Assembly: GCA_025558095.1 (NCBI GenBank)
Contig: JAIVFI010000013.1
Span: 434,001-498,000 of the forward strand
Origin: Hyaloraphidium curvatum
Lineage: Eukaryota; Monoblepharomycota; Hyaloraphidiomycetes; Hyaloraphidiales; Hyaloraphidiaceae
Reading direction: 5' to 3'
DNA: 64,000 nt
Below the pieces are notes generated by a model, which made no database searches, had not been told where the DNA came from, and saw only the letters and a program-made list of their open reading frames with translations. A program made the position numbers and the translations under genes. Below, in pieces: positions 1 through 64,000 of this stretch (the stretch's first letter is position 1; each line of letters starts with the position of its first letter).

Positions 1-2
1 AG

Positions 3-1150
3 CGTTTTGTCGATTCGTCGGACGACGACAACGATGATACGGTGCCTGCGATGCGCACACCGCCGGCACCTGAACGGAGGGTGTTTGTGGACCGGGAGCT
101 CTTACGTGCTGCCGAAGAACTTCGATCGCGGGGCAACGAGCTTTTTCGAGCGGGGCGCTTTGCCGAGTCGGAAGTTTTGTATTCGGACGCCATAGGATTG
201 CTTCCGAAGGGCGCGTCGGAACTCCTCAATCTCCACAACAACCGAGCCGTTGCTCGATACAAGATGGGAGAGTATCTGCTGTGTACAGAGGACTGCACGC
301 AGGCGCAGATTTTGGAGCCTGGGGAGTCCAAGAGCCTTCTGCGACGAGCCATGGCATGGGAAGGACTGGAGAAGTGGTCCCGAGCCATTGCTGATTACAA
401 TCAGCTCTTGTCGTCGCAACCTGGTCTTTCTGGGGCAGTGCAAGGTCTTTCCCGATGCCGGAAGGCGGAGTATCTGGCATCAGGACCGTCCAATGATTCA
501 CAGGAGCCTCGGACACCAGTCGCACAGCACAGAGAACGGGCTCCTTCCCGCTCCCGAACACCGACGGAGATCGCTAGTGCGGATCCTTTTGCCGGTTTTG
601 AACCCCATTTCCAATCCCGTTCCGGTGCTTCGACCCCGGGTCGGCCGCAGGCTTTGGACGACTTGGCAGCGATGGTTTCGCCGGCGGTCGAAAGGTTGAA
701 ACTGGAGGAAGCGTCTGCTGCGTTGCGCGAGGCCGAGCAGAGTACTTTGAAGGACGCCGTTGATAGCAAGGTGAGGAACCTCTCCGCCGCGGGTTTTCAA
801 AGCACACGCAATGACGCATGTTTCTCACCAGATTGCCGCGTGGCTCGGAAAGCGTGAGAACAACATCCGCGCACTTCTCTCTTCGCTCGATCAGGTTCTG
901 TGGCCGGAACTGGGAGTCCAAAACAGCGCATTGTCTGATTTAATGACTCCGGCGCAAGTGAAGAAGCACTACATGCGGGTCATAACGAGGACACACCCGG
1001 ACAAGGTGAGCAGCTCTTCCACACCGGGCGGAGCTGTCATATAACCCTTCCGTGCACCAGATCCACCCGGACGAGTCCACGGAGCGCAAGATGATTGCCT
1101 CTGCGGTGTTCGCGGCGCTCAATGGAGCCTATGCAAGTTTTGACCAGTAG
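3..1150 (+). CDS. Auxilin-like TPR and J-domain protein (5' end outside window)
   Basis: This is probably the clathrin-uncoating cofactor of the auxilin/Swa2 family, which recruits Hsp70 to coated vesicles. The frame is open to the left edge and begins with an acidic stretch, so the start lies outside. A TPR block (about residues 20-135 of the visible part) includes motifs such as 'RSRGNELFRAGRFAESEVLY' and 'NNRAVARYKMGEYLLC'. A Ser/Pro-rich linker follows, then an auxilin-type J domain: 'AAWLGKRENNIRALLSSLD', 'VLWPELG' and the HPD motif in 'RTHPDK'. Introns at 771-831 and 1006-1060 restore one frame into a final exon ending 'FAALNGAYASFDQ'. TPR plus C-terminal J domain is the Swa2 arrangement. 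Any UBA or clathrin-binding region would lie upstream. It ends 15 bp from the stop of the convergent mL43 gene. Confidence 0.82.
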
Positions 1151-1165
1151 ACTTGGCTGGCATCC

Positions 1166-1624
1166 TCATGCCTTTCCGCCCCATGGAGTGATGAACGCCG
1201 TCGGAGGCGTGCGAGTGATGACCCGCTGGTACTTGGTTTCCCGCTTTCCCGACATGGCGCGAAGGTCGAAGAACGCCTTCCGGATGTCCGCAAAGTCCAG
1301 TCCTTTCAGCTGGCGCTGGCGCGTCAGCCCGCCGATGTACTCGGCGACCAGCATTGGCGCCGAGTTCGGAGTCGCCTGCACGCAGAACTCGATGCTGGGA
1401 TTCGCGCGAGCAACGTTTGGTAGCTCCCGCTTCACAAAGTCCACGACGTGCCGCGCCGCCAGTCCCGTGCCCTTCCGCGGGTGCGTGTACAGGATGGTCA
1501 TCTTGGTGCAGGGCACCACGAAACCTCCAACGCCATTCTGCTCCTGCGCGATGATCCTCTTTGCCCGTGGAATGATGCCAAGCTTCTTCGCCAGGTTAAC
1601 GGCAGCTCGCGGTCCCAGGCTCAT
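1166..1624 (-). CDS. MRPL51: Mitochondrial large-subunit ribosomal protein mL43 (L51/S25/CI-B8 fold)
   Basis: A 152-residue intronless frame from the Met in 'MSLGPRAAVNLAKKLG'. The family hallmark 'NGVGGFVVPCTKMTILYTH' sits near residue 36. A central helix 'HVVDFVKRELPNVARANPSI' and the strand-loop 'SAPMLVAEYIGGLTRQRQLK' follow, the usual order in the thioredoxin-like mL43/CI-B8 fold. The frame stays open for another 89 codons upstream, but that part is Arg/Pro-rich and unlike the family, so the internal Met was chosen; the length then matches mL43. The protein would work in the mitochondrial 54S/39S ribosomal subunit. It is convergent with the auxilin-like gene and lies head to head with the Fanzor-like frame. 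Confidence 0.75.
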   Translation of the reverse strand: MSLGPRAAVNLAKKLGIIPRAKRIIAQEQNGVGGFVVPCTKMTILYTHPRKGTGLAARHVVDFVKRELPNVARANPSIEFCVQATPNSAPMLVAEYIGGLTRQRQLKGLDFADIRKAFFDLRAMSGKRETKYQRVITRTPPTAFITPWGGKA

Positions 1625-1734
1625 CGCGAAGTGTCCTCGGGCCGGGAAAGTGAGGGCCTCTTTGCGCGCGAGGCGCGGAGTTTTCTCTGCGTGCAAAAGG
1701 GTCGATTGGACCAGGATCGAAAGGGACGTCGCTC

Positions 1735-3645
1735 TTGGACGACGCGGCGTCGATCTGCGTCGATCACGAATCTGCACCAGACCCTCGAACTTCGCCGGGT
1801 CAAACCGGCGCAGCGTCGCAGCAAGTGCCGCCGCACGTGCCGGTGGGCGCGGCGGACGCGCTCGGCCGGGGACCTTGTGTGGGAGCGGCACCCCGGGTCT
1901 CGAGGGGCCCCGCGGTGTTCCTCGTGGAATGCCCCTCGCCGAGCTCGGCAGGCTCGGCGGCAGCGTTGGCTACGACGTTGTTTACGGGGATGCCGGGCCC
2001 ATTGTTTCCTGGAGCTGTTTGTGGAGCCGGACGGTGGACCTCGCGGCGGCGGCGAGTCCGAGGCACTTCCTCGGCTTCGAGTGCCTGTTTGGCGGCAGGC
2101 GGCGCCGCATGCATCTCGCAAGGAACATATTCTCTAGGATTGCGCGGCTGGATCCGCCCTTGGAGGCCGCTGTACAGGGTTCGCTGCCGGCCCCCGCCGC
2201 GGCGCTGGTTGTCGGCCCCCACGCTCTCTGCTGGGCGAGGACTGGCCAGGAAATCAGGGGTAGCATCAAACATCCATGAGGTCTCTGTTTTCATGCATAA
2301 GCGGACGCCGACGTCCACCTTTCGGAGCGCTGCCAACGAGGCCAACGACGGCTTAACACGAGACCCGAATGGGCGCCGGGCGCGCACCGGGACAGGCGCT
2401 TGGGTTTCGGATGTGGACAAGATCCCGGAGCAGCTCTCCAGGAACTGGAGCAACTTCCCCGACGATACAATCGTCGCCGCCATCGACTACGGCTTCAACA
2501 ACGTCGTGACTTGCGGGCGCACAACGCTGGGCCAGATCAGGGCTGCGGAGAACATCTACGTCTACGACAAGAATCCCCTCGACAATCCTCTGCTGTATGA
2601 AGTGGAGGAGATCGTAGCGTGCGAAGTGGACGGCGTCGTCGTGGACCTCGACGGGAGGCCATTGCTCGAACTGTTCGGCGGCACGGTGGTCACCGACGAT
2701 CCGATGCCGCTGGTCGACGACGATCATGTGATGCGGGTCGACGGGGAGGACATCATGATGGAACCCGCCGATCGAACGTGGCTTGCCAGCGACGTAGCGG
2801 AGAAGCTGGTGGACGGCCGCAGGGTCTACGTCCGCAAGGTCAACAAGGGCGACGTGCGCCTCGACTTCTTCACCGTCACGGCTGCAAACGTGAAGAAGCA
2901 TACGGGTGCTGCGCGCCGCGAAAAGGAGACCGCGGAACGATTCGAACAGGTCTTTGGCTGCAAGGACCCGTTCGCCAGTCTTGGGTCTCCGCGCACGTGT
3001 GATGTTCCGAGGCTCAAGGCCTATCTGTGCACCTTGTTTGACAGGGCGGACAGAGTTTGGACAGTGACGCTTGGATCGGACATCGTCCGACTTCGCTTCC
3101 TGAGCTATATCGATAGCCAGCGGTTTTACGGGAACACGCTTGCAGCCTGGGTAGTGGGTGGAAAGGAAAACCTGAGCAAGTCGGTGTGGCTGTTCTCAGG
3201 TGCGGCGGGCCTCGTCTTCAAGAACCGCAAGGGGAACCAGCCGGTCTCCGTCCGGAAGTGCCGCAAAAGCCTATCCTTCGCCCTCAACCCCGGGATAGGG
3301 CAGTTCAACCTGGACACGGGCGGAGAGTACTCGTCTCAGGTCCATGCAGCGGCGCACTTGTGGGAGCACCCTGAGAGATCACTCGTCTGCATCAACCATG
3401 CGGAGGAAAGTCCGGACAAACGGCCACGCGGCCTCCAACGTTGCGAAGGAACAAGGTGTGGGTAACGGCTTGTGCTCTTGCTATTGTGCCAGCATGCGAG
3501 CTCATCATTGCTTGCAGACTCCTGTGGCGCGCACGTGGCTCGGGACAAGAACTCGGCGAAGGATGTCATGGGCATCGGGCTCAGCAACGTGGTATTCGGC
3601 ACGCGGCCTACGGTCTTTACCTATGAATTCTGGCGAAAGCGTTAA
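1735..3645 (+). CDS. Fanzor-like (TnpB-related) RNA-guided nuclease, start uncertain
   Basis: Fanzors are eukaryotic relatives of TnpB/Cas12 carried by mobile elements. The split RuvC site is visible in order. RuvC-I is 'IVAAIDYGFNNVV' (near 2473-2510, Asp). The 'VRLRFLSYIDSQRFYGN' helix typical of the family precedes the glycine strand 'VWLFSGAAG' and the 'KGNQPVSVRKCRKSL' segment. RuvC-II is 'LDTGGEYSSQ' (Glu, where TnpB has DEYRTS), followed by a zinc-knuckle half 'GLQRCEGTR'. A 60-bp intron (3458-3517, donor GTGGGT, acceptor TTGCAG) then joins to 'SCGAHVARDKNSAKDVMGIG', the RuvC-III motif (compare RDxNAAxNI) with its Asp. All three acidic positions are kept, but the first CxxC knuckle is not evident. 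The first ~190 codons are low-complexity and may not be coding; another Met lies at 2294. The assignment rests on motifs only. Confidence 0.6.
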
Positions 3646-4425
3646 AGGCAATCAAGGCGATCGACTTAGCGAGGATGAAGGCCCATCTGAGCCTACCATG
3701 CGAGGAAGCCGGCGGAGTTCTTTCCCCGGATTCGAGATAGACAGAAATGAAGAGTAGTAGTGATTTCCGTCATTCTAGCTAAGCAGAACAGACTGTCCGG
3801 ATTGTGTCCGGAGGCTTTGTGGCGCCGCTTACGTGGCGTTCGGCGCGACTAGTCACAAAAGGGCAGCGGGTCCCTCTCATCACCAAACGTCTCCTGCCCC
3901 GTGCGCTCACCAGCATAGAGCCATGAGGGCCCGCAAGAAGCGCAAGAAATCTTCTCCCGTCGCGCTCTCCCCGTTGAGGGCGCTGTCCTGGTGAGCGGAG
4001 CCGCGGGGCCGGGCCCGGACGCCCACCTGACCTGCCCGTTGCCTTCCTCCCTTACACGACCCTTCGCCCTATTGCTCTGTCCCGGCAGCGCTGCACCGTC
4101 AAGCGCAGGAGCCGCATCCACGACGGCCATGCTCTCGGCTCACCGAGAGAGGTATGGATCTCGGAGGCGGCGCAACCCCTACAGCATGCTGATCTTCTCT
4201 CCTCGGCCTCCCGTGCGCTCAGCATTCATTTTCGCTTCTTTCTTTCTTTCGTTTTCCCGGGGATACATCAAGACCGAGCCGAGACGCGCGGGGGGGCCGC
4301 GCGCCGGGGGTTGAAGACCGCCGAACGCTTTCGAACTGGACTTCTCGTGCATCCTTTGCACCCCTCGGCGCAGCGCGCATCTGCCGCTTTGCAGCTCGAT
4401 CAAGGTCACCGAGACAACATGCTCA
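3646..4425. other. No gene recognised; 3' flank of the Fanzor-like gene
   Basis: Only short frames without family character occur here, and base composition is less biased than in neighbouring genes. In TnpB/Fanzor loci the guide (omega) RNA commonly overlaps or follows the 3' end of the nuclease gene, so this stretch is the natural place to look. No inverted repeat or terminal structure was identified by eye. Confidence 0.4.
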
Positions 4426-4550
4426 GCATCCCGACCCCGTGGGCCTCCAACGTTGCCATGAAACAACGTGTGGGTGATGGCCAATGGCTCGCGCGAGCTC
4501 GCGAACTCATCGTCCCCCTTGGCAGACTGCTGTGGAACCGTTGAAAACAG
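4426..4550 (+). pseudogene. Decayed partial second copy of the Fanzor 3' region
   Basis: About 110 bases match 3431-3540 of the Fanzor-like gene. They share an identical 15-base core (GGCCTCCAACGTTGC), the donor-like GTGTGGGT, the stretch GCGA-CTCATC, and the acceptor region GCAGACT-CTGTGG. The encoded knuckle 'GLQRCHETTCG' parallels 'GLQRCEGTRCG' in the full copy, and the intron position is kept (4470-4525, 56 bp). Upstream the frame shifts: 'SSIKVTETTCSA', which looks like the RuvC-II/first knuckle segment, lies in a different frame at about 4393-4428. Downstream similarity stops after TGTGG and no RuvC-III motif is seen. It therefore looks like a broken remnant. Confidence 0.55.
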
Positions 4551-5732
4551 TAGCCAGAAAACTGGTAGCGGCGTGGAGGTCGACGTACTGATCTCGGATT
4601 GAGGTCCCTGGGAGTACGGATCTCCAATGTAGCCGCGCCATCGAACTTCGTTCTCCTACACCCTTTCGGAAACCAAGAACTTTGTCCGAGTCTTGTCTTT
4701 GATATTTGTGATGCTGCTAACGTACAACTCTACAGATGGATGATGGAAACGGAGATGGAGCCGCTGGTCAGCGCTTCCTCGTCTCGATCAGCCTTGCTAG
4801 GGCGATTTGTTGGCCCTGGGCGCGAATGGCAATACTCAACTTTGCTCCTATATGTCGAGGACACGAGGGTGCTGCCGCCACAGGTTTTGCGGTACGGAGT
4901 CGCGAGATCAGTCTGGTCGCACCCACTAGACCTTGAAATGACGTCCCACGCATGTAACGGTCCCTACCGCGCGTCGGAGCCACCTTGATCCGCATATCGA
5001 GCTTGATCTGGTGCCCTGTCAGCAGCGAAGGAGGTTGTGTGAGCATGTTTTTGGCCAGATCTTGTCCGACTAAGGCCTGGTCGGCCCCGTGACCGCGTTG
5101 GAACGCTCATTCAATTTCATCTTTCCGCTACTGCTTTCCCAGTGGTGATTCGCTGGCCAGCGCGACGTTGTCCGAGGAAATGGAGGCTGGCGAGCAGCTT
5201 TTCAAACCAAGCCCGTGATAGTGGCAGATCTAGTCCCCAGTGCGCCGCTGCCCCTCAGGCTGTTGACTCCGAGGTAAAAGTCCGCGCGAGAGGATAAGGC
5301 GGGGCATGGATACACGTGACTCGGCACGGTGCTCAAGGTGGTGCTTTGTGGCGATGCTTCGCCTCACTCTCCCTCCTCCTCGGCGCCTGCCTGGCGTTTG
5401 GAAATCTTCAGATCTTTGCAACGCAAGGCTGTAAGCAACGGAGGCGGTTGGGGAGAGCAGGAAGCGCCGGTCGCCCGACAGCTTGAGGTCCGCGTCGAGG
5501 CGACGTCCCAGCTGCCTCCTCTTCCTGCATCGCGCCTGCCTAGCGTTCTGGAGGTCTCGAAACCTCGTGATCTCTGATTATGAGCTTTGAGGAGGGGCTG
5601 AAGAGGACGGGGAGAGCCCGGAGAACGGTTTTGTTTGGTTATTAGTCAGAGTGGACAGTTTTTGCCTCCGACTACACCTTTCGATTCCGAAAGGTATATG
5701 CAAATCATCTGTCAGCAACTGGCGGATCCAGT
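4551..5732. other. No gene recognised upstream of GMP synthetase
   Basis: Only short unsupported frames occur. A branch-point/acceptor-like string (GCTAAC then CTCTACAG, ending at 4735) precedes a 66-codon frame from 4736, but no family was recognised. Two imperfectly similar ~40-base pieces, each around GCGCCTGCCT-GCGTT, occur near 5365-5405 and 5505-5555. Together with the Fanzor remnant this may be decayed mobile-element sequence; that is inference. Confidence 0.35.
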
Positions 5733-7880
5733 ATGACGGGCGACGGCGCGACGTCGTTGGCGGAAGCCTATGACACCATCCTCATTTTGGACTTCGGATC
5801 CCAGTGAGTTCGGGCGGACGGGAGCATCGAAGTCGTTCTGGCCTCCTCGCCTTTCCACCCCATGATTCGACGGTTCGAAACTTATACGGCAATTCTCCTT
5901 GTTTCAGATATTCGCACCTTATTACGAGACGGATCAGAGAGCTGGGCGTCTACTGCGAGATGCAGGCGTGCACCTTCAAGCTCGCGGACTTGAAGTTCAA
6001 GCCGAAAGGCAAGTCGTAACGGCCTTGTTCCGGACCCAACCTCATGCTTGAGGCGTTTGGACAGGCATCATCCTGTCTGGAGGTCCTTCGTCTGTCTACG
6101 ACGCCGACGCCCCTCATGTGGATAAGGCGGTGTGGTCCCTGGGCGTTCCCATACTCGGAATCTGCTACGGCTTGCAGGTAGCGTTCCAGCGTGCTTTCAC
6201 CGAATTGCCCTAATGACTCTTCTGCGGCGACCAAGGAAATGGCTTGGTCGCTAGGTGGAGAGGTTGTTCCGTGCGACCATCGTGAATACGGCCACGCGAA
6301 CCTGACCGTGGAGCTGGCCGGGAGCCAGCTTTTTGCGGACGTGCCGCACGAGATTGCTGTTTGGATGAGCCACGGGGATCAGCTTCGGAGCCTGCCGGAT
6401 GGGTTCGAGATGATTGCGAGGACTCCCACTGCTCCCCTTGCCGCAATCATGAATCCTGCGCGGAAGTTCTACGGACTGCAGTTCCACCCCGAGGTCACGC
6501 ACACTCCGCAGGGGACAGCGTTGCTGAAGAACTTCGTGATCCGCATCTGCGAGTGCGCAGCGAGCTGGACAATGTCGTCCTTCATCGATAAGGAGATCGA
6601 CAGGATCAGGAGCTTAGTTGGTCCCAGTGGCCAAGTGATTGGAGCAGTTAGCGGTGGTGTGGATAGCACCGTCGCCGCCGCCCTCATGAACAAGGCCATT
6701 GGAGATCGGTGCGCGCTCTGCATGTGGTACGAGCGTCACAAATGGTCTGACGCGCAGCTAGCTTCCACGCCATTCTCGTGGATAACGGGGTGATGCGCCT
6801 CAACGAGTGTGCGACAGTGAAGGCCACGCTGCAGGAGAAACTGGGGATCAATTTGACGGTGGCCGATGCTGCCGATCTGTTTCTCGGACGCCTGAAGGGC
6901 GTTACCGACCCCGAGAAGAAGCGCAAGATCATCGGGAACACTTTCATTGAGGTGTTCGAGGCAGAGGCTGACAGAATCGAGAAAGAGGTCGAGCACAGCG
7001 GAAAGGGCAAGATCGAATTCCTGCTCCAGGGCACGCTATATCCGGACGTGATCGAATCGATCTCGTTCAAGGGACCTTCGGCTACCATCAAGACGCACCA
7101 CGTGGGTTCCCTTCGTAGCGTGCGTTTCGCAGCGCCTGACTGCCCGGCAGAACGTCGGAGGTTTGCTTGACAACATGAAGCTCAAGCTAATCGAGCCCCT
7201 TCGAGAGCTGTTCAAGGGTATGAGGAGGATGTTCAACCGATCGTGTCACTGGCTGATCCTCGCTTGACTGCTTCAGACGAAGTCCGAGCCCTAGGCGAGT
7301 TGATGGCTTTGGACCCCGAATTGGTATGGCGGCATCCTTTCCCTGGCCCAGGGATCGCAATCCGGATCCTGGGTGAAGTCAACCCCGAGCAAGTAGAGAT
7401 TGCACGGAAAGCGGACCACATCTACATCGAGGAGATCAAGAAAGCGGGGCTCTATCGGAAAACTTCTCAGGGTAACTAAGTTGGTTGCTGTGCCAGACGA
7501 CCTCCTCACCACAACGCCTCCCTCCCACCCGCCAACCACAGCGTTCGCCGTTCTTTTGCCTGTCAAGGCGGTGGGCGTTATGGGCGACCAACGCACGTAT
7601 GAGCAAGTGGGCATCTTGGTGGGATATCGAGGGTCCCTGCTTACGGCCGATCCCCAGATCATCGCGCTTCGGGCCGTGGAGACCACAGACTTCATGACCG
7701 CGGACTGGTATCCCATGCCCTACGATGTCCTGAAACGGATCAGTAGCCGCATCATCAACGAAGTCCGGGGCGTAAACCGGGTGGTGTACGACGTCTCATC
7801 CAAGCCTCCAGCGAGTGGGTATGATCGTCGCCGCCTTGGTTCCTCGATCTCACTCTACCGCAGCAATCGAGTTCGAGTGA
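5733..7880 (+). CDS. GUA1: GMP synthetase (glutamine-hydrolysing), nine exons
   Basis: Converts XMP to GMP using glutamine and ATP, the last step of de novo guanine nucleotide synthesis in the cytosol. The class-I amidotransferase domain comes first: '[20 protein letters not shown]', '[13 protein letters not shown]', '[13 protein letters not shown]' (nucleophile Cys) and '[13 protein letters not shown]' (His/Glu). The ATP-pyrophosphatase P-loop '[16 protein letters not shown]' follows, then '[13 protein letters not shown]' and the C-terminal dimerisation domain with '[14 protein letters not shown]' and ending 'PPATIEFE'. Introns: 5804-5907, 6009-6064 (GC-AG, donor GCAAGT), 6178-6235, 6709-6761, 7102-7150, 7218-7276, 7472-7541 and 7815-7863. 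All keep the frame and all catalytic motifs are present. The last exon has only 17 coding bases. Confidence 0.96.
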
Positions 7881-8032
7881 CGTAGAATCGGATCTGTATA
7901 CCCCTTGATACCCTACATTCACTTCCGTGATTGGCCATCGGCCGCCTCGGTATCTGCCTCCTGGTCGTCAGTGAGCTGGTGCCTATGGGGTCCACGATCA
8001 GATGACATGGGTTTAGACGCAAAAAGACACCC

Positions 8033-10327
8033 TCACCACTCCCCGCGCGCCTCCGTGTCCTCTTCATCTTTTCTTCGACCCCGATAAAACAGGTATCCTG
8101 TCGCGAGGTGAGCCAAAATGAAACAGGAGCAAAACCGACGGAACCAACCCGCAACCGCGGCAAAGATGCAGACCACAACCAGCACGACGCCCCCGCTACC
8201 GAAAAGTTAGTGCCGCGGCAGAGGCGAGGCAGAGGCCAGACTCACGCAACGTAGTAGCGTTTGGCTGTCGTAGAGCCGGTCTTTGGCGCGGTGGCAGTCT
8301 GCGTGCCACTAGCACCACTGCATGGCTGCGCTGCACCCGACGGTGCAGCAGAGGTGCCGGTTGGAACACCAATGAAGCTGTTGATCAGCTCGAGCATGGC
8401 AACGGGCTTGTCCACTGCCACCATGTGGCTCGCATCAAAGATGACCGCGTACGTTAGATTCCGCTCCGTCTGGAGGGTCCCTGTTGGGACGCCGTCAATC
8501 GACCAGTCCGTCCTTCCGGACTTGTTCTGTTTCTCCACAATGAGCAAACGAAGTCCCGTGCCCACAGCGCAACCTCACTTGGAAACCGGTCGCACCGCCC
8601 CATTCCAAAGCATCAATCATCAACTCCGTGCCCATATGATTGCAAATCAGATCCTTGTCTCCGCTGCGCAGCGGCGTCAACCGACGAGCCCATGCATCAT
8701 GACGCTGCCGTACCTGAAAAGCAGTACCGGCATGTTGGCGAGGATCTTTGGCAAGTGAACGTAGGATGGGGCGCTTTTGTCCCTGTCTAGGGCCGAAGCA
8801 ACAGACTCGTCGCACTCTGACCATGAGCCCCGCTGTGGAGCCCGGTCTGCGTGCAAGGCACCCTTCACATCCTCCCTCTAGATCGTGGATCAGAAGCGTC
8901 ACGTGGCAAGCAAAATTGCGTGCACCTACCGAAAGGAAGCGTTTCATCTCGTCCAGCCTCGGAGGCCAGTCAAAGAGACCGCACCCGCCGTTGGGCACCG
9001 TGTCGCGAAGCCTGACGTCGTACATGTTGATGCACATCTGGCCGCTGCGGAGGCGGTTACGTATGCAGTCCAAATCGGCCGCGGATGAACAAACCCCGTG
9101 CGCGAAAAGTTAATTATCTCGTCAAGAATACTCTCGCAGCTCGGATATCTGATCCTCGGGCCGTACTTTTCGTACATGTTCGCACACTCGGCTTGGTGAC
9201 GCAAGGCCGATGCCTTGTACTCGCCCCCGATGAGGCCGTACTTTTCTGCAAACGGGACGTACCCGTTGTACTGTCCGCCAGAGCCTTAGAGTTCGAACCC
9301 GGCAGCTTCACGCTCCTCCGGCGGTACGAACCTGTCGCTGGGGGTCGATCCAACCGTTCCCAATGGCGACTCCCTTCAAGTTGAACTGGAGCAACGCAAA
9401 GCTTCAGGCCTCCACAGCGCACGACAGGCCACGCGGCTCCCACCTGAACCTTCGCCCCGGCCTCGTTCTTCTTGAGAATGCCGTTGACGATGTATGGAAT
9501 GTAGATGCCGGCGAAGCTCTCTCCGGCAAAGTAAAGCTGCCGCGACGATGCTCCACGTCAGCAGAATACAAAGCAGCGCGGGCCGGCTTACGTCGCTCCG
9601 CAAGTACTCTGGGAAGGCCGCCATGAAATTTACGAGGAAGTTGTAGAACTCGGTCGCAACCTGGCGCAGAGCTCTGAGGAACTGCCAAGCAAGCGGCAAA
9701 GTTTCCCCCACCTCTTCTTCGGTGTGCATGTAAGCCGGAGGGTCGGCGTAGCTGTACCCGACCCCGACCGGCTGATCGACTGCGAAAGGCCGCGTTGGCA
9801 GGGCACGGCACATCGGGCCGACACAGCCCCACCGAACAAAAGATTGGCATACTGCGTCCAACTGTACGGGTTGTCCCGGACTTCCAGGGTGCCATTCACG
9901 TCGTATATCTGGTACGGGCCAATCTCGAGGAACATCCCGTCCATGCTGCTGCAGCCCGGGCCTCCGTTGAGCCATATCACCAGCTTATCCTTCGGCTGGC
10001 GGTGATCCGTTGCGACGAGCCAGAAGAACAGGTTGCTCTTGCTCGCCTCGTCCACAATCATGTGCCTGGTCGCGGGGCGCTCTACCGCGGTTCGACGCGG
10101 AAGGCCAGCTCCACCCACCCGGCCCAATGCCGGTAACGGTCATTCTGAGCTGCTGTTGTCCCCGGAAGCGAAGCGATGTAGTAGTCCCTGGCTTTGGGCG
10201 GGCTCGTATCCTGCCTCCCGGAAATGTCGACCAGGTGCTGCCCACCGAGACCGGGCCCCGCATCGCAAGGGGCAAGGCAGCCGAGCAGAAGCCATGCGGC
10301 CGCTGCTCCGTAAAGGACAGCTCTCAT
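8033..10327 (-). CDS. KEX1: Kex1-like serine carboxypeptidase with C-terminal membrane anchor
   Basis: A late-Golgi carboxypeptidase that trims basic residues from proproteins (peptidase S10). The start Met opens a signal peptide 'MRAVLYGAAAAWLLLGCLAP'. Hallmarks in order: 'LVIWLNGGPGCSSMDG', 'NLLFVDQPVGVGYSYADPPA', nucleophile Ser in 'LYFAGESFAGIYIPYI', 'GVAIGNGWIDPQRQYNGYVP', 'CINMYDVRLRDTVPNGGC', catalytic Asp in 'GDKDLICNHMGTE' and His in 'DASHMVAVDKPVAMLELI'. After a Thr/Ser/Gly-rich linker ending 'TTAKRYYVA', an intron leads to a hydrophobic segment 'GGVVLVVVCIFAAVAG' and a basic/acidic tail. Mapped introns include 10066-10118 and 9780-9832; others were inferred from frame changes. A further intron just after the membrane segment is possible. 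The arrangement matches Kex1, with a short luminal linker. Confidence 0.9.
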
Positions 10328-10418
10328 CGCCTCGGACGGAGCTGACCGAACATGTTGGACATGCGCGACGGCCTCACGCTGACGTGCCCCACCGGAGCAC
10401 AAACGAGAATCACTCCAA

Positions 10419-11548
10419 CTATATTCGCGTCCACATCCGTGCAGCCAGCCCGAATGCGATCGCGGCCACGACATATCGTACCGTGCCTGCGCCGCTGACA
10501 GTTCTGTCCGGAGGTTCAGGCTGGGCAAGATCGGGCCGCGCGGCGGCTTGATCGCCCCGCGGTGCGATCCGTTTCGTCGCTGCAAGATCGTCCCCCGGCG
10601 GACGGACGCTGCCGTTGGGAAAGTCGGTATCTCTACCCCCGTCTCCCTCAGAGACCGGATTTTGCGCGTCGCCGAGGCGCGAATCCTGGCTGACAAAATC
10701 GCTAGGCGAGGACGCCTCAACCGGCTGCCAAATCCTCAGCAAACGCGCCGACGGGGGAGAACAGCGGCTTACCCGAGCCGCATCCGCAGCAAGCAGCATA
10801 TCGTCGACGTGGGTGACGAGCTGGGATATGGCGTCCTTTGCCCGGCGGCTTTCCGCTAGCAGGCCGTCAAGCGTGGCAAGAAGGCTTGCCAGAGCCGTCC
10901 GATTCGATTCCCTGGAGAAAGATCGGTGAGAACGCGCGATGCATGGCACGGTCCGAGGCTGTACCCTGCAAGCAACAGAGTGCGCGAATCCGCGCCAGGC
11001 CTGCCAGACAGCACGACCCTGCAAGAGACCCTGCTGTACAGGACTGGAATTCCATTCGTCACAAGCCTTCCATCTCGTCCCAAGCGGGTTACTTGCTTTC
11101 GTTGTCGTCCTTCAGGATGTCGACCCCAAAGTCGATCTTGTCCTCGTTGTTCAGCGGATGCTTTTCCGACGTCATCCCCTCGTCGCTCAAACGAACGCCG
11201 TTGACAAAGGTTCCACTGCACAATGCGGAGGCTCTAGCCAGGCCCTCGCTTCCAGGCCGTCGAGTGAGCCGCACTTTGAGCTCCCGAGATCCTGCACATA
11301 GAAGGTCCCATCTTCCAGCCGGCCCATCTCTGCATGATTTCGCGACAGGACTTTGCTCTCAAAGAGCCCGTTGGTGACTTCGGGTGACACCTTCTGCGAC
11401 ACCTTCCTGCGCGGAGCCGTCGATACCCGAGGCAGGGCTGTTCCGCGCCCACGCACCTCCCGATCTTGACCGGGGACGCGACATTGAGGACTTTGCGCTC
11501 AAAGCTCGCATTCAAAGGTTCCAAGACAAGAACAGGGTCCATCTTCAA
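10419..11548 (-). CDS. FHA-domain, tail-anchored protein (SLMAP/Far10-like)
   Basis: Likely the membrane-anchoring FHA subunit of a STRIPAK/Far-type complex. The FHA domain is assembled over three exons: 'VLVLEPLNASFERKVL' to 'VKIGRKVSQKVSPEVTNGLF', the core 'SKVLSRNHAEMGRLEDGTFY', and 'SSNGTFVNGVRLS', giving the phosphothreonine-binding GR, SRxHA and NGTFVNG motifs. After 'IDFGVDILKDDNE' a GC-AG intron (donor GCAAGT) joins to 'ILYSRVSCRVVLSG'. The middle is helical ('ALASLLATLDGLLAESRRAK'). The last ~20 residues, 'GTVRYVVAAIAFGLAARMW', form a C-terminal membrane segment. The assignment rests on FHA plus coil plus tail anchor; with only ~300 residues it is much shorter than animal SLMAP. Confidence 0.72.
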
Positions 11549-11622
11549 CCCAGTCGCGTGAGGAGTAATGGGGGGTGGCCGGGTTCTGGGACGCGCGATC
11601 CCCGAACACTTCTTCGCTCGCT

Positions 11623-14600
11623 ATGCCTCTCGACCTCGGGTTCCTCCGGACGAGGAACGTCGAAGTCTTGGTCGCAGGTCGGTGGCACATTCCGTGCCAC
11701 AGAGCCATCGACAGTGCGTGACCCAAAGTGACTAGGTTTCCGTGAGGTCGTTTCGGTCTTCTCGCACCCTGCGGACCAAGCGGGGGGCGCAGCCGAGCTC
11801 GCACGACATTTCTTTGACGCATCGCCATTGGGAGACGAGCTTTTGCAACTTTGGGAATGGCAGATTCAGGTCTGCCGAGCGCAGGACGGTCGGGCGAAGT
11901 TTGACAGCTCCCCTCGCAGCACGACGTCCGCGCCCTTGCGGTTCTTGTCCCGCGGACAATTGCCAACCTTCTGCACCATGCAAAGGACGGTGTCGCCCGC
12001 CCGGCGGCGCGGGGCCTTTCGATGCGTCTCTTGGAGGCGAAGATGCCAATGGTGTACCGGTGCCTCGGGGACAAGGACACGAAGCTGGTTATTGCGACCC
12101 TGGAGCTTCTCACGGCTGTGAACGCTGTCGATCCGGCGTGTGCGCAAGAGATGGCGGATAGGTTTCCTTTCGGTGGCAAGCCCATACGGCGACTGCTTGG
12201 GAAGGAACGAGGCGCGGCCGCGCGCGGGGGATCATCCACGGTGCATTCGGGTAGGTTGTTGACGTCTCGACCGTGTCCGACTGTGGCCAAAGCTGTTCCC
12301 AAGGCAGCAATGCCAGGACGGCCCTATTCCTGTTCGCGTTGTCGTTTTTGGAGCACGGAGACATCGCGACGAAGCGCAAGGTATTGGAGATGCGTGATTT
12401 CTTCGAACCGCTGATGGCAGCGCTTGCGACGGAGAGCGACGACGTCGTTCGTCGCTGCGTTGGAGCCCTGCACCATCGAGTTGTTGCGGACAGGCGCCTC
12501 GAACGGAGCTTCAAAGTCCGCTTTTTCACAGCACGGACACTCGGGCATGTGAGCATCTCGTTTACTTCGATGGGCGACTGTTAATGCCTTCCAGCTGGCG
12601 AGGATCTACAGGACCGCATGTCCGGATGATGTGCTGGAAGAGCTCCACAGCATGATGCTGCAGTTGTGCCTCTCGAAAACGTTCGGCATCAGCTTCCCCG
12701 ACAGGGCATGGTACGCAACGAGGGGAAAGCACGCGATTCGCAACATAGTGGGACACTTGGAGATAGCCGGGCGGTGCAAAGACTCACCCTCTTCGTCTGT
12801 CCGAAGATACTGGCACAGTTCGTCCGTGGTTTGCGAGCAGACGAAGACACTCTCCAGGCGGACCTCTTGTACCACATCTTGCGAGAGCACCGGGAGCTTA
12901 TTCCACTCTACTGGTCAAGCTTCTCACCGGATGGGTTCTCCCGGCGAAGCTCGTCAGCGTGGCTGCTGAACCTCGCTTTGGCCTTGCGAATCTTGGATCT
13001 GCCTTTCCCGGCTGCTGTGGCCGATGACGGCGCAGAGGTGCCGGTCGTTGCCGAAGTCGTGCATTCACTTTTGCCGGTTCCGCTACGACGCGCGGAGCTC
13101 ACGAAGTGGCTGCACGCTGGGGAGCCGCTCCCGGTGTTCATGGCTGCCAGCTTCATATCGGCCGTTCTGGGGAAAACTTCTTGCTTGCTGCGAGACGTAT
13201 CTGCGCATTCATCTGTCCCGTGGAAGGACTTTCGCACTGATTTGGTTGACATGTTGGCGAGAGAGTTACCGGATCTCCAAGTAATCACCGCCGCCTTGGC
13301 GCGATCGCATCGCAATGTGTTGAAAGTGGATGGCCGTGCTGGCGCAGCAAATGCGGCATTGGTGCGGCTTTTGCGAGACTATTTCTTTTTCTTGGGGGCA
13401 GTGGATTCGCGGACCGATCTGCGGAAAATGCTGCCTGGAAACAAGCACATGGATGGATCAGGTCCCCTGGAGCACACTGTGTTGCAGGCTCTTTTGATCG
13501 CTCTTGATGGTCGGTGGCACAGCAGCTCAGGTAAGCTTCAACCGCACGCTCCTCCGACATGGGCCAACAACGGCGAAGCAGGCGAAGGGGCTCGCCCTGT
13601 CCGGCTCTTTCTTGATGCAAGTGCAGCGCGAGGCAACGCTTCATCCGCTCGAGAGCTCGCGAGGATCCTACTTCTGGCTTGTCTGCGTTCCTCCCCTGCC
13701 TTCGAAGGTCACGATAGTGAAGTTTTCACATGGATTGACGCCTTGAGCCTAGTACCGCAGTCGCACCTGGAGACTGTGCTCGACTTTTTGGATGAAGGTG
13801 TTGCAGAGCTTTCAGGGAATTCCACGGGCGCTGCTGCATGGATTGGTTCGTCGCTGTGGTCGGAAAGGAGTTTGCTTTGGCGATGGGGCCTCCAACGCCT
13901 GTTGCAGGATTTCAACAGTGGGCGGGATTCTCGAGATCTCGCCTCGTGTCGGGCTGTATCAGGGTACCTTCGCACTGTGCATGTGGTCCTGGGGACAAGT
14001 GCGGGGGGCATCACACCTTTGGAACCTTACTTTGACGACCTTATGAGTGCTTTGCCGACGAAGCCGGCGCCTCGGAAATTGGCGGAGCTCCTCGAGCTGC
14101 TTTCTGCTCGCCCATCAGCACTAAAGAGGAGGGCCCAAAGTGATCGGGAGCATGTCGGGCGACCCCTATCGCGTGCACCTCGTTCGGCATCAGGTCCGTC
14201 TGCTACGCGCGAGGTGTTTGCGATCAACTTGCGATCCGTTGCGCACCATGGGGATGTTGTTCCCATCCTCGGCCGGGCGGCCATCATCTGTTCGTCCGAT
14301 CGATCTTTCCTTCCATATTCAAGCCTTAACTTCAACGATATGGGCTGTTCGGAAGCATTTGATCTTCTGGCTCTGCGTGCCGGTGCGCAACGGAAGAAGA
14401 TGAGCTTGGAAGTGCCGACGCCCATTTTTGGGCTGAAACCAAGTGGCGACGTGCTCGCACGGCTGGCAGCTTACGGTAGGATTCATTCCCCCCTTTCATC
14501 CCCATTACACCTCTAATGCGTCCTAGCATTCGCGGACGACGTGTGGAGCGCTGATTGGCAGGTCAAGAATCCCAGGCCCCTCGCTTCCCTGCAGCGGCCA

Positions 14601-17600
14601 GATGAGGCCTGGACATCAGCGAAGCTCTACTGCCAAGACGCGCTCCATTGCTCCATCGTCGGCGAGGAAGTTCGGGTCATGCTCGGGGTTTCCGCCACGT
14701 GGAAAGCGTGTCGAAATCGTGGATCGCTTGTCGCGTGGGCAATCAGTCGGCCATCTCACACCGTCGGTACGGGACTTGCATGGCTTCTCCAGGCTGAATC
14801 AGGAAGCGATTGCCTGAAGGCTCGGTTGCAATATGCCTCGGAGCAGCACCTGGTGAATGCCGCCTCCCTTGTCACCTTCAGACCGATCTCGACAGTGGAT
14901 CAGCATAACTACCATGATTCGGGCTCGATTTCTCGGGGACAGGATGTGCCGTCAGGACCTACTTTTCGGAGCAACGGTGCAGCGTGGACACTCGGAAGTG
15001 CTTCGCTCCATGGGCTTGGGCTTGTGGGATACACGGGTGCTTGTGCTGCTTGCCCTCCGCCAATCAACCGGGCGGGGGAGGATCGCCCTCCTTCGCCCCA
15101 AGAAGTTGACCTCGCGCATAAGGCATTCCTCGACGGCGAAGCATCCTTGGCTTCGTTCGGATCGGAAATGCTGCATGCCCTTGACGACCCAGCGTGGTCT
15201 CGCGTGCGGGCGGTTCCGGCAGCTACGTGGCTGCAGATCCGGAGCACAGCCTTGGACAGAAGCGTCTTCTTCGCCTGCTGCAGAGATCGCCTGCACATCA
15301 TGCAACAGCCGTCGGTGCTGTCGCTGAAATGGCAGCTGAACTGCGCCATCAGGGTTTTGCACGTCGCGCTGCTCCTCCACACGCGCGGACCGCCGGACAG
15401 TGCCCTTGCAGACGTGTTTGTAGGACCGTTTTCACTGATCTTGGCTGCGGCCAAAGTGCTGAAGTTGGACAGTGCCCGAGTGGCTTTCAACGTTTTGATC
15501 GACGCCATCGCAGCAGGGGTAAACTCTATGGTTGATCTCCTCGGGCACGTCCTAGCAGGCGCAGACAAAACAGCCACGCGCCTTTTGACGCATAACGACC
15601 TGCTTGCTCGCTTCATGGATGCTGCAGTCGTCAGCCAGTCGTTGGATATCACTTCCGCGACCGCCTTGGGACGTTTACTCTGGACCTCAATGACCGATGC
15701 AACGGTGAGAACCCCGCCCACAGGCACTCATTCCCACGCATACACTCACATTTCAGGCACAGAGCATACGCCGCCTCTCGAATCTTCTGGGCGAGTCGCC
15801 TTCGTTACCGTCCTTCATGGTGCTCCTGGGTTCTTCACTTTCTGCCTTCGGATACCAGCGCAAGTTGGGGCCCAGCCAGAAGTCGCATGGATTGGTTGCT
15901 TTGGTTGATGTTGCCAGTGCGCTCCTTTTGCTGTACCCGCGCCATCCCCGGTCTGCGGTTCTCGTTGACGCCCTTGGACGATGCTTCTGTGGGACAGCAA
16001 ATCCCGTGGACAGACGTATACTCGCTGTCTTCAAGACTTTGGAGGATCGCTTCCATACGAGTGTGCGGCACGCTATGCTCGCTTGGGAGCGTCTCCAAGT
16101 TCCAGTTGCTGGGTCGCGTGGGGAATACGAGGATCCGCGTCTTGCAGAGGTAGTCCTGCCTTTGGTGGCGGAGCTGACGGAAGGGACAATCCCGTGGCGG
16201 AGCGTGATTCGGGACAACCGTCTTGGATTCGTGCTGCTGCAGCTCAGCAGTGCAAGAAATGAAGAGCGGAGAGCGGCGTTGGCCGTGCTGGACAGAGTCT
16301 TTGCCAATTTTGAGGTGAGGGCGGTATGCTACTGAGCTATAGGGCCTTTCGTTGATGCTCGACTCGCCCCAGGATGCTATCGAACTGCGCGAGCATCGCC
16401 AGATAGCGGTTGTGCTCGACAGCGTGCGCAACGCGCTGGCGGTGGTCGACGAGGAAGTTCCACCGCGCATTCCGACGGTGGTTGCTTCGTTTGCTTCACA
16501 TGCCCTACACATCGCCCTGCATCCAGACCATGAGCTGTATGTCGGGATCTGCAAGTTCTTTCTGCAACGACCGGTCCTCGATCTCACGGTGGGAATGATT
16601 TTGGTGGCAGCGCCCTCAGTCCTGATGCCCTAGCTAGGATATCCCGATGCTCTACGAGCTGTTCTATGCGAGCGATGAGAACCACAGATACAAACGGCGG
16701 TGGATTCTACAGCTCCTGGCGAGCGGAGTTGTCGCTTCCGACGACTATGCCCCGTATCGTCGGCGCCACGTGCTGGAGCTTTTGATGGGCCATTTCCTCT
16801 CGACTATGGCCGATCAAGTGGAGCGGGAGTGGATTGTTCGTGTGGGTGGATTCATTCCCTGTCGACGCGATGATTCTCAGTCATGTCGCAGGCTATGTTC
16901 CAATTGGCTTCGATTCCGGGTGTCGCAGCAGCGTTGCTGGATACCGGGTGGCCATCGTGGATCCTCCACGTCGTCCGTCAGGAGCGACCAAGAGTGCCGG
17001 AAGGGCTGGTTGTGGGGCTTTGCAGGACCCTGGTAACTGCCCTGCGCAACGCGATGCTACACGGCGGAGGCGAACAAACGCGTCCCTCGAAGGATATCTT
17101 CACCGGTTCGCTCACACGAACAGTAGCGCTTCTCGTGTTTTGGATGAAGCACCGGACCTTGGGCCGCGAAATCGGCCAGTTTGAGAGGTGCCTCGCTGTT
17201 CAAGTGGTTGCGGCCGCGAAGCATGTTGTCCTCCGGGACAAGGTCGACCTCTGCGGGACGGCCAAGGAGCTCGCGTTCACCGTCGGCATCATCGTATCCA
17301 GATGCGCGGTCGTTGACGCCGTGAAGGACTACGCGAGCGATCCTCGTGCTTCGGATTCCGATTTGACTTCAGAAAGCCTGTGCGATGTCAATCCCCTCAC
17401 TACGCCCCAAGAAGCTCGTCTCGTAGAAGATGCTTTTGACGTTGTGCTGGTGTCCAGCGCGCCTCGGGACGAGGATGAGGGTGCCCTAGTGCGCGTTGCA
17501 AAGTGGGCTTGCGAAGCTTTCTCGCGCTGGGGCCGCTTGCGCTACCCGCTGTCGCGGACAAAGCGCTTTTCGTCATGGCTGAGCATGATTTGTCGATCTA

Positions 17601-17704
17601 CAAGCGGCTGGACTCGGACTCTGCGTCCAGAGGATCCCGTGCGTCTCGCACTGGACAGCATGGTTGCTCAGCTAGGAGCTGTCAGCGTAGAATCCCGCTC
17701 TTGA
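11623..17704 (+). CDS. URB1: Nucleolar pre-ribosome-associated protein URB1/Npa1
   Basis: A very large helical-repeat protein of the nucleolus needed for early 60S pre-ribosome assembly. Recognisable blocks: 'EVVSVFSHPADQAGGAAEL' with 'DELLQLWEWQIQ'; then (after intron 11870-11919) 'IANLLHHAKDGVARPAARG' and 'LVIATLELLTAVNAVDP'; 'ALFLFALSFLEHGDIATKRK'; a long central exon (about 12,700-14,500); and the C-terminal URB1 signature 'MLYELFYASDENHRYKRRWI' with 'YRRRHVLELLMGHFLS' near 16,650-16,800. Many exons in three frames must be joined, and not every junction was resolved. The start at 11623 (first exon 'MPLDLGFLRTRNVEVLVA') is a guess. The expected size is about 1,900 residues. The stop overlaps the convergent neighbour by 23 bp. 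Confidence 0.82.
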
Positions 17705-19254
17705 ACCCTGTCCAAAGATCTCTCACGGCATTTTCGGCGACGCTGTCGTCGAGCGGGGGGCAAGGCACCATGTACTGCCACGTCGCCTCCGAGGCCAGCC
17801 GAAGGAAGACGTCGCGGGGAATAGCAAGCACGATCGCATGCTCGCCAGCAACCATATTTGCCGGATTGCACAGCTTGCTTTCGGGAGGCGCCGCCGACGA
17901 CTCCAGGCCGCCGAGAAAGCCGAACGCCTGGCCCTTGTGGACCTTGCCTAGGATCAAAGTGCGCGAAGCCACCATCTTGGTCAAGAAAGCCGAGCCCTCG
18001 ACGACCACGTACACATCTCCTGTGCGGGGCGTGCCCTCGACCACCACGCGCTCGTTCACCGCAAAGTGTCGCGCGTGGAGCTGGGCCTGCAGCTCGTCTG
18101 CGGCATCGGATCTGAAAGTATCGAAAATGGAAAGGGCGGTTCCCCGCGGCGCCGATGTCGTCTTGAGCATGATTTGAGCGTAGACCGCGAGCGGCAGCGA
18201 CAGAAGCTGCGTGTTCTCAACCGTCAGGACCGATGCAGTTCGAGGTGCTTCCGGTGCGGATTCTTCGCCGAACCAATCTCCAGTCTTGTATTGCTTGGCG
18301 ACGAACGGCAAGCTTGCGTCGGAAAACTCGGCCACCGTGCCGTTCAAGACGAGGAAGGCGTTCTCCGCCGGCCTGCCCTCTCGTACGACGAGCCTCCCCG
18401 GTCCGAAAGCATCAAAGCGGCCGAGTGCGAGCATTTTTGCACGCTCCTGCTCTCCGAAGCCTTGTAGTCCCTTCAGTGTGCTTCCGAAGATCGCCAGAGC
18501 GGCAATCTCGTTGGCTGCACGCTCTTTCGGCGGTTTGCAAAGCGTGGAAGCTACGGACGCAGGCAAGCTGCCGCGGCTTCGAAACTCCCTGGAACAAACT
18601 GCAGTCTCACTCGGGTTGCATGCGACGATGCGATTGTGCCAGCTCACTCCAGATTGATCCGCGTGCTCTCGTCTGCTCCGCTCGCAACCTTGAGATCCGC
18701 GGGGAGCCGAACGGTGATGTCGAACGCGTTCCAGCGCCCGAACGATACAATCCGATTGAAGGCAGAATGCCACCGGTCGCGGGCCCTCTCCTTGCGCCAC
18801 TGCATGTTGGAGTTTTGGGCCATCCGCGAGTCCCTGCGGCGGCCGGTCGACGCCCAGTCCGCCAGCGAAGAGGATCGTCTCCGCCTGCGTCCATCGCCGG
18901 TTCCTGGCCTGCTGTTTGGTGCAGCGTGTGGTGCCTGCCCCTGCAGAGCCAGGTCTCTGATGCGTGCGGAAACGGTCTCGTGGTCCGCGATTGTAGTTGT
19001 GGGGTCGCTCGGCGCCGCCGTGCCAGCCTCCGGATGCGAAGGAACGCAATGTTCCCGCATTCTGCGAGCCTGTCGTGTTCTGGTCGAGACTCCGCAGGGT
19101 CGCAGCGCCTCGGAATTGCGGACGTGTTTTGTGTGTGGGATTTCCAGGGCCACAACTCACCGACAGCCATCTTGTCGAACGCCACCGCGATGCTTCCCGC
19201 CCCGTCGCCCGCGAGGGCGGTGCTCGGTGCCCTGAGAAGACAGGTCCGGACCAT
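17682..19254 (-). CDS. Tandem cyclic-nucleotide-binding-domain protein
   Basis: Two CNB (cNMP-binding, jelly-roll) domains fill the C-terminal half. Domain A has 'RLVVREGRPAENAFLVLNGT' and a phosphate-binding cassette 'GDWFGEESAPEAPRTASVL', keeping the Gly-Glu and the Arg that contact the cyclic phosphate. Domain B ('RVVVEGTPRTGDVYVVVEGS', 'GQAFGFLGGLESS', 'LCNPANMVAGEHAIVLAIP') lacks that Glu/Arg pair, so it probably does not bind nucleotide. No PKA-type dimerisation or pseudosubstrate segment was found. The N-terminal exons (including 'HSAFNRIVSFGRWNAFDITV') match nothing I know. The start is uncertain: a Met at 19254 would overlap the divergent isocitrate dehydrogenase leader, while the Met at 19170 would not. 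The stop lies inside the URB1 3' end. Confidence 0.68.
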
Positions 19255-20740
19255 CGCTCAAGTGGCTTGCCCACCGTTGACGCGTGTAGCAGCTCCCAGT
19301 CGCAGCCACCCTACAACGCGCACACGCCTCCTCGACTGTGAGCTCCCTATCCCCTGGTCCCGGGACGTGCGGCCCGTTGCTCAACTTCGCGACTGCCCCG
19401 TCGCACTTGCATCTGCTCCTTTCTGTCGCTTCGATGCCGCCGCCGCCAGGCGAAGCGCGTCGTGACGCTCATCCCGGGAGACGGCATAGGACCCGAGATT
19501 TCCAACGCGGTGAAGAGGATATACTCGGCTGCCCAAGTCCCGATCGAATGGGAAGAGACGGACGTCACGCCCATCATTCGCGACAATCAGACCGCGATCC
19601 CGGACGATGCCTATGTCTCCATCAACAAGAACAAGGTGGCCCTGAAGGGCCCGCTCGAGACCCCAGTCGGGAAAGGCCACCGGTCGCTCAATCTCACGCT
19701 TCGGCAGTGAGTCGCCACGGGCAGTGGCGTCGGGACCGAATGTCATTGACGCGGCGACAGGACGTTTGACCTCTACGCCAACGTCCGCCCTTGCAAGAGC
19801 ATAGACGGTTTCAAGACGCCGTTCGACAATGTCAACACCGTGCTGATTCGCGAGAACACGGAGGGCGAGTACAGCGGGATCGAGCACGAGGTAGGCATTC
19901 CGGCTGTGGGATGGAGATTTCCGGTTAAGTTCCTTCTGGCAGGTCGTTCCCGGGGTCATGCAGTCGATCAAGCTCATCACCCGAGAGGCTTCGATGCGCT
20001 GTATTCGATATGCCTTTGACTATGCCCGGAGCATAAAGCGGCCCAGCGTGAGCGTCGTGCACAAGGCGAATATCATGCGGCAATCGGACGGGCTGTTCCT
20101 GGAGTGTGCGAGGGAGATTGCGAAGGAGTATCCCGATATTACTTTCTACGACGAGCTTCTGGACCGTGTCTGCCTTCGGGTGTGTTGCAATGGACTTCGT
20201 GAGCGTGGGCACGGCTTACGCCCTCCCCAGATCGTGCAGGACCCGTCAAAGTTCTCGCACGTCGTCATGGTAATGCCGAACCTCTACGGCGACATCCTTT
20301 CCGACCTCTGTGCGGGTCTCATCGGGGGCCTGGGGTTGACGCCGTCGGGGAACATTGGCCAGAAGGCCTCCATCTTTGAAAGCGTGAGTGTCTCTGTGGG
20401 GGAAGTGTAGCGGGGCGGTCTCCGTAACTGCTCGTCGTAGGTACACGGGACGGCACCGGATATTGCTGGCCAAGACAAGGCCAACCCCACCGCGCTGCTG
20501 CTGTCGTCGGTGATGATGCTGAAGCACATGGGTCTGGAGTCCTACGGGGACCTGATTGAGAAGGCGACGTTGACTACCATTGCCGAGGGCAAGGTCGGTT
20601 GCCAGCCTCGCAAACTGATAGCACGGGGGTTCATCGCCATTATCCCGCAGGCTCGAACAGGGGATCTGGGCGGATACGCTCGCTGCTCGGAGTTCACGGA
20701 TGAGATCCTCCGCAATCTCGACAAACTCAGGGCCGCTTAG
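19190..20740 (+). CDS. IDH2: NAD-dependent isocitrate dehydrogenase, catalytic subunit, mitochondrial
   Basis: TCA-cycle enzyme converting isocitrate to 2-oxoglutarate in the matrix. Exon 1 reads as a targeting peptide, '[20 protein letters not shown]', Arg-rich without acids. After a 188-bp intron come '[20 protein letters not shown]', '[20 protein letters not shown]', '[15 protein letters not shown]', the substrate motif '[16 protein letters not shown]', '[16 protein letters not shown]' and the dinucleotide motif '[20 protein letters not shown]', then '[20 protein letters not shown]'. Introns: 19262-19449, 19707-19760, 19891-19942, 20180-20230, 20394-20440 and 20594-20650. The substrate residues fit the catalytic (IDH2/IDH3A) rather than the regulatory subunit. 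The first exon is less sure than the rest because that intron is unusually long for this window. Confidence 0.93.
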
Positions 20741-20793
20741 GATGCTGAATGATGTGTGTTTTGTCTATCCGTCTACACGCAAATCCAACGGGT

Positions 20794-21852
20794 TCAAACC
20801 CTCGATTCGGTCTTGGAGAGCTTTTCGTCCTCGGACTCGATAGAGCGCACATACGTGTAGTACGAGCTCCCCCCAAGGATGAGCACGATGCCCACGATCC
20901 TCTGCGTGGTCACGACGTCGCCGAAGAACCACACGGCGAGGATCGTCTGCAGGACGCCTCGGATGGCCGAAGAGATCATGTGGGTCACGGGGGACGTGAC
21001 CTTGATCTGCAAGAATCCGGCCAGGTTTATCAGGAACCCGAACAGTCCGGTCACCAGGGTTCCCCAGACGAGCGTCCCCAGGCCCCCGCTGCCCAACATG
21101 TCCGAAAGGGCCGCAAACTCGGACCAGAGTCCCGAGATGAGCACGATCGGCACGAGCCCAACAGCGCTGAGCACGTTGTTGTAGAAGACCAAGTCGAGCG
21201 TGCTGTTGTTGACGACTTCGAGGCTCCGCGCGATGACGATGGCATGTAGCGCGGTCGTCACGCTTGAAAGGACGCCGAATGTCACACCCCAGAATGAGAC
21301 CTTTATCTCCTTGTCTTCCAGCAGCGTGCCGACGAGGAAGCCCACCACCACGATCCCGCAGGCCGAGAGGACGGCAACCGAAGACCTCTTCTTCAGCATG
21401 ATCCAGCTGAAGGTGACCGTGAGCGGCAGGATGAGCGAGCGCGCCACCTGGTACAGCGAAGCGTCCACAAAGTGGAGGCAGAGGGTGTTGAACGTCAGGC
21501 CGAAGCAGTTGATCAGGACCAGCGGCGCCAGGGCATAGGATATCTTCGGGTCCAGCTTCCGGGGCGTCTTCCAGACGCCCGACAAGTCGGAGGCATAGAT
21601 AAGGAAAACAGCCACGAGAATCTGAAGCCACAGGAAGAATATCGGCGCCGAGACCTGCAGGAGCACCCTCTTGTTGACCGTCACAAGGACGAGTGCCGTT
21701 GAGATATAGAAGGTCACCGCAAAGACTACAGTCTGGTGGAACGGCACTGTCGATTCCTGCAGTTGCTTGCCCATGTTGTCCCCGTCGTCCTCGGCGTCCG
21801 CCTTTGCGAGCGGAGCTGACTCGCCGTCGTCACCGCGGGCAGCGTCGCTCAT
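20794..21852 (-). CDS. GDP-fucose transporter-like nucleotide-sugar transporter (SLC35C1/DMT)
   Basis: An intronless 352-residue membrane protein with about ten hydrophobic segments and acidic cytosolic tails, the usual length of Golgi nucleotide-sugar transporters. Diagnostic stretches are 'TLCLHFVDASLYQVARSLIL' and 'LTVTFSWIMLKKRSS', then 'NNSTLDLVFYNNVLSAVGL' and 'QIKVTSPVTHMISSAIRGVL'. The last two are characteristic of the SLC35C1 GDP-fucose branch. It would exchange GDP-fucose for GMP across the Golgi membrane. A related GDP-sugar specificity cannot be excluded from sequence alone. It is convergent with isocitrate dehydrogenase (53 bp between stops) and divergent from the next gene. Confidence 0.85.
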   Translation of the reverse strand: MSDAARGDDGESAPLAKADAEDDGDNMGKQLQESTVPFHQTVVFAVTFYISTALVLVTVNKRVLLQVSAPIFFLWLQILVAVFLIYASDLSGVWKTPRKLDPKISYALAPLVLINCFGLTFNTLCLHFVDASLYQVARSLILPLTVTFSWIMLKKRSSVAVLSACGIVVVGFLVGTLLEDKEIKVSFWGVTFGVLSSVTTALHAIVIARSLEVVNNSTLDLVFYNNVLSAVGLVPIVLISGLWSEFAALSDMLGSGGLGTLVWGTLVTGLFGFLINLAGFLQIKVTSPVTHMISSAIRGVLQTILAVWFFGDVVTTQRIVGIVLILGGSSYYTYVRSIESEDEKLSKTESRV

Positions 21853-22043
21853 ATGGCGACGGCAACCATCGGCGTCCCGTGGTCCGTGGCTCGCTCTATA
21901 GCGGGATGCCGGCCGGCTCGGTGTGTCCTCGTTGGGGTTCTCAATCCTACAGCGCGCGCGCCCTGCATGGTTGCAACCCCTCGATCATCCAGCCGCAGCA
22001 GACACGCCTCCCTGAAGGCCCAACGCCTCTCACCGCGTACAGC
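21853..22043. promoter_or_regulatory. Shared divergent promoter region
   Basis: The 191 bp between the transporter start and the start of the proline-rich protein must contain both promoters. No TATA box or clear operator was seen. Confidence 0.4.
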
Positions 22044-22880
22044 ATGGCATCCGATGCAACGAGCAACGATGCATCCGACGCGAGCGCGCTGTTCCCACTG
22101 CCGAGCTCGATGACCACGGCCGATGCTCTCAAGATCGTTGCTCAAGAACGCGGCTGGACAGCCGAGGAGATGGCCTCGGACCTTCAGGTGCTCCACCGGG
22201 AGAGGCTCAGGACCATCGGAGACTGCAGGTGCGTGGTTCTGCCGCGCATGTCGACGGCGGCCCGGGGTTGACGTGTGATTCGCACCAAACGCGTCTCGCG
22301 ACGCGTTCCGCCGCGGCTTCCAACAGGTCACTCGGAAAAGACAGCTGGAAGGAGATCAAAGACGTGCCTTTGATCGTCCGAGAGTGAGATTGGATGCTGC
22401 GGCGTTCGAGACTGCGCGGGCCAGCTGACGAGTTCCCCCAGCAATCTGCGACGCCTTGCCTGGGCGGAAGTCGCGGCCGCCGGACCCAAGGGTGAAGTCA
22501 TTTCGAAGAAGCAGTACAAGCAGATGGAAGCGGAGTTCCGCAAGAAGGTCGAGGAAGCCCAGCAGCACGCGGACGCCACGGGTGCAGAGGTCGAGGTGGA
22601 GAACCCGATGCGGGCGGGCTTGCTGTCTTCCCTCGGGACTTTCACCGGTGTGCCTACGCTCGTACGTGGACGCAAGCCGCCGCCGCCACCTGCTGTCCCG
22701 CCGCCTCCTCCCGGACCTCCGGGCCCGTACTACCCCTACCCGGCGCCCCCCCCCGGGGTGGCGCCTCCTTCTCCTCCGCCAGTTGCTGCAACTGCCACAC
22801 CTGCAGCGTCACTCGCGGCTGGAGACGATGAGGCGGTCGTGGTTGGAAAAATTGAAGACTTGCAGTTCGGCAAGAAATGA
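22044..22880 (+). CDS. Unknown protein: helical N-domain, coiled coil, polyproline tail
   Basis: Three exons (introns 22229-22326 and 22384-22441) give about 226 residues. The N-terminal third is helical and SAM-like in pattern: 'TTADALKIVAQERGWTAEEM' and 'LQVLHRERLRTIGDCRSLGK', then 'SWKEIKDVPLIVRDNLRRL'. A charged helix 'QYKQMEAEFRKKVEEAQQHA' follows. The last 80 residues are proline runs ('GRKPPPPPAVPPPPPGPPGP') that could bind SH3, WW or profilin partners. The start Met begins an acid/Ser-rich leader. I do not recognise the family; the exon joins are supported by continuous helical sequence across both introns. Confidence 0.62.
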
Positions 22881-22919
22881 GCCTACGTGTGTCGTGTATT
22901 GATGGTATCACATTTGTGT

Positions 22920-25438
22920 TCATCTCTTCTGCTTCTTCCCCTTGGGCTGGGAGCGAAAGACAAAGTTGGGGAAGCCTTTGGAAGCTTGGGTTGACACCTC
23001 GTCCAGCATGTCCATCATGCATTCCTGCGGACCGCACGATCGGCTTTAGCAGCAGCCAGATCAGAGTCGCGTGCAGGCGAACCCACCTCCGCTTCCCGTT
23101 CTGCGAGCCTCTCGCACATGGGCCGCCACCGGACCCCGCTCTCGTCCAGATCCTGGGGAGGGAACGCAAAGTCCGGCCCAAAGTTCAGTTTCACCGATCC
23201 CCCACTAAAGAGGCTGACCGTGGGATAGTACCCGATCGTCCCGTCGTCCGCCACCGGAGGCTCGGGCAGGAAAGACTCGAGCGGCTTCCGGTGGTCCTCC
23301 GGGACCGCCGCAGCGGCCGGGATCGGCGCGGCAATGTCCTGAAAGGCGGTCCCTTGCGACACGCCGTTCTTGTAAAAGGTGATGTAGGAGCCGCGCAGGG
23401 TGGGAAAGTCCTTGGAAAGGAGCGACGCGTACCACGGGAGGGTCCGCTGGGTGATCGGCGTCGAGTGCGACTTCAGCGTCGCTGCCTTGTTGGACATCAT
23501 CATCCAGGTCAGCAAAGGAGGGATGTTGATGGGCTGATAGTCCCTGGACTCGAGGAAAAGGCCGCCGCGGAACCTGATGGCCGGCCGGTGGCGCTTGCTC
23601 TTGAACATGGAGACGGACTCCGGCGGCATTTTTGACAGATCGTGGATGAGCTGCGGCCTCTCATCCGATCCGGTGCCCTCTCCGTCGTTCTCCTCCTTGG
23701 GTGCAGGCTCCCTCGGAACCACGTTGCCGGCCATCGGGGGCAGGGAGATGAAGCAGCCGATCACGTCGCCGGATCCGAACGCGTCGGCGTACTTGACCGG
23801 CTGCGACTCGTGCAGCTTCTCCCCCGTGGAATCGCGGTAGCCGTATCCGTACGAGTCGTAGCCGATCGGAGCCCCCAGGGTTGCCTCGCGGCGCGACCAG
23901 CCCAGCCGCACATTGGCACCCGTGCGGCCCTCGTTGTCCGTCCGTCCTTCCGAGCCGCCCTTCAGAACGTGCACTTCAAAGTACCAGTTCCCCTCTGCAG
24001 AGGGCGTAGCGTGAGCATTGGGGAAGCAAAGCAGAGCAGGCACGCAACGTACCCTTGACGCCAACGTTGGACCGCACGCTGCGGAAGCCCGCCTTGTTCG
24101 TCGCGGTCACTCCGTCGTTCAGTACCTCAATCTGAGCGCTCCGATCCGTAGGGCTGAGGAATACGGGGGATCCACCCGCGCGGGACCGGAAGTACTGCTG
24201 CGGCCGGAAGTGGGTGTCCCGGAAGACGCCAGCAGGATTGGATTCGCCGAACTCGTACTGACGAGGTGGTGAGCTGGAACTCCCCCAGGCGTAGCACTTG
24301 CAGCCGTTGCCCACCTTGTAGCCGTCCTTGTTCCAAGGGTGCTCGACGTCCCAGTTGTCCGGCGGGATAAAAGCCCTCTGCGTCTCCTCCACCGTCTTGA
24401 GCGATCTCGAACGGTCTCCGGCGGCGGCGGGCTCAAAGAGCGCCATGGCTTCTAGATCAGCCGCTGCCGCCTCGTCGACGTCCCGCTCCAAACGGCGCTT
24501 CTTGTCTGCCGTCTTTTTGGTCCGCGTCGGCTCCGACGGGGCATCCTGCAGCTCGACGGCCTTGTTCGAACTCTGGAGCTCCTAAACCGCGCGTGAGCCG
24601 AAAATGAACTCATCACTGATGAGCACCGGGCAAAGATCACCTGTATCAGCCCGGGCCTGAGGTTGTAGAGGTTCTTCTCGCAGAGGGTAAAGGGCGACGA
24701 GGCGGAACGGCTCTTCTCGTCGAAAGGAGCAAAGAGGCTGGTGTTTGAGTACAAGCAGCTGCCGACCACAACCCAGGCGTTGGCCGATCGCTCGCTTGAA
24801 GAGAAGAGACGAAAGGTCGGCCCAGCGGCGATGGAACGGGGGGACCCGACCCACCGGTTGCGGCACAGAGACCGCCAGTTCTTGTCGATGAAAGGGCAGA
24901 TGTGTTCGTTCTTCTTGAAGTAGTAGGTCGGATCGTCTCCCGGGATCGTGGCATCGTGCATGGATCGCTTCGCGTCCTGCATCTTCTTCAGGGCCAGGCA
25001 CGCGATGGCCGTGACCACGGATTCCTCCCACGAGCCCGCGGTGCGCTCGAAGCGCTCCTCGCCCGGCCAGTCGCCTTCGTCGTCGGCCATGCCCTTTTCT
25101 GCGCGTACGCACAGCGCGCACGTGAAGTTGTAGTCCATCATGAACGTGATGAGGCCCTCGGCCCTAACGGGGGCGGACAGGCAGCTGGCGTGGAACCAGT
25201 TCCGGCACTTGCGGCACTGCAGGTTGACCTCGTTCAAGTTCCTGTCGCCGCCGCAGTAGCAGTAAAGGCCCTCGAGGTTCTGGGTGTGGTTGAGAATCCA
25301 GTGCCTCGCCTCGGGTTCGTACGGCAGCCCGCGGTCCCCGGGGCGCGGCGCCGGCCGCAGCGGCGACGGGCCGGCGCTGAAGTGCCCGTGCGACGCGTGC
25401 GGCGGCGGGCCCCTGCGCGGCGGCGTCGCCAGCGCCAT
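22920..25438 (-). CDS. ASH2: ASH2/Bre2-like COMPASS (H3K4 methyltransferase) subunit
   Basis: Core subunit of the SET1/MLL complex. After a Pro-rich leader, an atypical PHD finger reads 'LEGLYCYCGGDRNLNEVNLQ' then 'CRKCRNWFHASCL'. The winged-helix part has 'ESVVTAIACLALKKMQDAKR' and 'EHICPFIDKNWRSLCRNR', as in human ASH2L. After an acidic/basic linker comes the SPRY domain: 'AFIPPDNWDVEHPWNKDGYK', 'NWYFEVHVLKGG', 'RLGWSRREATLGAPIGYDSY', 'ITFYKNGVSQGTAF' and 'GTIGYYPTVSLFSGGSVKLN'. A 63-bp intron near the 3' end (donor GTGGGT, acceptor CCGCAG) joins to 'ECMMDMLDEVSTQASKGF'. Several introns lie between the PHD and SPRY parts. The full PHD-WH-SPRY layout resembles animal ASH2L more than yeast Bre2. 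Met at 25438 is chosen; another lies at 25480. Confidence 0.9.
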
Positions 25439-25562
25439 CTCTGATCTGTTGATGCTTGGGGTCGCCAGTCCCGCTAGCAATTTCTTTGTGATCGACGCCT
25501 CCCCCCAAAATCTCTAAGCCCATTCCCGAGCCCCGAGGAGCGGCGGGGCGCGGCAGCCTCCA
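25439..25562. promoter_or_regulatory. Shared divergent promoter region (ASH2 / PP1 subunit)
   Basis: Only 124 bp separate the two start codons, so both promoters must overlap here. No core element is obvious. Confidence 0.4.
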
Positions 25563-27135
25563 ATGGCGGCGGTCGAGGCGCGCACGCCGCCTGCGGGCGA
25601 GGGGCGGCCGCCCGAGCCGCGCAAGCGGCCGCCGTCGCCGACGCCGTTCCGCGCGCAGTCGCCGGCGGGCTTCGCGGGCTTCGAGCCGCCGAAGGACAAG
25701 CCGGACCGCAAGAAGACGAAGCGCGCGAAGCCGCACTCGCGCGCAAACAAGCAGCCCGGCGCGCGCGGCCGCCGCCGCTCCGTCGACGACGATGCCCCGC
25801 CGTTGTTGGTCCGCACCGCCCCCGCACCGCCGCCCGCGCCGCAGGGCCGGCTGGGCAAGTCGCTGTTCCAGGACTTCGAGCGCACGCTGCAGGACATCGG
25901 CAAGCTGCTGAAGCGCACCGTGCCCGCGAACCTGCGCACGGAGGACGGCGAGGACGGCGGGGACAACGAAAACGCAGACAGGGATCAGAGGTGGGCGGCT
26001 GCGGCCCGGGCCGTGCGTGCCGGCGGTCTGACTCGTAATTCTGCCTAGGGGCTCCGACAGCGAGGCTCCGTCGCGCCCACAGACCCCCGAGGACCCCGCC
26101 CAGGAATCCAGCGACCCGCTGGCGGAGTCCTTCCAGCGCCTCGACCTTGCTTCCCACGACGAAGAGCCGCGTGCGCCCGAAGTCGTCGAGATCCGCGCGC
26201 TCGACGGCGACGCTGCGGCGGACGTTGGCGGAACCGACGGGGAGGACGTTTTGGCCGGCCCAGCGGCCGCGCCTGCACCCGAGGACGCGGCAGCGTTGGA
26301 TGCCGTGGAAGCGGCGGACCTGGTGGAGTTCGAAAGCTCGCGACGGCGGGTGCGCTTCCACTCGGAGGAGCTTTCCATCGTGCTCGCTTTCCACGCTGCT
26401 GCGCCCCCGGTGGCGCTCTACGACTCGGGGGCCGCATGCCTTGCTTTTCCCGATCCGGGTGACCGCTACTTCGAACTGGAGCGCGAGAGGGAGCGGGAGC
26501 GGGAGGAGGAGGAGCGCAAGTTTGTCCACGGCGTCGTGGTGCACGGCTGGACTCCGTACCCCGCGTACGCGGGCGACGAGCCGTCCACGCTGCGCGTCGA
26601 GGACGTGCGGCTCCGAGCCCGCACCACCGTCGGCGTGACCATCGCCGTGCGCAATCTTGCCTTCAACAAGCGCGTGGTGGTCAGGTTCACGCTGGACCGG
26701 TGGCACTCTTTCCAGGAGGTGGAGGCCAAGTTCGTGACCAAGCTGAACCCCAACGACGATTCCTGGGATCGCTTCCTGGCCGAAATCGAGGTGCCGTCCG
26801 ACATTTTCCGGCGCGATCCGACGGTTTCCGCCGAGCTGGAGGAGCACGAGGACGGCGAGGAGGACCCCGTGCGCGGGACTGCGGGGGGACGAATGTTCTT
26901 CGCCATCAAGTTCCTGTGTCCGGGGGCGGGCGAGTGGTGGGACAACAACCGGGGCCGCAATTTTGAGGTCGAGTTCCGTCGTCGCAGGCGGCAGAACGCC
27001 GCGTGGGAGGGAGAGGCTGTGTTCCGGAACATGCGGCGCAAGGACATCAGGAGGACCGAGAGGACCCGCAGAAAGCAGGAAGAGTGGGACAAGCACTTTC
27101 CGAACGTCGCCGACTCCAGGATAAAGAGGTCTTGA
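25563..27135 (+). CDS. Protein phosphatase 1 regulatory subunit with CBM21 domain
   Basis: Glycogen-targeting type PP1 subunit (Gac1/PPP1R3 family), which brings phosphatase 1 to glycogen and glycogen synthase. Two exons (intron 25991-26048) give about 504 residues. The PP1-docking RVxF motif is 'SRRRVRFHSEEL'. After an unusual Glu/Arg run ('ELEREREREREEEERKF') the CBM21 carbohydrate-binding module reads 'VGVTIAVRNLAFNKRVVVRF', 'TLDRWHSFQEVEAKFV', 'DRFLAEIEVPSDI' and 'MFFAIKFLCPGAGEWWDNNR', the classic family motifs, with the aromatic WWDNN sugar/synthase site. The N-terminal third is basic and Pro-rich. A basic helical tail ('NMRRKDIRRTERTRRKQEEW') follows the module. Confidence 0.92.
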
Positions 27136-27310
27136 TGCCGCGTGGGTCGCGCGGTGGGGGGCAAAGGTTGACAGTTTCTTTCGAAATGGACACGTGGGCA
27201 ACTGGACGTAGTGGAGATGATTGGTTTTGCTGGCATCCGTTTGGACCTTCGCGCACGTCATACCCCGAATCGATGTGTAGCTCATGGTTTTTTGGCAATG
27301 CATTTCACGT

Positions 27311-28465
27311 TCACTTCTTTTTCGCCGCGCCCCTGCTCCTCGACCTCGAGTAGCTTCTCGAAGACCGGCTCCGCGACCTCGAGTACGACCGGCTCCTGGA
27401 GCGCCTTTAGAAAAGTTCCCCGGGCGTGCGTTGCGAAACGCTCACCTCGATCGGCTGCGAGACGAGAAGCTCCGGCTGCGGCTCCGACCCCGACCTTTCC
27501 GCGGGGGAGAGCGGCTGCGGCTTGCGCTACGACTGCGCGAGGAGTAGGAGCGGGACCTCGACCGTCCCTTCCGCGGAGCCGGAGACCTCGATCGTCCCTT
27601 CCGCGGGGCGGGCGACCGACTCCTGCTCCGTGACGACCGACCCTTCCGTGGCGCCGGCGCCGGCCTCTTGTCCCTCCCGGAATCTCGGTAGGAGGTCGCA
27701 GCGCCGCGGTTCCACCGATCCCTCGACAGGGAACGTTTCCTGGCGTCCCGGCTGCCAGCCCTGTCGCGGCTGTCGTACGTCGGCCGGTAGCTGTACCGCG
27801 AGTTGGGCGGTGGTGTGCGACCGCGCCGCCTTGCATCCCTGGCGTCCACCTCGTCTCTGTATCCGCGCCCTGCCCGAGCCGGCTCGGCGGGTGGCCGCGG
27901 CTGGACATAGGCGCACGAGACGACGTTTCCGTCAATCTGGGCCCCATCCATGTGCGCAATGGCGGCTTCTGCTTCGTCCTGGGTCGAATACGTGATGAAG
28001 GCGAACCCCTTGTTGGCATCGACTGCCCGGACGGCCTGGTGAGGCGTTTGCGGGCGCACGGAAGCGTCCAAGGTCTCACTTTGCCGGTTCATCGGCACCG
28101 CGACCTCCTTGACCGTGCCGTAGTTTCCGAATATCTCCCGCACATGTCCCTCGTTGACGTTCCGCGTCAACTTTTGCACAATGATCTTTGTCTTGGCGGC
28201 GCCCTCCCCCTCCGGTCTCCGGCTCGGCGCAGCTCGACCGCGGCTCGAGCGCGAGCTCTGGGACATCGGAGACCTGCTCCGAGGCGACCTCGAGCGCGAC
28301 CGGGAGTAGGACCTGACGATGCGGCGTTCAGAGCGGGGAGACGCGGTTCTCGGGCGGGAGCGCTAACCGGCTACGCGACCTCGAGCTCGCTGACCTGCTG
28401 CGGCTGGAATCCGGCGACCGCCGTCGCGACCGCGACCGGCTTCTGTTTTCTTTTTCCACGTCCAT
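27311..28465 (-). CDS. RNPS1: RNPS1-like SR protein (RRM flanked by RS domains)
   Basis: Splicing/EJC accessory factor. Four exons. The first gives an RS leader 'ENRSRSRSRRRSPDSSRSR' joined (intron 28313-28394) to more RS repeats. The RRM has 'TKIIVQKLTRNVNEGHVREI', 'FGNYGTVKEVAVPMNRQ' and, across intron 28023-28079, 'IDANKGFAFITYSTQDEAEA' with 'AIAHMDGAQIDGNVVSCAYV'; LTRNV and HMDGxQIDG are RNPS1 signatures. The C-terminal half is an RS domain with repeats of 'APRKGRSRS'. A last intron of only 41 bp (27405-27445) leads to 'SRSRSYSRSRSRSS' and ends 'GAAKKK'. The joins are supported by RS periodicity on both sides. Confidence 0.85.
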
Positions 28466-28638
28466 CGGAAGACTCGTGGGGGGAAAGACCGAACGACTTT
28501 GCTGCGCGGCGCGACTCCCGAGGCGGTCACGCTCATCACAGGCTCAAGAAGGGGAGGCTGCGGGAAAGGCAACATGCCATGTATCCACGACAAAGAAAGA
28601 CAAATCCAAGGGTATCAACATGCCCAATCTACGTGGCG

Positions 28639-33963
<5,325 letters not shown>

Positions 33964-34103
33964 CGCGGGAACGGGTGTCTGCGCGACCTGGCGAGTGATG
34001 GTGAGCTCACGGGTGCCTCCTTCACCCCGGACGCCTGCGTACGGAAAGGAAAAGAGAGCAGCAGATCCTAGGCAATCTATCGCAACTGCATCACAACTCA
34101 TAT

Positions 34104-35316
34104 TCACATTCCTCCGCGCGTGACCATAGCGCCCTCCTTCTTGGGCATTTGCCTCGTCGGGGTCTGGATAGCCGAGACCCAGCTGAAGGTGGACGCATCA
34201 GCACCATCCAAGCGACCTGAGCAGCGACAACTCACGTGACCCCGTACCACATGATGAGGATCACGGGGATCATGGCAAAGATGGCCTGGAACATGCCGGT
34301 GTTCAGGACCCAGTACTTCTGGAAGAACGGCCGGTCGTTAAAGGCGACGTCGCCCCACGGACCGGTGTAGTTTGCGGGCAGCTGACGCTTGGTGAGCTGC
34401 GGGAATCTTCAGAAACGCGCCGCTGCCGCGACGACGTGCGCTCCCACCACCCGGGCACTGATCTTGCTCGTGTAGATGACGGTCCACTTGTCGCCGGCAA
34501 TCTTGCGCGCGCTGTCCACGAGCTCGCTGAGCTTGTTGTCGTTGGTGGTGAAGTCGTCCACGGGGAGCGCGGGGAGCGTGACGGGGACGACGGACATGCC
34601 GGCCTCGCCCTTCCGGACCTCGCCATCTGCCAGGAAGCGATTAGCCATCGCCGGCTGCCCTGGTCTACACCCAACGCCACATACCGGTGAAGAACTGCGC
34701 GTTGGGGCACATGCCCGAGATCGTCTGCAAGACCGCGTCATAGTTCGAAGTGTGGGCACCGTCGATGGTGCCAAAGTAGGGGATCGTGATGGAGTACTGC
34801 GCCTCGTCCATCGACCGCTTCACGAACGACCCGGTGATGTGCTTCTTCACGGTGGCGAAGTGCACCTGGACGGATTCGGGGTCAGGCAGCGACGAGGCAT
34901 TGGCACGAAGGCAAGCTCACCCCGGGTTGGTCAATGACGAGGGTCACGCCCTCGCAGTCCCCGACGAAAGGCTTCAGCGTCGATGCCAACGACGACTCGT
35001 CGACGAACGCGACGGCTGGGATGTCGGGGTGCGCCCTGGAACCGCGCGATGCCGGTGAGCCCGCGCTCTCCACGCTCCGCCGACGCCACACCCCGCCCGT
35101 GCGCCCTCCAATGCCTCTTCTCCATGTACGGGCGTTGGCCGGGCCCCATCGCCGGGAAGGAGGAGGTCTGCGCCGCCTGGAAGCTCCAGATGTCCGCCCG
35201 CGCCATCGCCCTCACCTCTTCCCGGACCACACCATGAGGGGCGCGGTGTTCTGGAACGCCACGGCGGAAGACGCCGCGCTCACGAGGAGGAGCACAGTAA
35301 TTGACGAACCACGCAT
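34104..35316 (-). CDS. V-ATPase assembly factor, BIG1/Voa1/Ac45-like
   Basis: An ER membrane protein that helps assemble the V0 sector. It starts with a signal peptide 'MRGSSITVLLLVSAASSAVA' followed by 'FQNTAPLMVWSG', the typical start of the BIG1/ATP6AP1 luminal domain. Internal markers are 'CEGVTLVIDQPG', 'SITIPYFGTIDGAHTSNYDA' and, after several introns, the diagnostic 'LPANYTGPWGDVAFNDRPFF' with the membrane helix 'MFQAIFAMIPVILIMWYGV'. A consensus donor (GTGAGT at 34235) and an acceptor at 34183 add a short basic tail 'SAIQTPTRQMPKKEG'. Without that intron the protein would stop at 34232. Not every upstream junction was resolved. Confidence 0.8.
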
Positions 35317-35545
35317 CGTGGAGGCGAAGGTGGGAGCAGGAGGTGGCGCCGGACTTGATGCTAGCCCGCGATCGCTGATAGGCCTGCAAGCCTCTAACTT
35401 GCACTGGTACACCTCACCACTTCATCCACAAGGCACCCCAACGATCGCAGCAGTCGTAGAACTGGTTTCCAACTGGAGTTGAAGTTATTGGGGGGGTAGG
35501 GAGTCTGGTCTCTGAACAGTAGACGCCCGGCGACGCCGCATTTCT

Positions 35546-37430
35546 TCAAAAGAATACAGGGCGCGTTGATTTCTTCTGCGAGAGCGCCACGTTCCTCGAC
35601 TCGAAGAATTCCTTAACGTCCGCCTCCTTGATCACCCTCCCGCGCTTCGCATACTCGCGCAGGAACTCCGACAGCTCGTCCCGCACCTGGTTGTACACGT
35701 TGACGGCCTCGATCGCTTTGTTGCGCGGCATGCGGTTTAGCTGTTTGAGCGCGAGGTCGTCGGGCGAATCGGTCGCCTCCTCGTCCAGGGGCGGCTCGTA
35801 GAGCTCCTCCGGCTCGTGGAGGAAGACCAGATCGCGGACGTAGTACATGTCGAGGCACTCCTTGCATGCGCAGAGGGCGTCGCGCCATCCGCCTGCGATC
35901 GCGCTCAGCGATGCCGCCGAAGGGATGCCCACGCGACCCACTTGTGCCATAAAGGTCCAGCTCTCCCACATCGGCGTCCGGAAGCTGCTTCAATGTGCAA
36001 ACGCGCGGCCCTTCGCCCTTCTGGGGCGAGCCCGACTGGTCCCCTTTCCGCGGTGACGATCGCGCGGACAGCAATCTCGGCTTCTTTGCCGTTCCGCTCG
36101 GGCCGGGATCGGATCCCAGCTCGTCATCCAGCGGTCTTTTGCCCGCCTGAACGTCCGGTTTCGCTTCGACGACGGGCCTGGCGAAGAATGCCGCGGATGC
36201 GCTGTAGCGCTTGAGGAAAGGGTGCTTCTCCGTGCTGTGGGAGGGGGCGTTGAGCTGCAGTGCTTATGGCGAGCGAGCATTCCCACCAGCGCCGGCAGAA
36301 AAAGTCCTCGTACTCGCTTTGCTCGGGAATCTGGGGTCATCGAGTCAGCGACGGTCACCAAAAGCCCATGAGGAAACTGACCCCGCCGAGACAGCGATCG
36401 TGGTACCAATCTGACCCAGCAAACACGAGCAGACAGACCATCCCGATCGAGTCTTGCGTTAGGACCAAGTCCGCGAGAGGTGGCCAATCCAAGCGCACCT
36501 TCGCATACGAGGCACTGCAGCATGTCGTCGCTTTCCGGCACGTACGCCTTGCCGCAGAGGCAGTACCTGTCCTCGAAGTTCGGGCCGTAGCTGTTCTCCG
36601 GGTTGATCTCCGCGTCCCGGTCCTTGGCCTGCAGTGTGCACGGGGCTGCGGTGCGGGACGCTCAGCGAGGGCCGCGATCCGCGCCCGGACAACCTACACG
36701 GGAAGCGGTGGCCCCCGCAGTCGCAGCGGAAGTGCCTCCGGGCCTGAAGTTCGATCAGATCGTGGTCCGTGTGGCACTGCGACGCAGTCAGCCGATTTAC
36801 AACGCTGGCCCGCGCTTCCACCAACCGAAATGGAGCACGAGTAGCAGATTCCGGCCGGGCTGGTCCCGTCCTTGGCGCAGGTTTGGCAGACGTAGATGTT
36901 TTGCCTCACGTATCCTGTCACGGACGTCGGGACGTCAGGACGGCGCGCGGGCCTGCAGCTAGGGCGCCGACCTTGGTCGAAGCTGCACTCGTCAAACTTC
37001 CGGGGCAGCGCCTCCGCAGCTTCCTGTAAAGCCGAATTCCGACCAGCATTGCAGGTTTATCGCCCGAGGGCCCGCCGTCCGACAGTCAACCACAGGCGTC
37101 GAGGGTGCGCGACGGCTCCACCTTGTACAGCTCGTCCTCCGCCTCGACCCACTCCTGCAGCGTCAGCTCCTCCTCTTCCTCGGCATGGGTCCCGAGCTCG
37201 GAGGTCGGAACGGCGCTCTCGGGCTCCGCGGCGGAACTCGGGACGCCCGTCTCGGCAGCCGTCGGGGCGGGCTCGCCGGCCTCCGCGCCGGGCGGGATTC
37301 CCATCATGTCGGGAAATGCAGCGGAGGGATGGGCTCCGCGGGATTGCGGCGGCGGCTCCGGAACGGCCGGGAGAGTTGGGGCCGTCGACGATTCGGATTC
37401 GAAGGAGTTCTGTCGGACGCGACTCCTCAA
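35546..37430 (-). CDS. UBR7: UBR7-like E3 (UBR box plus PHD-like finger)
   Basis: Putative ubiquitin ligase. An acidic leader with 'ELTLQEWVEAEDELYKVEP' matches the UBR7 N-terminus. The UBR box follows: 'RKFDECSFDQGR', 'TGYVRQNIYVCQTCAKDGTS' and 'PAGICYSCSISCHTDHDLIE', then 'ARRHFRCDCGGHRF'. The PHD-like finger has 'SYGPNFEDRYCLCGKAYVPE' and 'SDDMLQCLVCE'. The C-terminal block 'WRDALCACKECLDMYYVRDL' with 'FLHEPEELYEPPLDEE' is also UBR7-specific. At least five introns separate these parts. The first in-frame Met (37430) is used; Mets at 37307 and 37304 also fit. It lies in tandem with the RING gene upstream. Confidence 0.85.
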
Positions 37431-37499
37431 TCATCAGGACCCCTTCGGACGCCTTCACCTCCCTCGATCCATTGCCAATAAGGCGCCAAGCAGTGTAGA

Positions 37500-38719
37500 T
37501 CACGCCCTGAACACCTGCACGATCCTCTCCACCTCCGTCCTGCAGATCGGACACGACCGCACCCCTTCCTCTGCTGCCTCCTCCTCCCAGTACGCCTCGG
37601 CGTGCGGCTGGCCGTGCATCCGCGCCTCCGTCTCCCGCAGCCGCCGACCGCGGTGATCAGGGCGCGGGCCGGGCTGCCGCCGCGAGGGGGCGAGGCGCGA
37701 GGCGCAGGGCATGCAGACGGAGAGGTGTCCGCTGTGGACGGGCGGCAGGGTAAGTAGAATGTGGGAAGCAGGCGCGGTACCACGAACCAGGGGATGATAA
37801 CGGCGTCCACGGAGCGGGAGAAGCAGATCCGGCAGTCCTTGGAGGCCCGTTCGCCCTCCCCCTTTTCCCTGGGTTCGCCCTCCTCCTCCTCCAAGCGATC
37901 AGCGCCGCCCGCCGCAGGCTCCTCGGCGCGGACAACGGGCTCGCGCTCCCGGCCGGCGGCACCGACGATCCACGACACGATCGACTCGGGCGTCCACTCG
38001 TCGAGCCAGCTCCCCGCCCCGTTCCCATCGTCCCCGTCCCCGCCTTCAGGTCGCCGATCGCGCCGTGCCCTCCAATACCGCAGCCTCCTCTCCTCCTCCC
38101 TCCGCCTGCGCAGCACCCCCGCCAGCCGCACGATCTTGCCCGCCTCGTCCTCGCCCGTGCCCAGCTGCACCAGAAGCGCGACGATTTCGGCCTCCTTGCG
38201 CTCCGCCGCGGCGAGCTCCGCGTCGTCGGGCATGCACGCGCGGCAGTCGGTCCATTCGGGAGAGTGCGGGCAGAACCATTCCTTGTACGGAATCTCGACG
38301 GGCAGGTTCGCGTGGGGATTCCATAAGCGCGCCGGGTCCGAGAGGTCCTCCTCGTCCCGGTTCCGCTGTGCCAGGAAGCTCCGGATGAACATCTGCGTAA
38401 TGGGCGATTGACCCGGGATCGTTTCGGGGTCGAGCGGCACGTAGGAGGCGGTGGGGACATCGGGCACGAAGCCCAGGCGGTCCTTGCAGGCTCCGCAGTA
38501 CCACTCCTCCCTGGCAGCCACCGGCAGGAACCCGTGCCCGTCCACGTATTTGAGGTAGGAGCCCCGCTTGCGCACGTCGGGGGGCAGGGCGGCCTCCGAC
38601 GCGGAGCGCAGCACCTCGCGCCTGTCGAGGCACGGGCAGCAGCTGGGCTGCGTCAGCGAGCAGGGCCCATGGCCGCAGGGCTTTTGGAGGCCGCCGTGCG
38701 CGTGCCCGCTGGCCGACAT
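37500..38719 (-). CDS. RING-finger protein with Cys-rich N-terminus, family unknown
   Basis: Two exons joined by an intron at about 37,725-37,780. That join creates a complete C-terminal RING-HC: 'CRICFSRSVDAVIIPCGHLS', 'VCMPCASRLAP', and, after a 30-residue loop, 'RSCPICRTEVERIVQVFRA' at the extreme C-terminus. This MULAN/XIAP-type terminal RING suggests an E3 ligase. The N-terminal half has Cys/Trp motifs of no family I recognise ('CGHGPCSLTQPSCCPCLDRR', 'EEWYCGACKDRLGFVPD', 'KEWFCPHSPEWTDCRACMPD'), possibly zinc-binding. A basic coiled segment and an acidic linker precede the RING. It is divergent from NCBP1 (100 bp apart). Confidence 0.72.
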
Positions 38720-38819
38720 CTCTCCGTGCGGGTTGGGAGCGGGAGCCGCCAGCGGGGCGTTGTTGACTTGTCGTTTCGTCGCCTCTTCTTGTCACTTCCT
38801 CCCCGCCCCCTCTCCTCCA
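38720..38819. promoter_or_regulatory. Shared divergent promoter region (RING gene / NCBP1)
   Basis: Exactly 100 bp lie between the two start codons. It is pyrimidine-rich on the + strand just before the NCBP1 ATG (TTCCTCCCCGCCCCCTCTCC). Confidence 0.4.
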
Positions 38820-41800
38820 ATGGCGTACGCGGGCGGCTTCGACTGGGGTGCGTGTGCCCTGCGAGAATGAAGGCAGCAGCTGACCGCGGGTTGTCGCAGG
38901 CCGCGTCGGCGGGCCGCAGCAGGGCGACCGGCGCGACGGCGGGCTCCGCGACGGGCCGCGCGACGGCGGGCAGTGGCGCGGCGGGCGCGGGCGCGGGCGC
39001 GGCGGGCACGGAGGGCGCCACGACGCGCCGCTGGACCCGCGCGCTGAGGCCGAGGCGCGGCTGCGCGACCTGGTCGTCGGCCTCGCGGACCGCCCCGCCG
39101 ACGCAGACAAGCAGCTGCGCAACCTGGCAAACATCCTGTACAGGGACTACGCCGCTCACGCGCAGGTCATGCTGGCCGCGTTCCGCGCCGCGATCGCCGG
39201 GCTGCCGCACAAGGCCGCCTTCTACGCCGTGCTGGTCGGCCTGGTCGCCGCGGAGGAGGCGGCGGCCGCTGGCGGCCCGCCAGCAGTCGACGGCTTTTTG
39301 CGCACCGCGATGCAGGCCCTGGACGAGGCGCTGAGGGGCTGCGAGTGGTGGGAGGTCATGAGCCTGGTAGGCGCCTCCGTCCCCCCGCTCCCCGCCCTCC
39401 TCCTGACCCGCATCCCAGCTCCGCTTCTTTTGCGAGCTCGTCAACGCGGGCGTCGTCGCCCCCGCGTCGCACCTAGCCCTGCTGCGCACCCTGGCGGGGC
39501 CGCTGGCCACGCACCCGACCGGCTCCTCCTTCCCCGACTCGTTCTGCTACATCCTCCTAGATACCCTCCCCCACGCCGCCAAGGCGCTGTGGTCTGCGCT
39601 GCCCGACGAGGCAGAGGCGCTGTACGGCGACCTGGCGGCCTACGTCGAGAAGCGCGCGCCGGAGATGGCGCGCAATGCCGCCAGCCTGGTCTATTTCCGA
39701 GGCTCGGCGACGGGGCTGGACGCGCTGGGCGAGCTGTTTTCGGCCGTGAGGGGCTGCAAGGAGGCCGGCTGGGAGGTGCGTCGACTTGCGGCGTCCCGTC
39801 TTGCTTTTCGAGGCTCACCGCTCTCGTGCAGCTTCCGTTCTTGTCCACGATTCGTGATCGGCAGCCCAAGCTGCGGACGGTGGTCCCGCGGGAGCTGCCC
39901 GGAACCGTCTCCCTGCCTTCTGACAACCCGGACCTGCGGTTTCCCCTCGTGGGCGGCCCGCTGCTGTTCATTTTTGACGATGCTTCGCGGAACGCCGAGG
40001 TTGGTTCGGCGTCCCATCTCGCCGACGCCCGGGATTGACCTTTTCGGGGTATGGCAGCCCGTCATCCACCACCTGCCCTCCACCTCGTCCTTCGACCGGC
40101 ATTACCTCCGCATGCTCGCCCTCCTCCTGCTGCGCCTCTCCATCGAGAACCGCAAGCCCGCCGTGCAGGCCTTCCTCTCCCTCCCCGACCACTTCCCCGC
40201 CCTGCCCGAAAACAATTTCATGGCCTACGAGGCCGTGGTGGAGACCATCGTCGCCGACGTGCAGCGGCTCCCGAACCCGCTCGACTCGGCGCCGCTGTAC
40301 CAGAACTCGGTCATGTGCGACTTCCTCGGGGCCAACCCCAAGGACATCGCGCCGCTGCTGGGGCGCTGCGTGAGGCGGTGGTTCGACCGGATCGACAACG
40401 AGGAGTGCGACGTCGGGTGCGTCAAGCGGACGGCGGAGTACCTCGCCGTGCACCTGAGCAACTTTGGCTGGAAGTGGAGCTGGGACCGCTGGTGGGTTGA
40501 TCCGGCACATTGGGCTCGCCCCGCGCTCATTCGTACTCCCCGCCAGGCTGCCGGCGCTCTCGCTGGACAAGCACACCGCCCGCCACGCCTTCCTCCGCCA
40601 CTTCCTCTCCCAGATGATCCGCCTCTCTTATTGGGAGCACACCCAGGAGGCCCTCCCGCGCTCCTGGCACCCCTCCATGCCCCCGCCGACGGGGACCGAC
40701 TTCCGGTACGCCCCCGAGTCGGGCGCGGACCCCGCCGTGGTCGGCCTTGCCGCCGAGATCGTCGCCGCGGTCCGCTCCCGCAAGGAGGGCTGGCTGGACG
40801 AGGCCCGCGCGGCCGTGGAGCGGCTCCGCGCCTGGGCGCGCGAGAACCCCGCCGCCGCCGCCGCGGCCGTCGGCAAGCCCGGCGACGCCCCCGCCGAGGC
40901 CGAGGACGCGCTGGCGCGGGACGTGGTGATGCAGGCGCTCATGGTCGTCGGCTCCAAGTCCTTCTCGCACGTGCTGGCGGCCATGGAGCGCTCGCTCCCG
41001 CTGCTGAGGGACATGTTCCCCAGCCACCGGTACTCGGCGGACCCGGCGGCGTGGAAGGCCATGCGGCAGGCGCTGCGCGCCGTGTGGGACTTCAACGCGA
41101 GGGCCAACACGCAGTTCCTCGAGATCGTGGTGGACAAGCTGCTCAACTACCGGGTGCTCGACGCGCCGAGCGTGTTCGAGTGGATCATGGACCGCGCGGT
41201 GGAGGACGACATGTATTCCGAGTGGGTCTCTTGCTGTGGCGCGGGGCCTGGATCGATCGCTGACAACCGTACAGGTTCTGGCTCTGGAACATCATGCTCA
41301 GCACGCTCTCCAAGGTCGTGCTCCGCGTCAAGCAGCTCACGGTCCGCGTCGAGGCCGCGCGCAAGGCGCTGGCCGCGCTGCCGCCGCCCAAGTTCGTCCC
41401 GGTCGACTCGGACAACATGGAGAGCGAGGCGCCGGCGGACGAAGAGTACCGCAAGGCGCAGGAGGAGCTCGAGCGCGTGGGCAACCTGCTCAGCGGGGCG
41501 CAGAGGGACGAGAAGGAGAGCTTCGGCACCGTGTTCAAGGTTTGGCCTCCCGTACCCATGCCGATCCGCCGATGTCCAACATCCGCTCCGCAGAAATTCG
41601 TGGCCATGCTCAAGGCGCACATCGAGGCTTCGACCGCGGCGGGGCAGGACCCGGAGCAGGCGCCCTTCTGGCGGTACGCCTCCGGGTTCATGCGGGAGAT
41701 TGGGCGCAGCGTGGGTCCTACCGGCGATCGACGTCCGCATTCCGCCTGACGCATCCCCATTCCGCCTGACGCATCCCATTTGCATCCAGTACGCGGACGC

Positions 41801-41939
41801 GATCCGGTCGATGGTGGTCACGGTCGAGACGCTGGCGTTCGAGGGCGGGAACGAGTACGGGTCGGCGGCGGTGGACGGGCGGATATGGGCCGTTTGGAAG
41901 GAGGTCAAGGACGGCGTGCTGACCCGCAAGGTCGTGTAA
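38820..41939 (+). CDS. NCBP1: Nuclear cap-binding protein subunit 1 (CBP80)
   Basis: Large subunit of the nuclear cap-binding complex, built of MIF4G-like helical repeats. Exon 1 'MAYAGGFDW' joins (intron 38848-38899) to a Gly/Arg-rich stretch and 'RLRDLVVGLADRPADADKQL'. Diagnostic blocks: 'HKAAFYAVLVGLVAAEEAA', 'TGSSFPDSFCYILLDTLPHA', 'SSFDRHYLRMLALLLLRLSI', 'EYLAVHLSNFGWKWSWDRW' (the NCBP1 'HHLSNF-W-W-W' motif), 'FLRHFLSQMIRLSYWEHTQE', 'YRVLDAPSVFEWIMDRAVED', and a long coiled C-terminal helix rich in Arg/Lys/Glu. There are about seven introns. One (about 41,710-41,790) contains a 20-bp tandem duplication. The N-terminal RGG-like run is not seen in animal or yeast homologues I know. Confidence 0.9.
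41741..41780 (+). repeat. 20-bp tandem duplication inside an NCBP1 intron
   Basis: TCCGCCTGACGCATCCCCAT is followed directly by a near-identical copy in the last intron of NCBP1, just before the acceptor. It has no coding effect. Confidence 0.7.
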
Positions 41940-42554
41940 GAGGGCGGATCGGAAGAGTAGCGGCCGGCATTCGGGCTGTCTATGTGGTTGGACTCTTTTC
42001 CGCTGGCCGCTCGGGACAACGTCCGGACAACTCCTTCCTGCTCTCTAATCGCGCCATGGACGCTACGATCGTTCAGTTCTGATGGCGTTTCCGGGCCTGA
42101 GGGGGCGGCCGCACCAGCGGTTTTGCCTCCGATTTCAATGGACTGGGCGTGCGGATCGATCGCCCCTTCGCCCATGCACGACGAATGCATGGGAGCAATA
42201 GAGACGTCGCCAACACTCTCGAAAATGCTACAGCTCCATAGACCGCCCTCAATCAGGGCCTGAAGCGGGGTGTGTGTCCCAGCACTCGATTTTCGGGGTT
42301 TCGGGATCGGTTTTGCCGATCGATTTGATCCCGAGGATCCGAAACAGCGGAGGGCGGCCGAGGCCGACGCCAAAAATAGCCTATCCACTCCGACTGCTCA
42401 AAAGCGAGCGGCGACAGCAAGCGCTCCTCCGCCAACCTCCCATTGCCTTCCTTGAGCGGCTCTCGGCACCGACCGGGAACCCGCACGCAGCACCACACCC
42501 CCGCGCCCGCCCAACACTCCGACCCCCTACCCCCTTGCCGTCTGCCTAGCCAAC
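41940..42554. other. Intergenic region after NCBP1, nothing recognised
   Basis: A 615-bp stretch between two same-strand genes, containing the NCBP1 3' UTR and the promoter of the membrane protein. No RNA gene or repeat was found. Confidence 0.4.
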
Positions 42555-43992
42555 ATGAGCTCGACGGACAACACTACCCTCTATGATCCCTCGGTCACCT
42601 ATGTGTACAGCAAGGTGCGTGCGGGCGGGAAGTGGCTCGGCTTGGCGACCGGCTCACCGCGAGCACGCCCCCGCCACCGGAACCGGCCCTACCGCCTTTC
42701 GCCAACCTGCAATCCTACTTTGGAACCTCTTTCCACTCTTGGAACCTCATTCAAAACCTCTCCTCGCTCCTGGAACTCAATCGCGCCGCCCTACTGCCTC
42801 CCGGAACCTGCAGGTGTTCTGCCTTGCGGATGCCTACTACGCCCACATCGTGTTCGCCTATTGTGAGCATTTTGCATCGTTTCTGTCGTTCTCCTGGATT
42901 TTCTGACCGTATGTCACCACAGTGGTCATGATTGCTGGCTTCGGGTGCCTCTTCACGAGGTTTTTGCCCCGGATGAAGTTCCTGCACGTCTGGTTCGGCC
43001 GAACCTACATCAACGCGATGCTCTGGTGCATGGGGACTTCGCTTCTGATTACAAACACTGGTACGTTCGCGGTCTTTGGCCCGCTCCTTCCCCCAGGATG
43101 CTGATCGCGCCCTACCTCCCTTTCTGAATCTTGCAACGCTCCACGCTTCCCGGAATTATGTCGCACTCTTACCTTCAGGCCTGCCTGTTGCCGTCCTCGT
43201 TTCCTTCATCTGGGTCGGCGCCGGATTGACCATCGGCTGGGCCGTCATCAACATCTACCAACAGCAAATGCAGGCCGCGGCGACCAAGTCTGTGGGCGAG
43301 AAGCTTAAAGTTGCGGGCGCCGTTCCCGTCGATCTGGGCAAGATGATCGCGGAGGAGAAGGGGATCATCGCCGACTCGCGCACCTTTTGGCAGCGCATCC
43401 TCTCGTGAGTGCCAACACCTCATCAAACGTGTGATAGCTCTGATCATAAGCACCGCTTTCACAGGCTCAAGGCACTCCATGGAGCCTTGATGGTGACCTC
43501 GTGGGTGATTCCTTGGGGTTTATGGGGAAAATGCACCGCTAACCTCCCGATCTCTCGCAGATGGGTCAACATCATCGGCAGGGTGTTCGTCACGCCTCTA
43601 ACGAACGACTTCGAGTGTTATACGTATCCCTATTACAAGGTTTGGACGCCGGAGACCATTCAGAAGCGTCGTTTCTGACCAGATTGCCGCAGCCGATCGA
43701 TACCAACCAGTTCCAAGGCGCGGGACTCGCTCCCCAACCCGTGCCCGAAAACAACCCCAACTACATGAAGCTGCCGTGGGCCAAGATGGGAATCGTTGCT
43801 TGGGGTGTCGCGCTCAGCGTGGGGCCGCTGGTGGGGAGCTACGTGATTGGTATCATTTGGGTTGCCATCGCGAACTACATTCACAAGCGGAAGGCGGCCA
43901 AGGAGGCGAGTGTTGCCGCCGTGCAACCTGTCAACGAGGATGCTGCCGCCGAGACGGTTGCGAAGCCCGTGAAGGCTGCCGAGGCATCGTAA
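42555..43992 (+). CDS. Multi-pass membrane protein, weakly DUF2306/cytochrome-b561-like
   Basis: Seven exons whose lengths sum to 290 codons. Introns: 42615-42813 (199 bp), 42863-42922, 43061-43178, 43405-43464, 43501-43560 and 43640-43710. The protein has about five hydrophobic segments: 'ADAYYAHIVFAYLVMIAGFG', 'MLWCMGTSLLITNTGLPVAV', 'LVSFIWVGAGLTIGWAVINI' and 'GIVAWGVALSVGPLVGSYVI'. Histidines in 'MKFLHVWFGRTYINAM' and 'KALHGALMVTSW' sit where haem-binding or DUF2306-type proteins keep theirs, but this is only a resemblance. The tail is Lys/Ala-rich. Exon 2 and its flanking introns are duplicated in inverted orientation at 46.5-46.8 kb. Confidence 0.68.
42601..42922 (+). repeat. Inverted duplication, arm A (end of exon 1 to intron 2)
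   Basis: This arm starts in the last 14 bases of exon 1 and covers all of intron 1, exon 2 and intron 2. It matches the reverse complement of 46479-46799 at about 95 percent by eye, with exon 2 showing one synonymous change (GCC/GCA). Confidence 0.9.
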
Positions 43993-44197
43993 AAGGATGC
44001 TCGACCTCGTGAACTTGAGTGGCCTGGGGCCGCGCTGGAGCCGGAGACTGCACCTGTGTAATGCCATGCCGAGGAGTAGAATCGAATTGATGCGTTTGCC
44101 ACTAGCATTGGATCAATCCGAAGCCAGCGGGTCGTGATCGCAAAGAGTTGGGTTGGTGAGTCGGACCTGGCACAGCCCCCCGCAAGCCGACCACAAC

Positions 44198-46420
44198 ATG
44201 TCGACGGCGTCGCTTGACGGCGCCCCGTCGCCGCCAGGGAACGATGGAGCTCCTCAGAGCGCTTCGGCTGCTGCGGTGTCAGACGTGCCCTCGGCATTCC
44301 GAGTCCTGTACACTCGGATTGCAAGACTGGATTCACAAATCTCCGCCGGCCTTGCGACCCTGCAGGACGCGGACGATTACCTGAAGGAAAAGGCCAACCT
44401 GGAGAGAGAAATGGGCGAAAAGCTTCAAGCGGTGGCGAAGAAGTGGGTGCTTTCGTTACTCCGACGGGGCGGTCTCTGAACTAGGGCCACCCGACTCCGC
44501 GACGCTCCTTACCCCTGGAATCTTGCTGTCCTGTTTGGATATAAGATACCTCGACCGCAACGAAACTCGCCTCAGCACCCTCGTGCCAAAGACCCCGCCT
44601 TCGCCCGCCATCTCTGCCTTTTCGAACCTCCTGCACTCCCACATAGCATCGGCCAAGGCATTGGCGGCGCAAGGGACGCCCTGCCCGGACCTTGCAGGCA
44701 AGCAGAGCCTCCTTGCCGGCCTGTTGCAGCAGGCGCGCGAGTACGGCGCTACCCTGGACACGGAGGTCGTTCGCCCCGTCGTGGACTCGATTTCGAAGCT
44801 CAGAAAGGACCACGAAAATGCGAAACGCGTTGCTGCCGATGCCGCGGCCAGCTTGGCAAAGGACAAGGATCGCGACGACAAGGCCGTCACCAAGCTGGCC
44901 CTCGCGGCCGAGAGCGCCAGGATGGACGCTTGGGAGCGTGGGGTGGATCTCTCATTGGAAATCGAAGGTCTGGCGAATCTGCTCGAAGGAGTGCTCGGCG
45001 ATACGCAACCGTTCGACCCCATCAAGGCGGCGATGAACACCAGATGCGGGTTCCCTTGCCACTTGAACTATCTCTCGGGCAACTTGCACCAGTCTACGTT
45101 GGAGGCGCTGAAGGCCTCGCTGCTCGAGGTTTGCGCCAGCGACAGGCGTCGTGGGGAGTTTGAGCTCGCCAGGACGGGCGAGCTCGCGAACCTCATCGGG
45201 CCTGTGGACCCCGCCGTTGAGGCGCGTGTCATTCTGGAAAGTGCGGGCGGAAGTGGTGGCGTCGAAATCAAGCGAGGACGGGGCGAACTCGTGCTCCCCG
45301 TGGGCATCGAGATGTCCAACCCCGACGAGGAAGGCAGGTGAGGTGGACGTTTGCCGCGGCTTCGTATCGGAAGAATGACAGAGACCCGGACAGGATCTAT
45401 CTTCACAACAAGCACCTCCACCTCGCCGCGGCGCACGCTGTGATCTCAGCGCAGATCCTAAAATCGGCCACTGCGCTGTCGTCGACGCTTCCGACGTCGC
45501 AATCCCCGTACGGCGTCCACCCCTTTTCTCCTGCACCACTCTCTCCACCGGCGGTCCTCGTGCCTGCCAGGAAGCTCTCGGTGCTGCAGCTGCAGCTCAT
45601 CGTGCCCACGGCAGAACTCGGTGTCTTTTCCTCGCTTGCGTGCTTCGATCCTACCTTGCTCTCCCCGACGCACAACTTCCGGCCCCTCACCCTCTCCATC
45701 TCTACGACGCATTGCGACGTCTGCAGCAACGCGCTGCTCGGGATCGGCGTCGGTCTCAAATGCGAGCTGTGCGGGGCGCGTGTGCACACCGGGCAGTGCG
45801 AGATGAGATGTCCGACAAAATGCATGGGCAAGGGAGGAAAGGACGCGGTTTCCAAAGGATGGGTCGCAAAGCGCAAAGACGTCGTCGACCGTGCGATCGC
45901 GGACGCAAATGCACGCCGGGCCCAGCGGTCGTCCGTGCCCAACAGCAAGGTCCAGTCGAGGAATGGCTCGGCCGAGTTTACGCCTGCGACTTCGCCGCAA
46001 AGCTCCCAAGTAGCGGCAACTTACGGCAGGGCAACAGCCATGTACTCGTATGCGGCTCAGTCGCCGGACGAGCTGACTGTGCAGGAGGGCGAGGAGGTGG
46101 AGCTTTTGGAAGCAAACGGGCACGATCAGCCGTGGGTGCACGTTCGCGGCAATGCCGGGTCGGGGATTGTTCCGGCGTCGTACCTGAACTTTGGAAGCGG
46201 TGCATCGGCCGTTTCGGTTGCCCAGCCGGCAACGGAACGCTTGCAGGTGGGAGCGAGGATGACGATGGCGTTTACGCACACCCCGGGCGGGCAATCCGAG
46301 CTCGGTGCGGCTGAAGGGGAGGCCGTGGAGGTCACTGGATTGGACTTTGCGACGGAGGGATGGGTGAAGGTTCGATCGGCGAACGGAGAAGGACTGGTGC
46401 CAAAGAGCTATCTCGTGTGA
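44198..46420 (+). CDS. BZZ1: BZZ1-like F-BAR, C1 and double SH3 protein
   Basis: Membrane-bending adaptor that activates WASP/Arp2/3 actin assembly at endocytic sites. The N-terminal F-BAR part reads 'FRVLYTRIARLDSQISAGLA' and 'YLKEKANLEREMGEKLQAVA', then long helices ('VRPVVDSISKLRKDHENAKR'). A C1 zinc domain is complete: 'HNFRPLTLSISTTHCDVCSN', 'GLKCELCGARVHTGQCEMRC'. Two SH3 domains follow: 'ATAMYSYAAQSPDELTVQEG' with 'PWVHVRGNAGSGIVPASYL', and 'GWVKVRSANGEGLVPKSYLV' at the very C-terminus. The second SH3 has a weakened ALYDY start ('ARMTMAFTHTPGG'). This domain order is the Bzz1 arrangement. At least three introns occur, all in the F-BAR half or just after it. Confidence 0.88.
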
Positions 46421-46478
46421 TGCCGCCGTGGTGTATTCTCCCACATGTCAAATCTAAGCCACCTCTCAATCGACTTCT

Positions 46479-46799
46479 TGCGATGACGTATAGTCAGAAA
46501 TGGGAGGAGAACGACAGAAACGACGTACATTGCTCACAATAGGCGAACACGATGTGGGCGTAGTATGCATCCGCAAGGCAGAACACCTGCAAGTTCCGGG
46601 AGGCAGTAGGGCGGCGCGATTGAGTTCCAGGAGCGAGGAGAGGTTTTGAATGAGGTTCCAAGAGTGGAAAGAGGTTCCAAAGTAGGATTGCAGGTTGGAG
46701 AAAGGCGGTAGGGCCAGTTCCGGGGGCGGGGGCGTGCTCGCGGTGAGCCGGTCGCCAAGCCGAGCCACTTCCCGCCCGCACGCACCTTGCTGTACACAT
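46479..46799 (-). repeat. Inverted duplication, arm B (stranded exon/intron fragment)
   Basis: A copy of the exon-1 tail, intron 1, exon 2 and intron 2 of the membrane-protein gene, in opposite orientation, filling most of the gap between the convergent BZZ1 and MFS stops. Exon 1 proper and exons 3-7 are absent, so it cannot encode the protein. Introns are kept, so it arose at DNA level, not by retroposition. Confidence 0.88.
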
Positions 46800-46879
46800 G
46801 GATGATCGACGGTTGGACGTTGCTGGGAAGAGATGGTGGTCTTTCGCGATGATGTGGTGTATTCCTCGAAGGATGCAAA

Positions 46880-48669
46880 CTAAGCAACGTCGCGATCCGA
46901 CTCCTTGGCGACCGCTTGCACGGCAGCGTCCGTCGGTGCAGCTCCAGCCTTGACTTCCACAGCCTCTTCTCGATCTGCGGGGCCATCGCTGGCCTTTGGC
47001 GCCCACAGCTCGTACCGAGTTCTCCACTGGTAACCACGTAGCCCAAGATAGCCCACCGCCACCCCGCAACATGCAACCAAGGCGGCCCACATCGTCAACC
47101 ACCAGGCGTGCATCGCCTCTGTGGCCTGGATGACGACGATGGGAGCGACTGCAGCCACTAAGTAGCGCCCGAGGTTGTACAAACTGATGATAGACGCAGA
47201 GTCCTTGGGGAAAATGTCAACAAGGAACGTTTGCAGAGGCGTGAGAACGATAAATTGGTTGAATCCGATGAGTGCTCCAGCAATGCAGATTACGTAGATG
47301 GGCAGGGCCTTGTACAGACCCCAGGCCATGAGCGTGATCCCCACGGGGAAGCCGACAAAGCCAGGCAACGTGACACGTAATCGCCATTCAGGAATACCGG
47401 GTCCTCCCTGCTTACGCGACTGCCGGATAGCCCAGTCGGCCAAGAAGCCCGCGACGATGTTGCCCGGAATGTTGGCGATCGTGTGCGGCAGGTACAAGAG
47501 TCCGACTTGCGCAGAGGTGATGCCCGGGTACGCCTGCTGAAGTTCCCTGCTGTAGTTGCTTATGTAACTGAACACCGAAAACATTAGCAGGACTGCTACA
47601 AGCACTGCTATTGAAACGAAGCTGTATTTGAGGTAGGTGATCGCCCGGAAGGGGTTCGGCCGCTGGCGCTTTGCCTTAGCTCCAGGAGTCAAATCCAGGG
47701 TCTCCGGAAGGAAGAAGGCGATGCAGAGGGTGACAATGAGACCGCAAGCTGTGAAGGGTAGACGTTTAGCACCACGTTGCGTCCTTTGGCAGCAAACCAC
47801 CGACCTGCGAGCAAGGCAAACGTCCAGCGCCAAGTGGCGTACTCCGCAAGCAAACCACCAATCGGCGGAGCAATTGCAGGTCCGGCCAAGGGGCCTAGGT
47901 AAAAGGCGGAGAACGCACGGGCTCGCTCTCCGATCAAGAACACATCCGAGATTGTGCCCGCGCCGACCGAGAGCACGGAAGAGCCTCCCAATCCTTGAAG
48001 CACGCGACAGAACAGCAGAACGCCAATGTTCGGGCTCAATCCACAGCCGACGCAGCCCGCAATGAAGACTGTCAAAGAGATGAGGTACACCGGCCGCCGG
48101 CCCCAGGTGTCCGCCAGCGTACCCCATCCCAAGGGGCCGATCGCGAGCGCAAGCAAGTACAGGGTCAGACTCAGATTCACCTTGGGGTGCATAAGAGATC
48201 ATGAGAACTGCGACTCGTGCATAACGGCTCCACTGACCAGCATGGCAGACGTGTCCAGATCGGTTTGGATATCGAGAAGCATGGGCAAGTAAATGCCGGT
48301 CCCAAGAGGGACGAGGAATGCTCCGAAGGCCACGATGGCAAGGATCAGGCCCTTCCGGGCCTTGGAGAAGTCCTGCTTGCCGTTTGGCGGCACCTTGGCG
48401 CCGTAGAGAAAGAGATTGATCATCGTCCGCGACGTGGAATGCTCCCCGGGCGGAGGCTCCTCGCTTCGCGACGTCCAGTCCTCTCCCGGTGGAGATTCCG
48501 CGATTTGAGACGTCAAATTCTTCCCGGGCGGAGGCTCCGCGATGGAAGTGTGCTCCGGTGCGCCGAAGTCCGCGGGTTCCGGGAGCGGTTCCTGTTCCAA
48601 CGGTTCGAGCGTCCGCGACTCCGAGTGCTCCGGTTCCTGCTCCGCGACATCTCCCGAACTCGCTGCCAT
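46880..48669 (-). CDS. MFS drug:H+ antiporter, DHA1/TPO1-like
   Basis: A 12-helix exporter. The N-terminal cytosolic part is long and acidic, with 'EPPPGKNLTSQIAE'-like units repeated three times (PPPG/SPPG). Motif A is 'GPLGWGTLADTWGRRPVYLI'; 'LLFCRVLQGLGGSSVLSVGA' and 'AGPAIAPPIGGLLAEYATWR' follow, the latter being typical of DHA1 polyamine/drug antiporters. After an intron inside a membrane helix comes 'LIVTLCIAFFLPETLDL', and the second half includes 'YNLGRYLVAAVAPIVVIQA'. The first intron (45 bp, donor GTTATG) joins to 'VNLSLTLYLLALAIGP'. The substrate cannot be read from sequence. Met at 48669 is chosen; 48777 is also possible. Confidence 0.85.
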
Positions 48670-48883
48670 TGCGCTCGCAGCTTCTGAGCGATCACGATCA
48701 GGCACGTTGGGAGAGTGGGGGCGGCCAAATGTCCAGCCGTGCCGGGACTCGGGAGGCACCGCCCGATCACTACCCACCCATCGATCCCGGCCTAGCTGGT
48801 GGTCGGCCGCGCTCGAGACGATGATGTTCCAGTGGCAGATGCGGTGTCATGTTCTCTTTCCTTACTCATAATATTAGACAGAG

Positions 48884-49810
48884 CTATCTGAAGGCGATGC
48901 CCTTCGCGTCCTCGACAATCTCCGTCCCTCTCCTTCCCTCGAGGATCGCCTCGAGATCAGCAAGCCCGCCGATCAGCGCACGTTTCCCGGCGGCACGGGC
49001 AAACTCGCATGCTGCCTCAATCTTGGGACCCATCGAGCCGGCAGGAAAGTCGATGGCCTCCAGATCCGCCGGGCTCGCGCGCGATATCGATCGCTGCCCA
49101 GGCTTCCCGTAGTCCATGTACACGCTGTCCACGTCGGTCAGCATCACGAGGGCGTCGGCATCCAGCTGACGAGCAAGCAGCGACGAGGCAAGGTCCTTGT
49201 CCACCACGGCCTCGATTCCATCTAGCCTCGGTCCTCTCATCACTGTCGGGATACCACCCCCGCCGGCACAGATCACGATCGTGCCGCGCTCCAAGAGCCA
49301 CCGAATCGGTCGGTCCTCGATGATCTTGAGCGGTTTGGGACTCGCCACGACCCGGCGCCAGAGCTTCCCGTCCAGCTTGAAGGTCCACCCGAGCTCTGCA
49401 GCCAGCCGGTCGGCATCCTCTTTGGCGTATTGCGGTCCGATGAATTTGGTTGGGTTTGAGAACGCGGGATCGGCTCCGTCAACCTCGACCATTGTCAGGA
49501 GGGTCGCCAGGGGCTGCTCCTCGGGCAAGACATTGCCGAGCTCTTGTTCGAGGATATACCCCACCATCCCCTCAGTTTCCGCGTCGAGCACGTCCAAGGG
49601 CCACGCTTTGTCCGGCTGCTTGGGATTCTGGAGCGCGAGCAGGCCTACTTGGGGCCCGTTTCCGTGCGAAATGACAAGCTGGTGCCGCATCGCGACCGCG
49701 GCCAATGCCTTTGCCGCGGCGCGAACGTTGATCCTCTGGGCCACCGCCGTCATCGGCTCGCCGCGTCGGAGGAGCGCATTTCCGCCTAAGGCCACCACCA
49801 GACGTTGCAT
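48884..49810 (-). CDS. arcC: Bacterial-type carbamate kinase
   Basis: Interconverts carbamoyl phosphate plus ADP with carbamate plus ATP. The intronless 308-residue frame is full length for the ArcC branch of the amino acid kinase fold. Motifs: '[18 protein letters not shown]', '[20 protein letters not shown]', '[19 protein letters not shown]', '[15 protein letters not shown]' and '[20 protein letters not shown]', then '[20 protein letters not shown]' and '[20 protein letters not shown]'. Carbamate kinase is common in bacteria and archaea and patchy in eukaryotes, so horizontal origin is likely. It shares a 233-bp divergent promoter with the cDPGS-like gene, which suggests a joint role. No targeting peptide was seen, so it is presumably cytosolic. 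Confidence 0.93.
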
Positions 49811-50043
49811 TTCGGTCTTAGAGAGCTACCCGGGTAGGGCACACTCCCAAAGGACCGGTGGAATGAGCACGGTTTGTTGAATGAGCAGCTTTGTAATGAG
49901 CGCAGTTTGGTGCAGCCCGCCAAAGGACCCGGACTCGAAAGAGGCACCAAGTCCTCGTCGATGCCTGTGATTCGCGCGCGCCGGGTGGCGGAGCAAGACT
50001 GACTCACAACGAACCACAAACTCCGGTTCACATTTGCGCACCG
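49811..50043. promoter_or_regulatory. Divergent promoter region with triple AATGAGC repeat
   Basis: This region lies between the carbamate kinase and cDPGS-like starts. AATGAGC occurs at 49862, 49880 and 49895 (the latter ends at 49901), each followed by a T-rich step such as GGTTT or CTTT. CCAAAGGACC occurs twice (near 49847 and 49919). These could be sites for a shared regulator; that is inference. Confidence 0.4.
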
Positions 50044-51614
50044 ATGGCCCGAGAAATCAACCCGGAAGCGAAGCAGGAGCGCGTCCTCATCTTGGGCGCT
50101 GCCGGTGAGGCACGATTCGCTGCCGGTTCGAGCTCCGGATCGCTGACATGTCGACCTTCGCCGGACCGCTCCTCTGCGCCGCACTTGGGACAGGCCGCGA
50201 CTTCCACAACTTCCAATGCCTTTACCGCGAAGGCAGCCGCGACAACGCCGTGGTCGTCGGCTTCACCGCGGCCCAGATACCCCATATCGACGCCCGGCGC
50301 TACCCGGCCTCGCTCGCCGGACCTCTTTACCCCGATGGCCTCCCCATCTGGCCTGAAGCGGACCTCGAAAAAGTCATCAAAGACCAGAAAGTCACCCGCT
50401 GCATGCTGGCGTACAGCGACCTCTCGGACGGGGACGTGATGAAGATCGCCGCACGCTGCCTTGCCGCCGGCGCCGAGTTCTTCCTCGTGCCGCCGGACAG
50501 GACCATGCTCCCGGCCAGGAAGCCCGTCGTCGCCACCTGTGCAGTCCGCACCGGGTGCGGCAAGTCGCAGGTGTCGAGATACGTCATCGAGGCGCTGAAG
50601 AAGCACGGCAAGAGCTGCGTGCTCGTGCGGCATCCGATGCCGTGCGTTTCTCGGCTCAAACCTCCACGCCAAGTGCCTGATCACCGACCGCCCTTCGCAG
50701 ATACGGCGACCTGGCCAAGCAGGCCGTCCAGCGCTTCGAGACCTTCGACGACCTGGACAAGCACGGCGTGACGATCGAGGAGCGGGAGGAGTACGAGCAG
50801 CACATCAAGGCCGGCACCATCGTCTACGCTGGAGTCGACTACCACGCTATTCTTGAGGCCGCGCAGTCGGAGCCGACCGCGGACGTGGTCATCTTTGATG
50901 GCGGCAACAACGACACCCCCTTCTTCAAGCCAGACCTTTGGATCTGCGTCGCCGACCCGCACCGCGCCGGTCACGAGCTCTCCTACTACCCGGGCTCGCT
51001 CAACTTCGCCATGGCGGACGCCATAGTCATCAACAAGGCGAACACGGCCGATCCGGACAAGGTCGAGGCCGTGAAGAAGGCCGCGGCCAAGTACAACCCC
51101 AAGGCCCGGGTGTACGTGACCAACTCGGAGCTCGAGGCCGACGATCCCTCCGCCATCAAGGGCAAGAAGGTCCTGGTGGTGGGTGGTCTTCCGACCGCGA
51201 CATCCGCAGCAAGACATCGCTCATCGCACGCATCCGCCGCAGGTGGACGACGGCCCGACCCTCACGCACGGCGGCATGCCCTACGGCGCCGGCCGCTTCG
51301 CTGCGGAAAAGTTCGGCGCGGCCGAGGTCGCCGACCCCCGGCCCTACTTCGTCGGCTCCATCAATGAGACCTTTGCCAAATACCCGCACCTCGGCAAGCT
51401 CGTCCCCGCCATGGGTTACTGGCCCGAGCAGATCCGAGACCTGGAGGAGACCATCAACGCCGTGCCCTGCGACTCGGTGGTCATCGCCACGCCGATGGAC
51501 CTGCGGAGGGTCGTCAGGATCGACAAGCCCGCGGCCGTGGTGACTTACGCGGTGCGCGACCGCGAGGCGCCGTTCCTGAGCGAGGCGGTCGATGCGATGG
51601 TCGCCAAGCAGTGA
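50044..51614 (+). CDS. Cyclic 2,3-diphosphoglycerate synthetase-like P-loop NTPase
   Basis: Four exons (introns 50105-50193, 50642-50700, 51179-51242) give exactly 452 residues. The N-terminus is Rossmann-like: 'QERVLILGAAGRDFHNFQCL' and 'GFTAAQIPHIDARRYPASLA'. A P-loop domain begins with 'ATCAVRTGCGKSQVSRYVIE'. Later motifs include 'GVDYHAILEAAQSEPTADVV', 'IFDGGNNDTPFFKPDLWICV', 'DAIVINKANTADPDKVEAVK' and 'VDDGPTLTHGGMPYGAGRFA'. The family is named for an archaeal cDPG synthetase, but most bacterial members are uncharacterised; I cannot tell whether this one makes cDPG. It is divergent from carbamate kinase. Unlike its partner it has gained introns of local type, so it is settled in the genome. 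Confidence 0.85.
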
Positions 51615-51911
51615 CGCGGCGATCGGGCGTGCAGATATCACCTCCTACGCCGGGTCCAGATGTACATATCGAAAAAGGGCCCATTGTACATAGAAAGAGA
51701 GCAGAGAACATTGAGTCAATGCCCTTTCCGGTTTGATTTCGAACGGATCTGTAGACGTTCTGTCTGACGTCATAGGGTTCTCGGTGGAGCTTCCACCAAG
51801 AAATCTACCCTGGAACCTCGCACATTCAAAAGGGCAGCACCCCCCTCCCCGTGCAAAGCACACCTCCGAAACGCCAGCGAAGCAAGCATCCGACCCCTCC
51901 GCCCCGAAGCC

Positions 51912-52157
51912 ATGGCCTCCGCACCCGCGCCCTGCACCCCCAACGCCTGGTTCGACGCCGTCCCCCGGCACGACCCCTCGGCCATCGGCACCAAGGTGCC
52001 CGCCCCCGCGCCGGCGCAGAAGGCGCCCGCACCCGCCGACGCCAAGGACGCGCAGCGCCAGGCGGGGGGCCAGCCGGCGCTGCTTTCGCCCGAGAGCGCG
52101 AGCAAGACGTGCCGCTGGTTCGCGGTGCACGTCGCCGGGCCGAAGGCCAAGCTTTGA
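51912..52157 (+). CDS. Possible small Ala/Pro-rich protein (81 residues)
   Basis: The frame starts in a good context (GCCATGGCC) and reads 'MASAPAPCTPNAWFDAVPRH', then Ala/Pro repeats and the end 'SKTCRWFAVHVAGPKAKL'. No domain was recognised. The 246-nt frame could be chance in this GC-rich DNA, so it is listed only as a candidate. It lies between the cDPGS-like gene and the lipase. Confidence 0.3.
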   Translation: MASAPAPCTPNAWFDAVPRHDPSAIGTKVPAPAPAQKAPAPADAKDAQRQAGGQPALLSPESASKTCRWFAVHVAGPKAKL

Positions 52158-52845
52158 ACGCCGGCCTTGACCGGGTCTCCTTTGTGGAGCATGGACTCCT
52201 TGAACGCTGCGCGAACGATGCGCGTGGGTGCCTCGAAGGCGGCAGGCCGCGTGCTCCCTGGTTGGCGTGGGCAACGCTGCGCGACGAGCGGGCTGGAAGC
52301 CTCCAAGCCTCTTTGAACTATCGTCCTGATTCGCGAAGTTGTCTGCTGGCGGTTATCTCGTGGTGTATGTCTCTGACTGGTCATGGAATGTGAAACTGTG
52401 CACAAATGACTGTTCCGTTGAAGACTGCAAAGGTCTGTCCGCGATCGAGACCGATGCCGAGGTGACGTCCAAACACCATAGATGGGTTCGGGCTAACGCT
52501 GCGCAGCGTTGCATCCGCCATGGTGTCGGATGTCGGGGTGCCGGGTGTGCACGCTGCCCACGTGAAGGCCTGCAGGGTACGCACGCATCCGAGGCAGTTC
52601 CAGCGACGGTCCACCGGCGGATCCTGGGGCCCTCCAGCTTCATCTCCAATACCTGTGCTTGCTTCGCAGGGGCTCCGTCCCCTTGCGTTGTGCCTCCGTG
52701 TGTTTGCCCTTCGCCAGCGTCGGCTGAATCGTCGGCAGCAATCCGGTGACTCCTCCCCAGCAAAACACAGGGCATTGCGCCCTCTCCCCGGCTCCTCCTA
52801 CTTTCCCTGGCCACGCGCGCGCCGCTGGCGGCGGCCCCCCTCGTC
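52158..52845. other. Intergenic region upstream of lipase, nothing recognised
   Basis: About 690 bp with only short frames on either strand. No tRNA, repeat or terminal structure was seen. Confidence 0.4.
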
Positions 52846-54512
52846 ATGCGCCTCCGCACCGCCGCGCGGGGCTTCGCGACGATCCCGCTGCCGTCGCTCC
52901 TTGCCCGGCTCACCGGGCGGGCGCCCTCGACGGCGCAGGCGACGGCCGACGGGCCCGCTGGCGGCGAGAAGCTGCCCTCGGCGGATCCGCGCGCGTGGGG
53001 CGACAGGCTGTCGGCGCTCGTCGCGCGGGGCGAGGTGCGGGCGCCGCGGGGCGCGGTGGTCCTCTGCCACGGTGCGTTCCTCACGGGGGCTGGAGCCGGT
53101 GGATTTGGGCTATTTAAGGCGAATGCCGGTTCGGGGCGGACCCGGGGGGCCCGCGGGACGGAATGCGGGCCGGGGAAAGACCGGGATCGGGTGGGACCGG
53201 GGGGGTCGGGTGCCGCGGCGGGGCGGTCAGGCGGCACGTGAAGGCGCAAAACAGACGGAGAGGATGCTATTTGTGCCGGTGGAAGGCTGAAGGCGGCTCC
53301 GGGAGGGCCTGGCTGCCTCCACCGCCCCGACATTTCGGGCAGCGGCTGACCCCCCCGCCCGCCGCCCTCCAGGCCTCTTTGGCTTCGACAAGCGGGTGAT
53401 CCTGCCCTTCCTGGTGGACCACTACTGGTCCGACATTTCGCTGGCGCTCGAGCGGATCGGCTGCAAGGTCCTGGTGGCCCGGGTGCCCTCGACGGGCGAC
53501 GTCCGCGCGCGGGCCTGGGCGCTGCGCCGCGTGGTGGAGCAGGTCGACGGGCCGGTGAACCTGCTCGCGCACTCGATGGTGGGTTGCGATCACGGGGATA
53601 CGGATCGACGGCTGACGTGGCCGGCAGGGCGGGCTCGACGCCCGGTACCTCCTCTCGCACCTCCCCCCCACCGCCAACCCGGTGCTCTCCCTGACCACCA
53701 TCTCGACGCCGCACCGCGGCTCCCCCTTCATGGACTACCTCCGCGACGTCCTCGGCGTCGGCTTCCGCTACGACGACCCGCACCTCCGCGAGGAGCTGCA
53801 CCGGCGCGCGGCCCGCGTGGGCGGCGAATCCGACCGCGCGGGACGGACGCGGCAGCTCGCGCGGTCGTTCGAGGCGCTCGAGGGCACCGCCGGCGACGGC
53901 GATCACCCTTCGAGGGCCGAGGCGTCCCCGCTCCGTGCCGCGCTCGAGAGCGCGGCCGAGGCATCCCGCGAGCACCGCGCCGCGGGCGTGGATGCCGCGG
54001 ATGCCGAGGCCGACGCGCTGCTCCCTCCCCCCCCTGACCCTTCCGCCCCCTTTCCTTCGATACCCCGGCGCAACGAGTCCGCCCTGCGGCACCTCTTCGC
54101 ACCCCTGGACCGGCCGGCGTACCACGCCCTTACGACCGATTTCTGCACGCGCGTGTTCAACCCCCTCACCCCCGACCGCCCGGGAACGGCGTACTTTTCG
54201 TACGGCGCGCGCGCGGACGAGCCGCCGCGGGGCAACCTCCTCCGCTTCTCGTGGGGCGTCGTGCGCCGCCGCGAGGGGGACAACGACGGCCTGGTGAGCC
54301 TCGGCAGCGCGCGGTGGGGCGAATACCTGGGGACGGTGGATGCGGACCACTGGGTGGGTACGGCGCGTCGGGGCTGTGCAGGCGCCGACTCACCGCGTCC
54401 GGATCGGCAGGATCTGAACGGGCGGTGGCGGGTCAAGCCCGGGGGGAAGCGGTTCGATGCGCCGGGGTTCTGGGTCGGCGTGGCGACGCGGCTGTGGGAG
54501 AGGGGATTCTAG
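52846..54512 (+). CDS. Alpha/beta-hydrolase lipase, fungal triacylglycerol-lipase type
   Basis: Four exons (introns 53072-53372, 53579-53627, 54354-54410) give exactly 419 residues. The N-terminus 'MRLRTAARGFATIPLPSLLA' is Arg-rich and may target mitochondria. The oxyanion strand reads 'GAVVLCHGLFGFDKRVILPF'. The nucleophile elbow is completed by splicing ('NLLAHSMGGLDARYLLSHL'), with Ser in HSMGG. It is followed by 'SLTTISTPHRGSPFMDYLRD', typical of this lipase group. The catalytic Asp is probably near 'RREGDNDGLVSLGSARWGEY', and the His is in 'TVDADHW'. A disordered Ala/Glu-rich insert sits mid-domain. The 301-bp, G-rich first intron is the longest seen in this window. Confidence 0.85.
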
Positions 54513-55329
54513 GCGGGAGCGGGGATGGTTCCGGGTGGATGGGGATACGCCCGAGACAAGGGCGACGCCGCCCGGAAAGGTGGCTGCGGACGAAGGTGAA
54601 ACGTCCGCGCGGATGTTGTGTGGGAGCATTTCAAACCAGCGAAATGCGATTCTACGAACCCGATGCTCAAGGGACCGGTGGGGCGGAGTCTGGTTCACAC
54701 ACTGCCATCAGATCGCGACGGCCAAGGCTCCAGACGCCAAGCGCAGTCCGATAAGCATTTCGTGCCGGCGGCGAATAGAAGCTATGCCTGCGTCGCTTCT
54801 TTGTGGTTCTAGGAGGGGCGGCCGGCGGTCTCCCATGCCGGCGATCGCATTGGCGGCGAAAGGGGTCCAAAGGCTGTGAGTTCGGGGGCTCGACCCCTGA
54901 TTTGCGGGCGGCGTGCGGTCCCCGCATCAGCTGCGTCCCTGGCGTGCCGGACCGCCCCGGACGATCCCGGATGCGCGGAATTACTCTGAAAGTGCTGCCG
55001 GACAGGTAGCGGTAGGGTGGCGAGCAAACTTTGCTCCCGAGTCGGCCCTGCGGCCGGATCATCCCATGCCGACGAAACCGGTCGGCACGGTCCCTCTGGG
55101 GTGACACCGAAGCGAATCCTGCCGCCGCCGGATGGCCGTGGCTCCGGAGAACATTGTTGGATGGGCGGCCGGCCGCCGGCGGCGTTTGCGGGCGCGAGGG
55201 GGGGGGAGGCGGCGAGGATTCGCGGCGTTACTGGCCGCGTGGGTCCGGACCACTCGATGATCGAGTCAAGGCACCGTCATTTGGCTCGTCTTACTCACTG
55301 CCACCGGCACTTCCCCCGCCCGTTGCACC
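54513..55329. other. Intergenic region between lipase and bZIP, nothing recognised
   Basis: An 817-bp stretch, the largest gene-free gap outside the Fanzor region. Only short frames without family character are present. It must include the lipase 3' UTR and the bZIP promoter. Confidence 0.4.
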
Positions 55330-56208
55330 ATGTCCGTCGAGTGGCCCGCGCCTTCGTGGCCTCCGCCGCCGTCGTACGGGGCGTACCCGCCGGCGTACGG
55401 CGGCCAGTGGGCGCCGCCGCCGCCGGCCGACCCGCGCCATCCTCCGGACTACGCCGCGCACGGCCACGCCGGCCACGGCTACCCGGCGCACCCGCCGCAC
55501 GGCCACGGCTGGGGCGACTGGCGGGGCCCGCCGCCGCCGCCGCCCGCAGCGCACGCCGGGCACCCCGCGCACGCCGCGCACCCCCCGCCCCCGCACGGCC
55601 CCGGCGCGCTGCCCTCGCTGAGCGCGGCCCTCGGCGCCGACTACCCGCACCGCCAGCCGCACCGCCAGCCGCACCGCGCAGAGTCGTCGGTCTCGTCGGC
55701 GTCCGAACCGCGCGCCACGCCGCCCATCGGCTCGGGCTCGGAGCACGCCTCGCCGCCGCCCGCTCCCGCGCGCCACTCGCTGCCGCAGCACAGGAAGCCC
55801 GCCCCGCAGCCGCCGCCGCCCGCGCAGCAGTCGGACGACGACGACGACAACCTCAGCTCGGACGGCGGCTCGCCCCCCGCCTCGTCGTCCAGGGCAAAGG
55901 GCGGCGCGGCGACGATCGCCCCGCGCGTGCTGCACGCCACCGCAGTGGCCCTGTACGGCAGGGAGCCCGCGCAGCTGAGCAAGAAGCAGCTGGACCGCTG
56001 CGTCGCTGAGATCGTCTCGCGCCGCTCGCGCAACACAGAGTACGCGCGGCGGTCGCGCACGCGCAAGCGCGAGCATACCGCAGGCCTCGAGAAGCGGGTG
56101 GCGGAGCTCGAGGCTGAGAAGGAGGCGCTGCAGAAGCGCATCAGGGCGCTCAAGCGCGCGCTGCGGGACGCCGGCAAGGCGAGGGAGGACGGCTACGAGA
56201 CGGCCTAA
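55330..56208 (+). CDS. bZIP transcription factor
   Basis: A 292-residue intronless frame. The first 170 residues are Pro/His/Ala-rich ('AYGGQWAPPPPADPRHPPDY' and 'HRQPHRQPHR' repeats). An acidic Ser/Asp patch follows ('DDDDDNLSSDGGSPP'). The C-terminal bZIP has a basic region 'SRRSRNTEYARRSRTRKREH', matching the N-x2-A-x2-S-R core, and a zipper 'LEKRVAELEAEKEALQKRIR' continuing with Leu every seven residues. DNA-binding specificity cannot be assigned with certainty. The frame stops 25 residues after the zipper. The poly-residue N-terminus looks like an activation domain. Confidence 0.85.
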   Translation: MSVEWPAPSWPPPPSYGAYPPAYGGQWAPPPPADPRHPPDYAAHGHAGHGYPAHPPHGHGWGDWRGPPPPPPAAHAGHPAHAAHPPPPHGPGALPSLSAALGADYPHRQPHRQPHRAESSVSSASEPRATPPIGSGSEHASPPPAPARHSLPQHRKPAPQPPPPAQQSDDDDDNLSSDGGSPPASSSRAKGGAATIAPRVLHATAVALYGREPAQLSKKQLDRCVAEIVSRRSRNTEYARRSRTRKREHTAGLEKRVAELEAEKEALQKRIRALKRALRDAGKAREDGYETA

Positions 56209-56587
56209 CGCCGACTCGCCCGAGTGGACCCGATCGGAGCATTTTTGAGGGACGCATGTGCGGCAGTCGGGCCGGCCGCATTGTACATACGAGTGTTTGC
56301 CGTGGATAAGGGGACTCCGTCTATGTCGCCGAGCGCAAGAGTCTGCATCATGGGGATTGGTATAGGAGGACAGACGGGATAGAAGGTGTAGCCGGATATC
56401 AGTCGATGCGAGTCAAGAGACGTCACCGTAGTAATTTTACGGGCGCCGGCTTCGCCTCCGTGGCGCATCCGGGACGCGGAAACTCGGCGTTTTCGCGCCT
56501 CAAAGCCTGAGCTGTTGGCGTGTCGCATCAGCCCCGACCCAATCCCCCACACAGACTCACCAACTCCCTCGCCCATCGCCGGATCCG
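56209..56587. other. Intergenic region between bZIP and ankyrin genes
   Basis: A 379-bp stretch, AT-richer than its neighbours, holding the bZIP 3' UTR and the promoter of the ankyrin gene. No further feature was seen. Confidence 0.4.
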
Positions 56588-59003
56588 ATGGCGCTCGCCG
56601 GCAGCAGCGCGCCGCAGCTCCCCGCCGTGGAGCCCGCGGGCGCCCTCTTCCCCGAGACGCGCCCCGCCTCGGTCGCCGGCAGCGCGTACCGCTCGCCGTC
56701 CCTCTCGCCAAAGGCCTCGCAGTCGCGCATCGGCGGCGTCGGCCGCACCGCATCGACCCGCGTGCTCGCGACAAAGCCCGACGAGCTGGCGCTGATCGCC
56801 GCCGCGCAGGCCAAGGATGCCGCCGGCGTCGACAGGGCGCTCGCGGCGGGCGCGAACCCAAACGCCCGCGGCACCGACGGCCGCACGGCGCTGATGCACG
56901 CTGCGAGGCTGCAGGACATCGAGACGGCGAAGGTGCTGCTCGCCGCAAACGCCGATCCCAACCTGAAGAACAGTTTCGGGTACACGCCCGTCGCCACGGC
57001 CGCCACGCTGGGCAACGCCGCCATGGTCGACATGCTCCTCGCCGCCGGCGCCGATCCCGAGTCGCGCACGGCCGAGGGCATGACCCCCCTGCTGCTGGCC
57101 GCGCAGGGCAACCACCTCCCCGTGTGCAGGCTGCTCGTGTCCAAGGGCGCCGACGTCGAGGCGCGCGGGCGCGACGGCCGCGGCGCGATCCACTGGTTCG
57201 CACGGCAGGGGGACAAGGAGGCCGTCGAGTGGCTCGTCAAGGAGGGCAAGGCCGACACGGAGCTCAGGAACAAGGACGGGTACACGGCCGTCAACACCGC
57301 CGCGGCGCTGGGCGACCTCGAGATGGTCAAGCTGCTCGCGGACCTGGGGGCCAACCTCGAGTCGCGCAACAACGCCGGGCACACGCCGCTGCTCTCGGCC
57401 ATCCTGCTGCTCCCCACCAAGCCCGGAAACCTCGCCGTGGTCGAGTACCTGATCAAGGACACCAAGGCCAACGTCAACTCGGAGGGCGAGGACGGCAGGA
57501 CGGCGCTGCACCACGCCTGCAGGCTCGGCGAGCTCGACATCACAAAGATGCTGGTGGAGGACGGGGCCAAGGTCGACTCCAGGAACGTGGCGGGCTTCAC
57601 GCCGCTCAACACGGCGAGCTTCTACGGGCAGGCCGACATCGTCGAGTACCTGCTCGATAATGGCGCGGATCCGAACCTGCCGTCGCAGGAGGGATGGGTG
57701 GGTTGGCCGCCGTCACCGCGATTTCGACCGCCACTGATCGTTGGGTGATGATCCGCAGACTGCGCTTCACTCGGCTTCGCACCGCGGCCATCTGGCCGTC
57801 TGCCGCCTCCTCCTCGCCCACGATGCCGAGGTCGAATGGTACGTGCGGCCGCAGCTATACCCCGTCCGCCATCATCTGATCCGCCCCCCGCCCTCCAGCG
57901 TGACGGACGAGGGCTGGACGCCGCTCATCATCGCCGCGCACCAGTCCCACCCCGACATCGTCGCCGAACTCCTCCGCCGCGGCGCGCGCACCGACGCCCG
58001 CTCCAACGACGGCGTCACCGCCGCCGATTTCGCCGCCATGTCGGGCTCGGCCGCCGTCAGGGAGCTGCTCGCGCAGCCGGACGAGTACCGCGTCGAGGGC
58101 ATCGGCGAGATCACGTCCGAGTACAGGAACGTGAGGGACGAGTTCAAGTCGTACAAGATGACGGTGGAGCAGGTCAAGGCCGACGAGGCCGCTGCCGCTG
58201 CCGCAAAGGCGGCCCAAGAGGCCGCAGCAAAGGCGGCCGAGGAGCAGGCTGCCCGCGACAAGGCCGATCGGGAGGCGGCCGCCGCCGCCGTGGCGACGGC
58301 AGCGTTTGCCAACAGCATCCCCAGGCAGCCCGGCGCCAAGGCCGCGCAGCCCGCGGCCCCGGCCCCGGCGCCGACCAACGCCCCCGACGAGCCCGCGCCC
58401 GCGGGGGAGATCGCCGCCGGTGCCGCCGCAGGCGCTGCCGCCGGCGTGGCCGCGGACGAGCTCACCCGCGCCGCCGTGTCCTCGAGCGGGGACGAGGAGA
58501 TGGCCGCGATGCAGAAATCCGACGACGACGGCGCGCTGGTGCACGACGTCGTCGTGCCGCCGCCCTCGGAGCAGCCCGTCGACGGGCTGGGCGAGGACGG
58601 CGACGACGAGATCCCGGCGGCGCCCGAGGTGTCGCTGCCCGAGAACGCGGGGCCCGAGGAGCTCCTGGCCGCCGAGAGGGAGCGCGTGCGGCTGCTGCTG
58701 CTGGAAAACTCCAAGCTGAGGAAGCGGATCAAGGCCGGCGACGCCGCGCTCGCCCTCGCGGTGGAACAGGCCAACGAGCTCCTGCGCAGGCAGGCCGACG
58801 AGGCCAACAGGAAGCTGCGGGAGTCGGCGGGCAAGGCGCAGGATGATCTCGGGAAGAAGCTCGAGGAGGCCAGGGCAAAGTTCACGGAGCAGCTCAAAGC
58901 CGCGGAGGAAAAGATCGCAGGGCTGGAAAAGGGCATCGGAAGCCCGGCGCTGGGACTTTCGGAAAGCCCGATCGCCGCGGCCGCCGAAAGCGAGGAGCAC
59001 TGA
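56588..59003 (+). CDS. Ankyrin-repeat protein with C-terminal coiled coil
   Basis: Three exons (introns 57698-57758, 57839-57898) sum to 765 codons. About ten ankyrin repeats run from residue 60 to 430: 'GRTALMHAARLQDIETAKVL', 'GYTPVATAATLGNAAMVDML', 'GRTALHHACRLGELDITKML', 'GFTPLNTASFYGQADIVEYL', 'TALHSASHRGHLAVCRLLLA' and 'GWTPLIIAAHQSHPDIVAEL'. The rest is an Ala/Lys-rich helix ('AAKAAQEAAAKAAEEQAARD'), an Ala/Pro linker and a coiled coil 'LLLLENSKLRKRIKAGDAAL'. It looks like a scaffold; no catalytic domain was found. The middle exon is only 80 bp and fits inside one repeat. Confidence 0.88.
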
Positions 59004-59289
59004 GTCGGCTCCGACAATCCAAGGGACTCTCTTTCTCTAAGTTATCTAGTAATCCGACTCGGTCTCGACATGCTGTATGGTGAATAGATTATGGGCGCTG
59101 GACTGGAAATGCGTGATGCGGCCACTGGGTCTTTCCCGGGGACTATGTCGAGCCGAAGCGTGCACCCCATGGGCTTCTATCGCAATCGGAGGTTGCGACA
59201 TTTAGAGCTTGTTGAAAGCGGCGACGTCGACGGACCTTAGACGGGATTGCGTCAAAACGTGCCTCGCGAGGAGCGCGGACCGGGAACAC

Positions 59290-60414
59290 TCACTGCACGT
59301 GGTCCTCGTCCTCGGCAATCTTCTCCGAGAGGTCGTCGATCGAAACCTTCTCATCCTCGACGACACAGGTGATCTGGAGCTCTGTTGTGGAGGTGTAGGT
59401 GGTCAGAATAGGCATGGAAAGGAGAAGCGAACGAAACCAACTCTTGATGCCGTAACCGACAGGCACGAGCTTGTGCGCACCCCTGAAAGAACGAGTGAGA
59501 CAACCTCACCAATGCAACGTCCGATCCTGCTGGGCCTCACCAGAGAAGGCCGTCCACTAGGGAAGAGAGGAGGGTCAGACCAGATCGTCACTAGACGTCA
59601 CCAGCGCACGCACTCTCGATGGCCTTGACGTTGGCCGTCAGCTCCTCCATGTTAGTCTCGTCGTCCCACGGCTTGACATCCAGGATGACCTGGGACTTGG
59701 CAGTCACGGCGGGCTCTGCGATGCCATACAATGAGCGCGATCCCGAAATAGGCGGCCGCAGCAACCCACTGGCCGACTTCTTGGCGGCGTACTCCTTCAG
59801 CCTCTCCTGCTTGATGCGCTCGGCCTCCTCGTCGACCTCGTCGTCCGAGGCGAACAGGTCAATGTCGTCCTCGTCCTCCTTGGCCTCCTTGGCCTCGGAG
59901 CTCGAGGCGGCGGGCGCCTCGGCCTTGGCCGAGGGCACGAGCTCGGACGCGGCCTTCTTGCTGCCGGGGAGCTTGCCGTGCGACGCCTTGTGGGCGGCGA
60001 TGTGCGAGTACCACCGGGCGGCGTGGGGGTACTTGGCGGCGTCGGGGGCGGCCGAGATCTCGGCAAACACCGAGACGTCGTCCTGGCTGGCCTGGTAGCT
60101 GAAGCATGCGGGCGATTAGCCCCTTGCCGCACGATTTCACGCCCCGATGTGTGCCAGAACGGATCCGGTGCCCCGAGCGTCAGGACCATAGACTTATCAC
60201 CGCGGGGTCTTACGCCGCTCGACAACACGGACCAATGGTAGAAGGTCTCATCCACCGCTCGTAGCACCGGATCCTTTCGCCGCCGGCACCCCGAATGCGG
60301 CCCGGCCGGGCAGGGCGCCGGCAGCGCTTTTGTTTTCCGCGTCCCCGACGCTCACCCAGTGATGTAGGAGCGCGACTCCAGCAGAGCATCGAGGGCGGCG
60401 ATGTCGACGGGCAT
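59290..60414 (-). CDS. EFB1: Translation elongation factor eEF1B alpha (eEF1A exchange factor)
   Basis: Nucleotide exchange factor for eEF1A. Five exons: 60414-60356, 60098-59614, a 16-base microexon 59556-59541, 59482-59442 and 59381-59290, giving exactly 230 residues. The N-terminal GST-C-like part is short ('[20 protein letters not shown]', '[20 protein letters not shown]'). The acidic CK2-type motif '[20 protein letters not shown]' follows. The exchange domain has '[20 protein letters not shown]', '[20 protein letters not shown]' (restored only by splicing the microexon) and '[20 protein letters not shown]', ending in the usual acidic tail. The 257-bp first intron is unusually long for this window. 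Confidence 0.95.
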
Positions 60415-60576
60415 TTTGACGAGGTCTGAGGAAGGAAGGCGGGTCGACGATGGAAGGACTCGGGGTCTGTTCGAGCTCGTGTGTATGGCAGCGTCACTCG
60501 TCTCCACCGCCCTCTTCTCGGCCTCGCTCTGAACGAAACGACTCTCGATCACAGCCACCAGAATGCGATCCCGGCT

Positions 60577-62186
60577 TTATTCGTATCGCAGGATGGCTAC
60601 ATTGAAGCCGTGCATCTTCCGCTTGCCCGGCGGCAGCAACGTATTCGCCCTGCCCAGTTCCGCGACCAGCCCGTTGATCGGACCGGCGTCGTAGCGCAGC
60701 CTGTCCAGCTTCTCGGCGGCACCGAGCCAGGCCTTGGCCATCGGGTTCCCTTCGACATCGGGCAGGGGCTGGTAGAGCAGCTTGAGCGCCCGGAAAGTGC
60801 GGTGACGGTCGCCACCCGTCCCGCTGCGCTTGCCGGCATCGTCGGGCCCGTCCATGTTTGTGAGCACCTCCAGATCCCAAGCCAGAAGCCAGATGAGCAG
60901 CCTGAGGTTCTCGTTGCCGCCAGGGAATGGTCCCGAGCGACCCTTTTCCTCCACGACGAGCCTGTAGGAACCGTGGGTCCGCGCGTCTTCGAGCAGGTCG
61001 CAAACAAAGTAGTCCAGGAACCGCGGGTTGCGGCCGGCATCGTCCGGGTTGCCGGCAAACGAGACGTAGTACAGGGGTATCCTGAAGGTCGTCGGAAAGT
61101 CGTGCTGCGAAGGCGAGTCGTAGAAAGCTTCCCCAATCTTGGAGCGGCACGAGATGCAGGTCACGATCGACGGTTCGAACGGATTTCGCTGCGAGATAGA
61201 AGGTGGTGAGTTAGAATGCCAATCAGACAACCTCCCACGGCATGTCCGCTCCTCAAGTAACTCGACGCGAGGGTCTCGTCGCGTGGAGCGATTCAAAAGC
61301 GGCCACATTCGTTGATCTCGGAAGATTGTATCGACGGCGGAGCGCCGGAGCGCAGCAACTGCTCGCGTTGCCCGTCTTCGTTGATCTTCCTTGCCGCTGC
61401 CGCCCGTACCCGCCGCCCTCTACCGACCTTGGCCGCGGGGACCCGCTGCTCGTCCTCGTCCTGCGGGTCCGTGACCGCCACCGCCCCAGAACTGACGTCG
61501 TCCCCGCTCAGCAGCACGTAACTAGCACCGACGCTCAGGCATCCAGGCTGGCCCTGCGTCGTGCGCTCGAATCGCCCGTTCCGGCCGTAGTCCTCCTGGT
61601 GGCACATCCAGCACTCGACCAGCTCGGCCCAGTGTTCCGACGGCAGGTCCATCACGCGGTAAAAGTAATGCTCGTCCTCCCTCGCCTGTTTGCCCCCGTG
61701 TTTTGGCCGCAGGATCGACCTGCGGCAGTGCGCGCACTCGACGTCCCTCGTGGCCTCCAGCTGCCTCGCGGTCAGCGGCCTGGGCACGTGAATCTCGCGC
61801 CGCCAGCCATTGCTCGAGTCGGGGCCCGCGCTCAGGGCGAGTTTGATGTCGAGCTCGTCCCCAGGGCAAGAGACCTTGGCCGAGCGCGTGTCCACGGTCC
61901 TCGGCAGGGGTATCCGCAGCGTGCTCCCAGCGGCGGAGGATCCGTCCGGCGGGAACAGCGACAACGACAGTTCCACGGGAGCGATGTTGAGCACGGCCAC
62001 CCATTTGGACGAGAGAATGACGCGCTGCGGCGCCCTCTTGATGCCGTCGTCGACGGTCACGCGGAGGTTCGACTTTATGGCCTCGCACAGCTCGCCGAGC
62101 TCGGGCGGCACGGCGAGCGTGAGGCCCAGGGTCCCGATGTTGTTCAGCACCTCGCCAAAGTAGGACACCGGCGATGAGGCGTCCAT
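60577..62186 (-). CDS. HECT_2-type E3 ligase (UBE3D/Ipa1-like)
   Basis: Member of the E2-binding HECT-like family, linked to ubiquitin transfer and, in yeast, to mRNA 3'-end factors. The N-terminal half is all-beta ('GELCEAIKSNLRVTVDDGIK', 'VELSLSLFPPDG'). The Cys motifs are 'VECAHCRRSILRPKHG' and the family signature 'MDLPSEHWAELVECWMCHQE', then 'GCLSVGASYVLLSGDD'. After one intron near 61,200-61,290, the C-terminal part contains 'SIVTCISCRSKIGEAF', 'LRLLIWLLAWDLEVLTNMDG' and 'ALKLLYQPLP', ending 'FNVAILRYE'. The exact splice junction was not resolved. The start at 62186 lies 78 bp from the divergent PMT start. Confidence 0.78.
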
Positions 62187-62264
62187 GGGCGGGCCAGTAG
62201 ATGGTTGTTTGTGAAAGCGTCGCCGCGACCCTGCCACGTTCAAACGCGTTCCCCGCCCGGCCGA
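62187..62264. promoter_or_regulatory. Shared divergent promoter region (HECT_2 E3 / PMT)
   Basis: Only 78 bp separate the two start codons, the shortest head-to-head gap in the window. No TATA-like string is present. Confidence 0.4.
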
Positions 62265-64000
62265 ATGAGCGCGCTGCGGCGCCGCGCGCGGGAGTCCACG
62301 CCGCCGGGCGGCCTGCCGAGCCCTGGCGGCATCGACGACCCGCAGGCAAAGGGCCGCCACGGCCCGCGGAGGGCCGCCGACTACGTGACGCTGTACCGGA
62401 CCCACGAGCACTGGGCGACGCCCGTGCTGCTCACGCTGCTGTCGTTCGTGATCAGGTTCCGGAACATTGGCATCTGGGACAAAGTCTGGTGCGTCGCGGC
62501 GGCCGAATGCAGCGTGCCCGTCGCTGACGCGGCTCGCGGCAGCTGGGATGAGGCACACTTCGGCAAGTTTGCCGCGAGCTACATCCGCAGGCACTATTTC
62601 TTCGACCTGCACCCGCCGCTCGGCAAGATGATGATCGCAGCGGGAGGCTGGCTGGCCGGCTACGACGGCTCCTGGGGCTGGGAGTCGGAGGCGACGTACC
62701 CGGCCAACATACCCTGGATCCAAATGCGGATGTTCTGCGCCACCCTGGGCGCGTTGACGGTGCCCCTGACCTACTACACGGCCAAGGGCATGGGAATGTC
62801 GAACGGAGGGACGATCGCGGCCTCGATCATGGTCATGACAGGTGGGTTCCTGCCGGCACGTTCCTGGTCGCCGCTCACCGGGTTTCGGATCCAGAACTCG
62901 GCTACCTCACCTTGTCCCGCTTCATTCTGCTGGATCCCGTGCTCCTGTTCTTCACCGCCTTGTCGGTGTACCTGCTGGTCGGCTTCCGACAGGTTCAGGA
63001 GGAGGGCGGAGCGTTCAGACCCTTGTGGTGGTTCTACCTCGCTTCCCTCGGCATTTCGCTCGGCTGCGTCTCTTCGGTCAAGTGGCTCGGGCTCTTTACC
63101 GTCGCGACTGTCGGCCTGCACACGATCTACGACCTCTGGCGGCTCCTCCTGGACCCAAAGATCTCGCTCCACAAGGCCTTCCCGATGCACTTCCTCGCGC
63201 GGGTCCTGTGCCTCATCGTGCTGCCGATAGCGACCTACGTGTTCTGGTTCTGGGTCCATTTCCGCGTTCTGAACAAGGAGGAGTACCAGATCCGCGACCT
63301 GCCCTCCATCTTCCACGGCCGCTTCGACACTCCGATCGGGAAACGATGGGATGCCATGCCGAGCGACGTCGCCTACGAGAGCTCCAGGATCACCCTGCGG
63401 GCCGCGCGCTGGAATGGGCCGTACCTCTTCTCGACGGCGGACCAGAAGTACCCCGAGGGCTCTAAGCAGCAGGTGGTCTCGAGCTCCAACTACCAGAAGA
63501 GCCAGTGGACTTTCGAACTCATGTGGCCCAGGTACCACGCCAAGAAGGGCGGCACGCCCGAGGAGAAGGCCAGGATCGACTTTGTACGCAATGGGGACAT
63601 CCTGCGGCTGAGTGAGCTCCAGCTTTTGACCTTGCTTTCGCGAGGAGGCCTGACCGGCACTGTCAGACCACGTCGACACCGGCCGGAACATGCACTCGCA
63701 CCAGATCAAGGCGAACCTGACCCAGCGTGATTTCGAGGTCACGGGCTTCTACCAGCGCGACTTTGGCGACTCGAACGACCACTGGATCATCGAGATCATT
63801 GACGACATGCGGAACCCGCTGAGCTTCGCGTCCAAGTGGTTCCTCCCCGACGACAAGATCCACCCGCTCTACACCCGGTTCCGCCTTCGGCACAACGAAA
63901 CGGGCTGCTACCTCAACTCGGGCTACAAGGTCCTCCCTCCCTGGGGCGGCGGCAACATCGAAGTGACCTGCGCGAGGTTCGAGGGCAAGATTTCGGAGAG
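62265..64000 (+). CDS. Protein O-mannosyltransferase (PMT family), cut by right edge
   Basis: ER enzyme that transfers mannose from dolichol-phosphate-mannose to Ser/Thr. After a cytosolic leader and first membrane helix ('WATPVLLTLLSFVIRFRNIG'), an intron joins to the catalytic loop 'WDEAHFGKFAASYIRRHYFF', which carries the essential Asp-Glu pair, and 'DLHPPLGKMMIAAGGWLAGY'. Further helices: 'MRMFCATLGALTVPLTYYTA', 'FILLDPVLLFFTALSVYLLV', 'GCVSSVKWLGLFTVATVGLH' and 'VLCLIVLPIATYVFWFWVHF'. The luminal MIR repeats begin with 'MHSHQIKANLTQRDFEVTGF' and 'FRLRHNETGCYLNSGYKVLP'. PMT1/PMT2-type motifs outweigh PMT4-type ones, but the subfamily is not certain. The 3' end lies beyond base 64000. Confidence 0.9.

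Follow-up and report, generated by a model that had tools for sequence, protein, structure and literature searches.

Does the window, a 64,000-nucleotide stretch of contig JAIVFI010000013.1 of Hyaloraphidium curvatum, encode a working Fanzor? A sequence-only reading had placed at positions 1735-3645 an apparently intact, spliced Fanzor gene with all three RuvC acidic residues, and had recommended it as a good experimental candidate. A Pfam scan of the window ORFs gave no Fanzor match, and the only PDB match of the window protein was a weak one, to a TnpB-like protein (E 0.012). Analysis with hhalign linked its family to Fanzor/TnpB-like families of the same genome that match PF07282 (E 4.7e-6), and the Pfam cut-off for PF07282 was passed by L042, L043 and L044. 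This supports the proposed Fanzor/TnpB assignment and membership of the window locus in the Fanzor family by descent. The genome's L045 family weakly matches Guillardia theta Fanzor1 (PDB 9cer) around EH.TSQ.CPSC (E 0.0086) and has the same glutamate spacing, whereas the window protein itself matched no PDB chain with phmmer. A search of viral contigs for relatives of the window Fanzor found none. The window copy lacks two features that define Fanzors, the catalytic glutamate and the N-terminal half.

Fanzor homology begins at about position 2266 on the plus strand, where the RuvC half occupies a first exon (2266-3457); a second exon (3518-3645) completes the zinc-finger region and carries RuvC-III, ending at the stop codon. 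From the ATG at 2293 the frame is open over 388 codons (2293-3457), and the predicted product of the remnant is 430 aa long. An AlphaFold model of the window protein alone, translated through the intron, was too poor for use (mean pLDDT 35). The search for further copies that had been suggested earlier covered the window's own genome (31.9 Mb in 55 contigs) and revealed three further loci, on C37, C1 and C45. The closest paralog is C37, with 68% identity across nearly all of the window exon (C37:278743-279903). C1 is a 3' fragment with 86% protein and 97% DNA identity, and C45 is a single copy that matches in three pieces at 39% identity, of which the RuvC half alone was found, frameshifted. 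Comparison of the window with C37 over 421 codons gave a dN of 0.216, a dS of 0.835 and a ratio of 0.26, thus indicating that this Fanzor family evolved as a protein gene and that the window frame is coding rather than a chance frame. The genome also has strong chitin synthase matches, and a search of it for a chlorophyll a/b-binding match found none; a non-photosynthetic, probably fungal host is therefore likely, and a chytrid-like nuclear genome is plausible.

The paralogs also bear on the 60-bp GT-AG intron at 3458-3517 (GTGGGT...TTGCAG, plus strand), whose removal joins the AIDYGFNN exon to the ARDKNSAKD exon in frame. At the corresponding site, C37 carries an intron of 52 bp (GTGCGT...CTATAG), a length not divisible by three, so that only splicing can join the C37 coding parts. 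In C45 the intron is missing and the sequence runs straight through as GLQVCQSETDWCCGRFWARDVNSARN, and C1 carries the identical, unchanged 60-bp intron. On account of these three copies, the window intron is well supported as genuine by homology, and the sequence-only reading was correct that the third RuvC motif comes into frame on its removal.

The claim to a complete active site holds for two of the three residues. The RuvC-I aspartate is present (D65 in AIDYGFNN, codon 2485-2487), although the window reads DYG here, C37 DFG and C45 DPG, and Fanzors have near-exclusively DPG. RuvC-III reads ARDKNSAKD after splicing, with D398 at 3544-3546 and the RD motif in place. The RuvC-II glutamate of Fanzors lies at an alternative site, six residues upstream of the first zinc-finger ligand (ExxxxxxC; PMC10711439). 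Structures place it on the loop preceding the TNB domain, and the triad of SpuFz1 consists of D383, E541 and D606 (PMC11423790; PMC10432273). This spacing is obeyed by C45 (GEDYSSQYC), by Guillardia Fanzor1 (PEHYTSQEC) and by the genome's other Fanzor-like families (DEHNTSQTC, NEYLTSQMC and HEHGSSQKC), but not by the window (GGEYSSQVH). The window has glycine at the corresponding position (G344, codon 3322-3324, GGA), where C37, C1 and C45 all have glutamate (DTGGEYSSQ in the window, DTGEEYTSQ in C37, DTGEEYSSQ in C1 and DVGEDYSSQ in C45), and a profile alignment with the L042, L044 and L045 proteins likewise set G344 opposite their glutamate. The GEYSS glutamate that had been read as RuvC-II is E345 (3325-3327), one residue past the catalytic position. 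These alignments show that the predicted window protein has lost the catalytic glutamate (E344G). In the neighboring [TS][TS]xx motif and C4 zinc finger of Fanzors, the window has SSQV, but His at the expected first Cys pair (VHAAAH); C384 and C391 are present.

Upstream of its RuvC half, C37 has a 625-codon frame and an Arg/Lys-rich linker frame, which, as we read the frames, would be joined by splicing; its N-terminal half is probably REC/WED-like, judging from position and size. This N-terminal half was found only at C37, C31 and C39, the latter two being relatives at 37-39% identity; two further matches were too weak to be counted. A search for it within the opening 6 kb of the window found nothing, and the comparison with C37 thus shows a predicted gene truncated to the RuvC half alone. 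At C39 (L058), the N-terminal half is followed by what appears by eye to be a LINE-type reverse transcriptase-like frame. The N-terminal half at C31 (L057) and the RuvC half at C45 (L009) are apparently one Fanzor gene spread over two contigs; an identical 477-bp sequence (100% identity) borders both halves, and the split could come either from misassembly or from a rearrangement mediated by this repeat.

Immediately upstream of the Fanzor remnant, the window instead has an internal piece, 460 bp long, of a larger dispersed repeat (1806-2265, plus strand), with copies of 92-99% identity on C14, C9 (two), C22 and C2 (two). TCAAAC is found on both sides of the fragment (1800-1805 and 2266-2271). 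The other copies run on past both fragment ends, which rules out that 1806-2265 is a complete transposon. The fragment is open in the Fanzor frame, and one ORF (1654-3465, 603 codons) spans both it and the Fanzor exon, including AIDYGFNN and GEYSS. A gene start at 1735, as first proposed, would therefore put part of an unrelated repeat into the protein, Fanzor homology starting only at about 2266. A possible remnant of a middle exon at about 1740-1800 gave a local match score of 32, within the shuffle range (maximum 43), and is not claimed. Farther upstream, beyond the fragment, lies a gene on the minus strand that encodes a mitochondrial ribosomal protein domain. Near one copy of the same repeat (L037, C9:336861 region, minus strand), a serine-recombinase-like frame was noted by eye (VVVYSDVLSG...ARVDRLGRNAAF).

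These observations weigh on the reading of the locus as a spliced Fanzor that is intact, active and equipped with the full set of RuvC acidic residues. Such a reading could draw on the open frame, the supported intron, the presence of D65 and D398, and the acidic E345 adjoining the expected glutamate position. The glycine at the catalytic position, the missing N-terminal half and the foreign repeat fragment in the upstream frame make it highly improbable, and on the same grounds neither the apparent intactness of the copy nor its recommendation for experiments can be maintained.

The transposon context of the family is clearest at C37, where the Fanzor lies in an element of about 5.3 kb (L007 2861-8149) with imperfect inverted repeats at its ends. 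The ends of L012-L018, short elements of about 970 bp, are similar to those of the C37 element, and TA is found at both ends of L014, L016 and L017. The window shares a downstream part with these short non-autonomous elements (3791-4640, plus strand), inside which lies a second, decayed piece of a Fanzor 3' exon (about 4438-4545), and a degenerate transposon right end is recognizable at 4539-4640 on the plus strand (GTAGCCGCGCCA; family end GTAGCCGCACTA) when the window is aligned with C37 plus eight further copies. Positions 3266-3645 together with 3791-4640 are 97% identical to C1. No transposase was recognized in the Fanzor elements, and the final 160 nt of the C37 element gave no support for a guide-RNA fold (z 0.07). 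Published Mariner-type Fanzor1 elements have TA flanks and may carry the Fanzor as their sole gene (PMC3627910). C37 and its derivatives resemble the Fanzor1 of such Tc1/Mariner-type elements (Bao and Jurka 2013, PMC3627910) in the inverted repeats, the TA flanks, the split RuvC, the [TS][TS] motif and the RD motif, whereas the window differs in its lone RuvC half, degenerate right end, DYG in place of DPG, His at the first zinc ligands and lost catalytic glutamate. In Spizellomyces punctatus, SpuFz1 is accompanied by ORF-less 'ghost' elements (PMC10432273); a Fanzor element beside ORF-less copies with its ends is likewise found here, although the window's family has few copies and the window copy is defective.

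Over the 103 codons that can be compared between the window and C1 there are six differences, all non-synonymous. With C37 as the reference, three changes in these last 103 codons were assigned to the window side (E344G, S356L and K417T), again all non-synonymous; E344, S356 and K417 are each kept in C37, C1 and C45. This suggests that constraint has been lost in the window copy, although three window-specific changes are too few for proof.

The glutamate-less half, with a new repeat-derived 5' end, might instead be expressed as a domesticated protein and retained for a function other than DNA cutting, such as the binding of zinc or nucleic acid. The 603-codon frame through repeat fragment and Fanzor exon would fit such a protein, but in DNA as G+C-rich as this, long frames often arise by chance. 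The 97% identity of the C1 fragment also indicates a young lineage, so an open window frame requires no selection, and the six non-synonymous differences are compatible with no constraint; we give domestication only a slim chance.

Some bacterial TnpB-like repressors have lost RuvC residues. By analogy, the window protein could be a nuclease-dead, guide-RNA-directed DNA binder, in which one catalytic residue is gone while most conserved residues persist. Known Fanzors carry REC and WED in the N-terminal half that the window copy lacks, and a binder of this kind is extremely improbable.

The locus is very probably a young, decaying, truncated relic of a Fanzor1-type DNA transposon, as judged by comparison with its paralogs. 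Against this stand the frame that is still open over 388 codons, the well-supported intron and the small number of window-specific changes. A course of events is proposed in which the fullest form of the family would be the inverted-repeat element of about 5.3 kb seen at C37, with a multi-exon Fanzor in which an Arg/Lys-rich linker joins a REC/WED-like N-terminal half to a RuvC domain that includes a zinc-finger region. By analogy with characterized Fanzors, the working form would bind guide RNA derived from the element's 3' end, and its D-E-D RuvC site would cleave the DNA matched by that guide. The window copy would have retained the RuvC half alone, directly after the inserted repeat fragment, and would have lost the catalytic glutamate and two other conserved residues. 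Its protein should neither bind guide RNA nor cut DNA; we infer this loss from the sequence, and consider activity of the window copy very unlikely.

Taken alone, the window locus is of little import, being an ordinary relic of a known kind of enzyme. It does carry a caution: RuvC motifs read by eye may select the neighbor of a catalytic residue. Elsewhere in the genome, further Fanzor/TnpB-like families are found at L042 and L044 (C2), L043 (C5) and L045 (C14), and another Fanzor family is present in about 10 copies (L046-L051, L059 and L060, on C3, C5, C6, C7 and other contigs). Identity among the compared copies of the latter is 99.8-99.95% across about 2.2 kb and, for two of them, across 7.3 kb; they carry D, E and D as candidate residues at the expected positions, and their 3' end is sharp (TAGCTA). 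Judged by its near-identical sequences, this family has recently multiplied and is a better experimental candidate than the window copy. A genome with several Fanzor families, one of them in about 10 near-identical copies, would lend itself to following, in a natural host, the way Fanzors accompany transposition.
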